A stretch of 64,000 nt of DNA from Bdellovibrionales bacterium (GTDB taxonomy: Bacteria > Bdellovibrionota > Bdellovibrionia > Bdellovibrionales > UBA1609), in NCBI GenBank assembly GCA_027459485.1, contig DAIDIG010000008.1, positions 71,402 through 135,401 on the forward strand, given 5' to 3'. Shown here in pieces: positions 1-64,000 of this stretch (position 1 is its first letter; each line of letters begins with the position of its first letter). The position numbers were made by a program, and so were the translations under genes. The notes beneath the pieces were generated by a model. The model did no database searches. It worked only from the letters and a program-made list of their open reading frames with translations, and had not been told where the DNA came from.

Positions 1-2
1 AG

Positions 3-743
3 TTCTTTTTGCGCTACATGCTTCGCGCGCAACCGGAATTGATCCTGACATGGTTTTGGGGTTCGGTTGTGATTCTCGTACAATCGTTCTTTGATCGACT
101 TCGCCCCGCCATTGCAAATCCGCTTGGGATCGAGGACCGTGTTGAATGGATTGCAAAAAAGGCCAATGCGAACCCCCGAGTCGTGCGGCAACTCAAAGAA
201 ATTTTTGTTGCCCCAGCGGCCAGCTACCCGTCGCTCATTCTGCGCGAGCTTTGGCTCGATCGCGCCTTCTTGCTGCTGGTTACATTTCTGATGCTCTATT
301 TGGTTTTCTTGCAGCTCGACAATTTATTTCGCATTTCATTTTATTGGCTCTTTATACCGATTTGTTTGTTCGTCCCGTTTTTTTTATTTTATGCGCGCTC
401 TGTAAAATCAGAAGTTCAAGAGTTCAAAGAACCGCGCGAGCGCGTGCTTACACTGACCGGGCTTATAGCGAACGTAACTCGAGTCGTTTACGGTCACACG
501 CACGTCGTGCGGCATGAAATGATTGGCCCCATCGAACACTTAAACAGCGGGACTTGGTCACCAGCCTTTCTTGACGTCGAATGTGAAAAGCCCATCGGTC
601 AAAAAACCTTTGTGTGGATTCAACCGGGAGCAAATGGCCTACGTGAAGCCCGCGTCTATCAAATCCAAAACGGAGTCGTGAGTGAGGTTTTCGGCGCGGC
701 TTCGGGCGGAAAAGCCGACCGAGAACAGCTAGCGAGCGGCTGA
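3..743 (+). CDS. Metallophosphoesterase-like protein, C-terminal part (runs off left edge)
   Basis: The reading frame is open to the left edge, so the N-terminus and first metal-binding motifs lie outside the window. About 247 residues are visible. A hydrophobic stretch of about 45 residues (near residues 85-130) looks like one or two membrane segments. It is followed by VVYGHTHVVRHE and then a conserved-looking NSGTW, which match the last motifs (GHTH, then N-x-G-x-W) of calcineurin-like phosphoesterases such as UDP-2,3-diacylglucosamine hydrolase relatives. A membrane-anchored phosphoesterase is my inference; the substrate cannot be told. The stop is 145 bp before the histone gene. Confidence 0.6.
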   Translation, partial: FFLRYMLRAQPELILTWFWGSVVILVQSFFDRLRPAIANPLGIEDRVEWIAKKANANPRVVRQLKEIFVAPAASYPSLILRELWLDRAFLLLVTFLMLYLVFLQLDNLFRISFYWLFIPICLFVPFFLFYARSVKSEVQEFKEPRERVLTLTGLIANVTRVVYGHTHVVRHEMIGPIEHLNSGTWSPAFLDVECEKPIGQKTFVWIQPGANGLREARVYQIQNGVVSEVFGAASGGKADREQLASG

Positions 744-888
744 GCGCCGTGTCAAAACGCAAACGCGCGGTGTTTTGAATTGCATCTTTAATTTTTCCAC
801 CGATAAATGTTTTGTATGTACAACCGGAGCGAAACTAGCGGATAGTAGTTACCGATAGTGCAACACGAGATTCGAAAGGGGACATCAA

Positions 889-1083
889 ATGGCAGAAGTA
901 CTCGTAGTGACTAGCAAAGTTAAAAAATTCATTAAAGAAGCAGGTGGCTGCAATACGTCGGCTGAGACAATCGCGACGTTAAGCGAAGCTGTTGAAAAGC
1001 TGTGCCGAAAAGGCATCGAGAATGCAAAAGCCGATGGCCGCAAAACGGTTATGGCTCGCGACATCGTCACTGAACACCTCTAA
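889..1083 (+). CDS. Bacterial histone-fold DNA-binding protein (Bd0055-like)
   Basis: A 64-residue protein made of a single histone fold, with no tail. The helix 1 / loop / long helix 2 / loop / helix 3 pattern is readable: KVKKFIKEAG, then NTSAETIATLSEAVEKLCRK, then RKTVMARDIVTEHL. The R-K-T-V-x-A-x-D-I string is the histone loop 2 to helix 3 signature in which Arg and Asp form a salt bridge. It closely resembles, from memory, Bd0055 of Bdellovibrio bacteriovorus, an abundant nucleoid protein reported to bind DNA as a dimer in a way unlike archaeal and eukaryotic nucleosomes. A good ribosome site (AAAGGGG) lies 7-8 bases before ATG. It is monocistronic, convergent with ligA, with only 8 bases between the two stops. 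Confidence 0.93.
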   Translation: MAEVLVVTSKVKKFIKEAGGCNTSAETIATLSEAVEKLCRKGIENAKADGRKTVMARDIVTEHL

Positions 1084-1091
1084 AGATTATT

Positions 1092-3412
<2,321 letters not shown>

Positions 3413-3418
3413 GTGTAT

Positions 3419-4900
3419 ATGAGCGAAAATATTTTGGAACTTGATCTCGCCAGCATCGTTGAGCGGGTCAAAAGACGCGAATTGACCGCCGAAATTGTTG
3501 CCACAAAATTCAAGGGTCAGATCGAAAAGCACAACGCCCATGTAAACGCATTTATCACAGTAAATGACAATGCGGTTGAGCGCGCGCGCGAAATGGATCG
3601 CAAAATTTCTAACGGCGAAAACGCCGGTCGGCTTGCTGGTGCGCCTGTTGCTATCAAAGATATGCTTTGCACGAAGGGGCTTCGTACGACCGCGGGCTCG
3701 AAGATGCTCCATAATTTTGTGCCGACGTATTCGGCCACTGTTGTCGAGAGGCTTGAAGCCGAAGGCGCCATTGTCATGGGCAAAGCCAATCAAGATGAGT
3801 TCGCAATGGGTTCGAGCACTGAAACCTCTTACTTCGGTGCATGCCGCAATCCGTGGAATTTTTCGTACGTACCCGGAGGTTCAAGCGGCGGTTCGGCTGC
3901 GGCCGTAGCGGCGCGCATGTCAGTTGCCGCTATCGGCACCGATACCGGCGGGTCGATTCGGCAGCCGGCGAATTTTTGCCATTTGGTTGGGGTCAAACCG
4001 ACTTATGGGCGCGTGAGCCGCTATGGCATTGTGGCCTTTGCTTCAAGCCTCGATCAAGCCGGGCCCATGACGCGCACAGTGCGAGACGCCGCACTCGTTC
4101 TTGAAGTGATAAGCGGACGCGACGAGCGAGATACTACCTCGGCGACAAAGGCCGTCCCCGCATGGGGTCAAAACCTCTCATCGAACCTTCGCGGCATGAA
4201 AGTCGGCATGCCCAAAGAATATTTCGATCGCGGGATTTCAGACGATGTACGAGCAGTTGTCATGCGTTCGGCGGATATTTTAAAAAGCCAAGGCGCCGAG
4301 CTCGTTGAGCTGTCGTTGCCGCTTACAAAATTTGCAGTGCCGATATACTATCTTGTGGCAACTTGTGAAGCTTCGAGCAATCTCGCGCGCTATGACGGGG
4401 TTCGCTACGGCTATCGCGCCGATTTTTCAACGCAAGCGGCGGCGGATCTCGAAGAATTTTACAGCCGCAATCGTGGCGAGGGTTTTGGCTCCGAGGTGAA
4501 GCGCCGAATAGTGCTGGGCACGTATGCGCTTTCGAGTGGGTACTATGACGCCTATTACAAAAAGGCCTGCCAAGTGCGCCGCTTACTTCGCCAAGATTTT
4601 ATCGAGGCTTTTAAGAAATGCGATGTCATCTTGAGCCCGGCCAGCCCCACTACCGCATTTAAAATAGGTGAGCGAATTGATAATCCACTCGAAATGTATC
4701 TCAATGATATTTACACGACTTCGGCTAATCTTGCCGGCATCCCGGGCATGAGTGTTCCGGGTGGCTTCAGCCGCGAAAAGCTCCCGATCGGCGTGCAACT
4801 TCTTGCCGCACATTTCGAAGAGCAAAAGATGCTCAACGCCGCTTTTGCAATTGAAGAAAATCTCAAACTTACGGCGGAGGTCCCGCATGAGCTCCACTAG
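3419..4900 (+). CDS. gatA: Asp-tRNA(Asn)/Glu-tRNA(Gln) amidotransferase subunit A
   Basis: Amidase subunit that releases ammonia from glutamine for GatB. The amidase signature is clear: catalytic Lys in VAIKDMLCTKG, the glycine/serine-rich segment GGSSGGSAAAVAARM, and the cis-Ser/nucleophile region GTDTGGSIRQPA. About 493 residues, normal for GatA. ATG at 3419 is preferred; a GTG two codons earlier (3413) directly after the gatC stop is possible. The end overlaps gatB by 14 bases, which suggests translational coupling and balanced subunit synthesis. Confidence 0.96.
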   Translation: MSENILELDLASIVERVKRRELTAEIVATKFKGQIEKHNAHVNAFITVNDNAVERAREMDRKISNGENAGRLAGAPVAIKDMLCTKGLRTTAGSKMLHNFVPTYSATVVERLEAEGAIVMGKANQDEFAMGSSTETSYFGACRNPWNFSYVPGGSSGGSAAAVAARMSVAAIGTDTGGSIRQPANFCHLVGVKPTYGRVSRYGIVAFASSLDQAGPMTRTVRDAALVLEVISGRDERDTTSATKAVPAWGQNLSSNLRGMKVGMPKEYFDRGISDDVRAVVMRSADILKSQGAELVELSLPLTKFAVPIYYLVATCEASSNLARYDGVRYGYRADFSTQAAADLEEFYSRNRGEGFGSEVKRRIVLGTYALSSGYYDAYYKKACQVRRLLRQDFIEAFKKCDVILSPASPTTAFKIGERIDNPLEMYLNDIYTTSANLAGIPGMSVPGGFSREKLPIGVQLLAAHFEEQKMLNAAFAIEENLKLTAEVPHELH

Positions 4901-6323
4901 TAATTGGGAAGCCGTCATCGGCCTCGAAATTCACGCGCAGCTTCTAACCGAAAGCAAAATGTTCAGCGCCGATTCGGCCGCGTTCGGCGGGGCGGATAAC
5001 GAATACACAAGCCCGGTGAGTCTCGGCATGCCGGGCGCTCTGCCGACGATCAATCGGCGCGGTATCGAATATGCCATTCGCATGGGGCTTGCGCTCAATT
5101 GTAATATTCGAACCCGCTCGATCTTTTCACGAAAAAATTATTTTTATCCGGACTTGCCGAAGGGTTATCAAATCTCGCAGTTCGACGAGCCGATTTGCGA
5201 AAAGGGCTACGTCGATATCTATCTCGACGGCCAGCCGAAGCGTATCGGAGTGACTCGCGCCCATCTTGAAGAAGACGCGGGTAAATCCACCCACCACGGC
5301 GATTATTCTCTCATTAATCTCAATCGAGCGGGCGTGCCACTGCTCGAGATTGTGTCAGAGCCCGATATACGAACGGCGCAAGAGGCCGCTGAATATGCGC
5401 GCACCGTGCGCAATATCCTTCGGTATTTGGGAGTGTGCGACGGCAACCTCGAAGAGGGCTCGATGCGCTGCGATTGTAACGTATCGGTTCGTAAAGTCGG
5501 CGAAAGCAAATTCGGCACAAAAGTGGAACTGAAAAACATCAACTCGTTTCGCTTTGTTGAAAAGGCGATCGATTATGAAATCGCCCGGCAAATTTCGAGC
5601 ATTGAATCGGGTGAACGCATCATGCAAGAGACGCGACTTTACGACTCGACGAAAAATCGCACGTATTCGATGCGCAGCAAAGAAGAGGCTCACGACTACC
5701 GTTATTTTCCAGACCCTGATTTGCTTCCGCTCGAATTTGAGCAGGCGTGGGTCGAGCAAATCCGAAAGACATTGCCTGAGCTGCCTCTTGAAAAGGCGAA
5801 GCGATTTCAGGCGCAGTATGGGCTCCCCGAATATGATGCACTGGTTCTGACCCAGGAACGCGCGGTAGCTGAATATTTCGAAAAGGTCGCGAACTTGAGC
5901 GGCAACGCGAAGGCATCTTCAAATTGGATTATGGTTGAGCTCATGCGCGAACTCAAAGAATCTGAAAAGTCGATCGAAGAACAAAAAATTTCAGCTGAGC
6001 GTCTCGCCGAACTTATTCAGTTGATCGATAAGGGCACAATTTCGGGCAAGATTGCGAAGACCGTATTCGCTGAAATGTGGGCCCAAGGGGGGCAGCCTGG
6101 TGAGATCGTGAAAACAAAGGGTCTTGTTCAGGTCACAGACAAATCGTCGATTGAAAAATGGGTGGATGACGTGATCCATGCAAACCCAAATCAAGTGAAC
6201 GAGTATCGCGCCGGTAAAGATAAGCTATTCGGCTTTTTCGTCGGCCAAATCATGAAAGTTTCAAAAGGCCAGGCTAATCCTGATCTAGTGAATCAGCTGC
6301 TCAAAGAAAAGCTCAAGAAATGA
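4887..6323 (+). CDS. gatB: Asp-tRNA(Asn)/Glu-tRNA(Gln) amidotransferase subunit B
   Basis: Subunit that phosphorylates and amidates the misacylated tRNA. It starts with the typical WEAVIGLEIHAQL, then SPVSLGMPGALP, a KNYFYPDLPKGYQISQ segment and EEDAGKST, all GatB hallmarks; the C-terminal GatB/YqeY helical domain ends at about residue 478. ATG at 4887 lies inside the last codons of gatA; frames further upstream are antisense noise. GGCGGAGG about 8 bases upstream is a good ribosome site. The last codons overlap the start of the next gene (ATGA). Confidence 0.96.
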   Translation: MSSTSNWEAVIGLEIHAQLLTESKMFSADSAAFGGADNEYTSPVSLGMPGALPTINRRGIEYAIRMGLALNCNIRTRSIFSRKNYFYPDLPKGYQISQFDEPICEKGYVDIYLDGQPKRIGVTRAHLEEDAGKSTHHGDYSLINLNRAGVPLLEIVSEPDIRTAQEAAEYARTVRNILRYLGVCDGNLEEGSMRCDCNVSVRKVGESKFGTKVELKNINSFRFVEKAIDYEIARQISSIESGERIMQETRLYDSTKNRTYSMRSKEEAHDYRYFPDPDLLPLEFEQAWVEQIRKTLPELPLEKAKRFQAQYGLPEYDALVLTQERAVAEYFEKVANLSGNAKASSNWIMVELMRELKESEKSIEEQKISAERLAELIQLIDKGTISGKIAKTVFAEMWAQGGQPGEIVKTKGLVQVTDKSSIEKWVDDVIHANPNQVNEYRAGKDKLFGFFVGQIMKVSKGQANPDLVNQLLKEKLKK

Positions 6324-7228
6324 AAGTAGCGGCGATCGATTGCGGCACGAACACGACTCTTCTTTTAATAGCAGACGTCGTCAATGGCGCCGTGACGAAC
6401 GTGTATCGCGACGAAATCGTTGTCACGCGAATGGGGCAAGACGTGGCCTCGAGCGGCCGGTTTCACCCGGCTGCTCTTTTGCGGATGGACGAGTGCCTGA
6501 ACCGCTATGCGAAAATAATTAAAGAAGAAATGCCGGGGCGAGTGCTAGCGATGGCGACGAGCGCGGCGCGCGACGTGAGCAATGCCAAAGAGCTTTTTGC
6601 GATCGGCGACAAATACAACATCCCGATTCAGGTGATCCCGGGCGAGATGGAAGCACAAATCACATTCCAGGGCGCGACTTTTGAGCATGAAGCAAAAGAC
6701 GGGCTTTGCGTGATTGATGTCGGCGGCGGTTCAACTGAAGTAGTGGCGTGTCGCAACTCTAAAATAACCGGCGCGAGCGTAAACGTCGGCAGTGTTCGGC
6801 TAACGGAAATGTTCGTAACAAAAATGCCCACACCTGAAAACGAAGTGATGAAACTTCTCGAATATGCCAGCGACAGTTTCAGAAAGGCGCAAGCGCAATT
6901 GCCCCAGCCGCCGCTGCGCGAAGTGATTGCCGTCGCAGGCACGCCCACAACGCTGGCGGCGGTGTTGCAAAATAAAAACTATAGTGAAGGCGCCGTGCAT
7001 GGGTTTAGAATTGAAAAGAAAACATTGGAGCAGTGGATACACCGACTTGCGGCGATGAGCCTCGAGGAGCGAATCCACACAACAGGTATGGATACGAAAC
7101 GGGCCGATGTCATAGTCGCGGGCAGTGCGATTTTACTTTCAGCGATGAACGCGCTCGGTGCTGTGTCGATGTCTGTTTCAACACGAGGAGTTCGATATGG
7201 CATTGCACTTCATGCGGCGCGCGGGTAA
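6320..7228 (+). CDS. Ppx/GppA-family exopolyphosphatase / guanosine pentaphosphate phosphatase
   Basis: Member of the actin-like ATPase fold Ppx/GppA family, which hydrolyses polyphosphate or pppGpp. Phosphate-binding motif 1 is seen at the N-terminus (AAIDCGTNTTLLLIADV) and motif 2 as VIDVGGGSTEVV; AVAGTPTTLAA follows. At 302 residues it is the short form, lacking the C-terminal HD-like domain of E. coli Ppx and GppA. Which substrate it prefers cannot be read from the sequence. Its ATG overlaps the gatB stop (ATGA), and its 3' end overlaps the next gene by 32 bases. Confidence 0.88.
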   Translation: MKVAAIDCGTNTTLLLIADVVNGAVTNVYRDEIVVTRMGQDVASSGRFHPAALLRMDECLNRYAKIIKEEMPGRVLAMATSAARDVSNAKELFAIGDKYNIPIQVIPGEMEAQITFQGATFEHEAKDGLCVIDVGGGSTEVVACRNSKITGASVNVGSVRLTEMFVTKMPTPENEVMKLLEYASDSFRKAQAQLPQPPLREVIAVAGTPTTLAAVLQNKNYSEGAVHGFRIEKKTLEQWIHRLAAMSLEERIHTTGMDTKRADVIVAGSAILLSAMNALGAVSMSVSTRGVRYGIALHAARG

Positions 7229-7724
7229 AGCGCTCGTTCTGAGTTTTCTAATAGGCATAGTCTGTTTACCGAGCGTCGGCTTTTCTGCCGGCAGCAATAA
7301 GTCAGATCTTAATTTCGTAAAGCGTACGCTGATCATCAGTGGGCAACACCTAACCGTTGAAATGGCCATGACGCCGGCTGAGCAAGAGCACGGTCTTATG
7401 TATCGCCAGAAACTTGCAGACAACGAAGGCATGCTCTTCGTGTTTGCGCATGAGCAGCCGCTTAATTTTTGGATGAAGAATACATACATCCCATTGGCAA
7501 TAGGTTTTTTCGACAAGAATCGAAAGCTCATCGACATACAAGAAATGGCGCCGACGAGCGAGATTGAAACCAATCCGCCTATCTACCAAAGTCGTGCTCC
7601 GGCGATGTACGCTCTCGAAGTGAGTAAGGGATGGTTTAAAAGGCATCACGTTCAGACGGGTGCCGTTTTCACGTTACGAAAGGCCGCGATGAACCCCAAG
7701 CCGGTGATGCGCCGACATCGTTAG
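7197..7724 (+). CDS. DUF192 exported protein
   Basis: A 175-residue protein with an N-terminal signal peptide (hydrophobic run LVLSFLIGIVCLPSVGFSAG) followed by a DUF192 domain, recognisable from HGLMYRQKLADNEGMLFVF and FWMKNTYIPLAIGFFD. DUF192 proteins are small beta-rich domains of unknown biochemical role found in many bacteria and archaea. ATG at 7197 is supported by GAGGAG six bases upstream. The gene overlaps the 3' end of the Ppx/GppA gene by 32 bases in another frame and is the last gene of the gatCAB run. Confidence 0.85.
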   Translation: MALHFMRRAGKALVLSFLIGIVCLPSVGFSAGSNKSDLNFVKRTLIISGQHLTVEMAMTPAEQEHGLMYRQKLADNEGMLFVFAHEQPLNFWMKNTYIPLAIGFFDKNRKLIDIQEMAPTSEIETNPPIYQSRAPAMYALEVSKGWFKRHHVQTGAVFTLRKAAMNPKPVMRRHR

Positions 7725-7856
7725 AAAAACTCAATCTTCGTCGAGGCAAATAGGACCTTAGGCGAGGCCACGCAGGGAATTCTTTTCACGAATTTTCAAC
7801 CTGTGGTTAAATCTGTAAGAGGACGGATTCTCACAATCAACGCAAGGGCTTGCAAA

Positions 7857-9542
7857 ATGAAAAAAAACCAAGTTTTCCTGTACTGCTTCTGCTTAGGTGT
7901 ATTTCTCGCGACTAATGGATGCACGTCTAAGAAGACGGCCGCTCAAGATAAAATGGATGCAGCCGAGTTGACAGGCGGCAGTGACGACAGCGCACTAGCT
8001 GATAACGGAGCGGATTCAACTGCGGACAACAGTGCAAATGCGCAAGCCTCGAGCGATGGTAGTAAAGCGGCCGCGGGTGATAGTTCGGCAAAGTCGCAAG
8101 ATTTGTCTGATGACTTCGGCGATGATAGCGGGAGTTCGCAAAAATCAGCTGATGCAAGTGGCAACAGCCAAGCGGCAAGCGGATCATCTGACCAAGCGGC
8201 GAATTCATCCGATGATTTATCCGGTCTCGATGATTTGAGTTCAGATAATAGCAGCGGCAGTGCAAACCAAGGCGCAAGCACAGACGCAAGTAATGCGGCC
8301 ACCCCCGGTGCGGCGGGTGACAATCAAGCGGCCGGGCCCGGTGCAACCGATAATAGCGGCGCTGACAGTAACGCCGCGCTGGCTGATAATGGAGCTGGCG
8401 CCAACGGTTCGGCGCCCGATCAAAATGCTAGCGCAACTCCACCAGATCAGGGAGGTAATGCGAGTGCCTCTCCCGATCTCGCCTCAAACGATCAATCTGC
8501 GAGCCAAAATGCAGCAGATACCGGGGCAAATAATCCGGCCCCAGCGGATGCGTCGGCTCCGAGCGGGGCGGATGACGCCGGCTTACCGTCGGCAGCTCCA
8601 GCGCCCCACCACGTTATTCCGTTACAAAAAATTGCGTCGGCGCCGTTTAAGCGTCACGGAATTTTGCTGAATGCCGTATATATAGCACGGCCCGGCGATA
8701 CGCTCGCATCGGTTTCGCAAAAGATTTACGGCGCTAAAAAGGTCGCGGAACTCAAAAAGGCAAACCCCTTATATAGACACCGAAACCTACGTGTGGGCGA
8801 CAAAGTTTATTACAATTCGCCCAAGCGCCCGACCGACGACACCCAACTTTTAACTTATTATGAAGACCAAGGGCTCGCGCCGCAAATTTATGAGTCACAG
8901 CCAGGCGACAACATTCGAACTGTAGCTAAAAATCTCTTAGGTAACAAAAATAGTTGGAAAGAAATTTGGGCCACAAACTCTGACCTTGAGTCAAAAGGCG
9001 ATTTACCTGAGGGCACAAAACTACGCTACTGGCCGACGGATGCATCAGCGGCAACAAACACGCTAGCCGACAACTCAAATCCGGCGGCTGGCTCCGATGC
9101 TTCGGCGCAAGCGCCAGGGGCTCCTTCTGCACCTGACATGGCAGACAAGGCTCCGGATGCTTCGGCAAATCCGGCTGGAGCCGGCCAACCCCCGAATGGG
9201 CCAGATCAAGATCAGAAAAAGGCCGACGGTTCTGCGGCTGCGACAGTCGCTGGCGCAAACCCCACACCGCCACCGCCGCCACCACCACCAGCCGCAGCTG
9301 CTCCGGCTCCTGTTCCGCCGCCGCCACCGCCGCAAATGGCTCCGCCACCACCAATGGCGCGCCATCGCGTACCGGTGAACGACAACGCGAACGGGATGTT
9401 TGATGACCCGAACCAAACCATGTTGATTGGTGTGGGTGCGATTCTGCTGCTCGCAGCGATTGCGATGTTCATCATTATTCGTAAGCGTCGTTCGAAGCGA
9501 AACATCGACTTTCAAACGGCCACGCATACTCAAATTGATTAG
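7857..9542 (+). CDS. Low-complexity LysM lipoprotein with C-terminal membrane anchor
   Basis: A 561-residue protein. Residues 1-22 form a lipoprotein-type signal (ATNGC, candidate lipid Cys22). Residues 30-260 are Ala/Ser/Asp/Asn/Gly-rich low complexity. A LysM domain is at about 275-323 (RPGDTLASVSQKIYG, then LRVGDKVYY), and a second degenerate LysM-like unit at about 345-395 (SQPGDNIRTVAKNLLG). A proline-rich region with runs of Pro follows at about 470-500, then a transmembrane helix at about 521-542 ending in RKRRSKRN. LysM binds peptidoglycan. A protein with both a lipid signal and a C-terminal helix is unusual; it could span the wall between membranes. ATG 7857 has AAGGG upstream. Confidence 0.8.
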   Translation: MKKNQVFLYCFCLGVFLATNGCTSKKTAAQDKMDAAELTGGSDDSALADNGADSTADNSANAQASSDGSKAAAGDSSAKSQDLSDDFGDDSGSSQKSADASGNSQAASGSSDQAANSSDDLSGLDDLSSDNSSGSANQGASTDASNAATPGAAGDNQAAGPGATDNSGADSNAALADNGAGANGSAPDQNASATPPDQGGNASASPDLASNDQSASQNAADTGANNPAPADASAPSGADDAGLPSAAPAPHHVIPLQKIASAPFKRHGILLNAVYIARPGDTLASVSQKIYGAKKVAELKKANPLYRHRNLRVGDKVYYNSPKRPTDDTQLLTYYEDQGLAPQIYESQPGDNIRTVAKNLLGNKNSWKEIWATNSDLESKGDLPEGTKLRYWPTDASAATNTLADNSNPAAGSDASAQAPGAPSAPDMADKAPDASANPAGAGQPPNGPDQDQKKADGSAAATVAGANPTPPPPPPPPAAAAPAPVPPPPPPQMAPPPPMARHRVPVNDNANGMFDDPNQTMLIGVGAILLLAAIAMFIIIRKRRSKRNIDFQTATHTQID

Positions 9543-9641
9543 CCGGCCCCCCTTTAGGGGCAAGGGCTCAAATCGAAATATTTCGTAGTATTCGCTGTGG
9601 TTGGCGTCGAGCCAGCGCATTCAGATCAAGACTAAATTTTT

Positions 9642-10016
9642 TTATGACACTTTTTTAAAGATGTCATCCAGGACAGTGCGCTGAGTTTCGCGCGATGATT
9701 CAACAAAATACATAAGGTCATCGACAATCTGCACATCACGCTGATTAGTTGGTTGAAACCGAACCCCGCATCCGCGCTCAGAATGCCAAACAACATGTGC
9801 CGCGATCTGACGCTGTCGGCCGCTTACGAGCAACGTAATTGTCACTTTATCGTTTGGAGCCAAGATGCGGCTAATAGGAGTTTCAAGAAAAGCACCGGTT
9901 AAACTAATATTCTTGAGGCAGCCTTTATCGCTTCGACGAGCGTACGAACGCCGATATTCGACGTCTATTTGCAGAGGTATGCGCCGGGCGGGTGTCGCGA
10001 GATTCGGATCGTTCAT
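9642..10016 (-). CDS. PilZ-domain protein
   Basis: A 124-residue protein that is essentially one PilZ domain, the cyclic-di-GMP receptor fold. The N-terminal arginine-rich segment (RRIPLQIDVEYRRS) and the N-x-S-x-x-G motif (NISLTG, residues about 37-42) match the two ligand-binding motifs, and CGVRF is the usual late strand. Whether it binds c-di-GMP depends on the exact spacing of the arginines, which I cannot confirm. It stands alone on the minus strand, divergent from rho, so its partner is unknown. Confidence 0.75.
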   Translation of the reverse strand: MNDPNLATPARRIPLQIDVEYRRSYARRSDKGCLKNISLTGAFLETPISRILAPNDKVTITLLVSGRQRQIAAHVVWHSERGCGVRFQPTNQRDVQIVDDLMYFVESSRETQRTVLDDIFKKVS

Positions 10017-10097
10017 AGCCTTCTTATCGGCAGATTAGGCTAAAAGTTTAGCGCCTATTGTGGCCCAAATTGAGACATGGAATTATCATGTTGACAA

Positions 10098-10106
10098 TGC
10101 TATAAT
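10098..10106 (+). promoter_or_regulatory. Candidate extended -10 promoter for rho
   Basis: TGCTATAAT is a perfect extended -10 (TG-n-TATAAT). It lies about 112 bases upstream of the rho ATG in an otherwise AT-rich gap between the PilZ gene and rho. No well-spaced -35 is present (the nearby TTGACA at 10091 is only 4 bases away), which is tolerated for extended -10 promoters. The implied leader of about 105 bases could host Rho autoregulation; that is inference. Confidence 0.4.
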
Positions 10107-10217
10107 GATCTCGTTAGACAAAGAAGATATCCACCCAAAAGCCACGTGTAGTTTCGAGCTTAAGCTCCGAAAGACTTACGCTCTATACATAAAAACAAAT
10201 AATAAACAGAGAGTACA

Positions 10218-11843
10218 ATGGCAGACAGTTCAGACTCGAGTGAAGTGAAAGCAAGTACGCCAAATCCGTCTTCAGAGGCCAGTGAAACAAAAGCGGCGCC
10301 GGTTCCCGAGCGCTCTCACAGCGATGGAGCCGGTGACGACGACGGTGGTGGTGGCGAACCCCGTCGCGACCGCTTCAAAGGCCGCGGGCCAAAGCCAAGC
10401 TATCAGCAACGTGGCGGCCCACGAAACGGGATGAATCGTGGGCAAAACGGGTATCGAGATCGCCAAAACAATCAAGGTCGCCAGCAATCGAGGGGCTTCG
10501 ATGACGAGCCGGGCGGTCAAACCGCACCGCCACTCACGCCCGTGACGGCTGCCGACCTCGCCGACATCAATCTCACCGATGAAGAGAAAAAAGCCCTTTC
10601 TAGCAAAGATCTCAAATCAAAGGACATCCAATATATTATTAGCCTCGCCGAAAAATTGAAGATCGAAAATGCCGCGGGCATGCGACGGCAAGACATTATT
10701 TTCGAAATTTTAAAACGAGCCGCTTTGCTTGGCGATATATACGGTAATGGCGTGCTTGAAATACTCCCTGACGGGTACGGGTTTTTAAGATCGCCAGACT
10801 ATAACTACCTTTGGGGACCAGACGATATCTACGTCAGCCCGTCACAAATTCGCCGATTTGGTCTTCGCACGGGCGACACGGTCACGGGTACTGTCCGTCC
10901 GCCGAAAGAAGGCGAACGGTATTTCGCACTCCTGAAGGTGGATGCGCTTAATTTCGAGCCGCCAGAAAACTCGAAGAATAAAATTTTATTCGATAACCTG
11001 ACGCCGCTTTATCCGAATAAGCGCCTGACGCTCGAGTGGGAACCAAACGAATGGACAACCCGAGTAGTGGATATGATGGCGCCACTCGGCAAAGGCCAAA
11101 GGGCTTTGATAGTTGCGCCACCGCGAACCGGTAAAACGGTTCTCATGCAGAATATCGCAAACGCGATTTCGAAGAACCATCCTGAAGTGAAGCTCATCGT
11201 GCTTCTGATTGACGAGCGCCCCGAAGAAGTAACCGACATGGCGAGATCGGTTAAAGGCGAGGTCATAAGTTCAACATTTGACGAACCGCCTACGCGGCAC
11301 GTGCAAGTCGCCGAGATGGTGATCGAAAAAGCAAAGCGCCTGGTCGAACACAAGCACGACGTTGTGATTTTACTCGATTCGATCACGCGTCTCGCGCGCG
11401 CGTACAATACGGTTGTGCCTCCATCCGGTAAAATTTTGTCTGGTGGTGTGGATTCGAACGCACTCCACAAGCCGAAGCGGTTTTTCGGCGCGGCCCGAAA
11501 TATCGAAGAAGGTGGCAGCCTTACGATTATCGCGACAGCCTTGATCGACACGGGCTCGCGTATGGATGAGGTAATTTTCGAGGAATTCAAAGGGACCGGT
11601 AACTCAGAGATTCATCTTGATCGCAAATTAATGGAAAAGCGGATATTCCCGTGTATGGACATCAATAAGTCCGGCACACGTAAAGAAGATCTGCTCATGC
11701 GCAAAGAAGATCTCAACCGGCTCTGGATTTTGCGAAAAGTATTAGCGCCCATGAACGTTGTGGATAGCATGGAGTTTTTGATCGACAAGCTTAAGGGCAC
11801 AAAATCCAACGCCGACTTCTTAAAGGGAATGGGCGGCCAATAA
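10218..11843 (+). CDS. rho: Transcription termination factor Rho with long disordered N-terminus
   Basis: Hexameric RNA helicase that ends transcription. Residues 1 to about 110 are a hydrophilic, Gly/Arg/Gln/Asn-rich disordered region absent from E. coli Rho. The Rho N-terminal helical domain follows, then the cold-shock-like primary RNA site ([22 protein letters not shown]), the Walker A P-loop (APPRTGKT), Walker B ([16 protein letters not shown]) and the R-loop region ([15 protein letters not shown]). At 541 residues it is about 120 longer than E. coli Rho. The ATG at 10218 directly follows GAGAGTACA. It is followed by a hairpin and then prfA. Confidence 0.96.
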
Positions 11844-11879
11844 ACCCATGAAATAGCTAAGTTTTAGATCTATTTTAGG

Positions 11880-11925
11880 GGCACGAGCAGGTTGCTTAAA
11901 ATATAGGCAAGCCTCTGGTGCCTTT
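11880..11925 (+). terminator. Imperfect hairpin between rho and prfA
   Basis: GGCAC at 11880-11884 pairs with GTGCC at 11918-11922, with further partial pairing inside (GGTTGC with GCAAGCC), followed by only three T residues. This could be a weak terminator or an RNA-processing/stability element downstream of rho. The short T run makes true intrinsic termination uncertain. Confidence 0.3.
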
Positions 11926-11960
11926 GTGCATAACTCTGTGGATATTGAGTGTAAGTAACT

Positions 11961-13034
11961 ATGTTTAATAAGCTTTTAGAAGTTGAGAAGAAATTCGAGA
12001 AATTAGGAGCTGATCTGCAAGCTCCCGGGGTTGCGAACAACCAAAAATCCTATCGCGCAATGATGAAAGAATATGCCGATCTTGAAAAAATCGTCTCTGC
12101 GTTTCGTAAATTCAAGGCTGTAGAGAAAAACATCGAAGAAAACAAAGAGCTTCTAACTATAGAAAAAGACGAGGAGATGAGAAAACTGATCCGCTCCGAT
12201 TTGAATGAGCTAGAAAAGGAACGGTTAGATCTCGAAGAAAATCTGAAGCAGCTTTTAATTCCACAAGACCCGAATGACGAGAAAAACGTGGTGGTTGAAA
12301 TTCGGGCTGGCGCGGGTGGCGATGAGGCGAGCCTTTTTGCCGAAGAGCTCTTTCGCGCCTATTCAATTTTCGCCGACCACAAGGGCTGGAAGGTCACACT
12401 CGTTTCGACCTCGCCTGGTAATGTCGGGGGATTCAAAGAGATTATCGCCACCATTCAGGGCGAAAAAGTTTTTAGTTTTTTAAAATTTGAAAGCGGCGTT
12501 CACCGCGTGCAGCGAGTTCCGAAAACCGAAGCCCAAGGTCGAATCCACACATCGACAGTGACCGTGGCCGTTTTGCCAGAGGCTGATGAGGTGGACGTCC
12601 ACATCAATCCGACCGACCTTCGCATCGATGTCATGCGCGCAAGCGGCGCGGGCGGGCAATCGGTAAATCGAACGGAATCAGCCGTTCGAATCACCCATTT
12701 GCCGACGGGGATTTTTGTCGCCTGTCAAGAAGCGAAGTCTCAGCTCGATAACCGCGAGCGTGCGATGCGAATTCTTTACGCGAAACTCCTCGCGATAGAA
12801 GAGGAGAAATCGCGCAAAGAAGCGTCCGATGCGCGACTCGCGCAGATCGGTACCGGCGATCGTTCAGAGCGCATTCGAACTTACAACTTTCCGCAATCGC
12901 GGATTACTGATCACCGAATTGGTTTTACGACCCATCAATTAAGCGACGTTATGGACGGACAATTTCAACTTGTGATTGATCCAGTCATGACCCATTTCAG
13001 GGCTGAGGCACTGAAAGAGCAATCTGCCACGTGA
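11961..13034 (+). CDS. prfA: Peptide chain release factor 1
   Basis: Recognises UAA and UAG and triggers peptide release. 357 residues, the usual length. The GGQ loop is seen in [19 protein letters not shown], with the following [12 protein letters not shown] typical of class I factors. The codon-recognition segment lies within the usual central region. Its stop overlaps the start of prmC, whose product methylates the GGQ glutamine, a conserved arrangement. Confidence 0.96.
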
Positions 13035-13921
13035 CGGCTATGAAGCTCGCCGAAACTTTTTACTACCTGCGCGACAAATTGAGAAACGCCGGGGTCGTTG
13101 CATGTGATCTCGAAGCCGAATGGACGATTGAAAACGTGCTCGGCATATCGACGCTTGAGCGTATCCAGCGCCCTGATAGAGCCGTCACGATCGACGAAAT
13201 GCAAAAAATCGAATTGATACTCGAGCGTCGTTTGAGTGGTGAACCGCTCGCCTATATTTTAGGCGAAAAGGAATTTTTCGGCTTAAAATTCAAAGTTTCG
13301 CGGGATGTCTTGATTCCCCGTCCCGAGACCGAGCTTCTGGTTGAACAGGCGTTTGAGTGGGCAAAAGATCATTTTGTAAAAGGCAGTTCACCTGAACTTT
13401 TGGAGCTCGGTGTGGGTAGCGGCTGCATTTCGGTGACGCTGCTGCATCTTATCCCCGAATTAAAAGCGACAGCGCTCGATATTTCACCTGGGGCCTTAAA
13501 AATTGCGAGCGAAAATGCGCGCCGATACGATGTCGCCGATCGATTGCGGCTTATCGAAGCGAATGCGCAATTTGCAAGCCGCGTTCTCGGCGGGCAGGTA
13601 TTTGATCTTGTTTTAGCAAACCCGCCTTATGTAGATTTAACTGATCCCCATGTGGAGGACTCAGTTTGGCGATTTGAACCTGAAGGTGCTGTGTTTTCAC
13701 CCGGCGAAAAAGGCATGGATATCCCGGCACAATGGGTGAACGAGCTCCCAAATATTTTAAAGCCCAATCGCTCGGCTGCGGGTTTTGAATTCGGCTATAA
13801 TCAGGCTGGCGAGATGACGAGTCTTTTTCAAAACAACGGCCTTTTTGATAAGATAGAAATAATAAAAGATTACGCTGATCACGAACGACATATTTGGGGG
13901 ACGACAAAATGGATGCCATGA
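13031..13921 (+). CDS. prmC: Release factor glutamine N5-methyltransferase PrmC
   Basis: Methylates the glutamine of the GGQ motif in release factors using S-adenosylmethionine. The N-terminal helical domain is followed by [13 protein letters not shown], the SAM motif [15 protein letters not shown] and the signature LANPPYVDL (NPPY holds the substrate glutamine). 296 residues. The start is GTG at 13031, overlapping the prfA stop; ATG at 13040 is an alternative. The 3' end overlaps murA by 13 bases, making prfA-prmC-murA a coupled unit. Confidence 0.95.
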
Positions 13922-15165
13922 TTGTACGCGGCGGTCGCGTGTTAAACGGTGAAGTTGAAGCGAGCGGCGCCAAAAACTCCGCACTTCCGCTTTTATTTTC
14001 AACGCTTCTGGCAAGCGGCGAACACGTTTTTCACAACACCCCGAAACTGAACGACATCCAATCGGCGTGCAAGCTGCTCGATCTATTCGGATGCGAAACT
14101 CAGCATGACGGGCATGTGCTTCGAGTGAAAGTGAAGGCACTCAAATCACTCGAGGCGCATTATGATGTCGTGCGAAAAATGCGTGCCAGCATTCTGTGTC
14201 TCGGCCCGCTTGTGAGTCGCTACGGCGAGGCGCAAGTGAGTTTACCCGGCGGATGCGCAATCGGCACGCGACCGATCGACTTACACCTCGAAGGGATCAA
14301 GGCACTCGGTGCCGAGGTCTCTATGGAAAACGGCTACGTCGTCGCGCGAGCAAAGAAACTGACGGGGGCCAATATCCTATTTGAAACGACAACCGTTGGC
14401 GGCACAGAAAACATTATGATGGCAGCCGTGCTTGCAGATGGGACCACGCGCATCGAAAACGCCGCGAAAGAACCTGAAATCGTAGATCTCGCCGATTACT
14501 TAAACAAAATGGGCGCCAAGATTTCAGGAGCAGGTACGAGCATTATCACAATTGAAGGCGTGAATTCGCTTAAACCGGCCGAACACGAAATCATCCCCGA
14601 TCGAATTGAAGTCGGCACACTTCTCATTGCCGGCGCGATCACTGGTGGTTGCGTTACGGTGAAAAAAGCGCGGCCAGATCATTTGCTGTCGGTTATCGAA
14701 AAAATGAGAGAAGCCGGCTTTCGGCTGACGCTCGAGGATACCGCCATTACGATCGAAAAAACTCCGGCATGGAAGGGCGTCGATGTGACGACGGCACCGC
14801 ACCCCGCATTCCCCACTGATTTGCAAGCACAGTTCATGGCTCTGATGACTCAGGCCGAAGGCACAAGTGTTATTACCGAGACCATTTTTGAAAATCGCTT
14901 TATGCATGTGCAAGAACTCGTTCGTTTAGGCGCGAATATCACACCCAAAACGCGGGTCGCCGTCGTGCGCGGTCACCGCGGCGGGCTTACCGGTGCGCCA
15001 GTTATGGCCACTGACTTAAGAGCGAGTGCTTCTCTTGTACTGGCCGGGCTTGTGGCTAAAGGAGAGACGCAAGTGAATCGCATATACCACCTCGATCGGG
15101 GGTACGAGCGCCTCGAGGTGAAACTACAAAGCCTTGGTGCCGAGGTCCGGCGCACGGATCAGTAG
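13909..15165 (+). CDS. murA: UDP-N-acetylglucosamine 1-carboxyvinyltransferase MurA
   Basis: Catalyses the first committed step of peptidoglycan synthesis, adding enolpyruvate to UDP-GlcNAc. Features are the N-terminal [19 protein letters not shown], the catalytic loop [11 protein letters not shown] (Cys, so the normal fosfomycin-sensitive type), [18 protein letters not shown], and [15 protein letters not shown]. 418 residues, typical. The ATG at 13909 has GGGGGACG upstream and lies within the end of prmC; an ATG three codons on is possible. Confidence 0.95.
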
Positions 15166-15191
15166 AACAAAGCTCGCCTATTGTGAGCCTG

Positions 15192-15231
15192 AAAAAAAAC
15201 CCGAGCTATCGGAGGGGCCCGCTAGCTCGGG
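15192..15231 (-). terminator. Rho-independent terminator for the minus-strand gene ending at 15273
   Basis: A perfect 9-bp stem, CCCGAGCTA at 15200-15208 with TAGCTCGGG at 15223-15231, GC-rich loop between. Read on the minus strand it is followed by eight T residues (15199-15192), a classical intrinsic terminator. On the plus strand the hairpin is followed by TGTATAATT, so it may also weakly stop transcription from murA. Confidence 0.8.
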
Positions 15232-15272
15232 TGTATAATTCACTTCAAACAAATCGTTTTTGGGGAGGGCGA

Positions 15273-15947
15273 TTAGTTCGAAGCGTTGCTTAAACCTGTA
15301 ACCAACATCAACGAAGGTTCATTCGCTGATGCATCAGTCAAAGAAAATACCGGGCGGTCCACGTTGATGACGTGACCCTCTAATTCAACTGTTTGACCGA
15401 CGAATTTCTGCAAATTTATCAGGGGGCTGTCGACCACGAACTGACTTCCGTTTGCAGCTGTGACAATCATATTCCCCGCTTGAACCGTCAGATAGCCTTG
15501 CGGCACAACAGTCGTGGCAAAAGGGCGCGTGAACTGAATTTTCGCAAAATCGATATTAAGCGAAAGACCACTGTTCGTCACAATCGTGTAATCTGCATTT
15601 GGATTGAGCTGAAGATTTGCGATATTAAACTTTAAAGCGCGGGCATCAAAACCAAGCTGATAATAGCCGCCAAGCATTTGAATGCACATATTGCCTTCGC
15701 GTTGAGCTTGAATTTCAAGCATCAAAGTATTTGGTTGCGCCGTTCGCACCAAGATCGGGTGAGGCGAGGCTACGCAAGGGTTGGGCAATCGGCCCGAAAC
15801 GTTAACGATCATCGACTGCGGGTTATAGCTAAACTGTGCGTTTTGAACGATGACGTTGTTATTGGCAGGTAGCATTGCAGCAAAAGAGATAGTCGCCCAG
15901 GTGACGATCATCGAAATCACGAGAAGAAATAGGATTGATGGTTTCAT
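15273..15947 (-). CDS. Exported protein of unknown function
   Basis: I do not recognise this 224-residue protein. It begins with a clear signal peptide (hydrophobic SILFLLVISMIVTWATISFAA, likely cleaved after FAA). The rest is rich in beta-forming residues with short repeats of polar/hydrophobic alternation and two cysteines (in PNPCVASP and EGNMCIQ) that may form a disulphide. It stands alone between murA and the TPR gene, ahead of a strong terminator. A small beta-sandwich periplasmic or surface protein is a guess. Confidence 0.7.
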   Translation of the reverse strand: MKPSILFLLVISMIVTWATISFAAMLPANNNVIVQNAQFSYNPQSMIVNVSGRLPNPCVASPHPILVRTAQPNTLMLEIQAQREGNMCIQMLGGYYQLGFDARALKFNIANLQLNPNADYTIVTNSGLSLNIDFAKIQFTRPFATTVVPQGYLTVQAGNMIVTAANGSQFVVDSPLINLQKFVGQTVELEGHVINVDRPVFSLTDASANEPSLMLVTGLSNASN

Positions 15948-16153
15948 GTTTCCCCCTTTTACAGTCCGAACAACTAGACAAACGGACGGTTATGCAATTC
16001 GTATAAGCAAATACAATGCCAATTATAAAATTTGCTCAGATCTAACTTATTGAATTTCTGGCACTTTAATGCTTAGCATAAATGAATTACATGGTTCTGT
16101 TTTGGGTCCTCTTTTTGGAGCCAGCACCAAAGTGGAACTGCAAGAAGGATGTC

Positions 16154-18985
16154 GTGGCGGGCACGAATCAACGGCGATGGTTAGTTAAGAATTCAGATGG
16201 GCACGTTCGGGGCCCATTTTCAACTGATGAGGTGCTCAGCAAGATTTCGAACACTGAGCTGACCGGCGACGAGCAGGTGGCGCTTTATCCTGGAACGGAG
16301 TGGATCCCCATCAGCCAAGACCCAGAGTTTTATGATCGTTTGCTCGAACTGTTAGAAGCGGATCGAGTTACCCCAGCCACCGAGCCGAAAAAAAACGAAT
16401 CAGTTTTAGCTGACGCTGACCCGACACCGCAACCCGTGATTGAAATACCGAAGCCTAAGAATCGAGTGGAGCGAGTTCGGTACACAAAATTCGGCGAAGC
16501 AGCCGATACCGTGCGGCCGCAGGCAAAACCGCGAGAAAACGTAAAGAACAATGAGCCGCCGGTCAGCCCACAAATCATCGAACTTGCACGTCGCGAAGCC
16601 ATAACTAAGAAATTGCTCTCAAAAAATATCCGTCTTGCGGCGGTGATCGGCCTTGCCGCGATCGCTACGATATTCATGTTGATGAAATCCGACAACACGG
16701 GCGCGAATGGGCGCATTCACTTACTGACCCCACGCTCGGGCCAACCATCCATACCGGCGGCACAGGTTAAAAACCTGCAAACTTTAGCAGTCCAAGAATT
16801 CGATCAAGACAATTTCTCAACTTACATTCAAGCCGAAGAGCACCTGGTTGAAGTTCTAGAGGGTGACCCGAAAAATTCGGGCGCCATTGCACTGCTCTGT
16901 TTGAACTATTTAGAGCTTTGGCCGTATGCCCAACAAGACTCGCAAGATTATTCGGCAATAAATCGAGCCGTTCAGGGTGCAAGTGCCATCGACCCTGCCA
17001 GTAACGACGTTACCACTTGCCGAACAGTCGATCTCATTGCACGCGGGCGCTACACCGAAGCAAAAAATTTGGTTGAATCAGCACTCGATTCGTTTGGTGG
17101 AGGCGCGGCGCAGCCATCAGTTGCGTTTTACTTTTTAAAGGCAAAGCTCCTCGATGCCGATCGTGACCCGATTTCGGCGATCAATTATGTTCAAACCGCT
17201 GAGCAGCAGTGGCCCCAGTGGCTCGGGCTCTTTACATTTGAAGCGGAATTACAGGCCGAAGCAAAAAACTACCAAGCAGCGGCCAATAGATTTCACGAAA
17301 TTTTAAAAACAAATCCGAACCATAAGGTCGCACAAATCGGGCTCGGTGTGCTCGAAGTGCTTGATCTTAACGACCCTCTCGACGGTAAGCCGCTGATCGA
17401 GCGAGCTCTCGAATCATCCGAGCGCGCTCCATCTGAGGTGAATTCAAGCGGCTATCTGGCACTTGCTGAATTGGCGCTTCGCTCAGGTGAAAAAGCCACA
17501 GCTCTGCGGTTCGCGCAAAAAGCGTATGTGCTCAATTCGCTGAGCGCGCGAGCGAAAGAAATCATTTTGCAATTGGGCGGCGAAAAGACGCTAAAAGATA
17601 CCCACGTGCAAGATTTGCAACTGGTCTACGAAGGCGATGAATTGGCCGGCGAAGGCGACCTCAACTCCGCACAGGCGCATTACAAAGAGGCCTTTAAAGA
17701 AAATCCCAAAAATGGCATCGCGGCAATGAAGGCGGCTGTTTGCTTGTGGCAGTTAAGTTTGTCATCCGAAGCGATCGACTGGCTGAATAAAGCCATTCAC
17801 GCCGAACCGAAGTTCATCGATGCCTACACGCAACTTTCTGATTACTTTTCGCAAAGGTACGATTACGAAGCGGCCGGGCGCGTACTCAACGATGCCCTTC
17901 ATGTTTCGCCAAAAAGTTACAAGGTTATGGACGGCTTCGCTCTCGTCGAGCTGAGGCGGCACGATGACAAAGGCGCTGCTGAGTTTGCGAAGAAGGCTGT
18001 CTTACTTTACCCCGGCGACGTCACGGGTTTTGTGATTTTGACACGGGCAGAACTGGGCCTTGGGCAATATCCCAAGGCCTTTGAATCGGCAAGTCACGCC
18101 ATCGAACTGGATATGAACAATCGTGAGGCGCAGGTTGCTTACGCCCGAGCTCTCGGGGGCGCTCGCGGCAGTGAAGCGGGCATCAATTATTTAAATCAAC
18201 TCGTGATGACTTATCCGTCGATCTCAGAATATCGCTTGGCTCTTGGTGACATGTACATGGTCGATCAAAATTACCCGATGGCGCAAAAACAATATGAGCA
18301 GGTGATCGCCATGCAAGACAACTCGAAAAAAGGCCAAATCAATCTCGGCAAAGCGCTAGAAGCCCAGGGTAAGTATGAGGAGGCAATCACCGCCTATTTC
18401 AATGCTGCGGAGCTGGACCCCGCTGATGCGGAGCCGTTGTTCTTGGCGGGTATGTTGTATCTGGCAGCGCATAAGCCCACCGATGCGCAAAACGAATTTC
18501 AGCGAGTTCTCAAGGTCAATAAAGATTTTCCGCTCGTGAATTATGAAATCGGTCGTGCGGCTTTAATGTTGAACGCTCCAGAAGAAGCACTCGAGCAGGC
18601 AAAAATCGAAAAAGAAAAAAATCCGAATCTGGCCGATCCGTATATTCTGGCGGCCGACGCCTACACCGCAATGAAGCAGTACAGCCTCTGTGCGGGCGAA
18701 TATCAAATGGCTGTGAAATTGCGCCCGCAGGGAGCTGAAATGTACGTGAAAATGGCGCGGTGTTACCGGCTCGCTGGCGACCTTGACGCCGCATTGTCGA
18801 TGATAAACGTGGCCCACGATCAAGAATCGGGTAACCCCGAGGTGTGGAAGGAGCAAGGCGCCATTTACGACACTCGCGGCGATCGCCAAAAGGCAATAGA
18901 GGCTTACAATCAGTACATCGTGCTAGCGCCAAATGCCCCCGATCGCGATCAGGTCCAGGCGCGGATCAATCAGTTGTCACAATAA
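16154..18985 (+). CDS. GYF_2-like / TPR-repeat membrane protein
   Basis: A very long scaffold-type protein (943 residues from GTG 16154). The N-terminus resembles a GYF_2 (DUF4339) domain: RRWLVKNSDGHVRGPFSTDE and TEWIPISQDPEFYDRLLELL. One transmembrane helix follows (about residues 158-180, LAAVIGLAAIATIFML), then roughly 700 residues of tetratricopeptide repeats, for example AIDWLNKAIHAEPKFIDAY and EEAITAYFNAAELDPADAEP. The cytoplasmic GYF_2-like domain and periplasmic TPR array suggest it links a cytosolic ligand to an envelope complex. GTG 16154 has AAGGA just upstream; the frame is open to an ATG at 16082 lacking a ribosome site. Proteins of this layout occur in Bdellovibrio-type bacteria. 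Confidence 0.8.
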   Translation: MAGTNQRRWLVKNSDGHVRGPFSTDEVLSKISNTELTGDEQVALYPGTEWIPISQDPEFYDRLLELLEADRVTPATEPKKNESVLADADPTPQPVIEIPKPKNRVERVRYTKFGEAADTVRPQAKPRENVKNNEPPVSPQIIELARREAITKKLLSKNIRLAAVIGLAAIATIFMLMKSDNTGANGRIHLLTPRSGQPSIPAAQVKNLQTLAVQEFDQDNFSTYIQAEEHLVEVLEGDPKNSGAIALLCLNYLELWPYAQQDSQDYSAINRAVQGASAIDPASNDVTTCRTVDLIARGRYTEAKNLVESALDSFGGGAAQPSVAFYFLKAKLLDADRDPISAINYVQTAEQQWPQWLGLFTFEAELQAEAKNYQAAANRFHEILKTNPNHKVAQIGLGVLEVLDLNDPLDGKPLIERALESSERAPSEVNSSGYLALAELALRSGEKATALRFAQKAYVLNSLSARAKEIILQLGGEKTLKDTHVQDLQLVYEGDELAGEGDLNSAQAHYKEAFKENPKNGIAAMKAAVCLWQLSLSSEAIDWLNKAIHAEPKFIDAYTQLSDYFSQRYDYEAAGRVLNDALHVSPKSYKVMDGFALVELRRHDDKGAAEFAKKAVLLYPGDVTGFVILTRAELGLGQYPKAFESASHAIELDMNNREAQVAYARALGGARGSEAGINYLNQLVMTYPSISEYRLALGDMYMVDQNYPMAQKQYEQVIAMQDNSKKGQINLGKALEAQGKYEEAITAYFNAAELDPADAEPLFLAGMLYLAAHKPTDAQNEFQRVLKVNKDFPLVNYEIGRAALMLNAPEEALEQAKIEKEKNPNLADPYILAADAYTAMKQYSLCAGEYQMAVKLRPQGAEMYVKMARCYRLAGDLDAALSMINVAHDQESGNPEVWKEQGAIYDTRGDRQKAIEAYNQYIVLAPNAPDRDQVQARINQLSQ

Positions 18986-19019
18986 GATGAGATTAGGTAC
19001 GCTCTAGCTAGGAGCGCCT

Positions 19020-19316
19020 ATGGGTCAATTTGTAGAAGATCTCCATTATAGAATCAAAACGTCGTCCGGGAGTTTTTTACTATTTTCGTTCAAGCTCCTT
19101 ATCGGCTTGGCGCTTGGCCTGACGTTCGCGCTTATCGGCCAACAAATCGCCAATTACGGCGATTTTTCGTTTACGCTTGTCGTAGTTGCGACAACGATGC
19201 TCTTTGCGAGGCTTTCGAAAAACTGGCGATTCTGGGGTGTTCTCTCGTTCGCCCTCATCTGCGTGTTGCTTGGCATCTCATTGAGGATGTATATCGTGGT
19301 AGCTCCCGGAGCATAA
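19020..19316 (+). CDS. Small membrane protein of unknown function
   Basis: 98 residues with three hydrophobic segments: [35 protein letters not shown] and [17 protein letters not shown]. No family recognised. ATG is preceded by GGAGCG. It lies 35 bases after the TPR gene and 12 bases before serS in the same direction, so it is probably co-transcribed with serS. Confidence 0.7.
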
Positions 19317-19327
19317 GGAGCCCAACT

Positions 19328-20632
19328 ATGATAGATCTGCGCGCACTTGAAAAAAATGAACCCAACAGTTTCATGGGCCAACCCTACGAGACCGGTTACC
19401 GGTCTTCGCTCAAAAATCGCGGCTATACCGCAAGTGCGGTCGACGAAGTTCTTGAACTGAATAAATCGCGCAAGGCACTTCTCACCGAAGTCGAGACGGC
19501 TAAGGCAAAGCAGAACAAAGTAAGCGGTGAAATCGCGAAGATGAAACGGGCCGGGCAAAGCGCTGATGCACTTCTCAAAGAGATGCAGGCGCTCAGCCAG
19601 GACGTTCGCGCAATGGAAGTCAAAGCTTCTGAAGCCGATCAAAAGGTAACAGACACGCTTCTGCAAATGCCGAATTTTTTGCACCATACAACTCCCGTCG
19701 GTTCGGCGGCCGAACAAAATCAAGAGGTTCGGCGCGTGGGCGAGCCGCGCACGTTTTCGTTTCAGCCGAAGGACCACGTTACCGTCGGCGAAGCGTTGGG
19801 CATTCTCGATTTCGACCGTGCCGGCAAAGTTTCGGGCGCGCGTTTTGCTTTTTTAAAAGGCGCGGCGGCGCGAATCGAGCGCTCACTCATACAGTTCATG
19901 ATGGATGTTCACTCCGCGCGGGGCTACGAAGAGATCATTCCGCCGTTTATCGTAAATGCGAACAGTTTGCGTGGTACGGGGCAATTCCCCAAATTTCGCG
20001 ATGATGTTTTTTGGATCACAAACCCCGAATATTATCTCGTGCCAACGGCGGAAGTGCCCGTCACTAATTATTTCGCTGGCGAAATTCTCGACGGCTCCGA
20101 TCTGCCGAAATCTTTTGTCGCGTACTCCCCGTGCTTTCGCTCTGAAGCCGGCAGCTACGGCAAAGATACGAAAGGGCTTATCCGCCAGCATCAGTTTAAT
20201 AAAGTCGAGCTCGTGAAGTTCACGCGGCCCGGTGAATCCGAATCGGCACATGAAAAATTAACGAACGACGCTGAAGAGATTTTGCGGCAGTTGGAGCTCC
20301 CATATCGCGTGATGGCTCTATGCTCGGGTGATATCGGCTTTAGTGCGATGAAGTGCTACGACATCGAGGTCTGGCTGCCGGGGCAAAACGCCTACCGCGA
20401 AATCAGCTCATGTTCGAACTGCGGCGACTTTCAGGCCAGGCGCGCCAACATTCGTTTTCGCGAAGGGCCCAAAGACAAGCCTCTTTTTGTGCACACCCTC
20501 AATGGGTCGGGGCTCGCCGTCGGTCGAACCTTGATCGCCATCCTTGAAAATTACCAAAACGAGGATGGCAGCGTAACTGTGCCCTCCGCGCTTCGCCGCT
20601 ACGTCGGCGTCGATGTTATAAAACCGACCTGA
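19328..20632 (+). CDS. serS: Seryl-tRNA synthetase
   Basis: Charges tRNA-Ser, and also the first step to selenocysteine where used. The N-terminal long antiparallel coiled coil (about residues 30-100) recognises the tRNA long arm. Class II motif 2 is [20 protein letters not shown], and the motif 3 region is [20 protein letters not shown]. 434 residues, typical. AAGGAG lies upstream of the ATG. The gene for tRNA-Ser(UGA) begins 43 bases after its stop, pairing an enzyme with its own substrate. Confidence 0.96.
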
Positions 20633-20675
20633 TTTTGCATTGACCGCGTGTCAGCCGCCCAATAAATTGACCGAC

Positions 20676-20765
20676 GGAGAGATGGCTGAGCGGTTGAAAG
20701 CACCAGTCTTGAAAACTGGCAAGGTCTTACGGCCTTCGTGGGTTCGAATCCCACTCTCTCCGCCA
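20676..20765 (+). tRNA. tRNA-Ser (anticodon UGA)
   Basis: 90 bases including an encoded CCA. The 7-bp acceptor stem is GGAGAGA with TCTCTCC; the D arm has the serine-type TGGCTGAG..GGTTGAAAGC; the anticodon stem CCAGT/ACTGG encloses CTTGAAA with TGA at 20710-20712; a long variable arm (AAGGTCTTACGGCCTT) and the T arm GTGGGTTCGAATCCCAC follow. Confidence 0.97.
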
Positions 20766-21048
20766 TATATCCGACTCCAACCTCGGCACCAACGCCGCCG
20801 CTCGCCGAGCTAGTGCCGCTTGCACCGGACGCCTGCGTAAACCCGCCAAAAATCGTTTTATTTGTCTTATCCTCGAAAAACAGTCGGCTCTAATTAATTT
20901 TTTCGCATTTGATGTTTTGTATTTTTAGGTTTGTTTAAAACCGTAGAAAGCGCGTTCGCAAAAATGAAACTAATCGCATGATGGGTGACGATTATAAGGT
21001 TACTAAATACAGATGATGAGTTTCAAAACCTTGGCTATACCGAATCGA

Positions 21049-21843
21049 TCAGTTGTCATTTTCAGGGAAGATGAACGCTCCCGAAGGAAAACCACTCGAT
21101 ATCGTGTAACTGCAACTCGTATCAGTGAATGTCGCGCCATTGAGTGCAGCGTATTTCTCAATATAAATATTGTTGAGGCACGGGTTAGAGCCAGGAAAAG
21201 TCGACAAATCGCAGGTGCCATTGGCGGAACCAAAATTGACTGTCACATCTATACTGTTTGGGCAGACCACATGATCTGTAGCTTGAACCGTTGAAAATTG
21301 CTGACCGCCAGGATAAGTAACAGTCGTGACGGTTTGCGTGTCATATTGGCAAGTGCAATCATAGGTGCTCACGCATTTACCTTGAGTAGAATTAAAGATA
21401 GACCCGGCAGGGCAAGTTGGCACGACACAAATGCCATTCTGTAAAATGAAGCCGCCAGTACATTTGTTCAACACACACGAGCCGTATCCGCTGCCTTGTG
21501 CATTACATGTTTCGATTCCGGCCCCATTATTACCGGTGCAGGACAATGTCGCCCCTGGCACACAAGCATCTTGAACGCACGACGTTCCGACAAAATGGTA
21601 GTCGGGGCTACATTCGGTTAAATTACATGCGCTCCAGCCGGTGCCGGTCGAATTGCAAGTCATGTTTCCACTGCCGTTGTTAGCCGTACAATTTTTTGGT
21701 GATTCGGGCGAACATAGGTCAGCGACACAAACACCATTTTGCAAATTATAACCGGTCGTACACTTACTTAGAACGCACGACTCAAAGCCAGTGGCGCTTG
21801 AATATTCTGAGCCTTCTTCGAAAATTGTAACGGAGCGAGGCCT
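21049..21843 (-). pseudogene. 5'-truncated cysteine-rich repeat protein remnant
   Basis: The frame encodes about 265 residues with an intact stop but no credible start: upstream it runs to a stop codon at 21844-21846 without an ATG, and the repeat pattern begins abruptly at about 21800. The product has about 2.5 units of a roughly 45-residue module, each with C-x-x-G-[YF]-x-L-Q-N-G-[VI]-C, then C-x-[AG]-N-N-G-x-G-x-x-x-C-N, then G-[WY]-x-x-C. A different C-terminal domain of about 100 residues follows (from CTCQYDTQTVTT). Such modules are typical of large secreted cysteine-rich surface proteins. I read it as the 3' end of a lost, much larger gene. An alternative is a short gene starting at TTG 21744. 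Confidence 0.6.
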
Positions 21844-22324
21844 TCAGCGCGCCAATTTGAGACATCACGTACCCCCAACCGAATTCAACTGAGCTCTTCG
21901 CTTATCGGCCGAAAGTAGGGTCAACTTGAGACAATTCAGCCGGCCTGGCTCCTGTGATTTGCGTAGCCGTCACCAAGTTGCAGCCACTATCTGACCAGCC
22001 GGGCCGACCAAAAACCACTCGGCTTGGCGTCGGCGAGGCCGAAATCGGCGGCGTATCATAACGCTTCAGTTGCCCAACTCACCCGGTCGGCCGAAAATAG
22101 AATTATACCGAAAGCAGTTTCAACAATATCCAACGTCAATTAACCCTGAAGGTAAAGAGAAGGCGTTTGAGCAGCAGTTAATGAGCCATTCAGTGGACCT
22201 ATCAAACAATTCAGTTATTTGTGATTATGTCGCAGCAAAAGAAAGCCAATGATTTTTGTCGTTGCCTCACATTGATACGATTTGCCGGTTGTAGGTCAGA
22301 GAGACTTTTGCCGATAAATTGTAG
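21844..22324. other. Degenerate intergenic stretch
   Basis: About 480 bases with no credible gene. A 60-codon frame at 22070-22252 starts with TTG, has no ribosome site and no recognisable product. The segment follows the truncated cysteine-rich frame and probably holds decayed remains of its 5' part or of whatever truncated it. No inverted terminal repeats or integrase remnants were seen. Confidence 0.5.
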
Positions 22325-23554
22325 ATGGCGAAATTCTTTGATGCGGCTTTGGCGTCAATACGGCGCGCTCCGGTTCGATATGCACTACTTGCGGGTGGGA
22401 TCGCATTGTGTTTTCAAAACTGCAGCGGATTTAGCCCGGCATCGTCGACCAGTGCGTCGACGGCCGCATTTAGTTCACCCTACTGCACTGGCGCGTCAAC
22501 TGCGACATTAAACAGCGCAGTGGGTATGTGGTCCGTCGAGGCATATTTTTATTCGGCTTCGCAAATATCTTTGTTGGGATTTGATTGCCCGACGAAAAAC
22601 GTTGTTTTCAAAGACACTTACGATGGCGGTGTTTCATGGCAGCAAAGTCAGATCTCGACCAGTAATTTTGGCACTAAAATCGCAGGCGGCGATTTTTTGC
22701 CGGTGATTAACCTAAACGGTACCCTTTTTGATTCGCTAAATACAACAAATGGTAACACGCCGGCTAATAGCTATTTACTTTACCGCACGCCTCAATCGTC
22801 AATTTGGCAATCTGTAGATATTGGGTCGCTCGGATATTTGGCCGTTCCGAGTGTCAATCTAATCTCGCCGTCTAATGGGTACTTGCTTGCGGGCACGTGC
22901 AAGACAAGTACTGTTCCGGAACCTTGCGTGGGCACGATGAGCGCTGCTTTTCTGGTTCATCCCCCTACTATCTTTAACGCCGGAACATATGGCGGGGAGA
23001 TCCTCGACGCCACCGTTGGTGCCGATAATTGCATTTATGCCGGTGGCAATAGGACAAACTCATCTGGGGTCCACGACTACATGGTAATGCAGTCATGTGA
23101 TGCCGGCAGTACATGGACCCAAGATACGACGGACTCAGCCACGGTCGGGCAGGAGTTCTTCGTGTTAAAAATGTTAAGCGCGGATAACAATGTCTACTTC
23201 GTCGGAATGAGTACCGTCGACCTTAAAAATTTCTACCTCACGTTTGCGAAACGTATAGGAGCGGGGCAGTGGCAGTCCGAGAACATCGCCGGTCCATTTG
23301 TGCCGCAGCAGCTTGATATCAATGTTCTCGCAAGCACTTCCGCATGCCACTATGACCTGCTTTACAGTGCTGAACAGGCGCCATCTAATCCGACTGGTTT
23401 TGCCGCGACGCTTTTGCGAACTTCCGATTGCGGTGCAACCTGGCAAACCGCCAACTCACAATCTGGGTACATTCTTGGCGCAAATCTCATCGGGACTAAC
23501 GTACTTTTTATGACGGCTGATCAAAAAGGCGGTTATACCGTTACGAGCTGGTGA
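22325..23554 (+). CDS. Asp-box (BNR-like) beta-propeller lipoprotein
   Basis: 409 residues. An N-terminal signal ends at a candidate lipid cysteine (Cys33, in LCFQNCSGF). At least three Asp-box motifs, S/T-x-D-x-G-x-[ST]-W, are visible: YDGGVSW (about 99-105), SCDAGSTW (257-264) and TSDCGATW (366-373). These loops are typical of sialidase-like and HCF136/VPS10-like propellers. The spacing suggests a 6- or 7-bladed propeller with degenerate blades. There are no catalytic sialidase residues I can identify, so a binding or structural role at the outer membrane is more likely than hydrolysis. It has several cysteines. It stands alone or leads the next gene (75 bases away). Confidence 0.7.
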   Translation: MAKFFDAALASIRRAPVRYALLAGGIALCFQNCSGFSPASSTSASTAAFSSPYCTGASTATLNSAVGMWSVEAYFYSASQISLLGFDCPTKNVVFKDTYDGGVSWQQSQISTSNFGTKIAGGDFLPVINLNGTLFDSLNTTNGNTPANSYLLYRTPQSSIWQSVDIGSLGYLAVPSVNLISPSNGYLLAGTCKTSTVPEPCVGTMSAAFLVHPPTIFNAGTYGGEILDATVGADNCIYAGGNRTNSSGVHDYMVMQSCDAGSTWTQDTTDSATVGQEFFVLKMLSADNNVYFVGMSTVDLKNFYLTFAKRIGAGQWQSENIAGPFVPQQLDINVLASTSACHYDLLYSAEQAPSNPTGFAATLLRTSDCGATWQTANSQSGYILGANLIGTNVLFMTADQKGGYTVTSW

Positions 23555-23629
23555 AGAAGCCGCACGCGAAATCGGCAGCACAGCCGTTGCCGGTGACAAT
23601 CATTGTAAATATCAATTAATCTCACAGAG

Positions 23630-24274
23630 ATGTCAGCGCGACCCTTTCGAACGATTCTCATTGCAGCGATTGTTATTCCAACTCATTCGCTTTCGGGTTG
23701 GCGGCTCGAAAAATTCAGTCACATCAAACCGAACGCCGTGACCGCGAACAAAGCGGGCTTGACGATTAAAGTTGCAAGCTCCGCAAGTCCGCTCATTTAC
23801 AAACTTGATTCTCCCGTTCGGGTTGCGGCTTTTCGAGTTTCAGGCGAGTTTCAAGGGTTGCCGCACTTTTCTGATGTTTCAAAGCAGGGTAAGAAAGATT
23901 TCGATGACTACGCTTTGCGCGTTGGGTTCGTTGTGCCGGGATCAAAGACTCTTACGGGTATAAAGCGATTTTTTGCCGCCGACTGGGTTAAACATTTGTA
24001 TAGCGAACTCCCGAAGGGAGTTGGCCTCGACTACATTCAGTTTTTCGATGTGGCACAAGACCGTTCGCAACTCGGCGAGGTTCGCGTAAGCTCATCGTCT
24101 AAATTGATTCATGAAAAGGTTTTCGCTGTGGTCAATAAGCCCGGACCGTTTGACTATCACTATAAATTGTCGCCGCCGATCAAATCCGCCGCAATTTGGT
24201 TGAGCATTGACGGCGACGACACGAAATCGAAGTTTACAGTCGTGATCGACCATTTCGAGTTAACGAATGAATAA
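23630..24274 (+). CDS. Exported protein of unknown function
   Basis: 214 residues, not recognised. The N-terminus (FRTILIAAIVIPTHSLSGW) looks like a signal peptide. The remainder has an even beta-rich pattern (GLTIKVASSASPLIYKLDSP, then VRVAAFRVSGEF) suggestive of a jelly-roll or carbohydrate-binding-like sandwich, ending in DDTKSKFTVVIDHFEL. No cysteines, so not disulphide-stabilised. It follows the Asp-box lipoprotein by 75 bases and may be co-transcribed. Confidence 0.65.
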   Translation: MSARPFRTILIAAIVIPTHSLSGWRLEKFSHIKPNAVTANKAGLTIKVASSASPLIYKLDSPVRVAAFRVSGEFQGLPHFSDVSKQGKKDFDDYALRVGFVVPGSKTLTGIKRFFAADWVKHLYSELPKGVGLDYIQFFDVAQDRSQLGEVRVSSSSKLIHEKVFAVVNKPGPFDYHYKLSPPIKSAAIWLSIDGDDTKSKFTVVIDHFELTNE

Positions 24275-24317
24275 AGTAGTCGTGCCTTTACGTGGAGTGA
24301 ATACACGTGATCGCCGC

Positions 24318-25430
24318 TTATTTACTGCGCGCTAAATTGTTCAAGAATGTGTTGAGCGTGTAATTGCGCGAAACAGCGCGAAGAATTCGGTTGAACTCAG
24401 CCGGAGCAAGCGGCTGCCGGGTGAATTCTTCACACGCAGCGTAAAGTTGCTCTGTTGTCAGGCTCGGGTGCTGTAACAATTCGTAGACGAGGACACGCGC
24501 AGGCGCGAGATCCCTGTAGGTAAATTCCATGCTTATGGCCTGGGCGGTTTGCTTGAGCAACTCAGTCGGTTTTCGAAAAGTTTGTACCTGGCGCGCCCTG
24601 AACATCAGTGTGTCAGGCGAAGGCTGACGGTTGGCTTGAATCAAATCGAGTACCTGCCGCGGGTTAATTTTTGCGTCGACAAGAGCGTCATAGAGGCTTC
24701 CGTTGTAACCATACATAACGCCGTTGATGACTTTTGAGCCGAGATCGGGGTCAGGCCGCGTCTCGAGAGTATAAAGGTAGGCCATGTTCGGCTTTTTGCC
24801 GGCCTGATAGAGATTAGTAAGAATGCGCTTTACAAATTCTCGCTGCTCCTGATCTGTGCTCGCATATTGTGTCTCAAATTTAACACGCGGATTTGCCGCG
24901 GACTTCTGCAGTTGCGTTTTTTGCGTCGTGGTAGTTGGCGGCGTCACTTCGGGCGGGCTCACGGGCGCAAAAGTTCTGAGGCCTTGAATTGCCTCGGTTG
25001 GCTCCGAAGCGGGCGCGACGAGCGGTTTAAGTTTAGGAGGGTTAACTCTCATTCTGTACCGTGGAGATAACGTCCCCGCCTTTAAGCGCCTATAAACCTC
25101 CGGCATCGGGAATAGTGTGTGCGGCAGGAGCTCATAAAATTGGTTGGTCGTCATCGGCATGCCGAGCGCTTCGGTTAAAATTTTATCGGCCTCCTGGTTA
25201 TGTCTCTTGAAAATCTTAATTGTGATCTGGCCGTATTTTTTATTTAGGGCATCGAAGCCGGCGACCAAAAGTTCGCGATATTCTTCGTCGCTCAAATTGC
25301 CTACATTCAGCGTCAACCGACTGGTCAAAATGCTACTGCAATACGCGTGAGCGAATTCGGCCTTTGCAGTCGGCGAGTTCAGGGCTACAAACAAGGCCGT
25401 TACGGTGAAACGTTTGAGAATTTCAATCAT
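24318..25430 (-). CDS. Exported protein of unknown function
   Basis: 371 residues from ATG 25430, which has GAGGG five bases upstream. The first 24 residues (IEILKRFTVTALFVALNSPTAKA) form a signal peptide. The mature part has an N-terminal helical region, a Pro/Thr-rich linker (about residues 150-180), and a C-terminal helical region with recurring short motifs. No family recognised. The frame extends a further 21 codons upstream to another ATG with weaker support. Convergent with the preceding plus-strand gene. Confidence 0.65.
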   Translation of the reverse strand: MIEILKRFTVTALFVALNSPTAKAEFAHAYCSSILTSRLTLNVGNLSDEEYRELLVAGFDALNKKYGQITIKIFKRHNQEADKILTEALGMPMTTNQFYELLPHTLFPMPEVYRRLKAGTLSPRYRMRVNPPKLKPLVAPASEPTEAIQGLRTFAPVSPPEVTPPTTTTQKTQLQKSAANPRVKFETQYASTDQEQREFVKRILTNLYQAGKKPNMAYLYTLETRPDPDLGSKVINGVMYGYNGSLYDALVDAKINPRQVLDLIQANRQPSPDTLMFRARQVQTFRKPTELLKQTAQAISMEFTYRDLAPARVLVYELLQHPSLTTEQLYAACEEFTRQPLAPAEFNRILRAVSRNYTLNTFLNNLARSK

Positions 25431-25641
25431 GGTCGCCCTCGGCGGAATCATTAGGTTCATCGTTTTGCAAGTTTCGGTTCTGTTAAATGCCAAAAAAACT
25501 AATTAAAAGCCGCAGCCTTTTCGCCGCAAAGCCACCAAAGTCGAAAAACCGCTTACACAATTTGCGATTCGGGCGAAAGTGTTTAGCAGTGCAGCGAGAA
25601 CATATTGGACGTCGGCTGTAGAATTTCGCCGATTACTGCAA

Positions 25642-26082
25642 TTACAAAAAAATTAAGGCACAACCGATGGGTAAAAAAATCCAGTATTCGATAGGGGCAA
25701 CCAAAAACCATCTCGGGTGCCAGGGGATGTACTTCTTCTTGAATTTCTTAATACCGTAGCCGGGGTTAATGACGAACCATAAAAAATCTTCGACAATCCA
25801 AAATATAATAAACCCGCCAATGACCCGAGCCTCTTGCCACGAGCTCCAGCGATGAAAAAAGAAAAACGGGATGTGAAAAAATAGAATAACAAAACCCAAA
25901 ACCCAAGCGTGGTAACCGGTCATCGGTCGCCCACCAAAAAACACGTCAAGAAGCCAGTGCTTTTCGATTCGCCAAGTGGGCAGATTTTTCGCCCAGCCTT
26001 CGGTGCCTTCGATCTGCACTTCCACTTTGGCGAAGAAGTAAGAAAGGACGAGTAAAAACCCGATGTAGATACCGTTAAACAT
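25642..26082 (-). CDS. Small integral membrane protein of unknown function
   Basis: 146 residues with about four hydrophobic helices (IYIGFLLVLSYFFA; AWVLGFVILFFHIPFFFF; GGFIIFWIVEDFLWFVI; IEYWIFLPIGCALIFL) and a basic, tryptophan-rich loop (GIKKFKKKYIPWHPRW). No family recognised. It starts 3 bases after the stop of the LolA-like gene, so the two form an operon and its role is likely tied to that carrier. Confidence 0.7.
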   Translation of the reverse strand: MFNGIYIGFLLVLSYFFAKVEVQIEGTEGWAKNLPTWRIEKHWLLDVFFGGRPMTGYHAWVLGFVILFFHIPFFFFHRWSSWQEARVIGGFIIFWIVEDFLWFVINPGYGIKKFKKKYIPWHPRWFLVAPIEYWIFLPIGCALIFL

Positions 26083-26085
26083 GTT

Positions 26086-26859
26086 TCACCACGTATTTTG
26101 TAAGGCGTCGGGAGTGAAGTCTCTGCGAGTCAATTTGCCATTCACGATAATTTTCGAAAGTTGAACGTTTGTACCGCGTTTTTTTACTGAGTTCCAAATT
26201 TTAATCAAGCGGGCGCGGTATACGTGGCCCGAAAAAACTCCGTAGTTCTCAAATTGCACGGTCTTCTGCAAAACTTTGCCGATATAGTATTCGGTTTTTG
26301 CCGGCAGGTAACTCGGCAAAGTGAGATAAATAACGGCACGAGAGTAAATGCTCGTCCTTGCTTTAGGAGTAATTTCGATCGCCGCTATTTTGGTATTCGA
26401 ACTGATCAGCTTTGCGCGAGCGCCGGTAATTGCGGCGGGGTTTAGATCTTCAGGCGCGAGCTCCGAGCCAAGTACGCCTGCTGATTTATTGGCCACGGCA
26501 ATGCGGCGTATTTGATTACTTGCGGGTAAATAGAGCCATTGTTTCGTTTTTGCGCCATGTACAATTGTTAAAAGCGATGTTCCTTTGTCGCCTGCGGGAG
26601 CGGTCATCCGAACGATGGCGCGAAAGCCGCCCTTTGTGATGAGCGTTTGTATGTTCATTTCAAGAGTTTTTGTCTCGCCGCTTGCTTTGATAATTTGAAG
26701 AACGATGTGCGCTTGGTCACTTTTTGACTCCAGCTTGCGACGGGCGCGCTCCAAAATATCATGAGATCGGTCGACCCCTAACGCGACGGCGCCTAAGGAG
26801 GTGAAACAACAACCGAATAGTACAACCAATAAATAAAATTTTCGCGACGCTAAGCCCAT
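26086..26859 (-). CDS. LolA-like outer-membrane lipoprotein-sorting protein
   Basis: 257 residues. A signal peptide (FYLLVVLFGCCFTSLGAVA) precedes a LolA/LolB-like half-barrel domain of the TP0789/COG2834 type: DILERARRKLESKSDQAHIVLQI at the start, FRAIVRMTAPAGDKGTSLL, WLYLPASNQIRRI, and GSELAPEDLNP. Members often sit beside RND-family exporters and are thought to carry lipids or lipoproteins across the periplasm. It is not the canonical LolA. It leads an operon with the small membrane protein at 25642 and is divergent (about 70 bases) from the barrel gene at 26930. Confidence 0.75.
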   Translation of the reverse strand: MGLASRKFYLLVVLFGCCFTSLGAVALGVDRSHDILERARRKLESKSDQAHIVLQIIKASGETKTLEMNIQTLITKGGFRAIVRMTAPAGDKGTSLLTIVHGAKTKQWLYLPASNQIRRIAVANKSAGVLGSELAPEDLNPAAITGARAKLISSNTKIAAIEITPKARTSIYSRAVIYLTLPSYLPAKTEYYIGKVLQKTVQFENYGVFSGHVYRARLIKIWNSVKKRGTNVQLSKIIVNGKLTRRDFTPDALQNTW

Positions 26860-26929
26860 TTAATCAAAATAAAGTTCTCAAGCTGCATCAATCAATGGAA
26901 AAATATCCGGCTTGGGTACAGAAAGTGTC

Positions 26930-28213
26930 ATGAAGCCGCTCAGTTTTATTTTTATCTCGATCTTCGTCGTGCCGGCGTTTGCGTCTTCGGGGCGTATCAG
27001 GCTCCGCGAAAATGTATACTTGAACGAGCAACCGAACCCAGTCCCGCAAAGCGATAGCGAGGTCACATTACAGTACGAAAGCAAAACGCCGCTTCCTAAC
27101 AATTGGCTCTTTCAATTTCAACCGGATGTGAGGCTCTTCGATGCGCCCGCATCCGGCACCTTCGCCGCGGATTTCAATTCTCGAGATACGAATTTTAAAA
27201 TGCGGACCAACGACCTGTATTTTGAGTTCGGCAGTTTTGTTAAAGAGTGGGAAGGCACCGACGGCATTAACCCCATGGATATCGCCACGATCAAAACCTA
27301 CCGTGATCCTATTCATTCAGACAGCTTGGGTTCGTGGGGAATTTCGGTCACATCGCATACAAGCACTGCATGGTCGTGGGAGGCCTTTTACGTCCCCTGG
27401 CAAACGCCGGCAATCATGCCCCTTGGCTATTCGGGTTGGTGGCCGCGAAGTGCCTCGCTGCCTCTCGATCAGAACGGCACGCAAGTGCTTTTACCCGGGC
27501 AAATCGAGTACGCGATAAACTCACCGCAGATCTTAAATAATGCCGATGAAAATAATTTCGGCGCGCGCCTGCAATTTCATGGTGACTCATGGGATGCGGC
27601 TTTAGCCGGGTTTCAAGGCCAATCCCAAATTCCAGTATTTCGGCCAACGACCTACGGCAACCTTATCGAGACGTATCCAATGAATGTCTATCAGATGTCA
27701 GATCCGGTGAATCTTCAGCCCGTTGAATATTTGCGCCAGACCGTTTCAGCTTTATTCGTGTACAATTCGAACCCATGGATTTTTCGCATTTCTGGCCGGT
27801 ACGATCAGCCGATCGGCAATGATCCGCTCTTACCGGGCTGGTCGGAACAGTTTGTCGGCGGTGTCGAGCGCACGATCACCGTTCGCGATCGCACGATGAT
27901 TTTATCGCTTCAATATGCGGCGGGCGTGATGCCGAACTACCCCTCGAGTTTTTTAAATCTATCTGACCCTTTTCAAAGCTCTTTGATCTGGGGCCTACGC
28001 TATCCGCTCAGCGACAATCTATTGCTTGTCTATTCAGGCCTTAACGACTTTCAATTTCACTCTTATTACGATGAATTGAGTCTCGAAGATTCGATCGGCG
28101 ATCATTTATCGGTTTCACTCGCCGCTGAAGTGCTCGGCGGCCCGCCCGATTCGCTTTTTGGGTTGTGGAAGAACCAAAGCTGTGGAACCTTCACCACTAC
28201 GTATGGCTTTTAG
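26930..28213 (+). CDS. Predicted outer-membrane beta-barrel protein
   Basis: 427 residues. Signal peptide KPLSFIFISIFVVPAFASSG, then a mature region dominated by alternating beta strands with many aromatic residues at strand ends (WLFQFQPDVRLF, WIFRISGRYDQ, MILSLQYAAGVMP, LLLVYSGLNDFQFHSYY), and a C-terminal strand ending in Tyr-Gly-Phe. A terminal aromatic residue is the usual Bam recognition feature of barrels. Its position beside a LolA-like carrier and RND exporter suggests an outer-membrane partner, as DUF1302-type barrels accompany RND exporters elsewhere; direct membership of that family is not shown. Its 3' end overlaps the next convergent gene by 4 bases. Confidence 0.65.
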   Translation: MKPLSFIFISIFVVPAFASSGRIRLRENVYLNEQPNPVPQSDSEVTLQYESKTPLPNNWLFQFQPDVRLFDAPASGTFAADFNSRDTNFKMRTNDLYFEFGSFVKEWEGTDGINPMDIATIKTYRDPIHSDSLGSWGISVTSHTSTAWSWEAFYVPWQTPAIMPLGYSGWWPRSASLPLDQNGTQVLLPGQIEYAINSPQILNNADENNFGARLQFHGDSWDAALAGFQGQSQIPVFRPTTYGNLIETYPMNVYQMSDPVNLQPVEYLRQTVSALFVYNSNPWIFRISGRYDQPIGNDPLLPGWSEQFVGGVERTITVRDRTMILSLQYAAGVMPNYPSSFLNLSDPFQSSLIWGLRYPLSDNLLLVYSGLNDFQFHSYYDELSLEDSIGDHLSVSLAAEVLGGPPDSLFGLWKNQSCGTFTTTYGF

Positions 28214-29700
28214 GGCGAGTTGATTTCAAGTGGGAGCGCAATTAAATTCGGCGGTTCAGCCTTCAACCCGGCAAATTGCGCCAGACCGAGTACTCCCAGA
28301 TTTAAAGAAAAGAGCGGGACAATTTCATTGTACGGGGATGACCAGTTCTCTGCCGAGTAAAGCAGATAATCGTCGTTAATATACGGATCTAAACCATCGT
28401 AGTGATTCGAATAAGCGGCGGCGTACTCATGCGACAGTCGCCCATCGTGCACATTCACCTGCAGTGACAACACCCCGCCGAGAATTTTCGGCGAGCAGTC
28501 GAATTTCGCGGCTCCGCTAAAGTCGACATATTGCCAATATTGGCCATCGCGAAAGGCTCGAACCCATCCGACTCCATCGGCCGAAGCATTGAAATCCACA
28601 TTATTCTGCCAGCGAAAAGAATCGAGATGAAGTCGCGAAAGCGTAAGTGAGAACGGAGCCCACGAATGATAATTGACTAAATCGGGCCAAATGAAAAACT
28701 CCTCAAATCTCGAGGATAGTAACCCCTCAAAGGCGTTTGATTTATTTAAATCAAGTGGCGCCTGCGCGGGCAAGGCGCTTAAGATCCCCTGAAGCATGTG
28801 AGGCCAGTCCTGCTTTAGAGAGAATATTTCGGGCTGACGCAAATTCGCAGTCGGCAATTGTGCGATCGGCAACTGGGGCCCCTGATAATTCGAGCCAGTA
28901 TTCGGCCAGGTGAGTGCCGTCGAAATTAAAACACCGGATTTTACATTTTGAAAATGCGAAAGCGTGTAGGTCAAAGGCAATGGCACCGAAGGGATTTGGA
29001 GTGGAATTGCGGTCCCGATACGACTATTTATTAACTGAAGCTGTTTATTCAACAGAGCCGTTAATTTCTGTGTCGCAAAATTTTCGATAAGTGCGGGGCT
29101 GTTGAGCTCTTGTTCGAGAGCTTGAGTGAGAGTCGTCGAAAACCCCTTTGGGCCTTGGCATGAAATGGGTGCGATCGCCCAACTTGAGGGTTGCCAGTTG
29201 AGGTTAAGCGAAGAAATACTCGCCGCGACTGACGCCGGCAAAAGACGATAGTCAATTTTGAGATCGGCTTTCGCATTCGACTGAGTTAGAGAAATCGGGC
29301 CGCAGGTTGCTGAAATATGAATGTTGAATACAACACCGCTGATCGTTTTTTGAATGGTTTGATCCACCCAAATTTTGCCGATATTCATCTGAATGGCGAC
29401 ATGATCGGCTTTCATTTCGTACGACGAAAGGGTGAGATTGTCTTGTGACAGTGTCACCGAAGAATTTAATTTAATCCCCTGAATGTGCCAGTTGAGTTGG
29501 TCGATCGGCCATATTTGATCGGCTAGCATAGCATTGTGATAATTCGCGACGCTCACGACGTATTTTCGAATTGCGCTGTGAAAAAACGACCAGGGGGCAA
29601 AAAGGCCGACATGAACTTGATCAGCCACCGCCGGTTTGGCCGCAAAGCTCAGGCAACCGAATATACAAATAAAAAGAAGCGGGGCTTTAAATAGCTTCAT
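28210..29700 (-). CDS. Large exported protein of unknown function in the RND/LolA-like locus
   Basis: 496 residues with a signal peptide (LLFICIFGCLSFAAKPAVA). Long stretches of alternating hydrophobic residues and polyproline-like turns (IPLQIPSVPLPLTYTLSHF) are compatible with elongated lipid-binding folds such as BPI/SMP-like tubes, but no specific family signature is evident. Two cysteines (CGPISL and ISCQGP) may pair. Its ATG overlaps the end of the glycosyltransferase gene by 14 bases, so the two are translated together. A periplasmic lipid-handling role is inference from context only. Confidence 0.65.
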   Translation of the reverse strand: MKLFKAPLLFICIFGCLSFAAKPAVADQVHVGLFAPWSFFHSAIRKYVVSVANYHNAMLADQIWPIDQLNWHIQGIKLNSSVTLSQDNLTLSSYEMKADHVAIQMNIGKIWVDQTIQKTISGVVFNIHISATCGPISLTQSNAKADLKIDYRLLPASVAASISSLNLNWQPSSWAIAPISCQGPKGFSTTLTQALEQELNSPALIENFATQKLTALLNKQLQLINSRIGTAIPLQIPSVPLPLTYTLSHFQNVKSGVLISTALTWPNTGSNYQGPQLPIAQLPTANLRQPEIFSLKQDWPHMLQGILSALPAQAPLDLNKSNAFEGLLSSRFEEFFIWPDLVNYHSWAPFSLTLSRLHLDSFRWQNNVDFNASADGVGWVRAFRDGQYWQYVDFSGAAKFDCSPKILGGVLSLQVNVHDGRLSHEYAAAYSNHYDGLDPYINDDYLLYSAENWSSPYNEIVPLFSLNLGVLGLAQFAGLKAEPPNLIALPLEINSP

Positions 29701-31021
29701 TCATTCTAACCGATTCAGAGGTGGCTCCCGCTGTTCGCTCCGGAAACACCAAATTCACAAATTTCATTCGCTGATTCACCTTTAGGTCGGATAGCGGATA
29801 AAAGGTGCCACGCCAATAGATGCCGCGGCGGATTTTCGCTAAAATTCCGGCCCGCAAAAATATAAAAGGTAAAAACATAAAAGCAATCGACATAAACACG
29901 ATGCTTCGTCGGCGAACGGGCATGAGGAGATGAATCTGCCGACCCACCACCGATAGGTAAACAATAAGGCTTACGAAAGTAAGGCCAATTAGATAGGGGG
30001 ATTTCGTTAGAAACGGAAAAACCCAAAGCCCCGCGCCAACAACTGTCGTGACGGCGAGCGTGGTTACGATGACGGCGAGAGAGTATTGGCATATCGCAAA
30101 TCCGTTTTTTTCAAGCCCGCGAATCATCGTGCGTAAGCTCGGGTACCATTCGAGGCTGATTTCATCGCGGCCTGCGACGGCCCCCATTTTGGCTCCCGCC
30201 CGGCGCATAAGCAGAGCGGTCCCCGAATCGTCAATTACATCCATTTTTAGCCAATCGAGACCTTCAGAACGTGCATACGTTGTTCGTCGCAACAAGAGAA
30301 AAGCGCCTTGACCGTAACAAACTTTTTTACGGGGATCATTCAACTTTCTAATGTCAAAAAAGAGCGAAGCGACGTGATAAAGTTGCGCCATCATGACTTG
30401 CAAAAAAAGCGACTTAGCGATGAGGTCCGGAATCACGGTTAAAAAATCAAGTTGCTCCTCAATGCAGTAACTCACGGCTTTTCGAAGTGCGCGCGGTGAA
30501 AAGTGTACGTCCGCATCAGTTAACAAAATATAATCACCTGAAACGGCTTCAATACCCTTTGCCATCGCGTGGGTCTTGCCGAGCCAGCCATGCGGTAGCT
30601 CAGAAATGTGCACGGTTTTAAAGCGCCGGTCGCGGGCCGCTATACGGTCTATGATTTCGCCGGTTTGATCGGTGGAGCGGTCATTGACGAAAACCACCTC
30701 TAAATTGGGATAATCGAGCGAGAGTAAGGATTCTGCCGCCGCCTCGATAGTAGTCGCTTCATTGCACGCCGGTACAACTATGCTAACAGCGGGCCAAACT
30801 CCGTCTTGTCGTTTTGTGGACAATTGATCGGACAAATCGCGCAACATAGTCACTGATTTATTGAAGATGTGGGTGCGTGCGGCGACGACCAGAAGTAGCA
30901 TGGCTGTCAAAATACTCAGGACTGCAAATGTAATCAATTTCCCCCCGATCTCCCGGTATGAATTATTAGCGAATCTTTTTAGGTTCTCCACTTTTTTCGT
31001 CGGGATCTGACCAAAACTCAT
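29687..31021 (-). CDS. Membrane glycosyltransferase, family 2 (HpnB/CrtQ-like)
   Basis: 444 residues from ATG 31021. An N-terminal membrane helix (ITFAVLSILTAMLLLVVAA) precedes a GT-A catalytic domain: VSIVVPACNEATTIEAAAESL, VVFVNDRSTDQT, the D-x-D type motif LLTDADVHF, and a late segment GLDWLKMDVIDDSGTALLMRRAG. Three C-terminal helices follow. This layout matches glycosyltransferases acting on lipid acceptors such as hopanoids or carotenoids. The real acceptor is unknown. It is divergent from the RND exporter (about 120 bases) and translationally coupled to the exported protein downstream. Confidence 0.8.
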   Translation of the reverse strand: MSFGQIPTKKVENLKRFANNSYREIGGKLITFAVLSILTAMLLLVVAARTHIFNKSVTMLRDLSDQLSTKRQDGVWPAVSIVVPACNEATTIEAAAESLLSLDYPNLEVVFVNDRSTDQTGEIIDRIAARDRRFKTVHISELPHGWLGKTHAMAKGIEAVSGDYILLTDADVHFSPRALRKAVSYCIEEQLDFLTVIPDLIAKSLFLQVMMAQLYHVASLFFDIRKLNDPRKKVCYGQGAFLLLRRTTYARSEGLDWLKMDVIDDSGTALLMRRAGAKMGAVAGRDEISLEWYPSLRTMIRGLEKNGFAICQYSLAVIVTTLAVTTVVGAGLWVFPFLTKSPYLIGLTFVSLIVYLSVVGRQIHLLMPVRRRSIVFMSIAFMFLPFIFLRAGILAKIRRGIYWRGTFYPLSDLKVNQRMKFVNLVFPERTAGATSESVRMNEAI

Positions 31022-31140
31022 CAAATGTAGCTCGCGTGCAACAGGCGCAACTGTTAAGCTGTTTTAAGGGGCAAAATGCTACTGGACTTAAGTCCTAAAC
31101 GCATTTTTATTTCAATTCTAAACTTAGAAAATGATCGGCC

Positions 31141-33402
31141 ATGAAAGAGAATCATCCGCTTCAACTGACAGTGAGTCGCCGCGATAAAATATATGCGTAC
31201 TGCGCGATTACCTTGTTGATTCTTCTTACGGCTATCGGCGTCTTCGGTGCGCGTAAACTTCAGACAAAATATTCGATCATGCAATTTCTGCCCGATCACC
31301 ATCCCGCAATTCAAATGGATGCGCGTGTTCGCGGCTATTTTCATATACAAGATTTGCCGACATTCGTCGGCCTTATCACGCTAAACGCCAACCAGCGCGG
31401 TATCTGGTTGCAAACCAACCGGGTCGAGCAAATTAGGGCGCTGACCAAGACAATTCAATCGCGCGACGACGTGGCGCAAGTGTTGAGCCTGACAAACGTC
31501 AACGCTGCGGCTGTAAAAAACGGCGAGCTGGGTGTCGGCGAACTTCTGCAAGTGACGCCGTCGCAAAAGTGGCGCGAGCGAATTGGCGGCGATCCGCTTC
31601 TTGTACCGATGCTCGTTTCAAAAGATTTTCGTACCATTCTCGTCTATGTGCAGTTGAAAGATGCCGGCGTTCATCTTTTACTTAATTTTTATCTGGCATT
31701 TCAGCGAGACTTAAAAAAGTATTTTCCGCGCGCTCAAGCGGATGTCGGTGGTGTGCCGGCTGTTCAGACGGAACTCGGGCTCTTGCTCAGCAAAGAGTTG
31801 AGAAATTTTATTGCGTTGACGATTTTGGCGTGTGTTCTAACTCTTCTGATGATTTTTCGAACCATTTCGACAATGTTCATCCCGCTCATATTTACAGCTG
31901 TTGCTAACATCATGGTTTTTGCCTTAATGGCATGGACGGGGCAGCCTTTTACGGTGTTATCGGCGACCATCCCTATTTTAATATTTATCACGGTCGTTTC
32001 GCTCTCTGTGCATACGATTTTTCGCTACAGCGAAGATGCCGAGAGACACAAGGGCCCCATCTCGCGGTGGAGCGTCATTCGAGAATTAAACAAAGACATT
32101 TGGCTGCCCAACTTACTCGGGGCGCTTACGACCTGCATCGGCTTTTTGACTCTGCTAGGGGCGCAAGTTCCTCTCATTCGAAGTTTTGGCGTCGAAGTCG
32201 CAGGCGCCGTCATGCTGTCTTGGCTTTTCACAAGTATCGGAATCGTTCCGCTTCTCATCTTGTTTCCGCACCCTGTACCCCGCACGTGGGTGAGGCGCCC
32301 GGCGGGGTGGATCCTATGGGTCACAAGCCGAGCGAAATTCACGGCGTACGCCGTCGCTATTTTTTGCGCTATTCTCATCCTGACATCGCGGCAATTGTAT
32401 TGGCGGGCTCGTTTGTTTGATGACTTGCCGAAAGGGCAGCCGGCGCGCGAGTCGACCGAACGAATGGATAAAACCCTCGGGGGAGTGATCCCGCTCGACG
32501 TCGCAATTTCGTCGAGTGAGAATTCAGCCTGGACAGACCCCGTCCGGTTGAACGAGCTCAAATCTCTTCTCGTTCAACTGCGAAAAATAAATGGCGTGGG
32601 CACGGCCCGAGGCATCCCCGATTTTTTTCACGCGCTCGCCGAAATACCAAAACCGATATTGCCGATTTCACGCGCCGCTGTTTCAGAGATTTATTTTCTC
32701 TATTCGATGTCCGACCCCGACCCGCTCGATAGCTACCTGTCGTCCGACCAAAAAATCACGCGCATCGATATGCGCATTCGCGATTTGCCATCTGATCAAG
32801 CGCAGGTGCTGGTAAAAAAGTTAAAGCACACCGTGCAGGAGCAGTTCCCCCACGACAAAGTCGAAGTCGGGGGCATGGGCGCCATCGTGCACCTCATCCA
32901 GGATGAAATTTCAGTCGAGCTGATTTACGGCTTTTGGCAGGCGCTTCTTCTCATCGTGATCATTTTGGCTTTTATTTTTCGTTCGCTCCGTACGGCTCTC
33001 ATTGCGGCGCTACCGAACCTTGTGCCGCCAATTGTTCTTCTCGGGTATCTCTCGCTCACGCACACGGCGATCAAGCCGGGTGTCGCGATCATTTTTTCAA
33101 TCGCGCTCGGCCTCGCGTTCAACAATACGGTCTATCTTCTCAATCGGCTCCGTGCTTTTAAAAACGCAAGCGGCGTCATCACGCGCGAAGAGGTTCTTCG
33201 CGCTTTTATACTTGAAGGCAACCCGTGTCTGATTTCAACCGGCATTGTTCTCATAGGATTTTCGGTCTTTTTATTTTCTTACTTTTCGCTCAATCAAACG
33301 TTCGGCCGCTGCATGCTCATTTCTCTGAACGGCGGCATCCTGGGCGATCTCATCTTTTTGCCGGCGCTACTCTATCTGTGGCCAAAAGATTTGCGGCTCT
33401 GA
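31141..33402 (+). CDS. RND-superfamily exporter (MMPL / COG1033 type)
   Basis: 753 residues arranged as two homologous halves, each with one helix, a large periplasmic domain and a cluster of five helices, giving 12 predicted helices. Half 1 begins IYAYCAITLLILLTAIGVF; half 2 begins FTAYAVAIFCAILILT. Features typical of MMPL/HpnN-like proteins are FLPDHHPAIQMDARVRGYF, the motif GGVPAVQTELG before the first helix bundle, and the matching GGMGAIVHLIQDEI in the second half. Such exporters move lipids or hydrophobic compounds by proton motive force. Single-gene unit, divergent from the glycosyltransferase. Confidence 0.85.
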   Translation: MKENHPLQLTVSRRDKIYAYCAITLLILLTAIGVFGARKLQTKYSIMQFLPDHHPAIQMDARVRGYFHIQDLPTFVGLITLNANQRGIWLQTNRVEQIRALTKTIQSRDDVAQVLSLTNVNAAAVKNGELGVGELLQVTPSQKWRERIGGDPLLVPMLVSKDFRTILVYVQLKDAGVHLLLNFYLAFQRDLKKYFPRAQADVGGVPAVQTELGLLLSKELRNFIALTILACVLTLLMIFRTISTMFIPLIFTAVANIMVFALMAWTGQPFTVLSATIPILIFITVVSLSVHTIFRYSEDAERHKGPISRWSVIRELNKDIWLPNLLGALTTCIGFLTLLGAQVPLIRSFGVEVAGAVMLSWLFTSIGIVPLLILFPHPVPRTWVRRPAGWILWVTSRAKFTAYAVAIFCAILILTSRQLYWRARLFDDLPKGQPARESTERMDKTLGGVIPLDVAISSSENSAWTDPVRLNELKSLLVQLRKINGVGTARGIPDFFHALAEIPKPILPISRAAVSEIYFLYSMSDPDPLDSYLSSDQKITRIDMRIRDLPSDQAQVLVKKLKHTVQEQFPHDKVEVGGMGAIVHLIQDEISVELIYGFWQALLLIVIILAFIFRSLRTALIAALPNLVPPIVLLGYLSLTHTAIKPGVAIIFSIALGLAFNNTVYLLNRLRAFKNASGVITREEVLRAFILEGNPCLISTGIVLIGFSVFLFSYFSLNQTFGRCMLISLNGGILGDLIFLPALLYLWPKDLRL

Positions 33403-33422
33403 GTCACTGCTTGAAATGAAAA

Positions 33423-33499
33423 TGGCGCGGCCGGGAGGATTCGAACCACCGACCACTTGATTCGTAGTCAAGTACTCTATCCAACTGAGCTACGGCCGC
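33423..33499 (-). tRNA. tRNA-Arg (anticodon ACG)
   Basis: 77 bases including encoded CCA. On the minus strand: acceptor GCGGCCG pairing with CGGCCGC, D arm TAGCTCAGTTGGATAGAGTA, anticodon loop CTACGAA with ACG (complement at 33463-33465), and T arm CGGTGGTTCGAATCCTCCC. A34 in ACG is normally edited to inosine by TadA to read CGU/CGC/CGA. Confidence 0.97.
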
Positions 33500-33619
33500 A
33501 CCGAAAAGTGACGCTAAGACCGCCTGTTTTTAGCGAAAGGGCCTACGCTCCGCAAGCCAAAAAGTGACTTCGGGCAGCAATTTCGCTAGGTTGAGCACTA
33601 AAACTCGAGGAGTAAGCCC

Positions 33620-34213
33620 ATGGTGAAATCTTTAGAGACCTGGCAGACGTCGTTTCAAGACGCAAAAACGGTGCTCGAAAAATTCATGAACGACCCCGCA
33701 CAGCTCGAAAAGTGCGGCCGATTCACCGAACTTTTGCTCGGCACGATCCGCGAAGGTGGTAATTTGTTTAGCTGTGGCAACGGCGGTTCGCACTGCGATG
33801 CCATGCACTTTGCCGAAGAATTCACAGGCCGCTATCGCAAAGACCGCCGCGCGATCGGCGCGCTGGCGCTCGGCGACTCGAGCCACGTGACGTGCGTTTC
33901 AAACGATTATGGGTTTGAGCACATTTTCAGTCGGCAACTCGAGGGTCTTGGCCGCCCGGGCGATTTGCTGATCGGCCTCTCGACGAGCGGGAATTCGCAA
34001 AACGTCATCAATGCGTTTCAAGTGGCGCGCCAAAAAGGCATCAAAACGGTGGCGCTTCTCGGCAAGGGCGGCGGCAAACTCAAGGATATCGCGGATCTCG
34101 CGATTGTGGTGCCCGCTGAAACCAGCGATCGAATTCAAGAAGTTCATATCAAGCTACTTCATACGGTTATTGAGACGGTGGAGCGGGAGCTTTTCCCAGA
34201 AAACTATCGTTAA
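33620..34213 (+). CDS. gmhA: Phosphoheptose isomerase GmhA
   Basis: Converts sedoheptulose 7-phosphate to D-glycero-D-manno-heptose 7-phosphate, the first step to LPS core heptose. SIS-fold motifs are present: NLFSCGNGGSHCDAMHFAEE, the RAIGALALGDSSHVTCVSND segment, and GLSTSGNSQNVINAF. 197 residues, normal. Zinc-ligand histidines near HCDAMH and EVHIK fit the family. CGAGGAG lies upstream of the ATG. It sits alone between two tRNA genes; the remaining heptose genes are not in the window. Confidence 0.92.
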   Translation: MVKSLETWQTSFQDAKTVLEKFMNDPAQLEKCGRFTELLLGTIREGGNLFSCGNGGSHCDAMHFAEEFTGRYRKDRRAIGALALGDSSHVTCVSNDYGFEHIFSRQLEGLGRPGDLLIGLSTSGNSQNVINAFQVARQKGIKTVALLGKGGGKLKDIADLAIVVPAETSDRIQEVHIKLLHTVIETVERELFPENYR

Positions 34214-34283
34214 TGCGGCGGCTTGCAGGTTGGGCTTGTCCGAGCCTGCGACAAATTGTAGAGTCGGGCATTCAGCAAATTTC

Positions 34284-34377
34284 GGAGAGATGGGTGAGTG
34301 GCTGAAACCAGTTGTTTGCTAAACAACCGTACGGGCTAAAACCCGTACCCCGGGTTCGAATCCCGGTCTCTCCGCCA
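34284..34377 (+). tRNA. tRNA-Ser (anticodon GCU)
   Basis: 94 bases including encoded CCA. Acceptor GGAGAGA/TCTCTCC identical to the other tRNA-Ser in the window; D arm TGGGTGAGTGGCTGAAACC; anticodon stem GTTGT/ACAAC with loop TTGCTAA (GCT at 34318-34320); a long variable arm GTACGGGCTAAAACCCGTAC; T arm CCGGGTTCGAATCCCGG. Confidence 0.97.
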
Positions 34378-34389
34378 GAATCAGTCGGA

Positions 34390-34420
34390 TATCGGATATC
34401 GTGATATCAGATATCCGATA
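34390..34420. promoter_or_regulatory. Palindromic operator candidate upstream of the efflux operon
   Basis: A perfect 11-bp inverted repeat: TATCGGATATC at 34390-34400 and GATATCCGATA at 34410-34420, separated by 9 bases that themselves contain the palindrome TGATATCA. CGGATAT is also directly repeated at 34386 and 34393. It ends 17 bases before the efflux gene ATG and starts 13 bases after the tRNA. The size and symmetry fit a TetR- or MarR-type repressor site; no such regulator is encoded in the window. Confidence 0.6.
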
Positions 34421-34437
34421 CCAGGACAGAGATCACC

Positions 34438-35250
34438 ATGAGCAACTGGATTAAAAGCAAACGAACCAAGCAAGTTGCAGGTATCGTCGCCATTTGTGCC
34501 GCGATTTTACTTATCTGGTGGTTCTTTTTTATATACCCGTACGTTTCGACCGATGACGCGCGAATTGCTGCGACTCTTGTGAGGGTCGCTCCTGAAGGAG
34601 TGGGCGGTCGAATCATCAAGCTCAACGTCGACGTTGGCTCGCGGGTCAAACAGGGCGACGTGCTAGTGGAACTCGATCACCGAAACGCCGCCGCCAGGTT
34701 AAAAGACGCCCAGGCACAGGCCGATTACGCCAAACGCGATCTCGCGCGAATTTCACGACTGGTGCGGCAGGGTGGTTTGCCGCAAAAGTCACTCGATGAA
34801 GCGCAAGACGCGGCCGACAAATCACAAGCGCAACTCGAACTCGCGCAGGTCGCAAACGAAGACACGACCCTCATCAGCCCGATCAACGGCATTGTTGTAC
34901 AAAAAGTCGTCGAAGTGGGCGACGTCGTGCAAACAGGGCAAACTCTTCTCACGGTGGCCGACATCGACAACGCCTGGGTTTCAGCCAACATTGAAGAAAC
35001 GGACGTCGGGCTTTTAAAAATCGGCCAGCCGGTTTCAATCACGGTGGATGAAGGCGGCGAACTCACGGGGCATGTTTCAGAAATTCGCGCCTCAACGGCG
35101 GCGCAGTTTGCGCTCATCCCGGCCGAAAATCCGTCGGGCAATTTTACGAAGCTTGTGCAACGGATTCCGATCAAAATCGCGCTCGATCCGCACCCCAACC
35201 GACAGCTTCGCACGGGTGAATCGGTCGAAATCAAAATTCGCGTGAGGTAA
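34438..35250 (+). CDS. HlyD-family efflux adaptor (EmrA-like)
   Basis: Periplasmic adaptor that links an inner-membrane pump to an outer-membrane channel. One N-terminal transmembrane helix (VAGIVAICAAILLIWWFFFI), then a biotinyl/lipoyl-like half (VGGRIIKLNVDVGSRVKQGDVLVELD), a short alpha-hairpin (ARLKDAQAQADYAKRDL to SQAQLELAQ), and the second lipoyl/beta-barrel half (ISPINGIVVQKVVEVGDVVQTGQ). At 270 residues it is shorter than E. coli EmrA (about 390), because the hairpin is short. The pump gene starts 1 base after its stop. Confidence 0.88.
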   Translation: MSNWIKSKRTKQVAGIVAICAAILLIWWFFFIYPYVSTDDARIAATLVRVAPEGVGGRIIKLNVDVGSRVKQGDVLVELDHRNAAARLKDAQAQADYAKRDLARISRLVRQGGLPQKSLDEAQDAADKSQAQLELAQVANEDTTLISPINGIVVQKVVEVGDVVQTGQTLLTVADIDNAWVSANIEETDVGLLKIGQPVSITVDEGGELTGHVSEIRASTAAQFALIPAENPSGNFTKLVQRIPIKIALDPHPNRQLRTGESVEIKIRVR

Positions 35251-35251
35251 C

Positions 35252-36832
35252 GTGGTCACGCTCGCGGCGGCACAAGAAGACGACGCCACCTATAAGTGGC
35301 TTCTACTTTCTATCATTCTTCTCGGCTCATTCATGGCGACACTCGACGCGAGTATCGTGAACGTGTCACTGCCGTCGATCATGGCCGATTTCGGCGCTTC
35401 GGTCGACCAGATCGAGTGGGTGGTGACGGGCTACATGCTCACGTTCGCGAGCCTCATTTCACTCACCGGATGGATGCGCGATATCGTCGGTAACAAACGC
35501 CTTTTTGTCGCAAGCCTCGCGATTTTCACCGCGGGCTCCGTATTGTGCGGAGTCGCATGGAATTTGCCGTCGCTCATCACGGCGCGCGTGATTCAGGCGA
35601 TCGGCGGCGGGGCGATCAACCCGACCGCTATGGCGATGATCTCCGACGTGTTCAAGCCGCACGAGCGCGCAAAGGCTCTCTCGTACTGGGGGGTGGGCGT
35701 CATTGTCGGCCCCGCGATCGGCCCAACCCTCGGCGGGTATCTTACCTACCACATCAGTTGGCGCGCCATTTTTATGGTGAATCTGCCGATCGGGATTATC
35801 GCGACAATTTTGTCATTTATTCTTATTCGCGCCGATAAGAAAGAAGATATCAGTGGCCGCCCGTTTGATTTTTTCGGTTTCATTTTTTTGGCTGGATTTT
35901 TGGTGTCTTTTCTTCTGGCGCTCAACAAAGGCGATCGCGAAGGGTGGACGTCGACCTACATCATGACCTGCGCGGGCATCGCCGTTTTGAGCCTCATCGG
36001 GTTTCTCACGGTTGAAACACAGATTCCGCACCCGATTCTGGATCTCAAAATGTTTAAGAACAAAGTCTTCACTTCGGCGGTTCTTGTCACCACCGGCCGC
36101 TCCATCGGGCTATTCGGCGGAACTTTTTTGCTGCCGCTCTTTATGCAAATTTTCATGGGATTTGACGAAATTCGAAGTGGCCTTGTGCTTTTGCCGGGGG
36201 CTGTTCTCATCGGCTTTATGATGCCGCTTGCGCCGAAACTCGCCGACAAGTTCGGTGTTCGAGCGACATCGATCGCGGGCCTGTTGGGCATCGCTTGGTC
36301 GATGTTCGCGTACCGTTCCGTCGACATTAACACGTCGCTTTGGGGAGTAATTTACCCAACACTCATTCGTGGCGTCGGCATCGGGCTTCTTGTGGCACCC
36401 GTCATGGCGACAGCTCTGAACTCCGTGTCGCGAGGGCAAACAGGGCAAGCGAGTGTAATGCTCAATCTTGTGCAACAGGTCGCGGGGTCGACCGGGATTG
36501 CATTTCTCGGGACGATTCTCAGCATTCGCACGAAGTTTCATTTATTGGCCATCGGTTCAGCCTTAAATGCCAATCAGCCGGCTGTTCACACAGCCATGCA
36601 CGACATTTACTTTCACGCGATGCGGATGGGGTATTCACCCGCCGAGAGTTTTGCCGTGGTACGAGCCATGCTGATCAAGCACGTCATTGAGACAGGCTCC
36701 GTTGCCGGCTATCAGGATTCATTTATCGCGGGGGCGGCGGCCGTACTGCTCGCCATCACCTTTGCGCTATTATTGCCGGCTCGCGTGCCGAGTTCGGCCG
36801 CTCCCGAAAGCGCCCACACGATCATGGAGTAG
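35252..36832 (+). CDS. MFS drug efflux transporter, DHA2 family (EmrB-like)
   Basis: 526 residues with about 14 predicted helices. Family signatures are MATLDASIVNVSLPSIMADF in helix 1 (motif D1) and DQIEWVVTGYMLTFA, GWMRDIVGNKRLF (motif A), and VIQAIGGGAINPTAMAM. Exports hydrophobic compounds by proton antiport together with the adjacent adaptor. GTG start with GAGG upstream, directly after the adaptor stop, so the two form an operon behind the palindrome at 34390-34420. Substrate unknown. Confidence 0.9.
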   Translation: MVTLAAAQEDDATYKWLLLSIILLGSFMATLDASIVNVSLPSIMADFGASVDQIEWVVTGYMLTFASLISLTGWMRDIVGNKRLFVASLAIFTAGSVLCGVAWNLPSLITARVIQAIGGGAINPTAMAMISDVFKPHERAKALSYWGVGVIVGPAIGPTLGGYLTYHISWRAIFMVNLPIGIIATILSFILIRADKKEDISGRPFDFFGFIFLAGFLVSFLLALNKGDREGWTSTYIMTCAGIAVLSLIGFLTVETQIPHPILDLKMFKNKVFTSAVLVTTGRSIGLFGGTFLLPLFMQIFMGFDEIRSGLVLLPGAVLIGFMMPLAPKLADKFGVRATSIAGLLGIAWSMFAYRSVDINTSLWGVIYPTLIRGVGIGLLVAPVMATALNSVSRGQTGQASVMLNLVQQVAGSTGIAFLGTILSIRTKFHLLAIGSALNANQPAVHTAMHDIYFHAMRMGYSPAESFAVVRAMLIKHVIETGSVAGYQDSFIAGAAAVLLAITFALLLPARVPSSAAPESAHTIME

Positions 36833-36917
36833 TAGTTTGCAATTGATGTTCATTTAGCAGGCAGTTGGGCCGCGCAGTTGACGAACTGTGCGCTGACGTT
36901 CGAAGTTCAACGGCATA

Positions 36918-37859
36918 ATGAGAAAAGTAGAACAATTCAGTTGGGCAGTTTGCGCGGTTTTGATCGCCAGCACACTCTTGCCGGCGGCTCGCGCGCAAGC
37001 GGGTGAGGACATTTTCGGTTATGTTTACACGACAGACATGATGCCGAAAGGCAAATTTGAACTTGAGCAGTGGACGACAGACCGCGAAGGGCAAGCCCAC
37101 GGATTTTTTCACCACATAGATATGAACACCGAGCTTGAGTACGGTGTCACGAACAACTTTCAAGTCGGGATTTACGCCAATTACATGTACGCCGACGAAT
37201 ACCACAACAGTGTGCGCGGCCTCACCGAAGGCATTGAAATCCCCTGGTATCACAATCCGAATAACCGCTACACAGCCGGTCGATTTGACGGATTTTCGCT
37301 CGAGCTCATGTACCGATTTCTTAATCCTTTTCTCGACCCCGTCGGGCTCGCGGTTTATGTCGAGCCCGAGTACGGCTATTATGAACAAGGCGTTGAGTAT
37401 CGTGTGATCGTACAGAAAAACTATTTAGACGACATGCTCGTTTTGGCCGGCAATATATGGGTCGAACCTGAGCGCGAGCAAAACAGTAACCTCGTCGACC
37501 CTATTACCGATAATTCTCCGCCCGATGGCTCGTGGTCAGACGCCACGTATGCCGAAATTGATCTCGGCGCCTCGTACCGATTTAGACCGAACTGGTCGAT
37601 CGGCATCGAAGGGCGAAACCACAATGAATTTCGCGGTTACTCACTTGCGCAGTCGCAGCAAGATCACGCCGCCTTTTTCTTGGGCCCGAACATTCATTAC
37701 GCAACTGAGAAGTGGTATGCGACGTTTACGGTTCTTCGACAGTTGGGTGCGATGACATACGTGCAAGATCAAAGCGACGAAGTGTACCGCGGGCTTCTTT
37801 ACGGCGATGAACACGCGGCGTGGGATGGCATTCGTTTGAAAGTGGGGGTTCCATTTTAA
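36918..37859 (+). CDS. Outer-membrane protein (DUF6662-like)
   Basis: 313 residues. Signal peptide ending ARAQA, then GEDIFGYVYTTDMMPKGKFE and EQWTTDREGQA, a pattern I associate with the DUF6662 family of predicted outer-membrane barrels. The body is made of alternating strands (TELEYGVTNNFQVGIYANY, GFSLELMYRFLNP, AEIDLGASYRFRPNWSIGIE) and ends in Val-Pro-Phe. One base separates its stop from the FMN-binding protein gene, so it heads a flavin cassette. A role as an outer-membrane partner of the redox proteins is inference. Confidence 0.7.
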   Translation: MRKVEQFSWAVCAVLIASTLLPAARAQAGEDIFGYVYTTDMMPKGKFELEQWTTDREGQAHGFFHHIDMNTELEYGVTNNFQVGIYANYMYADEYHNSVRGLTEGIEIPWYHNPNNRYTAGRFDGFSLELMYRFLNPFLDPVGLAVYVEPEYGYYEQGVEYRVIVQKNYLDDMLVLAGNIWVEPEREQNSNLVDPITDNSPPDGSWSDATYAEIDLGASYRFRPNWSIGIEGRNHNEFRGYSLAQSQQDHAAFFLGPNIHYATEKWYATFTVLRQLGAMTYVQDQSDEVYRGLLYGDEHAAWDGIRLKVGVPF

Positions 37860-37860
37860 T

Positions 37861-38397
37861 ATGAAACCGACATACGATTTGGCTCTTCTTGCCCTTCTCG
37901 GGCCGACCGTCGCGTTCACGGCGCACGCCGAAGTGTACATGTCGCCGACGCAGGCGGTGAAGGCGATTTTTCCGAATGCGAACATGACCTCGTCGACGGT
38001 CACACTCACCGATAGCGAGGTGAGCGAAATTCAAAAGCGCGCGAACGAAGAAGTCCTTAGTAAAAAGCTTCACCTTTGGCGCGATTCAGATGGCAATGTC
38101 GTCTACATCGATCAAGTGCTTGGTAAGCATGAATTCATCACAATTGCCGTGGGCTTTACCGGTGACGGCAAAATTAAAGGCATTGAGGTTTTGGAGTATC
38201 GCGAGACCTACGGCAGCGAAGTCCGCCGGCCGGCATGGCGCGGTCAGTTCACAGGCAAAACCGTGAGAAATGCGCTGAAACTGGGCAAAGATATTCAAAA
38301 TATTTCAGGCGCGACGCTATCATCTCTTCATATTACAAACGGAGTGCGACGTCTGGCCGTGACCAATGAGGTGCTTCATGAGCGTCACAAGCCCTGA
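37861..38397 (+). CDS. Exported FMN-binding (FMN_bind) protein with flavinylation site
   Basis: 178 residues. Signal peptide (DLALLALLGPTVAFTAHA) followed by one FMN_bind domain as in RnfG and NqrC: ITIAVGFTGDGKIKGIEVLEYRET, then GQFTGKTVRNALKLGKDIQNISGATLSS. SGAT (residues 149-152) is the ApbE target; FMN is expected to be linked to Thr152 through its phosphate. It acts in the periplasm as a one-electron flavin carrier. The apbE-like gene overlaps its 3' end by 20 bases. Confidence 0.88.
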   Translation: MKPTYDLALLALLGPTVAFTAHAEVYMSPTQAVKAIFPNANMTSSTVTLTDSEVSEIQKRANEEVLSKKLHLWRDSDGNVVYIDQVLGKHEFITIAVGFTGDGKIKGIEVLEYRETYGSEVRRPAWRGQFTGKTVRNALKLGKDIQNISGATLSSLHITNGVRRLAVTNEVLHERHKP

Positions 38398-39151
38398 GCT
38401 CGTGGTAAGAGCAAGGCCGCATCTCGGCACAATTGTTCGAATTGAAACTTACGGCGCGAGTCAAGATCTTGTCACGAGGGCCTTTGAAGAGATCGGCCGG
38501 CTTGAAAAACTGTTTAACTTTCACGACCCCGCGAGCGTTCTTTCGCAATTTAATAACGCAAGCGAAGCGGAGCGCGCTCGAATCATTGAAGCGACGCATG
38601 AGTTTCGCGAACTGCTTCACCTAAGCGACAATGTCACAAAATTGTCAGGCGGGTTTTTTAACCCGATTCGCGACGGCCGGCTCGATTTGAGCGGAATAGC
38701 AAAAGGTTTCATTGTCGACAAGGCTGTCGAATGGCTAATCGCGCACTTTGCGCCGGCCGATCGCGACGGCACGTTGGCCCCCTCAGCCATTTATGGCTCA
38801 GTAAACGCCGGCGGCGATCTTCGTTTTTTTTCTTCGACGGAACCTGGCCGGGCGGCGAGCCCAAAAATTGTAATTTTGAGGCTTGGCACAGCCGAACGAG
38901 CCGTCGGTCGCAAGCTGAAACTTTCACGTCCATGCGTTGCCACATCATCTCCGTTTTCGTTTAACGAACGAGTTTTTTTTGAAAAATATCCGCGAGCGCA
39001 TGCGGCCGTCGTAGAGGCAAATTGCGCGGCGGTTGCCGACGCGTTGACGAAGGTGGCGCTGTTTGCTCCGCGAAAACGCCTTGAGATGTGCTGCCAAGAG
39101 TTTTCAGCGGTCGCGAGGCTCTTTGATGAAAACGGAGAGCTTGTTGCTTGA
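38378..39151 (+). CDS. ApbE-family FAD:protein FMN transferase
   Basis: Transfers FMN from FAD onto a Thr of target FMN_bind proteins. Core motifs are LDLSGIAKGFIVDKAVEWL and GSVNAGGDLRFF, with the C-terminal metal/catalytic stretch ANCAAVADALTKVALF. From ATG 38378 it is 257 residues, shorter than typical ApbE (300-350). It has no signal peptide or lipobox: the N-terminus begins straight into VRARPHLGTIVRIETYG. Most ApbE enzymes are exported lipoproteins, so this one is odd. It lies between its likely substrate and the membrane protein downstream, overlapping both genes. Confidence 0.87.
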   Translation: MSVTSPELVVRARPHLGTIVRIETYGASQDLVTRAFEEIGRLEKLFNFHDPASVLSQFNNASEAERARIIEATHEFRELLHLSDNVTKLSGGFFNPIRDGRLDLSGIAKGFIVDKAVEWLIAHFAPADRDGTLAPSAIYGSVNAGGDLRFFSSTEPGRAASPKIVILRLGTAERAVGRKLKLSRPCVATSSPFSFNERVFFEKYPRAHAAVVEANCAAVADALTKVALFAPRKRLEMCCQEFSAVARLFDENGELVA

Positions 39152-39153
39152 AA

Positions 39154-39588
39154 ATGCGCATGAGTCTCGATTTTAAGATTATCTTTTTTACCGCGTGCAT
39201 CGCTCTTTATGTATCGGGTGTCGCGTATTTTTATTTCGAGCATTTCGTTCGTGTCGCGACAGATTTCGGCAGCGATCAAAGCCCTTATCAAGCGCTCATT
39301 CTTCACCTGCACGGGATGGTCGGTCTCGTTTTTTTGTCATTGTTCGGTTACTTGTGGGCGACACATATTCGCCCGGGGCTTCGCGGTCGCGCGCGCAAAA
39401 CGAGCGGGCTCACGATGCTCGTGGCGGTTTTAGTTCTGTGCCTAACCGTGCCTGGCCTGTATTATTTAGGAAGCGAAAAGTTGCGAGCGATATTTTCGAA
39501 CCTTCACACTTATCTTGGGCTCGCGGCTATCGTGCCGTTTGTCGTTCACTATGTAAAACGCGCCCGCAGAGTTGCGAGCGCGTCTTAA
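39154..39588 (+). CDS. Four-helix cytochrome-b-like membrane protein
   Basis: About 144 residues with four helices: FKIIFFTACIALYVSGVAYF, LHGMVGLVFLSLFGYLWATH, LTMLVAVLVLCLTVPGLYYL and YLGLAAIVPFVVHYV. Histidines sit where heme ligands are expected: HLHG and ATHI in helix 2, NLHT and VHYV around helix 4. This resembles small membrane cytochromes of the DUF4405/cytochrome b561 type. It would pass electrons across the inner membrane to the exported flavoprotein. The start is uncertain: TTG 39148 has GGAGAG 9 bases upstream; ATG 39154 and 39160 are alternatives. Confidence 0.65.
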   Translation: MRMSLDFKIIFFTACIALYVSGVAYFYFEHFVRVATDFGSDQSPYQALILHLHGMVGLVFLSLFGYLWATHIRPGLRGRARKTSGLTMLVAVLVLCLTVPGLYYLGSEKLRAIFSNLHTYLGLAAIVPFVVHYVKRARRVASAS

Positions 39589-39596
39589 ACGGTGGA

Positions 39597-40385
39597 TCAG
39601 TGTAGAGTGATACGCTCGTGGTGCGCGTTCATTTTATAAAGTTCCCAATCGATTTTGTCGCGATTCGTTTGATCAGGTGAAACCGCCAAGAATTGAACCT
39701 TCGATGGAGTTACACGCTGAACTTTGCGGCTTGCAACATTTGTCGTTAAAGTGGGAGTGAGCGTCGGCCAGCTCGGTAATTTCGAGCTCACGTCGGCAAT
39801 AAACGCAACTCCACTCATGTTAGCTTGCGGCCCTGTATATAGACCAACATCGCCGTTGAAGCCATTGGATGAGAACGGGGCGAATAGAAGCACGGGTGTA
39901 CCCGTCGACAATTTCGAAACTGTAAGAGCAGTACCGAGTAAGGCCTTCTTTGTCGCGGCATCATAATACAGATAGACTTTTGAGCCATCGCTCCCGACGT
40001 TGAACGCCATCATTTTCGTCAGGTCGACGCCGGTCAGCGGCCAAGCAAGGCCATTGGGTAGGTTCCCGCTATAAGTAAGGTTCGACATATGAATGACGCT
40101 ACTCAGATCGAGCTGGACAACCATCGCGCTCGTGCCAGTTGAAAGGTTCGAGCTAACGGCGACATCCCCGATGATTTTGCCGTTAGATGAAAACGGAATC
40201 GTCACGCCAGTGAACACGACGTTTTGCGAGCTAACGTCGGTTTCTAGTTGTAGGTAGAGGTCCCCGTTTTGCGGAAAAGCCTGAAACGTCGCATTTTTGA
40301 AAATGCTCGATGGGCTGCCGCCGCATCCGCACAGCCACGCAACAGTCACTGTGAGACACGCTGCTTTTATGAACGATGATTTCAT
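39597..40385 (-). CDS. Lipoprotein of unknown function
   Basis: 262 residues. The N-terminus (FIKAACLTVTVAWLCGCGGS) is a lipoprotein signal with the lipid cysteine in CGCGG. The mature part is beta-rich, Ser/Thr-rich, without recognised domain. Recurrent PFSSNG segments (TIPFSSNGKI, APFSSNGFN) hint at two related sub-domains. AAGGAGGAAT precedes the ATG. Convergent with the cytochrome-like gene (8 bases between stops). Confidence 0.7.
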   Translation of the reverse strand: MKSSFIKAACLTVTVAWLCGCGGSPSSIFKNATFQAFPQNGDLYLQLETDVSSQNVVFTGVTIPFSSNGKIIGDVAVSSNLSTGTSAMVVQLDLSSVIHMSNLTYSGNLPNGLAWPLTGVDLTKMMAFNVGSDGSKVYLYYDAATKKALLGTALTVSKLSTGTPVLLFAPFSSNGFNGDVGLYTGPQANMSGVAFIADVSSKLPSWPTLTPTLTTNVASRKVQRVTPSKVQFLAVSPDQTNRDKIDWELYKMNAHHERITLH

Positions 40386-40475
40386 TTTAATTCCTCCTTA
40401 TTATTGTCTGACAAGGGTTTGTCGGTACATTCCGGGCGTGACATAAGGGTCGAGATCGAAGAAAGTGTGGAGGCT

Positions 40476-41144
40476 ATGCATCAGCTCATCGTATTGTGGT
40501 TTTCTTGGGTAAAAAGCGGCGGTTATGTCGGGATTTTTTTTCTCATGGCGCTAGAATCGACGATTGTTCCAGTTCCCGCCGAGTTAGTGTTGCCGCCGGC
40601 CGCGTATTGGGCCGCGCAAGGGCAGCTTTCGCTTACTGGCATTTTGACCTGCGGCATTTTGGGTAATGTATTGGGAGCGCTGCTAATGTATGCATTCTTT
40701 TACTGGACGCGTGAGCGGTTTCTCTCTCCGCTTCTAAACCGAAAAATTATCGCCGAAAAAAAACTTCGCTCGGCCGAGTCATGGGTTCGTGACTTTGGCG
40801 CGCCAGGTGTTTTCTTTGCACGCCTATTGCCGGTGTTTCGCCAGCTCGTTTCAATCCCGGCGGGGATGTTTCAGATGCGACTTCGCGATTTTGTACTCGC
40901 CACGCTTTTCGGTTCGGGAGCGTATTGTGCGTTGCTAATATTTTGGGGCAAAAAAATTCTGGGGCGTCATCCGGAGCTTTTGAGTTCGCCCCAAAATATG
41001 ATGAACGTCGTGCACAAAGAAATGTTCGGTTTTATCTTATTAATAGTCAGCGTCGCATTCTTATATGCAGTTGCGGTCTGGTTTCGAATGCGACACAAAC
41101 GTTATTCTTGCCCTGGCAAATTCTTTTCAAACGAGACAATGTAA
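40476..41144 (+). CDS. DedA-family membrane protein
   Basis: DedA (SNARE-associated/VTT) proteins are thought to flip phospholipids or undecaprenyl phosphate. Hallmarks: FLMALESTIVPVPAELVLPPAAYWA (reentrant loop with E and P) and the second-half motif FFARLLPVFRQLVSIPAGMFQM (F-x-R-x-x-P-x-x-R-x-x-x-x-x-x-A-G). About 222 residues from ATG 40476, typical. GGAGG lies very close to that ATG; GTG 40467 just upstream is another option. The 3' end overlaps the convergent lipoprotein gene by 43 bases. Confidence 0.88.
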   Translation: MHQLIVLWFSWVKSGGYVGIFFLMALESTIVPVPAELVLPPAAYWAAQGQLSLTGILTCGILGNVLGALLMYAFFYWTRERFLSPLLNRKIIAEKKLRSAESWVRDFGAPGVFFARLLPVFRQLVSIPAGMFQMRLRDFVLATLFGSGAYCALLIFWGKKILGRHPELLSSPQNMMNVVHKEMFGFILLIVSVAFLYAVAVWFRMRHKRYSCPGKFFSNETM

Positions 41145-42493
41145 ATTCCATCGTGCATACCCGCTAAAAACCGTCGGATGTACGGCATGTCTTCTCTGAG
41201 ATTCGAATCATTTAGGCGTACTATTCGTCTGACTGAGTTGTCAGGGCGGCGTTGCACATACAGATTGTAAGCCGTTTCGCGAACGGTGCCGTTTATGCTG
41301 TCTTTTTGAAAAACAACACAAGGGGCATTATGATAATCGTATGAACCTATTTTAACCGTTACGTCGCAAACGTTATTCCCGACATAATGGTTTTTCGGGC
41401 TTGCCGAGAAGAGATAATATACGCCGAGCGGAACATATTCACCGTATTCCGATAATTTTGTGCCGTAGTCGGCGTTCGTTGTGATCGCGGCGCCATGCGA
41501 GGTGTTCACATTCAATTCGCCAATGTCTAACGTTGTACCATAAAGATCGCCGATTTGATCTCGACGGAGCCCCAGCACTGAATACACAGCCACGGGCAGG
41601 CTATCGAGCCGCTGCACAAGCGCAGGGTCAACCGTGCCGCCGTCATCTCTCATGACGACCACTCGTCGCTTCGCCGTTTTTTTGCCGATCGATCGTTTAG
41701 CAACCGTGCGGGTTTTAACAGCCGGTACATGGCCCCGAATTGCGGTCTTCGCGGGAATACGCCGCAAGACTTCTTTCTTATTATTTTGATCGTGCATCGT
41801 CACTTTAATGGAATCCTTGACCTGCGTCGCGTGCGAGCGCGTCGTACTGACGACTCGCGTGCCCGGTGTCGCCGGCGGCATTACACTGAAAGATGGGACT
41901 AGCGGTTGAACCATATTAACCGGCATCTTCGAAAGCGACGGATTCGGCAATCTCGGCGGCTGAATGGCCGCGCGCGCGGTCGCCACACTCGGCATTTTTT
42001 CAAATGAAGGTCTCGGCGCCATCCAGCGAGTCGTAACAGCCGCCGTGCGATTCATTGGGGTTGTCGCCTGTTCAGTCGGCGCACTTGTTTTCGTTTGTGC
42101 CGGGTAAGCTGCCACAAGAGGTGCGGGTGCTGCTAGTCCGCCCGATTTGACAGATGTAGAAGGTTGAGCGATAGGGGCGACCTGAGCAACCGGCGCAGTA
42201 CCTACCACTTTATCCACTCCAGCCGAATTCGATTTGCTGTCACTCGGCGGCGGATCTTTATGAAGATTTTCTTTTGGCACTATATTGCCGGCTGCCGGGT
42301 TTATGATTTTGAATTTTCCGCCGCTCGCGAACGCTCCCTGACTTGCAGGAGTTGTTTGGTTGAGCGTTTTATTCAGCGGATTCTGTTGATTCGGCGTAGT
42401 CGCAGTGCCGCCGCTTTTTGAACACGCACTCAACATAAACGAGAACGCTGTCAAAAAAATTGACATTCGAATGTAGAAAATTCGGCCTAGCAT
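41102..42493 (-). CDS. Proline/threonine-rich lipoprotein of unknown function
   Basis: 463 residues. Lipoprotein signal with lipid cysteine in FMLSACSKSG (Cys24). Residues about 25-220 are a low-complexity Pro/Ala/Thr/Ser linker with repeats such as PSFEKMPSV, NPSLSKMPV and PSFSVMPPA. A very basic patch follows (TVAKRSIGKKTAKRRVVVM), then a folded C-terminal domain of about 190 residues with YSVLGLRRDQIGDLYGTTLD and HYVGNNVCDVTVKIGSYDY. No family recognised. ATG 42493 is supported by AAAGGAA six bases upstream. Confidence 0.7.
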   Translation of the reverse strand: MLGRIFYIRMSIFLTAFSFMLSACSKSGGTATTPNQQNPLNKTLNQTTPASQGAFASGGKFKIINPAAGNIVPKENLHKDPPPSDSKSNSAGVDKVVGTAPVAQVAPIAQPSTSVKSGGLAAPAPLVAAYPAQTKTSAPTEQATTPMNRTAAVTTRWMAPRPSFEKMPSVATARAAIQPPRLPNPSLSKMPVNMVQPLVPSFSVMPPATPGTRVVSTTRSHATQVKDSIKVTMHDQNNKKEVLRRIPAKTAIRGHVPAVKTRTVAKRSIGKKTAKRRVVVMRDDGGTVDPALVQRLDSLPVAVYSVLGLRRDQIGDLYGTTLDIGELNVNTSHGAAITTNADYGTKLSEYGEYVPLGVYYLFSASPKNHYVGNNVCDVTVKIGSYDYHNAPCVVFQKDSINGTVRETAYNLYVQRRPDNSVRRIVRLNDSNLREDMPYIRRFLAGMHDGIYIVSFEKNLPGQE

Positions 42494-42768
42494 ACAGAGT
42501 TCCTTTCAGTCAGAAAGCTTGATCCATTCCGGGAACGTGCAGACAACATGCCACTGAAAACTGCGAAAATGGTCGGATAAAACCGGCTTCGGCGGCTGGT
42601 CGGTTGTTTTTCGGTGCCGAATATCGGCAAGTGTAAAACAAAAAACGCTCAGGCTGGCGCTCAAGCGGGCCGCGACCGCCGATGTATCGGTGCCCGGCGT
42701 AGATGTTCGCGCACAAATTTCGTGTCCTCGAGAATGCAAAGTAAGGTCGCCGCCATGTTAGCCATGCC

Positions 42769-44295
42769 CTATGTTGTCGGGGCTTGTTCGACTTTTAATA
42801 TTCCCGACGAGCTGCTAGAGCTTGATTCGGGACTTGGCATATTCACTTTTTCAACCATATGAAGATAGCGGCGTGTCGCTTCGGGTAAGTAATTCCACAT
42901 TTTAAGCGCGATCAGCATGCCGGCCAATGCAAACGGAATTAAAAAGAGCGGCCAGTAAATCCAGCCGTGTTTAATGATGCCACCCATGCTGAACGATTCA
43001 ACAGAGGCGCCGAGGTAGACAAACGCGTCGGTTACGCCTGCGGCTGTCGCAGTGGCTTTGCGGCCACCAAAGTCGGATGCGGCAGTACCGGACATCAGTG
43101 CCGTGATTGTGATTGTGAAAAAGCCGATGCCGACGACGCTCAAGCCGACGACGAGCTCTGTGTTGAATAGAAACACCGCCATGAGACTCAAAAATACAAT
43201 TAGTAGCCCCGCCGCCATAGCGGTCGGTGGCGCGCGCCGCGAGTGAAAGTATTTATCCGAAACGTAGCCGCCGAACCAGCCCCCGCCGATCCCCGAGATC
43301 ATTAAGAGAAAACCAAGGTGATTGTAGAAAAAATGAGCCGCTCCCATTTGGTGCATCTGCTCAACGAACGGTTTGTACCATTGAATAACGGCATTACGAA
43401 CGACTCCGCTAAAAAATTCGACAAGCCCAATCATCAGCATAACGGGGTTTAGAAACACGCGTCTGATCAAATCAACCAAAGTAAATTCTTTGTGCATTTC
43501 ACCCGACGAGGCGTCGTGGGTATCGAAATCCTCAAGGCCCGCATGTGAGGGGGTATCTTTGATGGTGAAATAATCAATTACGCCCCAAACAATAAGCAAT
43601 GCCGCCGGGATGAAATAAACGAGCCAAACGGCGTTAGGGGTTTTACTCGCCTGTACATTGAACAGCGAGACAAAAACTGAATGAAGAAAAGTTGGGTGAG
43701 CGGGGTGCGCTTCGGCCGCATTCACGATACCTTGGCCCCAGTCGAAGCCGAGGTAAACTCCTAGAGAGATGAGTGTGCCGAAAATCGCCCCGAAGACGCC
43801 GCGCTCTCGTACGTGAAACCAATACGATTTAACTTTTATAATCGAAACGGAACCGAAGCTTTGAAAGTACATATTGACCGAATAAACAATCGCAAAAAGT
43901 AGAGCCATGTTCGTGCCCGAAGGCTTCTCAACTAGCCACACGTAACTGATGTAACCGAGAGCCGCATCGGCGATCCCCGAGCCGAAAACCGAAATCATGA
44001 TGCCGCGACGGCCGCCGATTTTATCAACCACGGGGCCGTTAATTATAAGAGAGATTGCGTAGGTCAAAGCGCCAGCGCCGAAAATCATGCCGAACGTTTG
44101 ATTCGACATGGCAAGTGGCTGTTTCGAAGCGATGACATTGAATCGCGCGATATAGAGAAACGCGTACGACATGCCGAGCGGGAACCAGTTGATAAATCGT
44201 CGCATCATGAACCACGAACCGTGCGCAAGAGGGTTCGCTCTAAAGTAGAGCCAGATCACGACGGCGAGCGTGATGAGCACGAACAATAAGACCAT
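42769..44295 (-). CDS. MFS transporter, organophosphate:phosphate antiporter (OPA/GlpT)-like
   Basis: 508 residues with 12 predicted helices plus one extra N-terminal helix (LLFVLITLAVVIWLYF). The segment RRFINWFPLGMSYAFLYIARFN matches the R-x-x-x-x-W-x-x-x-x-x-x-Y region of GlpT/UhpT-type transporters, and NGPVVDKIGGRRGIM is the loop 2-3 signature. These exchange sugar phosphates or glycerol 3-phosphate for phosphate. The central loop is longer than in GlpT (about 60 residues, DYFTIKDTPSHAGLEDFD). Monocistronic on the minus strand; about 275 bases without a gene separate it from the next gene. Confidence 0.82.
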   Translation of the reverse strand: MVLLFVLITLAVVIWLYFRANPLAHGSWFMMRRFINWFPLGMSYAFLYIARFNVIASKQPLAMSNQTFGMIFGAGALTYAISLIINGPVVDKIGGRRGIMISVFGSGIADAALGYISYVWLVEKPSGTNMALLFAIVYSVNMYFQSFGSVSIIKVKSYWFHVRERGVFGAIFGTLISLGVYLGFDWGQGIVNAAEAHPAHPTFLHSVFVSLFNVQASKTPNAVWLVYFIPAALLIVWGVIDYFTIKDTPSHAGLEDFDTHDASSGEMHKEFTLVDLIRRVFLNPVMLMIGLVEFFSGVVRNAVIQWYKPFVEQMHQMGAAHFFYNHLGFLLMISGIGGGWFGGYVSDKYFHSRRAPPTAMAAGLLIVFLSLMAVFLFNTELVVGLSVVGIGFFTITITALMSGTAASDFGGRKATATAAGVTDAFVYLGASVESFSMGGIIKHGWIYWPLFLIPFALAGMLIALKMWNYLPEATRRYLHMVEKVNMPSPESSSSSSSGILKVEQAPTT

Positions 44296-44494
44296 GGTGT
44301 TTTACCCCTCGTTTTTGTGGCCCGAAACTCTTCGTAGCAAAGGGGTCTAGGATAAGCAAGGCAGCGGTTCGGTTGATCAATTTCTGATACCATGCTATTT
44401 ACGCATAATAAATAGCCTATCTTTCATTTCACAAATGACGGAGGCCGCGGCTAAATGCCTCCCAGACAGAAGTCCAGATGAAGGGAGTCATCAC

Positions 44495-44986
44495 ATGAAA
44501 CTAGCAATCACGACACTAATTGTAGCGATGGCTATGGCATCAATCGGCAAAGCCGATGGTTTTTATTGCGCCTCGCCTGACGGTAACCTCGCGGTTAAAG
44601 TATTCGACCATGTTCACAGAAATCTTGGCACACGAAATGCCGCGCGCATGATCGTTTCAAATCCGGCCACAGAATCTGGCACGCGAACGCTCGCGGTTTT
44701 TTCATCCGAGCAGGGCAATTTGTGGAGCACTCCACACGACGGACAATATCTAAAATACGTCGGCTATGTGGACCTCCGTTATAAAAACATTAGAAAAGAA
44801 AAATCGATTTTGAACGAACCGATTTCGAATCTTTCGACGGTGACGCTCAATATCTATTTTAATTATAGAAGAAGCGGACTCAAAGACGGACAAGAAGTGA
44901 TGGGCGCACTCGACCTCTCCACACGAGACGGGCGTCACCTCTATTCCGAATTGACCTGCGGACGATATTTGAAAACCGATATCTGA
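44495..44986 (+). CDS. Small exported protein of unknown function
   Basis: 163 residues from ATG 44495 with AAGGGAG upstream. Signal peptide KLAITTLIVAMAMASIGKADG, then a compact beta-rich domain with two cysteines (FYCASPDG and LTCGRYL) placed at both ends, probably bridged. No family recognised, but the arrangement recalls small periplasmic proteins common in Bdellovibrio relatives. A strong terminator follows, so it is a single-gene unit. Confidence 0.7.
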   Translation: MKLAITTLIVAMAMASIGKADGFYCASPDGNLAVKVFDHVHRNLGTRNAARMIVSNPATESGTRTLAVFSSEQGNLWSTPHDGQYLKYVGYVDLRYKNIRKEKSILNEPISNLSTVTLNIYFNYRRSGLKDGQEVMGALDLSTRDGRHLYSELTCGRYLKTDI

Positions 44987-45034
44987 AATGCCGGGGGGCG
45001 TTTCAGATAGCCAGGGGCGGGAAGCCTTCTTTTG

Positions 45035-45072
45035 AGCCGCGACGAGCGTAGGTTAGCTGTCGCGGCTTTTTT
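45035..45072 (+). terminator. Rho-independent terminator
   Basis: A perfect 9-bp stem AGCCGCGAC (45035-45043) with GTCGCGGCT (45059-45067), a 15-base loop, and a run of T to 45072. It ends transcription of the small exported gene at 44495-44986. Confidence 0.9.
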
Positions 45073-45171
45073 GCCGTATAACATTTATCAGGCCGGCACT
45101 CGGTAATAATACCTCAGTGACAACTCAGTGATTGTTCAATTAGAAGTTCAACAACTCATGAGGGGGGTATT

Positions 45172-45846
45172 ATGAAAGCTCTATTACTTGCAATGGCCGC
45201 TGCATTTGCATTTCAGGCCAAAGCTCAAACTCTAAAGTTCGTGCCCGGCGCGCAAACTCTTGACGGGGTGAATGTCGCTAAAGGTGCGACCGCGACAGTC
45301 GACAATCAAGCTGTGAATTTAACAACGGTTGCGGCCGGCATTCGCCAGGCCAAAGTCGTTTGGAGCAACAAAGACATTTACGTCGGCCAGTTGATGGTCA
45401 ATGACCCAAGTATTCTTGTGAAAACCCCCGCTGATCTGCTCGCCTCATCTGACCATATAAAAGTCGGCGCGATCACGATGTCGTTCGTGTATTGGTATGT
45501 CCCGGAAAGTTCGATTTACAGCGCGTATCAAGATGCGTTCAGAGCGAACAATATCGACCCGACGAAAGACATCACGCTTCTTGATCAAACGAACCACACA
45601 GGTTTCTTAGATATCGTCAATCAAGCAGGCAGCGCCGGCACAAATCAAACGGTGACACTCCTCATGGTGCGTGAGGCAAACGGCACAGAAACGCTTACCT
45701 ACGACAATGGCAATGGATACGTCGGGCATGTCGCGGGTGGCCCCGGCTTTTTACATAAAATTTATTCGATTTGGCTCGGCGTACCCGCTGATCAATATAT
45801 CGCAGCTTTGAAAACTCAGTGGATGAACTGGAAGGCGACCCCTTAA
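45172..45846 (+). CDS. Exported chalcone-isomerase-like protein
   Basis: 224 residues. Signal peptide KALLLAMAAAFAFQAKA. The rest fits the bacterial chalcone isomerase-like (CHI-like) fold: GIRQAKVVWSNKDIYVGQLMV (the G-x-R-x-K...YVA-x-L segment), IYSAYQDAFRANNID, and the C-terminal FLHKIYSIWLGVPADQYI. Bacterial members with a signal peptide are generally not flavonoid enzymes; fatty-acid binding or an unknown periplasmic role is more likely. It leads a co-directional set with a lipoprotein (18 bases on) and a carbonic anhydrase. Confidence 0.6.
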   Translation: MKALLLAMAAAFAFQAKAQTLKFVPGAQTLDGVNVAKGATATVDNQAVNLTTVAAGIRQAKVVWSNKDIYVGQLMVNDPSILVKTPADLLASSDHIKVGAITMSFVYWYVPESSIYSAYQDAFRANNIDPTKDITLLDQTNHTGFLDIVNQAGSAGTNQTVTLLMVREANGTETLTYDNGNGYVGHVAGGPGFLHKIYSIWLGVPADQYIAALKTQWMNWKATP

Positions 45847-45864
45847 TCTAAACAGGAGTTTTAA

Positions 45865-46827
45865 ATGAGCGCGCGAAAATTTCTTACAGTTATTGTGGGC
45901 GGGGCTGTCCTCGCGGGGGCGCTGTCGAGTTGCGCCCTCAAGGATATGATTTACGCGATCCCCGACATGAACAACAAATTGAGCGCGACAAATAAGGGGC
46001 TCAACAATATGGGCGCGACCATGAACCAAATGGCGTCGGGCACGGTCGCGATCAATGCCATTCCGCAACTTGAGAATTACGACAACTACAGCGTTCTAGA
46101 TCCGCTGCCGCTAAAGCTTTTGAGTTGGGGGAATTTATTAGGAAACGTCATCTCGGTCGATCAGTTTGTCGGGCTTGCGGACTTATGGCTCAACCAAGCC
46201 AATGCAATTGGGCCGGTCCAAACCGTCGACACGAATGGCAGACTTCTGCCACCTACTGCAGCTGAACTTTACGAAGCCGATACAACGCGGTTTGGTCGGC
46301 TATCCGCGCTTATGACGGTCGCCGGCAACTTGCCAGAAGACACCGTGACGCAATTAATGCAGCGAGAAATTGTCGAGGGTGGTCAATACGAGAATGACAC
46401 ATTTTCAGTCTTAGCTCTTCGCGCGTTTTTTATTCAGAATTTGCTTGCGAACTCTTCCACGTACCAAGTATTTGCTACGATTGGGGATTTGAAACACGCC
46501 GTCACTTACGCGAGCGCGGTCGATCGCATCGCGCAACTCCCATACGTTAAAAGGCTTCAGTTCAGCCTGACGTTTTTAGAGCCGAACGGTTACCCGGTCA
46601 GCGGCGGACCCAATATCACGAACATCCAATTCACGATGGACCCTTCAATGGCCCCGCAAATTTGGAATCAAGTCGAAATGGCCGCGACAAATGATCTATC
46701 ATTTAGTAAACCGGATGGGATACACGACGCGACCCAAATGCAAAAGTTCGAAGCGGATTACAATGCGCAAATGAAAGTAGTTCGCGCCCGCGTTCAATAC
46801 TGGCAGAGCCGCGTGCGAGCGAACTAA
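45865..46827 (+). CDS. Lipoprotein of unknown function
   Basis: 320 residues. Lipoprotein signal FLTVIVGGAVLAGALSSC with lipid Cys. A helical segment follows with repeated Met/Asn (MNNKLSATNKGLNNMGATMNQM), suggesting a coiled coil near the membrane, then a largely helical domain. Not recognised. AGGAG is 8 bases upstream. It lies between the CHI-like gene and the carbonic anhydrase with short gaps (18 and 33 bases), so a shared transcript is likely. Confidence 0.72.
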   Translation: MSARKFLTVIVGGAVLAGALSSCALKDMIYAIPDMNNKLSATNKGLNNMGATMNQMASGTVAINAIPQLENYDNYSVLDPLPLKLLSWGNLLGNVISVDQFVGLADLWLNQANAIGPVQTVDTNGRLLPPTAAELYEADTTRFGRLSALMTVAGNLPEDTVTQLMQREIVEGGQYENDTFSVLALRAFFIQNLLANSSTYQVFATIGDLKHAVTYASAVDRIAQLPYVKRLQFSLTFLEPNGYPVSGGPNITNIQFTMDPSMAPQIWNQVEMAATNDLSFSKPDGIHDATQMQKFEADYNAQMKVVRARVQYWQSRVRAN

Positions 46828-46860
46828 ACGCGAGCGCGTCAAAACTGACGAGGTTCTACC

Positions 46861-47505
46861 ATGCCAAAAAAAGAGATCGCCCGCATCATGCGTGGGTTTC
46901 AACAATTTCGCGACAAGTTCTACACGAGCGAAGATTCGCCGTATCGGCAGTTTGCAACCGGCTGGCAGGGGCCGAAGACGCTTCTCATCGGCTGTTGCGA
47001 TTCGCGAGTTGACCCCGCCGTTTTGGCGTCGGCCGGGCCCGGCGAGCTATTTGTTGTGCGCAACATCGCCAACCTTGTGCCACCCTATGAGCCAGATGGC
47101 GGCCACCACGGGGTGAGCGCGGCGATTGAATTTGCCGTCGTCAATTTAAAAGTCGAGAACATTATTGTGCTGGGGCATCGCCAGTGCGGCGGCATCCGTG
47201 CATTGTTATTCCCCGAAGTAGCTGAGCCGAACGGGTTCGTTCAGCAATGGGTGAAAATGGCCGAGCCCGCGAAAGAGCGTGCGCTTAAAGCGTTCGCACC
47301 TAAAGGAGCCAAGCCCGACGTGCTTTGGCGGTGCTGCGAACTCGAAAGCATCAAAACCTCGATTGAAAATTTACGCACGTTCACGTTTGTCGCCAAGCTC
47401 GAGCGCGCCGGCAAATTGCAACTGCTCGGGATGTATTTCGATATCGAACAAGGCGAAATGCTCGAACTTAACGAAGAGACGGGCGAGTTTTCGACATTAG
47501 GCTGA
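46861..47505 (+). CDS. Beta-carbonic anhydrase
   Basis: Interconverts carbon dioxide and bicarbonate. Zinc ligands and catalytic dyad are seen: CCDSRVDP (Cys, Asp, Arg) and GHRQCGGI (His, Cys), with FVVRNIANLVPPYEPDGGHHGVSAAIEFAV between. 214 residues, normal for the bacterial plant-type beta class. It has no signal peptide, so it is cytoplasmic, unlike the two exported proteins upstream. Confidence 0.93.
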   Translation: MPKKEIARIMRGFQQFRDKFYTSEDSPYRQFATGWQGPKTLLIGCCDSRVDPAVLASAGPGELFVVRNIANLVPPYEPDGGHHGVSAAIEFAVVNLKVENIIVLGHRQCGGIRALLFPEVAEPNGFVQQWVKMAEPAKERALKAFAPKGAKPDVLWRCCELESIKTSIENLRTFTFVAKLERAGKLQLLGMYFDIEQGEMLELNEETGEFSTLG

Positions 47506-47575
47506 TTTTATAAGGCGGCTGTTTTAGCGCGTTCAATTGCGGCGGGTTCTTGCCGTCTGAAACGACCTAACCAAA

Positions 47576-48085
47576 TTATGCCGCCCCTGACCGTTTACTT
47601 GCAGAAAAGACCTTTGATAAATCGGCGAGGCCTTCGCGGATCAATTCCTTTTCACTAAGCTTGAGGTTCTCTATTTCATCGTAACTTTGCGAATAGAAAT
47701 GACCCACATGATCTTGATTGAAAAGCACGATCGTAGAAGCCTTTGGGCCCGACCAAACTAGCTGATAGTTCGTTTTGAAAAAAAAGACAATTGCCGTCAT
47801 CGGGATTATGTCGATGGCACCGAAAAAATCGAAATAGCCGGTTATTTTGTCGAATCGTTTGACCAGCGAGATTCGAACTGAATTTTCACCGGCCAGATCA
47901 AACTTTAAGCCAAAGCTGATCTTTTTATATTTTTTGTGATTGGATCGAACAGTCTTGATAATTGTACCAATGAGCCGCATTTCGTCATAAGGCTTATCCG
48001 CTAGGTCTTCGAGTTCCATGGGTGATGTGTCGGCAAAATAGCAAAAATACTCGATTCGACCTTGGTCGTAGACGACAGCTATCAT
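47576..48085 (-). CDS. Protein of unknown function, second gene of a two-gene cassette
   Basis: 169 residues from the ATG at 48083-48085, which follows the upstream stop by a single base; an in-frame ATG eight codons earlier overlaps that gene. Contains a mostly beta N-terminal half (MIAVVYDQGRIEYFCYFAD) and a hydrophobic segment IDIIPMTAIVFFF. The C-terminal tail is helical and charged. No family recognised. Its start position implies translational coupling with the 102-residue protein. Confidence 0.6.
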   Translation of the reverse strand: MIAVVYDQGRIEYFCYFADTSPMELEDLADKPYDEMRLIGTIIKTVRSNHKKYKKISFGLKFDLAGENSVRISLVKRFDKITGYFDFFGAIDIIPMTAIVFFFKTNYQLVWSGPKASTIVLFNQDHVGHFYSQSYDEIENLKLSEKELIREGLADLSKVFSASKRSGAA

Positions 48086-48086
48086 T

Positions 48087-48395
48087 TTATCCGCTTTGCA
48101 TTTTCGCATTCAGAAAATCAGTGACAGCTTCAAACCCATGTTTTTCACAAAGTTCTTCAACCAATTTGCGCGCAGGAGTGCCAGACATTAAAAAATACGT
48201 CCACTTGTTGTGACCGGGGTTGTAAACCGCCAGCATCATTATAAACGGCGTGCCTTCTTCGACAGTGTAAAGGTAAAAGTCATGCGACGTTCGGAACAGG
48301 AGCCGAATCCTATCTACGTCCGTAGGCGTCCGTGTTCTGCGCTTAAATTCGGACAACAAATTCGAAAACCCGGAAGTTACTTCGCCAGTCTGCAT
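48087..48395 (-). CDS. Protein of unknown function, first gene of a two-gene cassette
   Basis: 102 residues, cytoplasmic, no signal peptide. It has a basic N-terminal helix (NLLSEFKRRTRTPTDVDRIRLLF) and a beta segment FYLYTVEEGTPFIMMLAVYN. Not recognised. ATG at 48395 has few ribosome-site features. Pairing with the next gene is the only functional clue. Confidence 0.6.
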   Translation of the reverse strand: MQTGEVTSGFSNLLSEFKRRTRTPTDVDRIRLLFRTSHDFYLYTVEEGTPFIMMLAVYNPGHNKWTYFLMSGTPARKLVEELCEKHGFEAVTDFLNAKMQSG

Positions 48396-48552
48396 TTTAT
48401 TCCCCCGCTGCTTAACAGCTGGAGTTAATGTGCAGGTTGTGTGCCAGCGCGCAGTGCGAAGAAACTTGCAGCTGCCGGCTTACAAAGAAGGCTCCTTGAA
48501 AAATCACGACTTGATGTGGTAAGAGCTTCGATACTCTGTCGGGGGAGTTCGA

Positions 48553-49182
48553 GTGCGAAAAGGCGACAAAAAGACCGCCACCAAACGGAGCGGCAAAAAA
48601 ACCGCACGCGGGCCGAATGACATTCCCGCGACCTATGCGGCTCTTTACAAATTTCGATCGGAACTAAAAAGTGATATCTCCGCCGTTCGCGAAGAAACGA
48701 GAGCGGGATTTAAAACTGTCGACGCCCGATTCGACAGAATGGATGCGCGCTTCGCCGAGCTAGGCGGCCAAATAGCTAGTGTGCGCGCTGAATTGGGCGG
48801 CCAAATTGCAGAGTTGCGCGCTGAACTGGATTCGCAGATTGCCGGCGTACGTGCCGAACTGAGTGGGCAAATAGCTGAGGTACGTGCCGAACTGGGTGGC
48901 CAAACTGCTGAGTTGCGAGCCGAGCTGTACTCGCAAATTTCTGGCATACGTGCCCAGATGTCGGATATGGGCGCCGAGATCGCCAAAGTAAACTCGACTC
49001 TTGAGAAGATGGAAGCCACAAACAATCGGATGCTGGCGCTTATCGAAGAGCAGAATTCAAGAAACAAGGCCTCGTATGAAGGCGGCGAATCCGTGCGTGA
49101 ACGGCAAGACGCACTCGCGAAGCGAGTCGACGCGCTTGAAGAATTCCAGCATGACATTTCAACTCGTTTAAAAACAAATTAA
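48553..49182 (+). CDS. Coiled-coil protein with six 11-residue repeats
   Basis: 209 residues. A very basic N-terminus (RKGDKKTATKRSGKKTARG) precedes a long amphipathic helix. Residues 68-133 are six tandem 11-residue units, consensus A-E-L-G-x-Q-I-A-E-[LV]-R, which favour a right-handed or straight coiled coil (hendecad) rather than the heptad type. The helix continues to the C-terminus (SLEKMEATNNRM, ALAKRVDALEEFQHDI). GTG start with GGGGGAG upstream. The basic tail may bind nucleic acid or membrane; function unknown. Confidence 0.75.
   Translation: MRKGDKKTATKRSGKKTARGPNDIPATYAALYKFRSELKSDISAVREETRAGFKTVDARFDRMDARFAELGGQIASVRAELGGQIAELRAELDSQIAGVRAELSGQIAEVRAELGGQTAELRAELYSQISGIRAQMSDMGAEIAKVNSTLEKMEATNNRMLALIEEQNSRNKASYEGGESVRERQDALAKRVDALEEFQHDISTRLKTN
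48754..48951 (+). repeat. Six tandem 33-bp units encoding an 11-residue helix repeat
   Basis: Six in-frame units of 33 bp within the coiled-coil gene. Units differ at scattered synonymous and nonsynonymous sites, for example Gly-Gly, Asp-Ser, Ser-Gly and Tyr-Ser at the two central positions, so the array is diverged but still recognisable at the DNA level. Unit count could vary between strains by slippage. Confidence 0.85.
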
Positions 49183-49224
49183 ACGCCTACAGGCTCGTCG
49201 AACTCGCTTAACTGCTACGCGAGA

Positions 49225-50043
49225 CTATTTAAGCGCGCCGAACAAATTCCATTTCAGGCTGGGCTCGAACAACTTGGGGAGTGCGAGCGTTTTGTCGCGC
49301 GCCTCGCGAAATCGAATGAAATCTTCGAGTGTCACGGCCGCGTTCACGTGCGTGTTCGATGCGCGCTCCGCCTCGATCGTCGTTTGAAACTTCGGCTCCT
49401 GCCCGTCTGGCGGGTAGGTGTGGCCCACATAAACGGTCGTGTGCGGCGGCAGTTCGTAAAGCCGCTGAATCGAATTGTAGAGGTGAGTGGCGCTCCCGCC
49501 GGGGAAGTCGCATCGGCCCGTGCCGAGCTCGGGCATAAAAAGACTATCGCCCGTGAAAACCGCGCCTTCAGCGTCGCACACATAACTCATGCATGCGGGA
49601 GTATGCCCCGGCGTCGCCATCGCCTTCAGTCGGATGCGGCCACCCTCGATTGCATCGCCATCGTCGAGCAGGCGATCGAAATGTTTGGCCATTGCCCGCG
49701 AATTGCACGGGCCATTGCGTGCCGACTCTCTGCCGAGAAGTGGCGCCAATGTTTCGGCCACAATGGTGATTTTGCCGCTGATCGCGACCCGCGCGCCCTG
49801 GAATTCGTCGCGCAGAACGTCCGCACCGGATAAATGGTCGGCGTGGATGTGAGTCTCAAGAATCCAATGAAGTTTGAGCTTTTGCGACCGGATGGAGGCG
49901 ATCACCGGCTCCAGAGCCCCACGGCCAATGTGTCTCGTCGCCGCATCGTAATCAAGACACGGGTCAATCACCACAGCATCGCCGCCGCTCGCGATCAGGT
50001 AGGTCATCGTGCCGGTCGGCCGGTGAAAAAACGGTTGGATCAT
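49225..50043 (-). CDS. Metallo-beta-lactamase-fold hydrolase (ETHE1/Blh-like)
   Basis: 272 residues. The metal motif H-x-H-x-D-H is in LETHIHADHLSGA; later ligands are in TPGHTPACMSYV, FTGDSLFMPELGTGRCDFPGG and VYVGHTYPP. The TGRCDF-G-G segment is typical of persulfide dioxygenase (ETHE1) and the related Blh-type proteins. It starts 5 bases after the methyltransferase stop, so it shares that transcript. Sulfide or glutathione persulfide oxidation is plausible but not shown by context. Confidence 0.82.
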   Translation of the reverse strand: MIQPFFHRPTGTMTYLIASGGDAVVIDPCLDYDAATRHIGRGALEPVIASIRSQKLKLHWILETHIHADHLSGADVLRDEFQGARVAISGKITIVAETLAPLLGRESARNGPCNSRAMAKHFDRLLDDGDAIEGGRIRLKAMATPGHTPACMSYVCDAEGAVFTGDSLFMPELGTGRCDFPGGSATHLYNSIQRLYELPPHTTVYVGHTYPPDGQEPKFQTTIEAERASNTHVNAAVTLEDFIRFREARDKTLALPKLFEPSLKWNLFGALK

Positions 50044-50048
50044 GCCTT

Positions 50049-50945
50049 TTATCGAAACGCGGCGAGCGAGAAGCAGGGGCCGTTTTTGTGGTTCGGCGCC
50101 ACGGAACCGAGCTCGATGCGCGAAAAGCCCACGTGTTTGAGAAAGCCGACGATGGCGTCGCGCGTGACCCAGTAGCTGGTGCGTCCAACTCCGCCGGTGA
50201 ACCCCTTGCTGAAAAGGTTCGCGTTGTAGTGCTGTTTGTAATACGTCGTCTTAAAGCCGCGCACTTCGTATTCGGTCTCGCTCGAAAACCGGCGCGAAAA
50301 ATCGGGCGACTTTTTGAGCGCCGCGCGGTCGTAAAAGTGCGTCCAAATAAATACGCGGTCTGTGTGTTGTGAAATCAGGTCGAGTAGATGGAGTGGGTCT
50401 TGCGAGTGGTACAAAACGCCGCAAGCAAAGATAGAGTCCCACCGCATGTCTTGGGGAGTGTCTTCGAGAAATTTATCGAAGCTACCTAGAAGAAATTCTG
50501 CGCGCTCGATGCCGTATATTTCTTTCGCGATCAGGCACTTGAGATACGCGCGGGAGTTTGCTTCGACGGCCGTGACTTTTTTCGCGCCAAGTTGCGACAT
50601 TTGGCGTGTGTGCCCCGCCTCGAGCGGCCCGAGCTCAAGTACGGTCTTATCTTTAAAGGGCGCGAGCTCATTGAACCAAGTCACTCGATGGTCGTCATAT
50701 AAATCGGTCGGTCCGGTTATCGATTCAAAGCCCGGGAGCTTTGACGACCACTCCCCGGCAAAAAGTGAAATCGCATTTTCGGCCGACGGTGTTTTGACAA
50801 TGTACTCGTTCGTAGCGTTCCGCGGACGCGGCAGACCGGGCCCCTTCGGCAATACGGTGTAACGGACCTGCTTAATTAGAATCTTAAGTGGCGCGGGTAG
50901 CCGCCTTGCAATTCGCCGTCTTAGAGATAGTTCGGGTGCTATCAT
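50049..50945 (-). CDS. SAM-dependent methyltransferase
   Basis: 298 residues from ATG 50945, which has GGGGGA just upstream; the frame is open to a GTG at 50993. Class I methyltransferase: TVLELGPLEAGHTRQMSQLG is the SAM motif I, VTAVEANSRAYLKC motif II, FACGVLYHSQDPLHLLDLI motif IV/V. The N-terminal helix and basic segment (RRRIARRLPAPLKILIKQVR) suggest membrane association. The IS66 element lies just upstream (30-80 bases), so its natural promoter may be displaced. Confidence 0.78.
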   Translation of the reverse strand: MIAPELSLRRRIARRLPAPLKILIKQVRYTVLPKGPGLPRPRNATNEYIVKTPSAENAISLFAGEWSSKLPGFESITGPTDLYDDHRVTWFNELAPFKDKTVLELGPLEAGHTRQMSQLGAKKVTAVEANSRAYLKCLIAKEIYGIERAEFLLGSFDKFLEDTPQDMRWDSIFACGVLYHSQDPLHLLDLISQHTDRVFIWTHFYDRAALKKSPDFSRRFSSETEYEVRGFKTTYYKQHYNANLFSKGFTGGVGRTSYWVTRDAIVGFLKHVGFSRIELGSVAPNHKNGPCFSLAAFR

Positions 50946-51015
50946 AGTTCCCCCAGTTAGAACCATCTTTAGCAAAATAGGGTTAAATTTCACCTATAAA
51001 ATGCTCTTCGCCTCT

Positions 51016-51023
51016 TATGCATC
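51016..51023. repeat. 8-bp target site duplication, left copy
   Basis: TATGCATC immediately left of the element, identical to TATGCATC at 53512-53519 immediately right. An 8-bp duplication is the IS66-family norm and marks one insertion event. Confidence 0.95.
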
Positions 51024-51044
51024 GTAACCCCTGCTTAATTCGCG
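51024..51044 (+). repeat. IS66 terminal inverted repeat, left
   Basis: Starts GTAACCCCTGCTTAATTCGC at the left end and is a perfect complement of 53491-53511. Confidence 0.95.
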
Positions 51045-52633
51045 GGTTGACCTGATCGGGTGCGGCGGGCGTACGCGAGTGGGGTTTCGAGTTTTTCACC
51101 GCGAGCGGCTTTGTGCAGACTCATGATCAAAAACGTGCGCGGATCGATGTCGTTTTTCTTGCACGTTTCAATAACAGTAAATAGCGTCGCCGCCGTTTCA
51201 GCGCCCGTGTGATTGCCCGAGCCGTAATAATTTTTGCGCCCAACGACCGCGTGGCGGATCGTTCGTTCCGCTTCGTTATTTGATAGCGGAAGTTTTGACT
51301 CAGTTAAAAAGAGCGTGAGCCCATCCCAACGTTTGAGCACATACTCAATGGCTTTTCGCTTTTGACTACCGGGCCGCGATTTTGGGAACTCCTCGATTAA
51401 AACATTCTTCAACCGCTCGGCAACGGATTTACTTTTTAGCTCTCGAAGCTTTCCGACATCAGCGAGTGTTTTTGCTTCGCGCTCGATTGCAAAAAGCTCG
51501 TCAATCAGATCTAAAATCGGTTTCACGCTCGGATCATGACTCTCAAGCGGAAAAAATTCTCGCCTCACGTGCGCCCAACAATATCCCTGCGGGATTTTAA
51601 GCTCAGATAAAATATTGTAACCACTAAAACCGTCAGTGAGAACTGGGCCACCGTAGCCCCCAAGCTTATCTTTTAACACCTGGCCCGATCGAGTTGGTTT
51701 AAAAAAATAATAACTCCCATAGCGATTCGAGATAACCCACATAAAGCCGCCTTTTTCAGTCTTATTTTGTATCTTCCAGGGTGTCTCACCAAGATGAAGT
51801 GCAAGATCACTTGTTAGAAGATCTTCGTGCAAAATTGCGTCCTGCATCGGCTCTAAGCTCGCGGCCCCAAGTGCTGCCATTCGAGAGAGCGTGCTGTTTT
51901 TCATGCCCGTGAGTCCCAGACTTTCCATCTCGCGCGTTTGCCGCTCAAGTGGCATGTGCGAGATGTATTTATCAGCAATCACCGCCGCCACAAAATCTAT
52001 CGTGTAGTTCATGCCAGGCAGCAGTTCAGCAGAGCCGTTTGCCGTCACGATCACTTCTTTTTCGGAGCTTGGGTTAAATTTAGCTTTAAGTTTAAATTTG
52101 TATTTGCGATGGACCTCTTTGACATAGCGCCGCTCAATGATCGTGATCTTCGTCGACTCGTCATAAAGACCGGTGTCTATCCACTGTGCGGCCGACGGGT
52201 CACTTATGCCGCGCGCTTCACTTTCAGTTTTAAGATCCTCGTCTGTTGGCCGCTCATCGATTATAACCTCTTCTAGCACCGCGCCTTTTAATTTGCCTTT
52301 TTGTTGAGATTCACGTGTGTCAATCGCCGGGAATGCCGCCTGCGAGAACACCTGCGCCTCAACTTGACTCTTGTCGCGCGGCCGATCACTTGCTTCAGTG
52401 CGCTTTTCAGAACTCTTGCCAAACATTTGGCGGCGTAAAAGTTTTAGCCGCTCATCGAAGTTTTCAAGATTTAATGCCATTTGATCAGCCTTGGCATTCT
52501 CGCTCTCGATTTTTTCGATGAGTTTTCTGAGCTTCAAATTATCGCTTGCAAGATCAGCGATGAGAGCACGTAATACTCTCGGATCTTTTTCGTTCTCTAG
52601 AAGTTCGCGCTCACGCTCGGTCAACATACTCAT
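51035..52633 (-). CDS. tnpC: IS66 family transposase (TnpC)
   Basis: 533 residues from ATG 52633. Contains the N-terminal leucine-zipper/helical region (DNLKLRKLIEKIESENAKADQ), the TnpC zinc-region variant, and the DDE domain. The second Asp lies in VLTDGFSGYN, the Glu in LPLSNNEAERTIRHAVVGRK. The first Asp, normally in a D-E-T-P-W string, is Gly here: LHLGETPWKIQ. If right, this copy may be catalytically dead despite intact ends. The C-terminal IS66 segment (YGSGNHTGAETAATLFTVIE) is intact. The start overlaps tnpB. Confidence 0.93.
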   Translation of the reverse strand: MSMLTERERELLENEKDPRVLRALIADLASDNLKLRKLIEKIESENAKADQMALNLENFDERLKLLRRQMFGKSSEKRTEASDRPRDKSQVEAQVFSQAAFPAIDTRESQQKGKLKGAVLEEVIIDERPTDEDLKTESEARGISDPSAAQWIDTGLYDESTKITIIERRYVKEVHRKYKFKLKAKFNPSSEKEVIVTANGSAELLPGMNYTIDFVAAVIADKYISHMPLERQTREMESLGLTGMKNSTLSRMAALGAASLEPMQDAILHEDLLTSDLALHLGETPWKIQNKTEKGGFMWVISNRYGSYYFFKPTRSGQVLKDKLGGYGGPVLTDGFSGYNILSELKIPQGYCWAHVRREFFPLESHDPSVKPILDLIDELFAIEREAKTLADVGKLRELKSKSVAERLKNVLIEEFPKSRPGSQKRKAIEYVLKRWDGLTLFLTESKLPLSNNEAERTIRHAVVGRKNYYGSGNHTGAETAATLFTVIETCKKNDIDPRTFLIMSLHKAARGEKLETPLAYARRTRSGQPAN

Positions 52634-53030
52634 GATGTTGACGAGCTCCCGTCGGAAGTGCAAACGACTCCCGTTGCGTCACTAAATTTTGTGCGACAAA
52701 TGAACGATCAATAAGCGGACCGCGCAAAACACTTCCGTGAACGATAAGCTTTAACTCTTGTAAACTGATTTCAGTGCGGCCTAAAAGTTCCGCGTGCGCC
52801 ATGAAGCTTCCACGCTCGATTCGCTTGGCAATGAGCACAAGTCCCGAACCATCGTAAATTAATAACTTCAGCCGTCTTCGGTTTTTGCCAAAAAAGATGT
52901 ACACATGTCCCTGGTTCATCTCGGCCTTCATCTGATGAACACAATAGCTCAGTAACTTTTCAAAACCCGCTCGCATATCGATCATGTCGCGGTAAACAAA
53001 TACCCTCATCCCACGCTTATCAAAAAACAT
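52611..53030 (-). CDS. tnpB: IS66 accessory protein TnpB (Orf2)
   Basis: 139 residues matching the IS66 Orf2 family: VFVYRDMIDMRAGFEKLLSY, GHVYIFFGKNRRRLKLLIYD and GLVLIAKRIERGSF. Required for transposition in IS66 elements, mechanism not settled. It overlaps tnpA by 11 bases and tnpC by at least 23 bases, typical of the family and consistent with coupled translation. Confidence 0.93.
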   Translation of the reverse strand: MFFDKRGMRVFVYRDMIDMRAGFEKLLSYCVHQMKAEMNQGHVYIFFGKNRRRLKLLIYDGSGLVLIAKRIERGSFMAHAELLGRTEISLQELKLIVHGSVLRGPLIDRSFVAQNLVTQRESFALPTGARQHHEYVDRA

Positions 53031-53442
53031 TTCCGCCCCTTGCCCTTATAACTTCGACGACCATGTCAGCCGGCAACCCCTCGATTAAATATCCATCAGG
53101 TGTAGTAACCGTCACCGTTACATTTTTTGACTTTTCTGCAACCGTCACGGTTGCAGACGAGGATTTCGCAACCAAACTTTTTGCCGGTACTGTCACGGTT
53201 AAATTGTGAAATTTTTTAAGTCGTTGATTCCGGTTATACTTCCACTGACAGACCGTCTCGTAGGGCACAAGTGTCGAGCTTGAAATTGCTTTTGGTTTAA
53301 TCCCCAAATCACCAAGCTTTAGTATTCTATCGATAATCGATTTTGGCCACGGCCGCCGGCCTTCACCAACTTCGTCGATATACTGCTCGCGAATTTGTTT
53401 GATCTCAAAAATTAATTGCTCGGCTTCGGTCATTTCGCGCAC
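53020..53442 (-). CDS. tnpA: IS66 protein TnpA
   Basis: 140 residues. N-terminal half is a helical DNA-binding region with a helix-turn-helix-like segment (SIIDRILKLGDLGIKPKAISSSTLVPYETVCQW). The C-terminal half has three TVTV stretches (NLTVTVP, ATVTVA, NVTVTVTTPDGYLIEG), the last resembling the small beta domain of IS66 OrfA proteins. Start at ATG 53442 with the alternative ATG four codons later. Confidence 0.85.
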   Translation of the reverse strand: MREMTEAEQLIFEIKQIREQYIDEVGEGRRPWPKSIIDRILKLGDLGIKPKAISSSTLVPYETVCQWKYNRNQRLKKFHNLTVTVPAKSLVAKSSSATVTVAEKSKNVTVTVTTPDGYLIEGLPADMVVEVIRARGGNVF

Positions 53443-53490
53443 CTCTCTGGTTTGCGCGAATTCTACAACAATAGGGGGGTTACCTTTAGA

Positions 53491-53511
53491 CGCGAATTAA
53501 GCAGGGGTTAC
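53491..53511 (-). repeat. IS66 terminal inverted repeat, right
   Basis: CGCGAATTAAGCAGGGGTTA plus C, the perfect reverse complement of 51024-51044. Confidence 0.95.
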
Positions 53512-53519
53512 TATGCATC
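53512..53519. repeat. 8-bp target site duplication, right copy
   Basis: TATGCATC, identical to 51016-51023. The ATG of the small frame beginning at 53513 lies inside it. Confidence 0.95.
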
Positions 53520-53740
53520 CTTCCGCCTTTAAAACCGCGAAATTATTGTTTGACACTTGCGTGGCGAATCTCCCGCAGAACGACGATGAGGATCCGGAGC
53601 ATTGTAATAGACTCCGCAAATTCAAGGAAGTCGACGACCAGGTTCGTTATGTTTTAAATTCGAAGAGCGGGAAAACTACTGCGCCGCTGAGAAGCCTGAT
53701 AGGCGTATATACAATTTCAAAACGACCAGTTAAACGCTAA
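53513..53740 (+). CDS. Small protein of unknown function beside the IS end
   Basis: 75 residues, charged and without recognised domains (MHPSAFKTAKLLFDTCVANL at the start). Its ATG is inside the target duplication, so the insertion left the coding part whole but cut off everything upstream of base 53512 except what the other copy of the duplication and left flank carried. Joining the flanks shows no longer in-frame upstream region. The 3' end overlaps the convergent FemAB-like gene by 11 bases. It may be real or chance. Confidence 0.35.
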   Translation: MHPSAFKTAKLLFDTCVANLPQNDDEDPEHCNRLRKFKEVDDQVRYVLNSKSGKTTAPLRSLIGVYTISKRPVKR

Positions 53741-54701
53741 CCTCAAAGGTCAAATGAACAAACGTTTGACCGCCGTATTCCTCCTTTTGCTTTAGAAGGC
53801 CCTCATTTAAGACGGCACCGCCGTTTTCGGATGAAATTCCAAAGCTTACAAATCGTTGAGTTTTAGCAAGGGGGATAATTCCGTCGATAACCAAATGGTC
53901 CAGAGCACGGAGTTTCCTCCCAGTCTGTGACGTCGTTAAATACTGAATGTGCAGTACGCGCGTGTTCAAAAAGACAACCGCGCCTGCTATAAGGTCATTG
54001 TTGAGATAAGAGCCTATTAGCCTAACGTTATCAGGGAAAAGCTCAGCAAGAAGGCGGATCTCGCTCGCTGAGTGTACGGGCCGGACTGAGTAGCGCTCAG
54101 CCAGGCGCTCGGCAAGTACTGCGTAGAATTGGTCTAGATCTCTAACGCATTCAATTCTTACTCCAGCTTTGCGTGCGACGTTTGCGCCGTATTTTTTTCC
54201 ACTCGTCATGTGAAGACCACGGCTGAGGTCTATTACAGTGTTCGGCTCGCACCTAACGACTTTCGCCTCAAGCCTATGCAAGCAATACATCGCCTCTTGG
54301 CTTGGTGTCTCGCAATACAGCTCGGGGAGCGCCTTATACACTAATCGCGAGAAGCCTTGATTTTTTAAGTACTGTAAAAGAGCCGTTGAGCAATCGAGCG
54401 CATCAATTAGGCTGATTCTTGGCCTCCAGATAAACCCACCGTAAGTTAAGCCTTGATGGCTCCAAATAGTTTGGCTTTGAGAGTCCTCGTTTGCTGGCAG
54501 GAGGCCTATTATTTTCGGTCCGGAAAAAAAAAGAAGGGAGTGATCTTGGAATCGATCCTTATGATACTCCATATAGGCGCGATTAAAAAAGAAGTGCGTA
54601 TTCGTCTCTGAAACGAAATCATTCCACAATCTTTCATGCGATTTAGTGTACCTTACAACTTCAATATTCAAATTCAAGGACCCCAATGCCGGCCTTACCA
54701 A
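53730..54701 (-). CDS. FemAB-like GNAT-superfamily protein
   Basis: Up to 323 residues. The fold pattern resembles FemAB/BioF2-type acyltransferases: NTHFFFNRAYMEYHKDRFQDHSLLFF, GLLPANED, NQGFSRLVYKALPELYCE, and the second GNAT-like part RLIGSYLNNDLIAGAVVFLN with LRALDHLVIDGIIPLAK and FVSFGISSENGG. FemAB proteins transfer amino acids from aminoacyl-tRNA or acyl groups to cell-wall or surface glycans. No ATG is available; start is one of several TTG codons (54701, 54686, 54677 or 54671), overlapping the propeller gene. Third gene of a coupled minus-strand unit. Confidence 0.68.
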   Translation of the reverse strand: MVRPALGSLNLNIEVVRYTKSHERLWNDFVSETNTHFFFNRAYMEYHKDRFQDHSLLFFSGPKIIGLLPANEDSQSQTIWSHQGLTYGGFIWRPRISLIDALDCSTALLQYLKNQGFSRLVYKALPELYCETPSQEAMYCLHRLEAKVVRCEPNTVIDLSRGLHMTSGKKYGANVARKAGVRIECVRDLDQFYAVLAERLAERYSVRPVHSASEIRLLAELFPDNVRLIGSYLNNDLIAGAVVFLNTRVLHIQYLTTSQTGRKLRALDHLVIDGIIPLAKTQRFVSFGISSENGGAVLNEGLLKQKEEYGGQTFVHLTFEVSV

Positions 54702-55575
54702 AGTCGTTTCCGGAATAGAATATTAGATTCCGACCGTTAACGTTTAAGAAGCTTGGAAAATAAACCATCGAACTATCAAACTCGCCAGGCCGGCCAAAGG
54801 GGATATCAAAATCACGGTCAAGACGAACCCACTCCTCACCTTTTGTTTTTCTCGCACAACCAAACGAATATTTCATGCTAAGCAAGCGGCGTGTATAAAA
54901 TACCAATGTGTCACTGCCTATTGTACAAATCTGCGGGCGCCCGAGGCCATGTTCTACCGCCAAGTCACACGCAATAATTCGACGTCCGGTTTTGCCGAAC
55001 ATTCTCGGATTGTCTGATGTTTGAAAAAAAACATCATATACTGGACGCAGCTTCCCCCCTGCCATCTGCCAATCTGATCCGGCCGAATAGGTGGTTAAAA
55101 ATCTCCTTCCATCGAATAAGATGGACTGCCCCGCTCGCACGTGAAGGCCTTCGTCTGCTCGATCTAGTATGGGGGCGGCGCTTTCCTTTTTAAAATTAAC
55201 ACCATTAGTGCTCGTCGCTAATCCGCCGAAATTGAAATGGCGTATTTTGTCGCTCAATTGAAATCCAGTGTAATATAGAAACACAGTCCCGTTGTGAATG
55301 TATGCATGACCGGGAAACACGCCATTGTCATCGAATGTGCCGGGTGCTCCGATATCTATAACTGGAGCTGACGATATCGCTTTTATCTCTTTCAGGCTAT
55401 TGGCGCAAATGTCGATATAACCGATTCTCGAGATGCCCTTGTCATCCCAGGCGCCAACAAATATTCGAATCGTGTTCGGATCAATCAATACCGCTGTAGG
55501 CGCCATAGCGTGGCTTTGCCACCAATGAGAGATTTTTTTAGGGTTTATCAGGAATTCTTTTTTAATTACTTTCAT
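54661..55575 (-). CDS. Five-bladed beta-propeller protein (GH43/GH32-like)
   Basis: 304 residues with no signal peptide. The propeller pattern is clear: WQSHAMAPTAVLIDPNTIRIF, DDKGISRIGYIDI, GAPGTFDDNGVFPGHAYIHN, FLYYTGFQLSDK, GGLATSTNGVNF, SVVYFPSFLNVNGRNLIFYSGN-like last blade. It belongs to the cytoplasmic GH43/GH32-like clan often found in O-antigen loci, where members act in sugar transfer rather than hydrolysis. Its ATG overlaps the stop of the ATP-grasp gene (ATGA) and its end overlaps the FemAB-like gene. Confidence 0.75.
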   Translation of the reverse strand: MKVIKKEFLINPKKISHWWQSHAMAPTAVLIDPNTIRIFVGAWDDKGISRIGYIDICANSLKEIKAISSAPVIDIGAPGTFDDNGVFPGHAYIHNGTVFLYYTGFQLSDKIRHFNFGGLATSTNGVNFKKESAAPILDRADEGLHVRAGQSILFDGRRFLTTYSAGSDWQMAGGKLRPVYDVFFQTSDNPRMFGKTGRRIIACDLAVEHGLGRPQICTIGSDTLVFYTRRLLSMKYSFGCARKTKGEEWVRLDRDFDIPFGRPGEFDSSMVYFPSFLNVNGRNLIFYSGNDFGKAGIGVLEFEY

Positions 55576-56879
55576 ACTCTTTCGTTCAACAGGACCTCAA
55601 TCATGCTAAGGTCAAAAGTCGCGATACCAATTTTTTCTGAAACCTCTCTGCGTTGAGAGAAAGAGTCGTCGATGAAAATAGCATCATTGTCCTTAATATA
55701 AGCAGCCTTGCTATCCGACTCGCGTAACCAGATGGTTTCGTCAAACAGGTCCTGTATCCGGTACCGCTTTAGGAACTCAATCCTGTCCCGGGCATTGGAC
55801 TTAGATAAAAGCACAATTTTTTTGCCGTCATTTATGCATTGGAACAAAAACTGGATCACAGTTAGATTTATTCGATCATTAGTTATAATCGTATCGTCAA
55901 GATCAATATAAACTGTATTGAACTTGAACGGATGTGAATAACGGTTCATTAGGCAGCGATCAATAGTATATTGGCCCGGGTTCTGCATAATTGTATATGG
56001 AAGGCCATAGAATTCATACAAGCTTAACAACGGAAAATTCACGCCTTGAACGCGGTGAAGTGCCATTGTGCCGGCGATTCTCGGGTCTACTTCAAGTAGC
56101 TTTAATGTCCCACTTGCGCTCTCCTTCATTTGAAAAAACCATGCGCCCGCGATGCCAGTTATTCTTAGTATTGTCTGGCCAATTTCGTTGAAGAACTTGT
56201 TCAATTCACTGCTTACACTTCTAGAGTGCATTGCAGTGCCCATCCGAATGCGTTTGCGCTCGCGGCCTGAGCAAAACAGTAATTTGCCAGATGAACTCGA
56301 AAAACAATCTACGGTGAATTCTCTGCCCGGTAGATATTCCTGAACTAAAAAGTCGCCGCACATCGACGATCTGAGGAGCTCGTAGTGCTGAAGATTTTCA
56401 ATTTTTACCGCGCCTTGGCCGCCATAGCCTACACTCGGTTTACCAAAAAGAGGGAATGCTCCTTCGGGGGGTGTGATGTCATAAACATGTGGTATCGGAA
56501 TATGGCCCTTCAAGATTCGCAAAGTTTCGCGCTTTGAAGTCAAAATTTGCAATACTTCCCGAGGCGGCATGATAATGTCGCAGTCAATTTTGTCTCTAAC
56601 CGTGTCCAGGCCAATAATCACCCTGGAATTACTGGGGAATAGTACGTCGATGTCGTGTTTATGAATGAGGTCATTCAGTTCGCGCCACCAGTTTGGCTCA
56701 GAAAGGTGTGATACGGTAAAGTGATGTCGATATGAGTAGGGACCCTGATTTTCGACGGGGCTTGACGCAGAAAGTACCTCTACTTCTTTGGCGTCTTGAA
56801 GTGACCTTTTTATTTCAAGCCCATTCTCTGTGCCGCCGGGAAAAATTAAGACGCGCCATCGCCTTTGACGTTTAGACAT
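55572..56879 (-). CDS. ATP-grasp ligase fused to HAD phosphatase-like domain
   Basis: 435 residues from ATG 56879. Residues about 1-310 form a carbamoyl-phosphate-synthase-like ATP-grasp module: a PreATP part (VLIFPGGTENGLEIKRSL), FGKPSVGYGGQGAVKIENLQ (the glycine-rich ATP loop), VQEYLPGREFTVDCFS and a metal segment KLLEVDPRIAGTMALHRVQG. Residues about 320-435 form a HAD domain: VYIDLDDTIITNDRINL (D-x-D-x-T), VLLSKSNARDRIEF (motif II/III) and IFIDDSFSQRREV (motif IV). ATP-grasp enzymes join carboxylates to amines. The fusion is unusual. First gene of a three-gene overlapping unit. Confidence 0.82.
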   Translation of the reverse strand: MSKRQRRWRVLIFPGGTENGLEIKRSLQDAKEVEVLSASSPVENQGPYSYRHHFTVSHLSEPNWWRELNDLIHKHDIDVLFPSNSRVIIGLDTVRDKIDCDIIMPPREVLQILTSKRETLRILKGHIPIPHVYDITPPEGAFPLFGKPSVGYGGQGAVKIENLQHYELLRSSMCGDFLVQEYLPGREFTVDCFSSSSGKLLFCSGRERKRIRMGTAMHSRSVSSELNKFFNEIGQTILRITGIAGAWFFQMKESASGTLKLLEVDPRIAGTMALHRVQGVNFPLLSLYEFYGLPYTIMQNPGQYTIDRCLMNRYSHPFKFNTVYIDLDDTIITNDRINLTVIQFLFQCINDGKKIVLLSKSNARDRIEFLKRYRIQDLFDETIWLRESDSKAAYIKDNDAIFIDDSFSQRREVSEKIGIATFDLSMIEVLLNERV

Positions 56880-57050
56880 TACTAGTGAAGATACTCGATT
56901 TTGAGCGCCGTTGTCACGGCTTGCCTCTATAGCCCCAAAGGGCATCGCAGCGAAAATTTTTCGGGAAACTGGAGGATGCTGAATTTATTTTGCATCCTCT
57001 GCCTGGGCTGGGTAAGAACCAGTTTTGAAGTGGTGATTTGTGGTGATTTT

Positions 57051-58148
57051 ATGAAATGTAATCCTAAAATTTCAGCTGTTATAACCTCTTACAATAGAGG
57101 CAATTTGCTAGGTGAGACAATAGACTCATTCCTCGCACAAAATTACTCAAACCTTGAAATCATTATCGTTGACGATGGATCTACGGATAATTCTCGCGAA
57201 GTGATTCAAAGATTTGCAGCGCGATATCCGGATAAAATAAAATACATATTTCAGGAAAATCGAGGGCCAAGTATAGCCGCCTCTCGCGGCATAGGCATTG
57301 CCGAAGGTGATTTTATAGCACTGTCGTCGAATGATGATGTCTCCTGCCCCGATAGGATCGGCAAAACTTTAACTTACCTACAGCAAAATCCGCAAGTCGG
57401 TATAGTCTGCACACACGTTTCTTTTATAGACGAAGATTCAAAGCCAGTTCTTAATTCGTTAGGGTGGTGGGGCGGCCTCTTAAATCACCCTAATCGAACA
57501 AGGTCGAAAATGTTATTGCATTTCCTGCGGCACGGCAACTACCTAGCCTCTCCGACTGCGCTTGTAAGAAAAGAAGTGTTTGAGAAAACTGGCCCCTTTC
57601 ATCCAGCTTCACTACAGGCACAAGACTTTATTTTGATAGTGCGAGCGCTCGAATTTTACGAAATCCATTTACTCGAAGATAAGCTCGTCAATTACAGAGT
57701 CTATTTGGGCGGCGGTAACCTGAGTTCGCCAGCTAACGAGCTGCGCGGCTACAACGAATGGAATTTTATTGCGCCCGATTTATTGAGAATAACCTGCTTG
57801 TATGCGGATAAGCTCGATTTATGCGAAGAGCTTCGGCGTAATGGCGTCGACCCGAGTCAGGAATGGCCAATTGAGTTTTTAGTTTTTAAATTGGCAATGT
57901 TGCCCAACACAAAGTTTCTGTACCCCAGCGCGATCCAGTTCATCGCAAAATTCTTTAGTCTGAACCCGCAGTACACGGACTTAATTAAAGAGTTTAATCG
58001 GATTTGTGCACAAGCAGACACTTTCGGTGCCGTCGAGATAAAACGAATATGCAATTCTAGGGCCTTCAGAACCGGCCAAATTGCTCTTGCGCCGGCGAGA
58101 GCTCTTCGAAACTTTGGCAAAAAGTTAGTGCGTTTACCGCTTACCTAA
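57051..58148 (+). CDS. Glycosyltransferase family 2
   Basis: 365 residues from ATG 57051. GT-A fold: KISAVITSYNRGNLLGETIDS, IIIVDDGSTDNSREVIQRF, ENRGPSIAASRGIGIAEGDF and the metal motif SSNDDVSCPDRI (N-D-D in place of the common D-x-D). The rest has hydrophobic elements and ends basic (KKLVRLPLT). Acceptor unknown. The frame is open further upstream without a ribosome site. Divergent from the ATP-grasp gene (about 170 bases) and overlapping the convergent aminotransferase by 8 bases. Confidence 0.87.
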   Translation: MKCNPKISAVITSYNRGNLLGETIDSFLAQNYSNLEIIIVDDGSTDNSREVIQRFAARYPDKIKYIFQENRGPSIAASRGIGIAEGDFIALSSNDDVSCPDRIGKTLTYLQQNPQVGIVCTHVSFIDEDSKPVLNSLGWWGGLLNHPNRTRSKMLLHFLRHGNYLASPTALVRKEVFEKTGPFHPASLQAQDFILIVRALEFYEIHLLEDKLVNYRVYLGGGNLSSPANELRGYNEWNFIAPDLLRITCLYADKLDLCEELRRNGVDPSQEWPIEFLVFKLAMLPNTKFLYPSAIQFIAKFFSLNPQYTDLIKEFNRICAQADTFGAVEIKRICNSRAFRTGQIALAPARALRNFGKKLVRLPLT

Positions 58149-59238
58149 AGTCATTGATTGTCTCGATAATGTAGTTCTGCTCGGATTCTTTAAGAGCCGG
58201 GTGAAGTGGGATGCTTATCACCTGGTCAGCCACCCTGTTCGCAACCGGAAAATTATTTATCGAATAACTCTGTCGATAAACAGCACTTTGATGCGGCGGG
58301 ACTGGATAATGTATGATCGTGCCGATGCCGCGTTGTTCAAGATATTCTTGGAAATCCGGTCGGTTCTCACATAGGAGCGGAAAGACGTACCATGATGGCT
58401 TTACCGAGTCGTCTGACGCAAGAGGAAGTCGCACGGCAGAATTCGAGATCTCGTTTAAATATCGGGTTGCAAGTCTTGAACGTGTCTCGTTCCACTTGTC
58501 GAGTTGTTTAAGTTTCAGCTGCAGTACGCTCGCTTGAATTGTATCGAGCCGGCTGTTAACCCCGGCAACCTCATGATGATATTTTTCTTCGCTGCCGTAA
58601 TTTCTCAAGAGACGGGTGTGCTCATTAAACTCGGGGATACTCGTAGTTATAGCGCCGGCATCACCCAATGCGCCTAAATTCTTTGAAGGATAGAAGCTAA
58701 ACGAAGCCATTTCTCCTAGATTTCCGGCCTTTTTTCCATTGTATGTAGCCCCATGGGCCTGTGCCGCATCTTCGATAATCGGAATGCCTTTCGGTATGGC
58801 GTCCCTCAATTGATCCATTCGGCAGGGCCGTCCGTAAAGGTGAACGGCTACAATGGCTTTTGTCCGCTTTGATATCCTAGTCGCGAGTTGGTTCGGATCG
58901 ATATTGAAATCATCTGGCGAAATGTCCACGGGCACGGCGCGCGCACCAAGCTGAGTAACAGCGAGCCAGGTGGCAATAAAGGTCATGGATGGCACGATAA
59001 CTTCATCGCCCGGGCCCACGCCGACGGCTCGAAGAGCTAAACTGATCGCATCTAAGCCGTTGCCGACGCCGACGCAAAATTTCGTTCCGCAATAACTTGC
59101 AAAGTCAGACTCAAACTTCGTGACAGCTCTACCTAAGATATAAGAGTCACTGTTTATTGTGCTTAAGACCGTATCTGAAAGGCCCGGGCAGTACTCTTCG
59201 CCATTCAAAATGGCTAACGGCAAATAAGGCACCTTCAT
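58141..59238 (-). CDS. DegT/DnrJ/EryC1-family sugar aminotransferase
   Basis: 365 residues. PLP-dependent enzyme that aminates a nucleotide-linked keto sugar. The active-site Asp is in IPIIEDAAQAHGATYNGKKAG, the Schiff-base Lys in SFSFYPSKNLGALGDAGAI; AVHLYGRPCRMDQL is also typical. Its partner FdtA-like gene overlaps its start (ATGA at 59235-59238). Together they resemble FdtB/QdtB plus FdtA/QdtA, which make dTDP-3-amino-3,6-dideoxy-hexoses. The acetyltransferase and RmlA/RmlB genes are not in the window. Confidence 0.9.
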   Translation of the reverse strand: MKVPYLPLAILNGEEYCPGLSDTVLSTINSDSYILGRAVTKFESDFASYCGTKFCVGVGNGLDAISLALRAVGVGPGDEVIVPSMTFIATWLAVTQLGARAVPVDISPDDFNIDPNQLATRISKRTKAIVAVHLYGRPCRMDQLRDAIPKGIPIIEDAAQAHGATYNGKKAGNLGEMASFSFYPSKNLGALGDAGAITTSIPEFNEHTRLLRNYGSEEKYHHEVAGVNSRLDTIQASVLQLKLKQLDKWNETRSRLATRYLNEISNSAVRLPLASDDSVKPSWYVFPLLCENRPDFQEYLEQRGIGTIIHYPVPPHQSAVYRQSYSINNFPVANRVADQVISIPLHPALKESEQNYIIETINDFR

Positions 59239-59645
59239 CTTTTTACACTGTTCAAATAGACGTCATAATCGCGAATATAGTCGGATTCTTTGAAGTATTC
59301 CGAAGCTAATGCCAGGCAGACAGACCCGTATGAAAAATTAGTGAGAACCCGCCACACCCCCGGAGGAACATAAAGACCAATGTTTGAGCGGTTGAGGGTG
59401 AACGCTCGCTCGCTCGTGCCATCCGTCAGAACAACTTCGAAACTGCCGGCTATTGCTAACAGAATTTGCTTGAGCTCGATATGCGCGTGACCGGCCCGCT
59501 CGGCGCCACCGGGAATATCGTACAAATAGTAAACTCTTTTTATGTCGAACGGCACATGGACGGCGCTTTCAATGAATGACAGATTTCCGCGCTGGTCATG
59601 TACCTTAGGGAACTCTATGAGTCGAACTTCTTCTAAACTTGGCAC
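59235..59645 (-). CDS. FdtA/QdtA-type cupin: dTDP-6-deoxy-hex-3-ulose isomerase
   Basis: About 136 residues. Cupin motifs of the WxcM/FdtA family: VRLIEFPKVHDQRGNLSFIES, VYYLYDIPGGAERAGHAHIELKQILL and LYVPPGVWRVLTNFSYGSVCL. It isomerises dTDP-4-keto-6-deoxyglucose to the 3-keto sugar used by the neighbouring DegT enzyme. GTG 59645 is preferred, with GAGG eight bases upstream; a TTG at 59684 gives a longer N-terminus without family match. Which C4 epimer it produces (Fuc or Qui type) cannot be told. Confidence 0.85.
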   Translation of the reverse strand: MPSLEEVRLIEFPKVHDQRGNLSFIESAVHVPFDIKRVYYLYDIPGGAERAGHAHIELKQILLAIAGSFEVVLTDGTSERAFTLNRSNIGLYVPPGVWRVLTNFSYGSVCLALASEYFKESDYIRDYDVYLNSVKR

Positions 59646-60103
59646 TGTAAATAACCTCGCGCGAAGCGCAGTCGCTTGAGACAAAATTAGTCAAAAACGC
59701 CATAATTTCAACTGAAATCTAACCGCCCATGAGCAAGGGCCATTACAATATATGAGCGGCGTCGGAATGACCTAATTTGATATCTACAAAAATTGGGCGA
59801 TCGAACAACGCCAGAAAAAGGAGAATAATTTTTCTCATTAAGTCTAACTCCAAATCGGTCGGAAATTGCCATATGGCTTTAGGCCCCTGGCGCTGCCGTA
59901 CTAAGCTACTTGTGAAGTTTGATTTTCGAATCCCATCCGAAATGAATCGGCGAGAAGGGCTCGCGGAGTTAACAATAAAATATGGCGTAGTTCACATGAT
60001 GAAAGTCCAAAGGACACGGGGCGCGAGCGTAACGTACGGACAAGCCGTTGCGATTGACGGACTATTACGCCTAAGCTAAATGGACCGGCTGAAGGGGAAT
60101 TAA
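59646..60103. other. Gene-free stretch between the cupin and the next glycosyltransferase
   Basis: About 460 bases. A 100-codon plus-strand frame (59777-60079) has no ribosome site, no recognisable product and atypical residue content, so I do not call it a gene. It probably holds divergent promoters for the aminotransferase unit and the glycosyltransferase at 60104, but no clear -10/-35 pair or terminator was seen. Confidence 0.5.
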
Positions 60104-61159
60104 ATGGGCGTTAGAAGGATTGCTGGCCGCTTAGCTATGAAATCGGTCCGCGGCTATGAACACTTCATAGACAATAGGCGCGCAAGCTATCACCTCAGGC
60201 ACGCGCGTAGGTTCGCGCGACGATATGTGCGGCGCAAGCATTCCGGTGCGCCGGAGCTCCGTGGGCCTGTGGCCTTCGTCGGTCAGAAGGAATATTTTAG
60301 GCAAGCCTATTATGATTGGACGTCAACCGGACAACATTTCGCATTCGACCTAAATTCGTTTGATCATTGTGAACTTCGCGCACTTCCCAGCTTTTGCAAA
60401 AAGCATGGAATCAAAACCTGCATAATCTTTCGCCCGGAGTGGTTCGCGAAGTATAGAAAAGAATTCAGCGACCTAAAATCGATGAACGTAAAAGTGGTTG
60501 GCTTTTCAACTGAACCGGTCGTTCGCCGGTTGGATGGTAAAGAAACTCACTTAGACCAAGTCAGTCGTCTTCTAAACCTCTTGCAGGCTCTGACGCTAGA
60601 CTATGACCTCTTCGTTCACTATGATGAACTGTCTCGTGAGGCGTTAACCCAATTAAATTTTGGTCCATTGATCTGCTGGCCGATCCCGGTCAGCCGGCGA
60701 CTTTTTTACCCTAACGAAACGGATAAAACATACGACTTTTGCTTTCTCGGCAGAAGCACGCCGTATCGCGAGAGTTTTCTTTGGGATTTAAAGGCAAGAT
60801 TCAATTTGATCCACGTGGCGCACGGGATGAACGACGAGGCCGCGAACGAAATAATGAGCAAATCAAAAATTGTATTGAACATACACAATCTCGATTATCT
60901 GAATTTCGAGACGAGAGTCGTACAGGCCCTACTATGCAAACGACCGCTTATTTCGGACCCTTTAATTTGGAATATCCTCAAGGCGGGGCAAGATTACATC
61001 GAGGTAAGAACCCCGGAAGATTTGAGCCGCGTTGCGCATGATCTAATTTCGAACAATAAATGGAGCGAATTTGGAAATTATTCGACAGATTTAAGCGTCT
61101 TTGACATCAACACGTTTATGAAAAGAATCGGCTACACGGACGAAATCCCTTCCATTTGA
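60104..61159 (+). CDS. CgeB-like glycosyltransferase
   Basis: 351 residues. An unusually basic N-terminus (SYHLRHARRFARRYVRRKHS) precedes a GT-B fold. The C-terminal half matches the CgeB/spore-maturation glycosyltransferase-like domain: YDFCFLGRSTPYRESFLWDL, EIMSKSKIVLNIHNLDYLNF and ALLCKRPLISDPLIWN, then GQDYIEVRTPEDL. GAAGGGG lies 6 bases before the ATG. The final 69 bases overlap galE on the other strand. Acceptor unknown. Confidence 0.78.
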   Translation: MGVRRIAGRLAMKSVRGYEHFIDNRRASYHLRHARRFARRYVRRKHSGAPELRGPVAFVGQKEYFRQAYYDWTSTGQHFAFDLNSFDHCELRALPSFCKKHGIKTCIIFRPEWFAKYRKEFSDLKSMNVKVVGFSTEPVVRRLDGKETHLDQVSRLLNLLQALTLDYDLFVHYDELSREALTQLNFGPLICWPIPVSRRLFYPNETDKTYDFCFLGRSTPYRESFLWDLKARFNLIHVAHGMNDEAANEIMSKSKIVLNIHNLDYLNFETRVVQALLCKRPLISDPLIWNILKAGQDYIEVRTPEDLSRVAHDLISNNKWSEFGNYSTDLSVFDINTFMKRIGYTDEIPSI

Positions 61160-62134
61160 CGGCCGTGCTCCGTTTATTTCCCAGAGCAATGAATGCTTAC
61201 AAATTAGCTCAATGTCATTTAATTCTGGCACCCAGCCTAACCTGCGTTTTAATTTGCTCGGATCTGCAATCACCATTGCGGCGTCGCCCCCCCTTCTGGG
61301 GCCATCGCATACCATGAAGTCCTGGCCAGAAATGCGTCTGATTGTGTTTACAACCTGACGCGCGGAATACCCCTGCCCGTAACCACAATTAAAAACATCG
61401 GAATTTTTACCCGCGGCCAGATATTCCAAGGACAAACAGTGCACTTGGGCAAGATCGTGGACGTGAATATAATCGCGAACGCCCGTGCCATCTGGCGTCG
61501 GGTAATCGGTACCGAAAATTGTTACACCTTTTCGCAGTCCAACTGCAGCTTCGCAGGCAACCTTAATCAGGTGGGTGGCATTCGGTGTCGATTGACCGGT
61601 CAGGCCGTCAGGATGCGCGCCTGCCACGTTAAAGTACCGCAGAATGACGAAGCTAAAATTCATTGCCGAACTCAAATCTTTAAGGATCGATTCGGCCATC
61701 GCCTTAGTGCGGCCGTATGGATTGATCGGGTCGATCGTGGACTCTTCGGTTGCGGCGCCATCCACGTTTCCGTAGACAGCAGCGCTAGATGAAAAAATAA
61801 AGTTTTTGATCCCAGCATTGGCGCAGGTTTCAAAAAAGTGAATAAAAGTTGATACGTTGTTCTTGTAATATTTCACTGGATTGAGCACAGACTCGGCCGC
61901 ATCGAGATGCGCTGCAAAATAAATAACGGCTTCGATCTTATTTTTTGCGACAACCTGAGCGATAAAGTTCGAATCCATAACATCACCGACAAAGAACTGA
62001 GCTCTTTTCGGCACGGCCCAACGAAAGCCGTTACACAAATTGTCGACTACGGTAACGATATGATCATGTTCTAACAGCTGATAGGCGGTATGAGAGCCTA
62101 TATACCCCGCACCGCCCGCGACCATGACATTCAC
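61091..62134 (-). CDS. galE: UDP-glucose 4-epimerase
   Basis: Interconverts UDP-glucose and UDP-galactose (or the N-acetyl forms). NAD-binding motif VAGGAGYIGSHTAYQLLEHD, then FSSSAAVYGNVDGAATEES (catalytic Ser) and NPYGRTKAMAES (Y-x-x-x-K). 347 residues from GTG 62134, preceded by AGGGG; ATG 62125 is an alternative. The C-terminus is about 10 residues longer than usual, and that extension is the part overlapping the opposing glycosyltransferase gene. It starts 12 bases after the neighbouring methyltransferase stop. Confidence 0.93.
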   Translation of the reverse strand: MNVMVAGGAGYIGSHTAYQLLEHDHIVTVVDNLCNGFRWAVPKRAQFFVGDVMDSNFIAQVVAKNKIEAVIYFAAHLDAAESVLNPVKYYKNNVSTFIHFFETCANAGIKNFIFSSSAAVYGNVDGAATEESTIDPINPYGRTKAMAESILKDLSSAMNFSFVILRYFNVAGAHPDGLTGQSTPNATHLIKVACEAAVGLRKGVTIFGTDYPTPDGTGVRDYIHVHDLAQVHCLSLEYLAAGKNSDVFNCGYGQGYSARQVVNTIRRISGQDFMVCDGPRRGGDAAMVIADPSKLKRRLGWVPELNDIELICKHSLLWEINGARPSNGRDFVRVADSFHKRVDVKDA

Positions 62135-62146
62135 TCGAAATAGCCC

Positions 62147-62725
62147 CTAAACCTTTCTGCTTCTGCAGCGTACGGTCATCTGATTGCACGCATTGTAAAG
62201 GAACCTACGTGCAAACCCAAACGGGAGAATAAGCCGTACAATAAGGGGTAAAGACCTCCAATCGGGGCTTGCGTCGTATCTCTCCGCTACGATTTCAAAT
62301 TTCTTTTGGAAGTTAAGATTTTCTTTAAACCACTTTTCTGTGAGAAAAATATTGTGGCCGGGATACATACCCTCGGCGGAATTTGCATATGGCACTGTAA
62401 AATCAAATTGGCCCCGAGGTTTTAGGACTCGGTACGACTCGTTGATCACGTGATCGAGGTGTGAGTGCTCAAGAAAATGGGACGATACAATTTTCTCGGC
62501 ACTGTTATCTCGAAAGGGGAGTGAATGTACGTTCAGGTCCATTAAAATATCAGGCACGTTGTCCCTGTTCTCGATCTGTGCGGCCGCGCCAATGAGGTTG
62601 TCTAACCCAATAAACCCGGGCCGCTTAGAATAGCCGCAACCAAGATCGAGTTTTAGGCACCCTTCGCCACCAAAGGAGTCAACTATTTGATCGATGCTTT
62701 TATGGTTTGAACTAATTTGGTACAT
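62147..62725 (-). CDS. SAM-dependent methyltransferase
   Basis: 192 residues. Motif I is CLKLDLGCGYSKRPGFIGLD; the acidic loop at about DLNVHSLPF and the motif IV-like VSSHFLEHSHLDHVINESYRVLKPRGQF (methyltransferase type 11 pattern) are clear. Probably methylates a sugar or modifies a lipid-linked intermediate in this polysaccharide region. It precedes galE in the same direction with a 12-base gap, so they share a transcript. Confidence 0.82.
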   Translation of the reverse strand: MYQISSNHKSIDQIVDSFGGEGCLKLDLGCGYSKRPGFIGLDNLIGAAAQIENRDNVPDILMDLNVHSLPFRDNSAEKIVSSHFLEHSHLDHVINESYRVLKPRGQFDFTVPYANSAEGMYPGHNIFLTEKWFKENLNFQKKFEIVAERYDASPDWRSLPLIVRLILPFGFARRFLYNACNQMTVRCRSRKV

Positions 62726-62810
62726 CTCGCCCTATTTAAAAACACTGCACAATCAATAAAAGTAGAAAAATTATTACCCCTATGGTAAGCCGTGACCAAA
62801 GGATAATCTA

Positions 62811-62915
62811 ATGGAAGGAATTGTTGAAGGTCAAGCGCCGCGACCTATCAAGGCGTTGGTTATAGCTTATCGTAAAGCGGCTGGGCGGGGATTGGGAGCG
62901 CTGCTGACCTACTAG
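62811..62915 (+). CDS. Possible 34-residue leader peptide
   Basis: A 34-codon frame with AAAGGA 8 bases before its ATG, a better ribosome site than that of the glycosyltransferase that starts 4 bases after its stop. Product is basic and partly hydrophobic (PRPIKALVIAYRKAAGRGLG). It may couple translation of the next gene, or be the relic of a longer gene, or be chance. Confidence 0.3.
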   Translation: MEGIVEGQAPRPIKALVIAYRKAAGRGLGALLTY

Positions 62916-62919
62916 AAAC

Positions 62920-64000
62920 ATGACCACAGTAAGCCAACTCCAAAAAGAGAAATTAAACATAGCGTTTGTCTTACCGGTGAATGGGATCGCCGGTGGCAAC
63001 TTCATTGTTTATCTCCAGGCCAGGGCTCTTCGGGCCGCTGGTCACGACGTAACAATAATTTTCTGCACGATAAAATCTGGCATCGACAAACTTAGGCATT
63101 TTAAAGATTTCGATGTGAACCCAATGCACATCTCAGAGATTCCGCAGGGCACAACGTTCGATGTGGCTATCGCAACCTGGTGGGGAACATTTTTTGAGTT
63201 GCCCAATATATCAGCGACAAAATATTTTTACTTTGTACAAAGCGACGAGCGGCGGTTTTACCCAAAAGAGGACGCGCTTACTAGAGCCTGGGTGGAAATG
63301 ACGTATTCGTTCCCTGAAATTGGTATAATTACTGAGGCGAAGTGGATAAAGAATTTGATGTCGGATGAGTTCGATCTACGCGCAGTATACGCGCCTAATG
63401 GCGTAGATACGAAATTGTTCTCTCCAGACGTTAAACCGCTGGCTGAAAAGGGGAATAGGCTTCGCGTACTTATTGAGGGCCCCGGTGCCGTTGACTTCAA
63501 GCGCGTCCACGATGCCTTTGCGATAACTGGCGAAGTACCGGAAGTCGAGGTGTGGTATGTTTGCTCTGACGGGGTAGTAAAACCTAACTGGTTATACGAA
63601 AAACTTTTCGTTTCAGTGCCATTTACGGACATGCCCGCCATCTACAGGTCGTGCGATATTCTTATAAAGGTATCCGCGGTCGAGGGGTTCTTCGGCCCCC
63701 CGCTGGAGATGTTGGCTACAGGCGGTACATGCATAGTCTCGAATGTAACTGGGCACGACGAATATATACGTAACGGTCATAACGCCATTGTTATACCTAT
63801 TGGCGACGTGAAAGCGGGCGTGGAAGCTCTCCGCCGCTTGGTTTCGGATTCCGATCTTCGGAAGCAATTGGCTGCGAATGGCCGCAAGACCGCGATTGAA
63901 TTTGATTGGAACCTTCAGCATCCGAAATTCGAAAAAGGTTTGTTGGAGCTATACTCCAGAACGCCGCCTGCGACCCAAGCCCTTAAAAGACGACTCAGAT
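62920..64000 (+). CDS. Glycosyltransferase family 4-like (runs off right edge)
   Basis: An open frame of at least 360 codons from ATG 62920 to the right edge, no stop in the window. GT-B pattern: LNIAFVLPVNGIAGGNFIVY and ARALRAAGHDVTII at the N-terminus (the glycine loop), YAPNGVDTKLFSP in the middle, and the nucleotide-sugar region VSAVEGFFGPPLEMLATGGT followed by NVTGHDEYIRNGHNAIVI. The start resembles WsaF-type rhamnosyltransferases. It continues the surface-polysaccharide region to the right. Confidence 0.85.
   Translation, partial: MTTVSQLQKEKLNIAFVLPVNGIAGGNFIVYLQARALRAAGHDVTIIFCTIKSGIDKLRHFKDFDVNPMHISEIPQGTTFDVAIATWWGTFFELPNISATKYFYFVQSDERRFYPKEDALTRAWVEMTYSFPEIGIITEAKWIKNLMSDEFDLRAVYAPNGVDTKLFSPDVKPLAEKGNRLRVLIEGPGAVDFKRVHDAFAITGEVPEVEVWYVCSDGVVKPNWLYEKLFVSVPFTDMPAIYRSCDILIKVSAVEGFFGPPLEMLATGGTCIVSNVTGHDEYIRNGHNAIVIPIGDVKAGVEALRRLVSDSDLRKQLAANGRKTAIEFDWNLQHPKFEKGLLELYSRTPPATQALKRRLR

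Follow-up and report, generated by a model that had tools for sequence, protein, structure and literature searches.

The histone gene in the 64,000-nucleotide stretch of Bdellovibrionales DNA analysed here (the window) is almost certainly the ortholog of Bd0055, or HBb, of Bdellovibrio bacteriovorus, a "bacterial dimer" histone with a truncated α3 helix and, presumably, an HBb-like mechanism. The gene itself is an ordinary, well-conserved member of a histone family that has already been described. More interesting than the window gene is a set of diverged relatives in its own family, in which the R51–D58 clamp of these proteins has been replaced.

The window ORF encodes a protein of 64 residues (MAEVLVVTSKVKKFIKEAGGCNTSAETIATLSEAVEKLCRKGIENAKADGRKTVMARDIVTEHL; Table 1). 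In a phmmer search against all PDB sequences, the top matches were both PDB depositions of the histone from B. bacteriovorus (E 1.8e-26 and 2e-26), each aligned end to end and without gaps. Direct comparison with Bd0055/HBb gave 50 identical residues out of 64 (78%), again gapless. All DNA contacts named for HBb (T8, S9, K10, K12, K16, N22, T23, S24, A25, K52, T53 and R57; PMC11317129) are the same in the window protein, as are D49, R51 and D58. The sole exception among the contact, clamp and interface residues reported there is interface residue 35, a valine in the window protein and an isoleucine in HBb. A preliminary description of this DNA had proposed orthology with Bd0055 and called for such an alignment; the gapless 78% identity, the conserved neighbours and the HBb structures found as best PDB matches all uphold it.

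Table 1. Features of the histone locus in the window, and the loci of the diverged relatives.
Feature	Position	Strand	Basis or remark
Upstream gene, C-terminal part, probable metallophosphoesterase	1..743	+	motifs SDLHL, GD, GNHD, GHTH; full frame starts before the window
AAAGGGG, plausible ribosome-binding site just 5' of the histone ORF	875..881	+	sequence; inference
Histone ORF, HBb-type single-fold bacterial histone, 64 aa	889..1083	+	ATG to TAA, stop codon within coordinates
Central helix α2, approximately codons 26–49	964..1035	+	residues 25–48 in the predicted model
RKTVMARDI, codons 51–59, loop L2 and short α3 with R51–D58 clamp	1039..1065	+	residue roles from PMC11317129
ligA, NAD-dependent DNA ligase, convergent neighbour	1092..3266	-	PF01653, E 1.8e-93
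gatC, conserved neighbourhood	3116..3412	+	ORF and Pfam
gatA, directly after gatC	3413–4900
Diverged HBb loci L102–L109	genomes G215, G240, G278, G298, G299, G300, G307, G308

Profile searches place the protein inside the histone superfamily. Against the Pfam histone fold (PF00808) it scores 23.2 bits, above the gathering threshold of 21.4, and with the signature at residues 51–59 this agrees with the single 64-residue histone fold first read from the sequence. A search of the whole genome with PF00808 returned no match at E 0.001, because whole-genome E-values cost sensitivity; the protein alone passes the cut-off. It scores 32.9 bits, below the cut-off of 50, against the NCBIfam model for archaeal-type nucleosomal histones (NF043032). 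The motif that marks bacterial dimer histones is present, in R51, K52 and T53 with D58, together with the α1 lysines K10, K12 and K16. One histone was found in all in the source assembly (2.75 Mb, 99.83% complete), along with three HU-family proteins.

The predicted structure points the same way. An AlphaFold2 monomer model built with 33 orthologs reached a mean pLDDT of 91.4, with α1 at residues 2–19, α2 at 25–48 and an α3 of three residues (about 56–58), which reproduces the shortened α2 and the α3 cut to 3–4 residues of bacterial dimers. The long central helix expected of a histone fold is thus present in the predicted monomer. Confidence was lower in three of the five models (means of 81.6, 68.3 and 66.5), as expected because a presumed dimer was modelled as a monomer. 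Foldseek returned five significant matches, all of them HBb structures, with TM scores of 0.77–0.84; the best were 8fvx, 9ezz, 8cmp and 9f0e.

Scanning 84,980 species genomes yielded 80 loci, nearly all labelled Bdellovibrionota, and 78 gapless orthologs were compared. S9, K10, N22, T23, L31, R51, K52, T53, R57 and D58 are invariant in all 78, and further HBb residues that never vary include L5 and T27. At each of T8, K12, K16, S24, L38, D49 and I59, no more than two of the 78 differ. The constant and near-constant positions coincide with those assigned to DNA contact, clamp or dimer interface in PMC11317129. The suggestion that this gene could reveal the residues conserved across the group was therefore borne out, and the DNA contacts seen in HBb crystals and simulations are strongly constrained throughout the order. 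For the window gene compared with its nearest relative (L002), dN is 0.06 and dS about 2.5, a value so close to saturation that the ratio can be read for its direction alone; judged from these substitutions, the window histone is under strong purifying selection. Histone matches at E 0.001 occurred in 264 of the 291 sampled genomes of the phylum, including every sampled member of the order, a count that takes in histones of other types, ZZ histones among them, and is not one of HBb orthologs. A match with two stops in a genome of the same genus (G276) is not a broken gene, as it contains nine N letters. Separately, a metagenome bin titled Streptomyces griseus (L063) carries the full Bdellovibrio-type locus of phosphoesterase, histone, ligA, gatC and gatA, so that either the binning or the title is probably in error.

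The cysteines of the window protein are C21 and C39, and not C19 and C43 as originally counted. They had been suggested as a redox difference from Bd0055, and two cysteines, one of them (C21) in loop L1 adjoining the DNA-contacting N22, are what a redox-controlled histone unlike Bd0055 might carry. We regard this as very improbable, since C39 is shared with Bd0055 and found in 76 of the 78 orthologs, and C21 is the commonest state of the group (47 have C, 27 M, 3 F and 1 Y), replaced where it varies by other hydrophobic residues. In addition, the window protein should be cytoplasmic, and the word "cysteine" is absent from PMC11317129. In a quick, midpoint-rooted ligA tree with 79 rows, a single branch (support 96) separates the M21 rows from all the others, and therefore the difference at residue 21 belongs to the group of Bd0055 and not to the window species. 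It is best read as a single change, C21 to M21, on the branch that includes Bdellovibrio, and nothing suggests a redox role for the cysteines.

If the window histone works as HBb does, two chains would pair through their central helices, and the dimer would grip the DNA backbones through its L1–L2 loops (N22, T23, S24, K52, T53 and R57), with further backbone contacts from the first turn of α1 (T8, S9 and K10). Such a dimer would be expected to bind without sequence preference and to bend the DNA. Nucleosome-like wraps would not be built, because the residues for tetramers are missing: the archaeal-type tetramer histidine is absent and A48, kept from HBb, stands at its position, which from the sequence argues against tetramers. 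In Bd0055, a triple change that included A48H was needed before DNA ends were brought together (PMC10627809). HBb is abundant in the nucleoid, and its deletion failed in two studies (PMC10627809, PMC11317129); its window counterpart would likewise be an abundant and probably essential general chromatin protein beside the three HU-family proteins of the genome.

How HBb meets DNA is disputed between a sheath around straight DNA (PMC10627809) and DNA bending (PMC11317129). The same protein might act mainly as an end-on sheath around straight DNA rather than bend it as single dimers, as suggested by the crystal structure 8FW7, the lack of an end-to-end FRET signal and AUC data (PMC10627809), and the window protein shares the residues that make contact in that mode. 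Bending is favoured by assays of tethered particle motion, topology and circularisation (PMC11317129), and we consider the sheath the less likely main mode, though one that deserves some weight. The results computed for the window histone fit both modes, and bending by single dimers is the one we provisionally adopt.

The histone lies tail to tail with ligA, and the eight bases reported between the two stops are exactly positions 1084–1091. The true ligA start is probably downstream of the ORF start at 3266, as the Pfam matches begin at residue 63. The gene upstream of the histone, whose in-window part (1–743) has no Pfam match, is a probable membrane-anchored metallophosphoesterase and a conserved histone neighbour in many relatives. 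The order of phosphoesterase, histone, convergent ligA, gatC and gatA recurs widely: a convergent ligA stop falls within 300 bases of the histone in 46 of 71 evaluable loci, meaning those with at least 2.5 kb downstream, and the phosphoesterase is found just upstream of the histone in 44 of 74. This conserved order supports orthology with Bd0055, and the histone–ligA pair is an old neighbourhood.

Conservation in 46 of the 71 loci, and in the diverged clade described below, could also mean that the convergent arrangement is functional, for example through linkage of the two 3' ends or a shared part in replication or repair. The spacing varies, however, from -17 to 248 bases (65 in B. bacteriovorus strain kdesi), many loci have intervening genes, the junction holds no terminator-like site above chance, and inheritance alone can conserve gene order; a functional coupling therefore seems improbable. 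Promoter and terminator scans at the histone locus returned nothing above chance. A literature search for a link between histone and ligA in Bdellovibrionota returned the known histone papers and one unrelated paper, and PMC10627809 contains no ligA or synteny terms. Upstream of the histone, window positions 800–835 hold a motif, ACCGATAAATGTT...TATGTACAAC (also given as ACCGATAAATGTT...ATGTACAAC), near -70, about 60–90 bases before the start codon, that is common to L002 and was not evident in six other loci compared. It is possibly a promoter or a regulator site.

Three genomes of the window's family gave only weak histone matches. Searching with one of these uncovered a diverged HBb in eight genomes of 1.4–2.0 Mb, belonging to three genera of that family. 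In all eight proteins R51 is replaced by L, D58 by H, and R57 is likewise replaced, while the lysine matching K52 and the cysteine matching C39 are kept. Profile comparison links the diverged to the normal group (E 1.6e-10, probability 96.9), and the best PDB matches of the diverged profile are HBb (E 3.4e-10); none of six diverged sequences tested reaches the Pfam histone cut-off. Wherever ligA was detected beside the gene, in 7 of the 8 loci, it is convergent. On the ligA tree these genomes group together (support 91), on long branches that leave their exact position unsure.

Two of the diverged sequences are identical over 58 residues despite a dS of about 1.06, from which it follows that selection acts on them; the diverged HBb thus appears to be under purifying selection. 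HU is present in all eight genomes. Their assemblies are 83–94% complete, and a second histone could be missed. A limited literature search found no mention of a clamp-less form of HBb. We give even credence to the reading that this protein is a histone working without the RD clamp, which is regarded as near-universal, or one with another role. The clamp-less relatives are a natural experiment on which parts of the histone are needed.

Among known systems, archaeal HMfA/HMfB and Leptospira HLp share the histone fold with the window protein, and HBb keeps four of the six DNA-binding residues of HMfB. The window protein differs from them in lacking the tetramer-forming histidine and in its shorter α2 and α3, with about 31–33% identity by structural alignment. 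ZZ histones carry a C-terminal histone domain related to the window protein, which differs in being a 64-residue single domain without their N-terminal ZZ zinc finger; a genome search found none in the window's genome. ZZ-type zinc finger histones of about 150–163 residues do occur in relatives (L094, L098 and L099), including members of the window's own genus (G145 and G276). The window protein shares with the bacterial dimer category of α3 histones (PMC11390915) a single short fold, the RKTxxxxD motif, conserved α1 lysines and a place in the class Bdellovibrionia; we see no relevant difference, and it is a member. The closest counterpart is Bd0055/HBb (PDB 8FVX, 8FW7, 8CMP, 9EZZ and 9F0E; PMC10627809, PMC11317129), which likewise has 64 residues, a short α2, a truncated α3, the RD clamp and the same neighbourhood with ligA. 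The two proteins are separated by 14 substitutions, among them M21C, S45N, I61T, L40R and K18A, and all 14 fall outside the reported DNA contacts.
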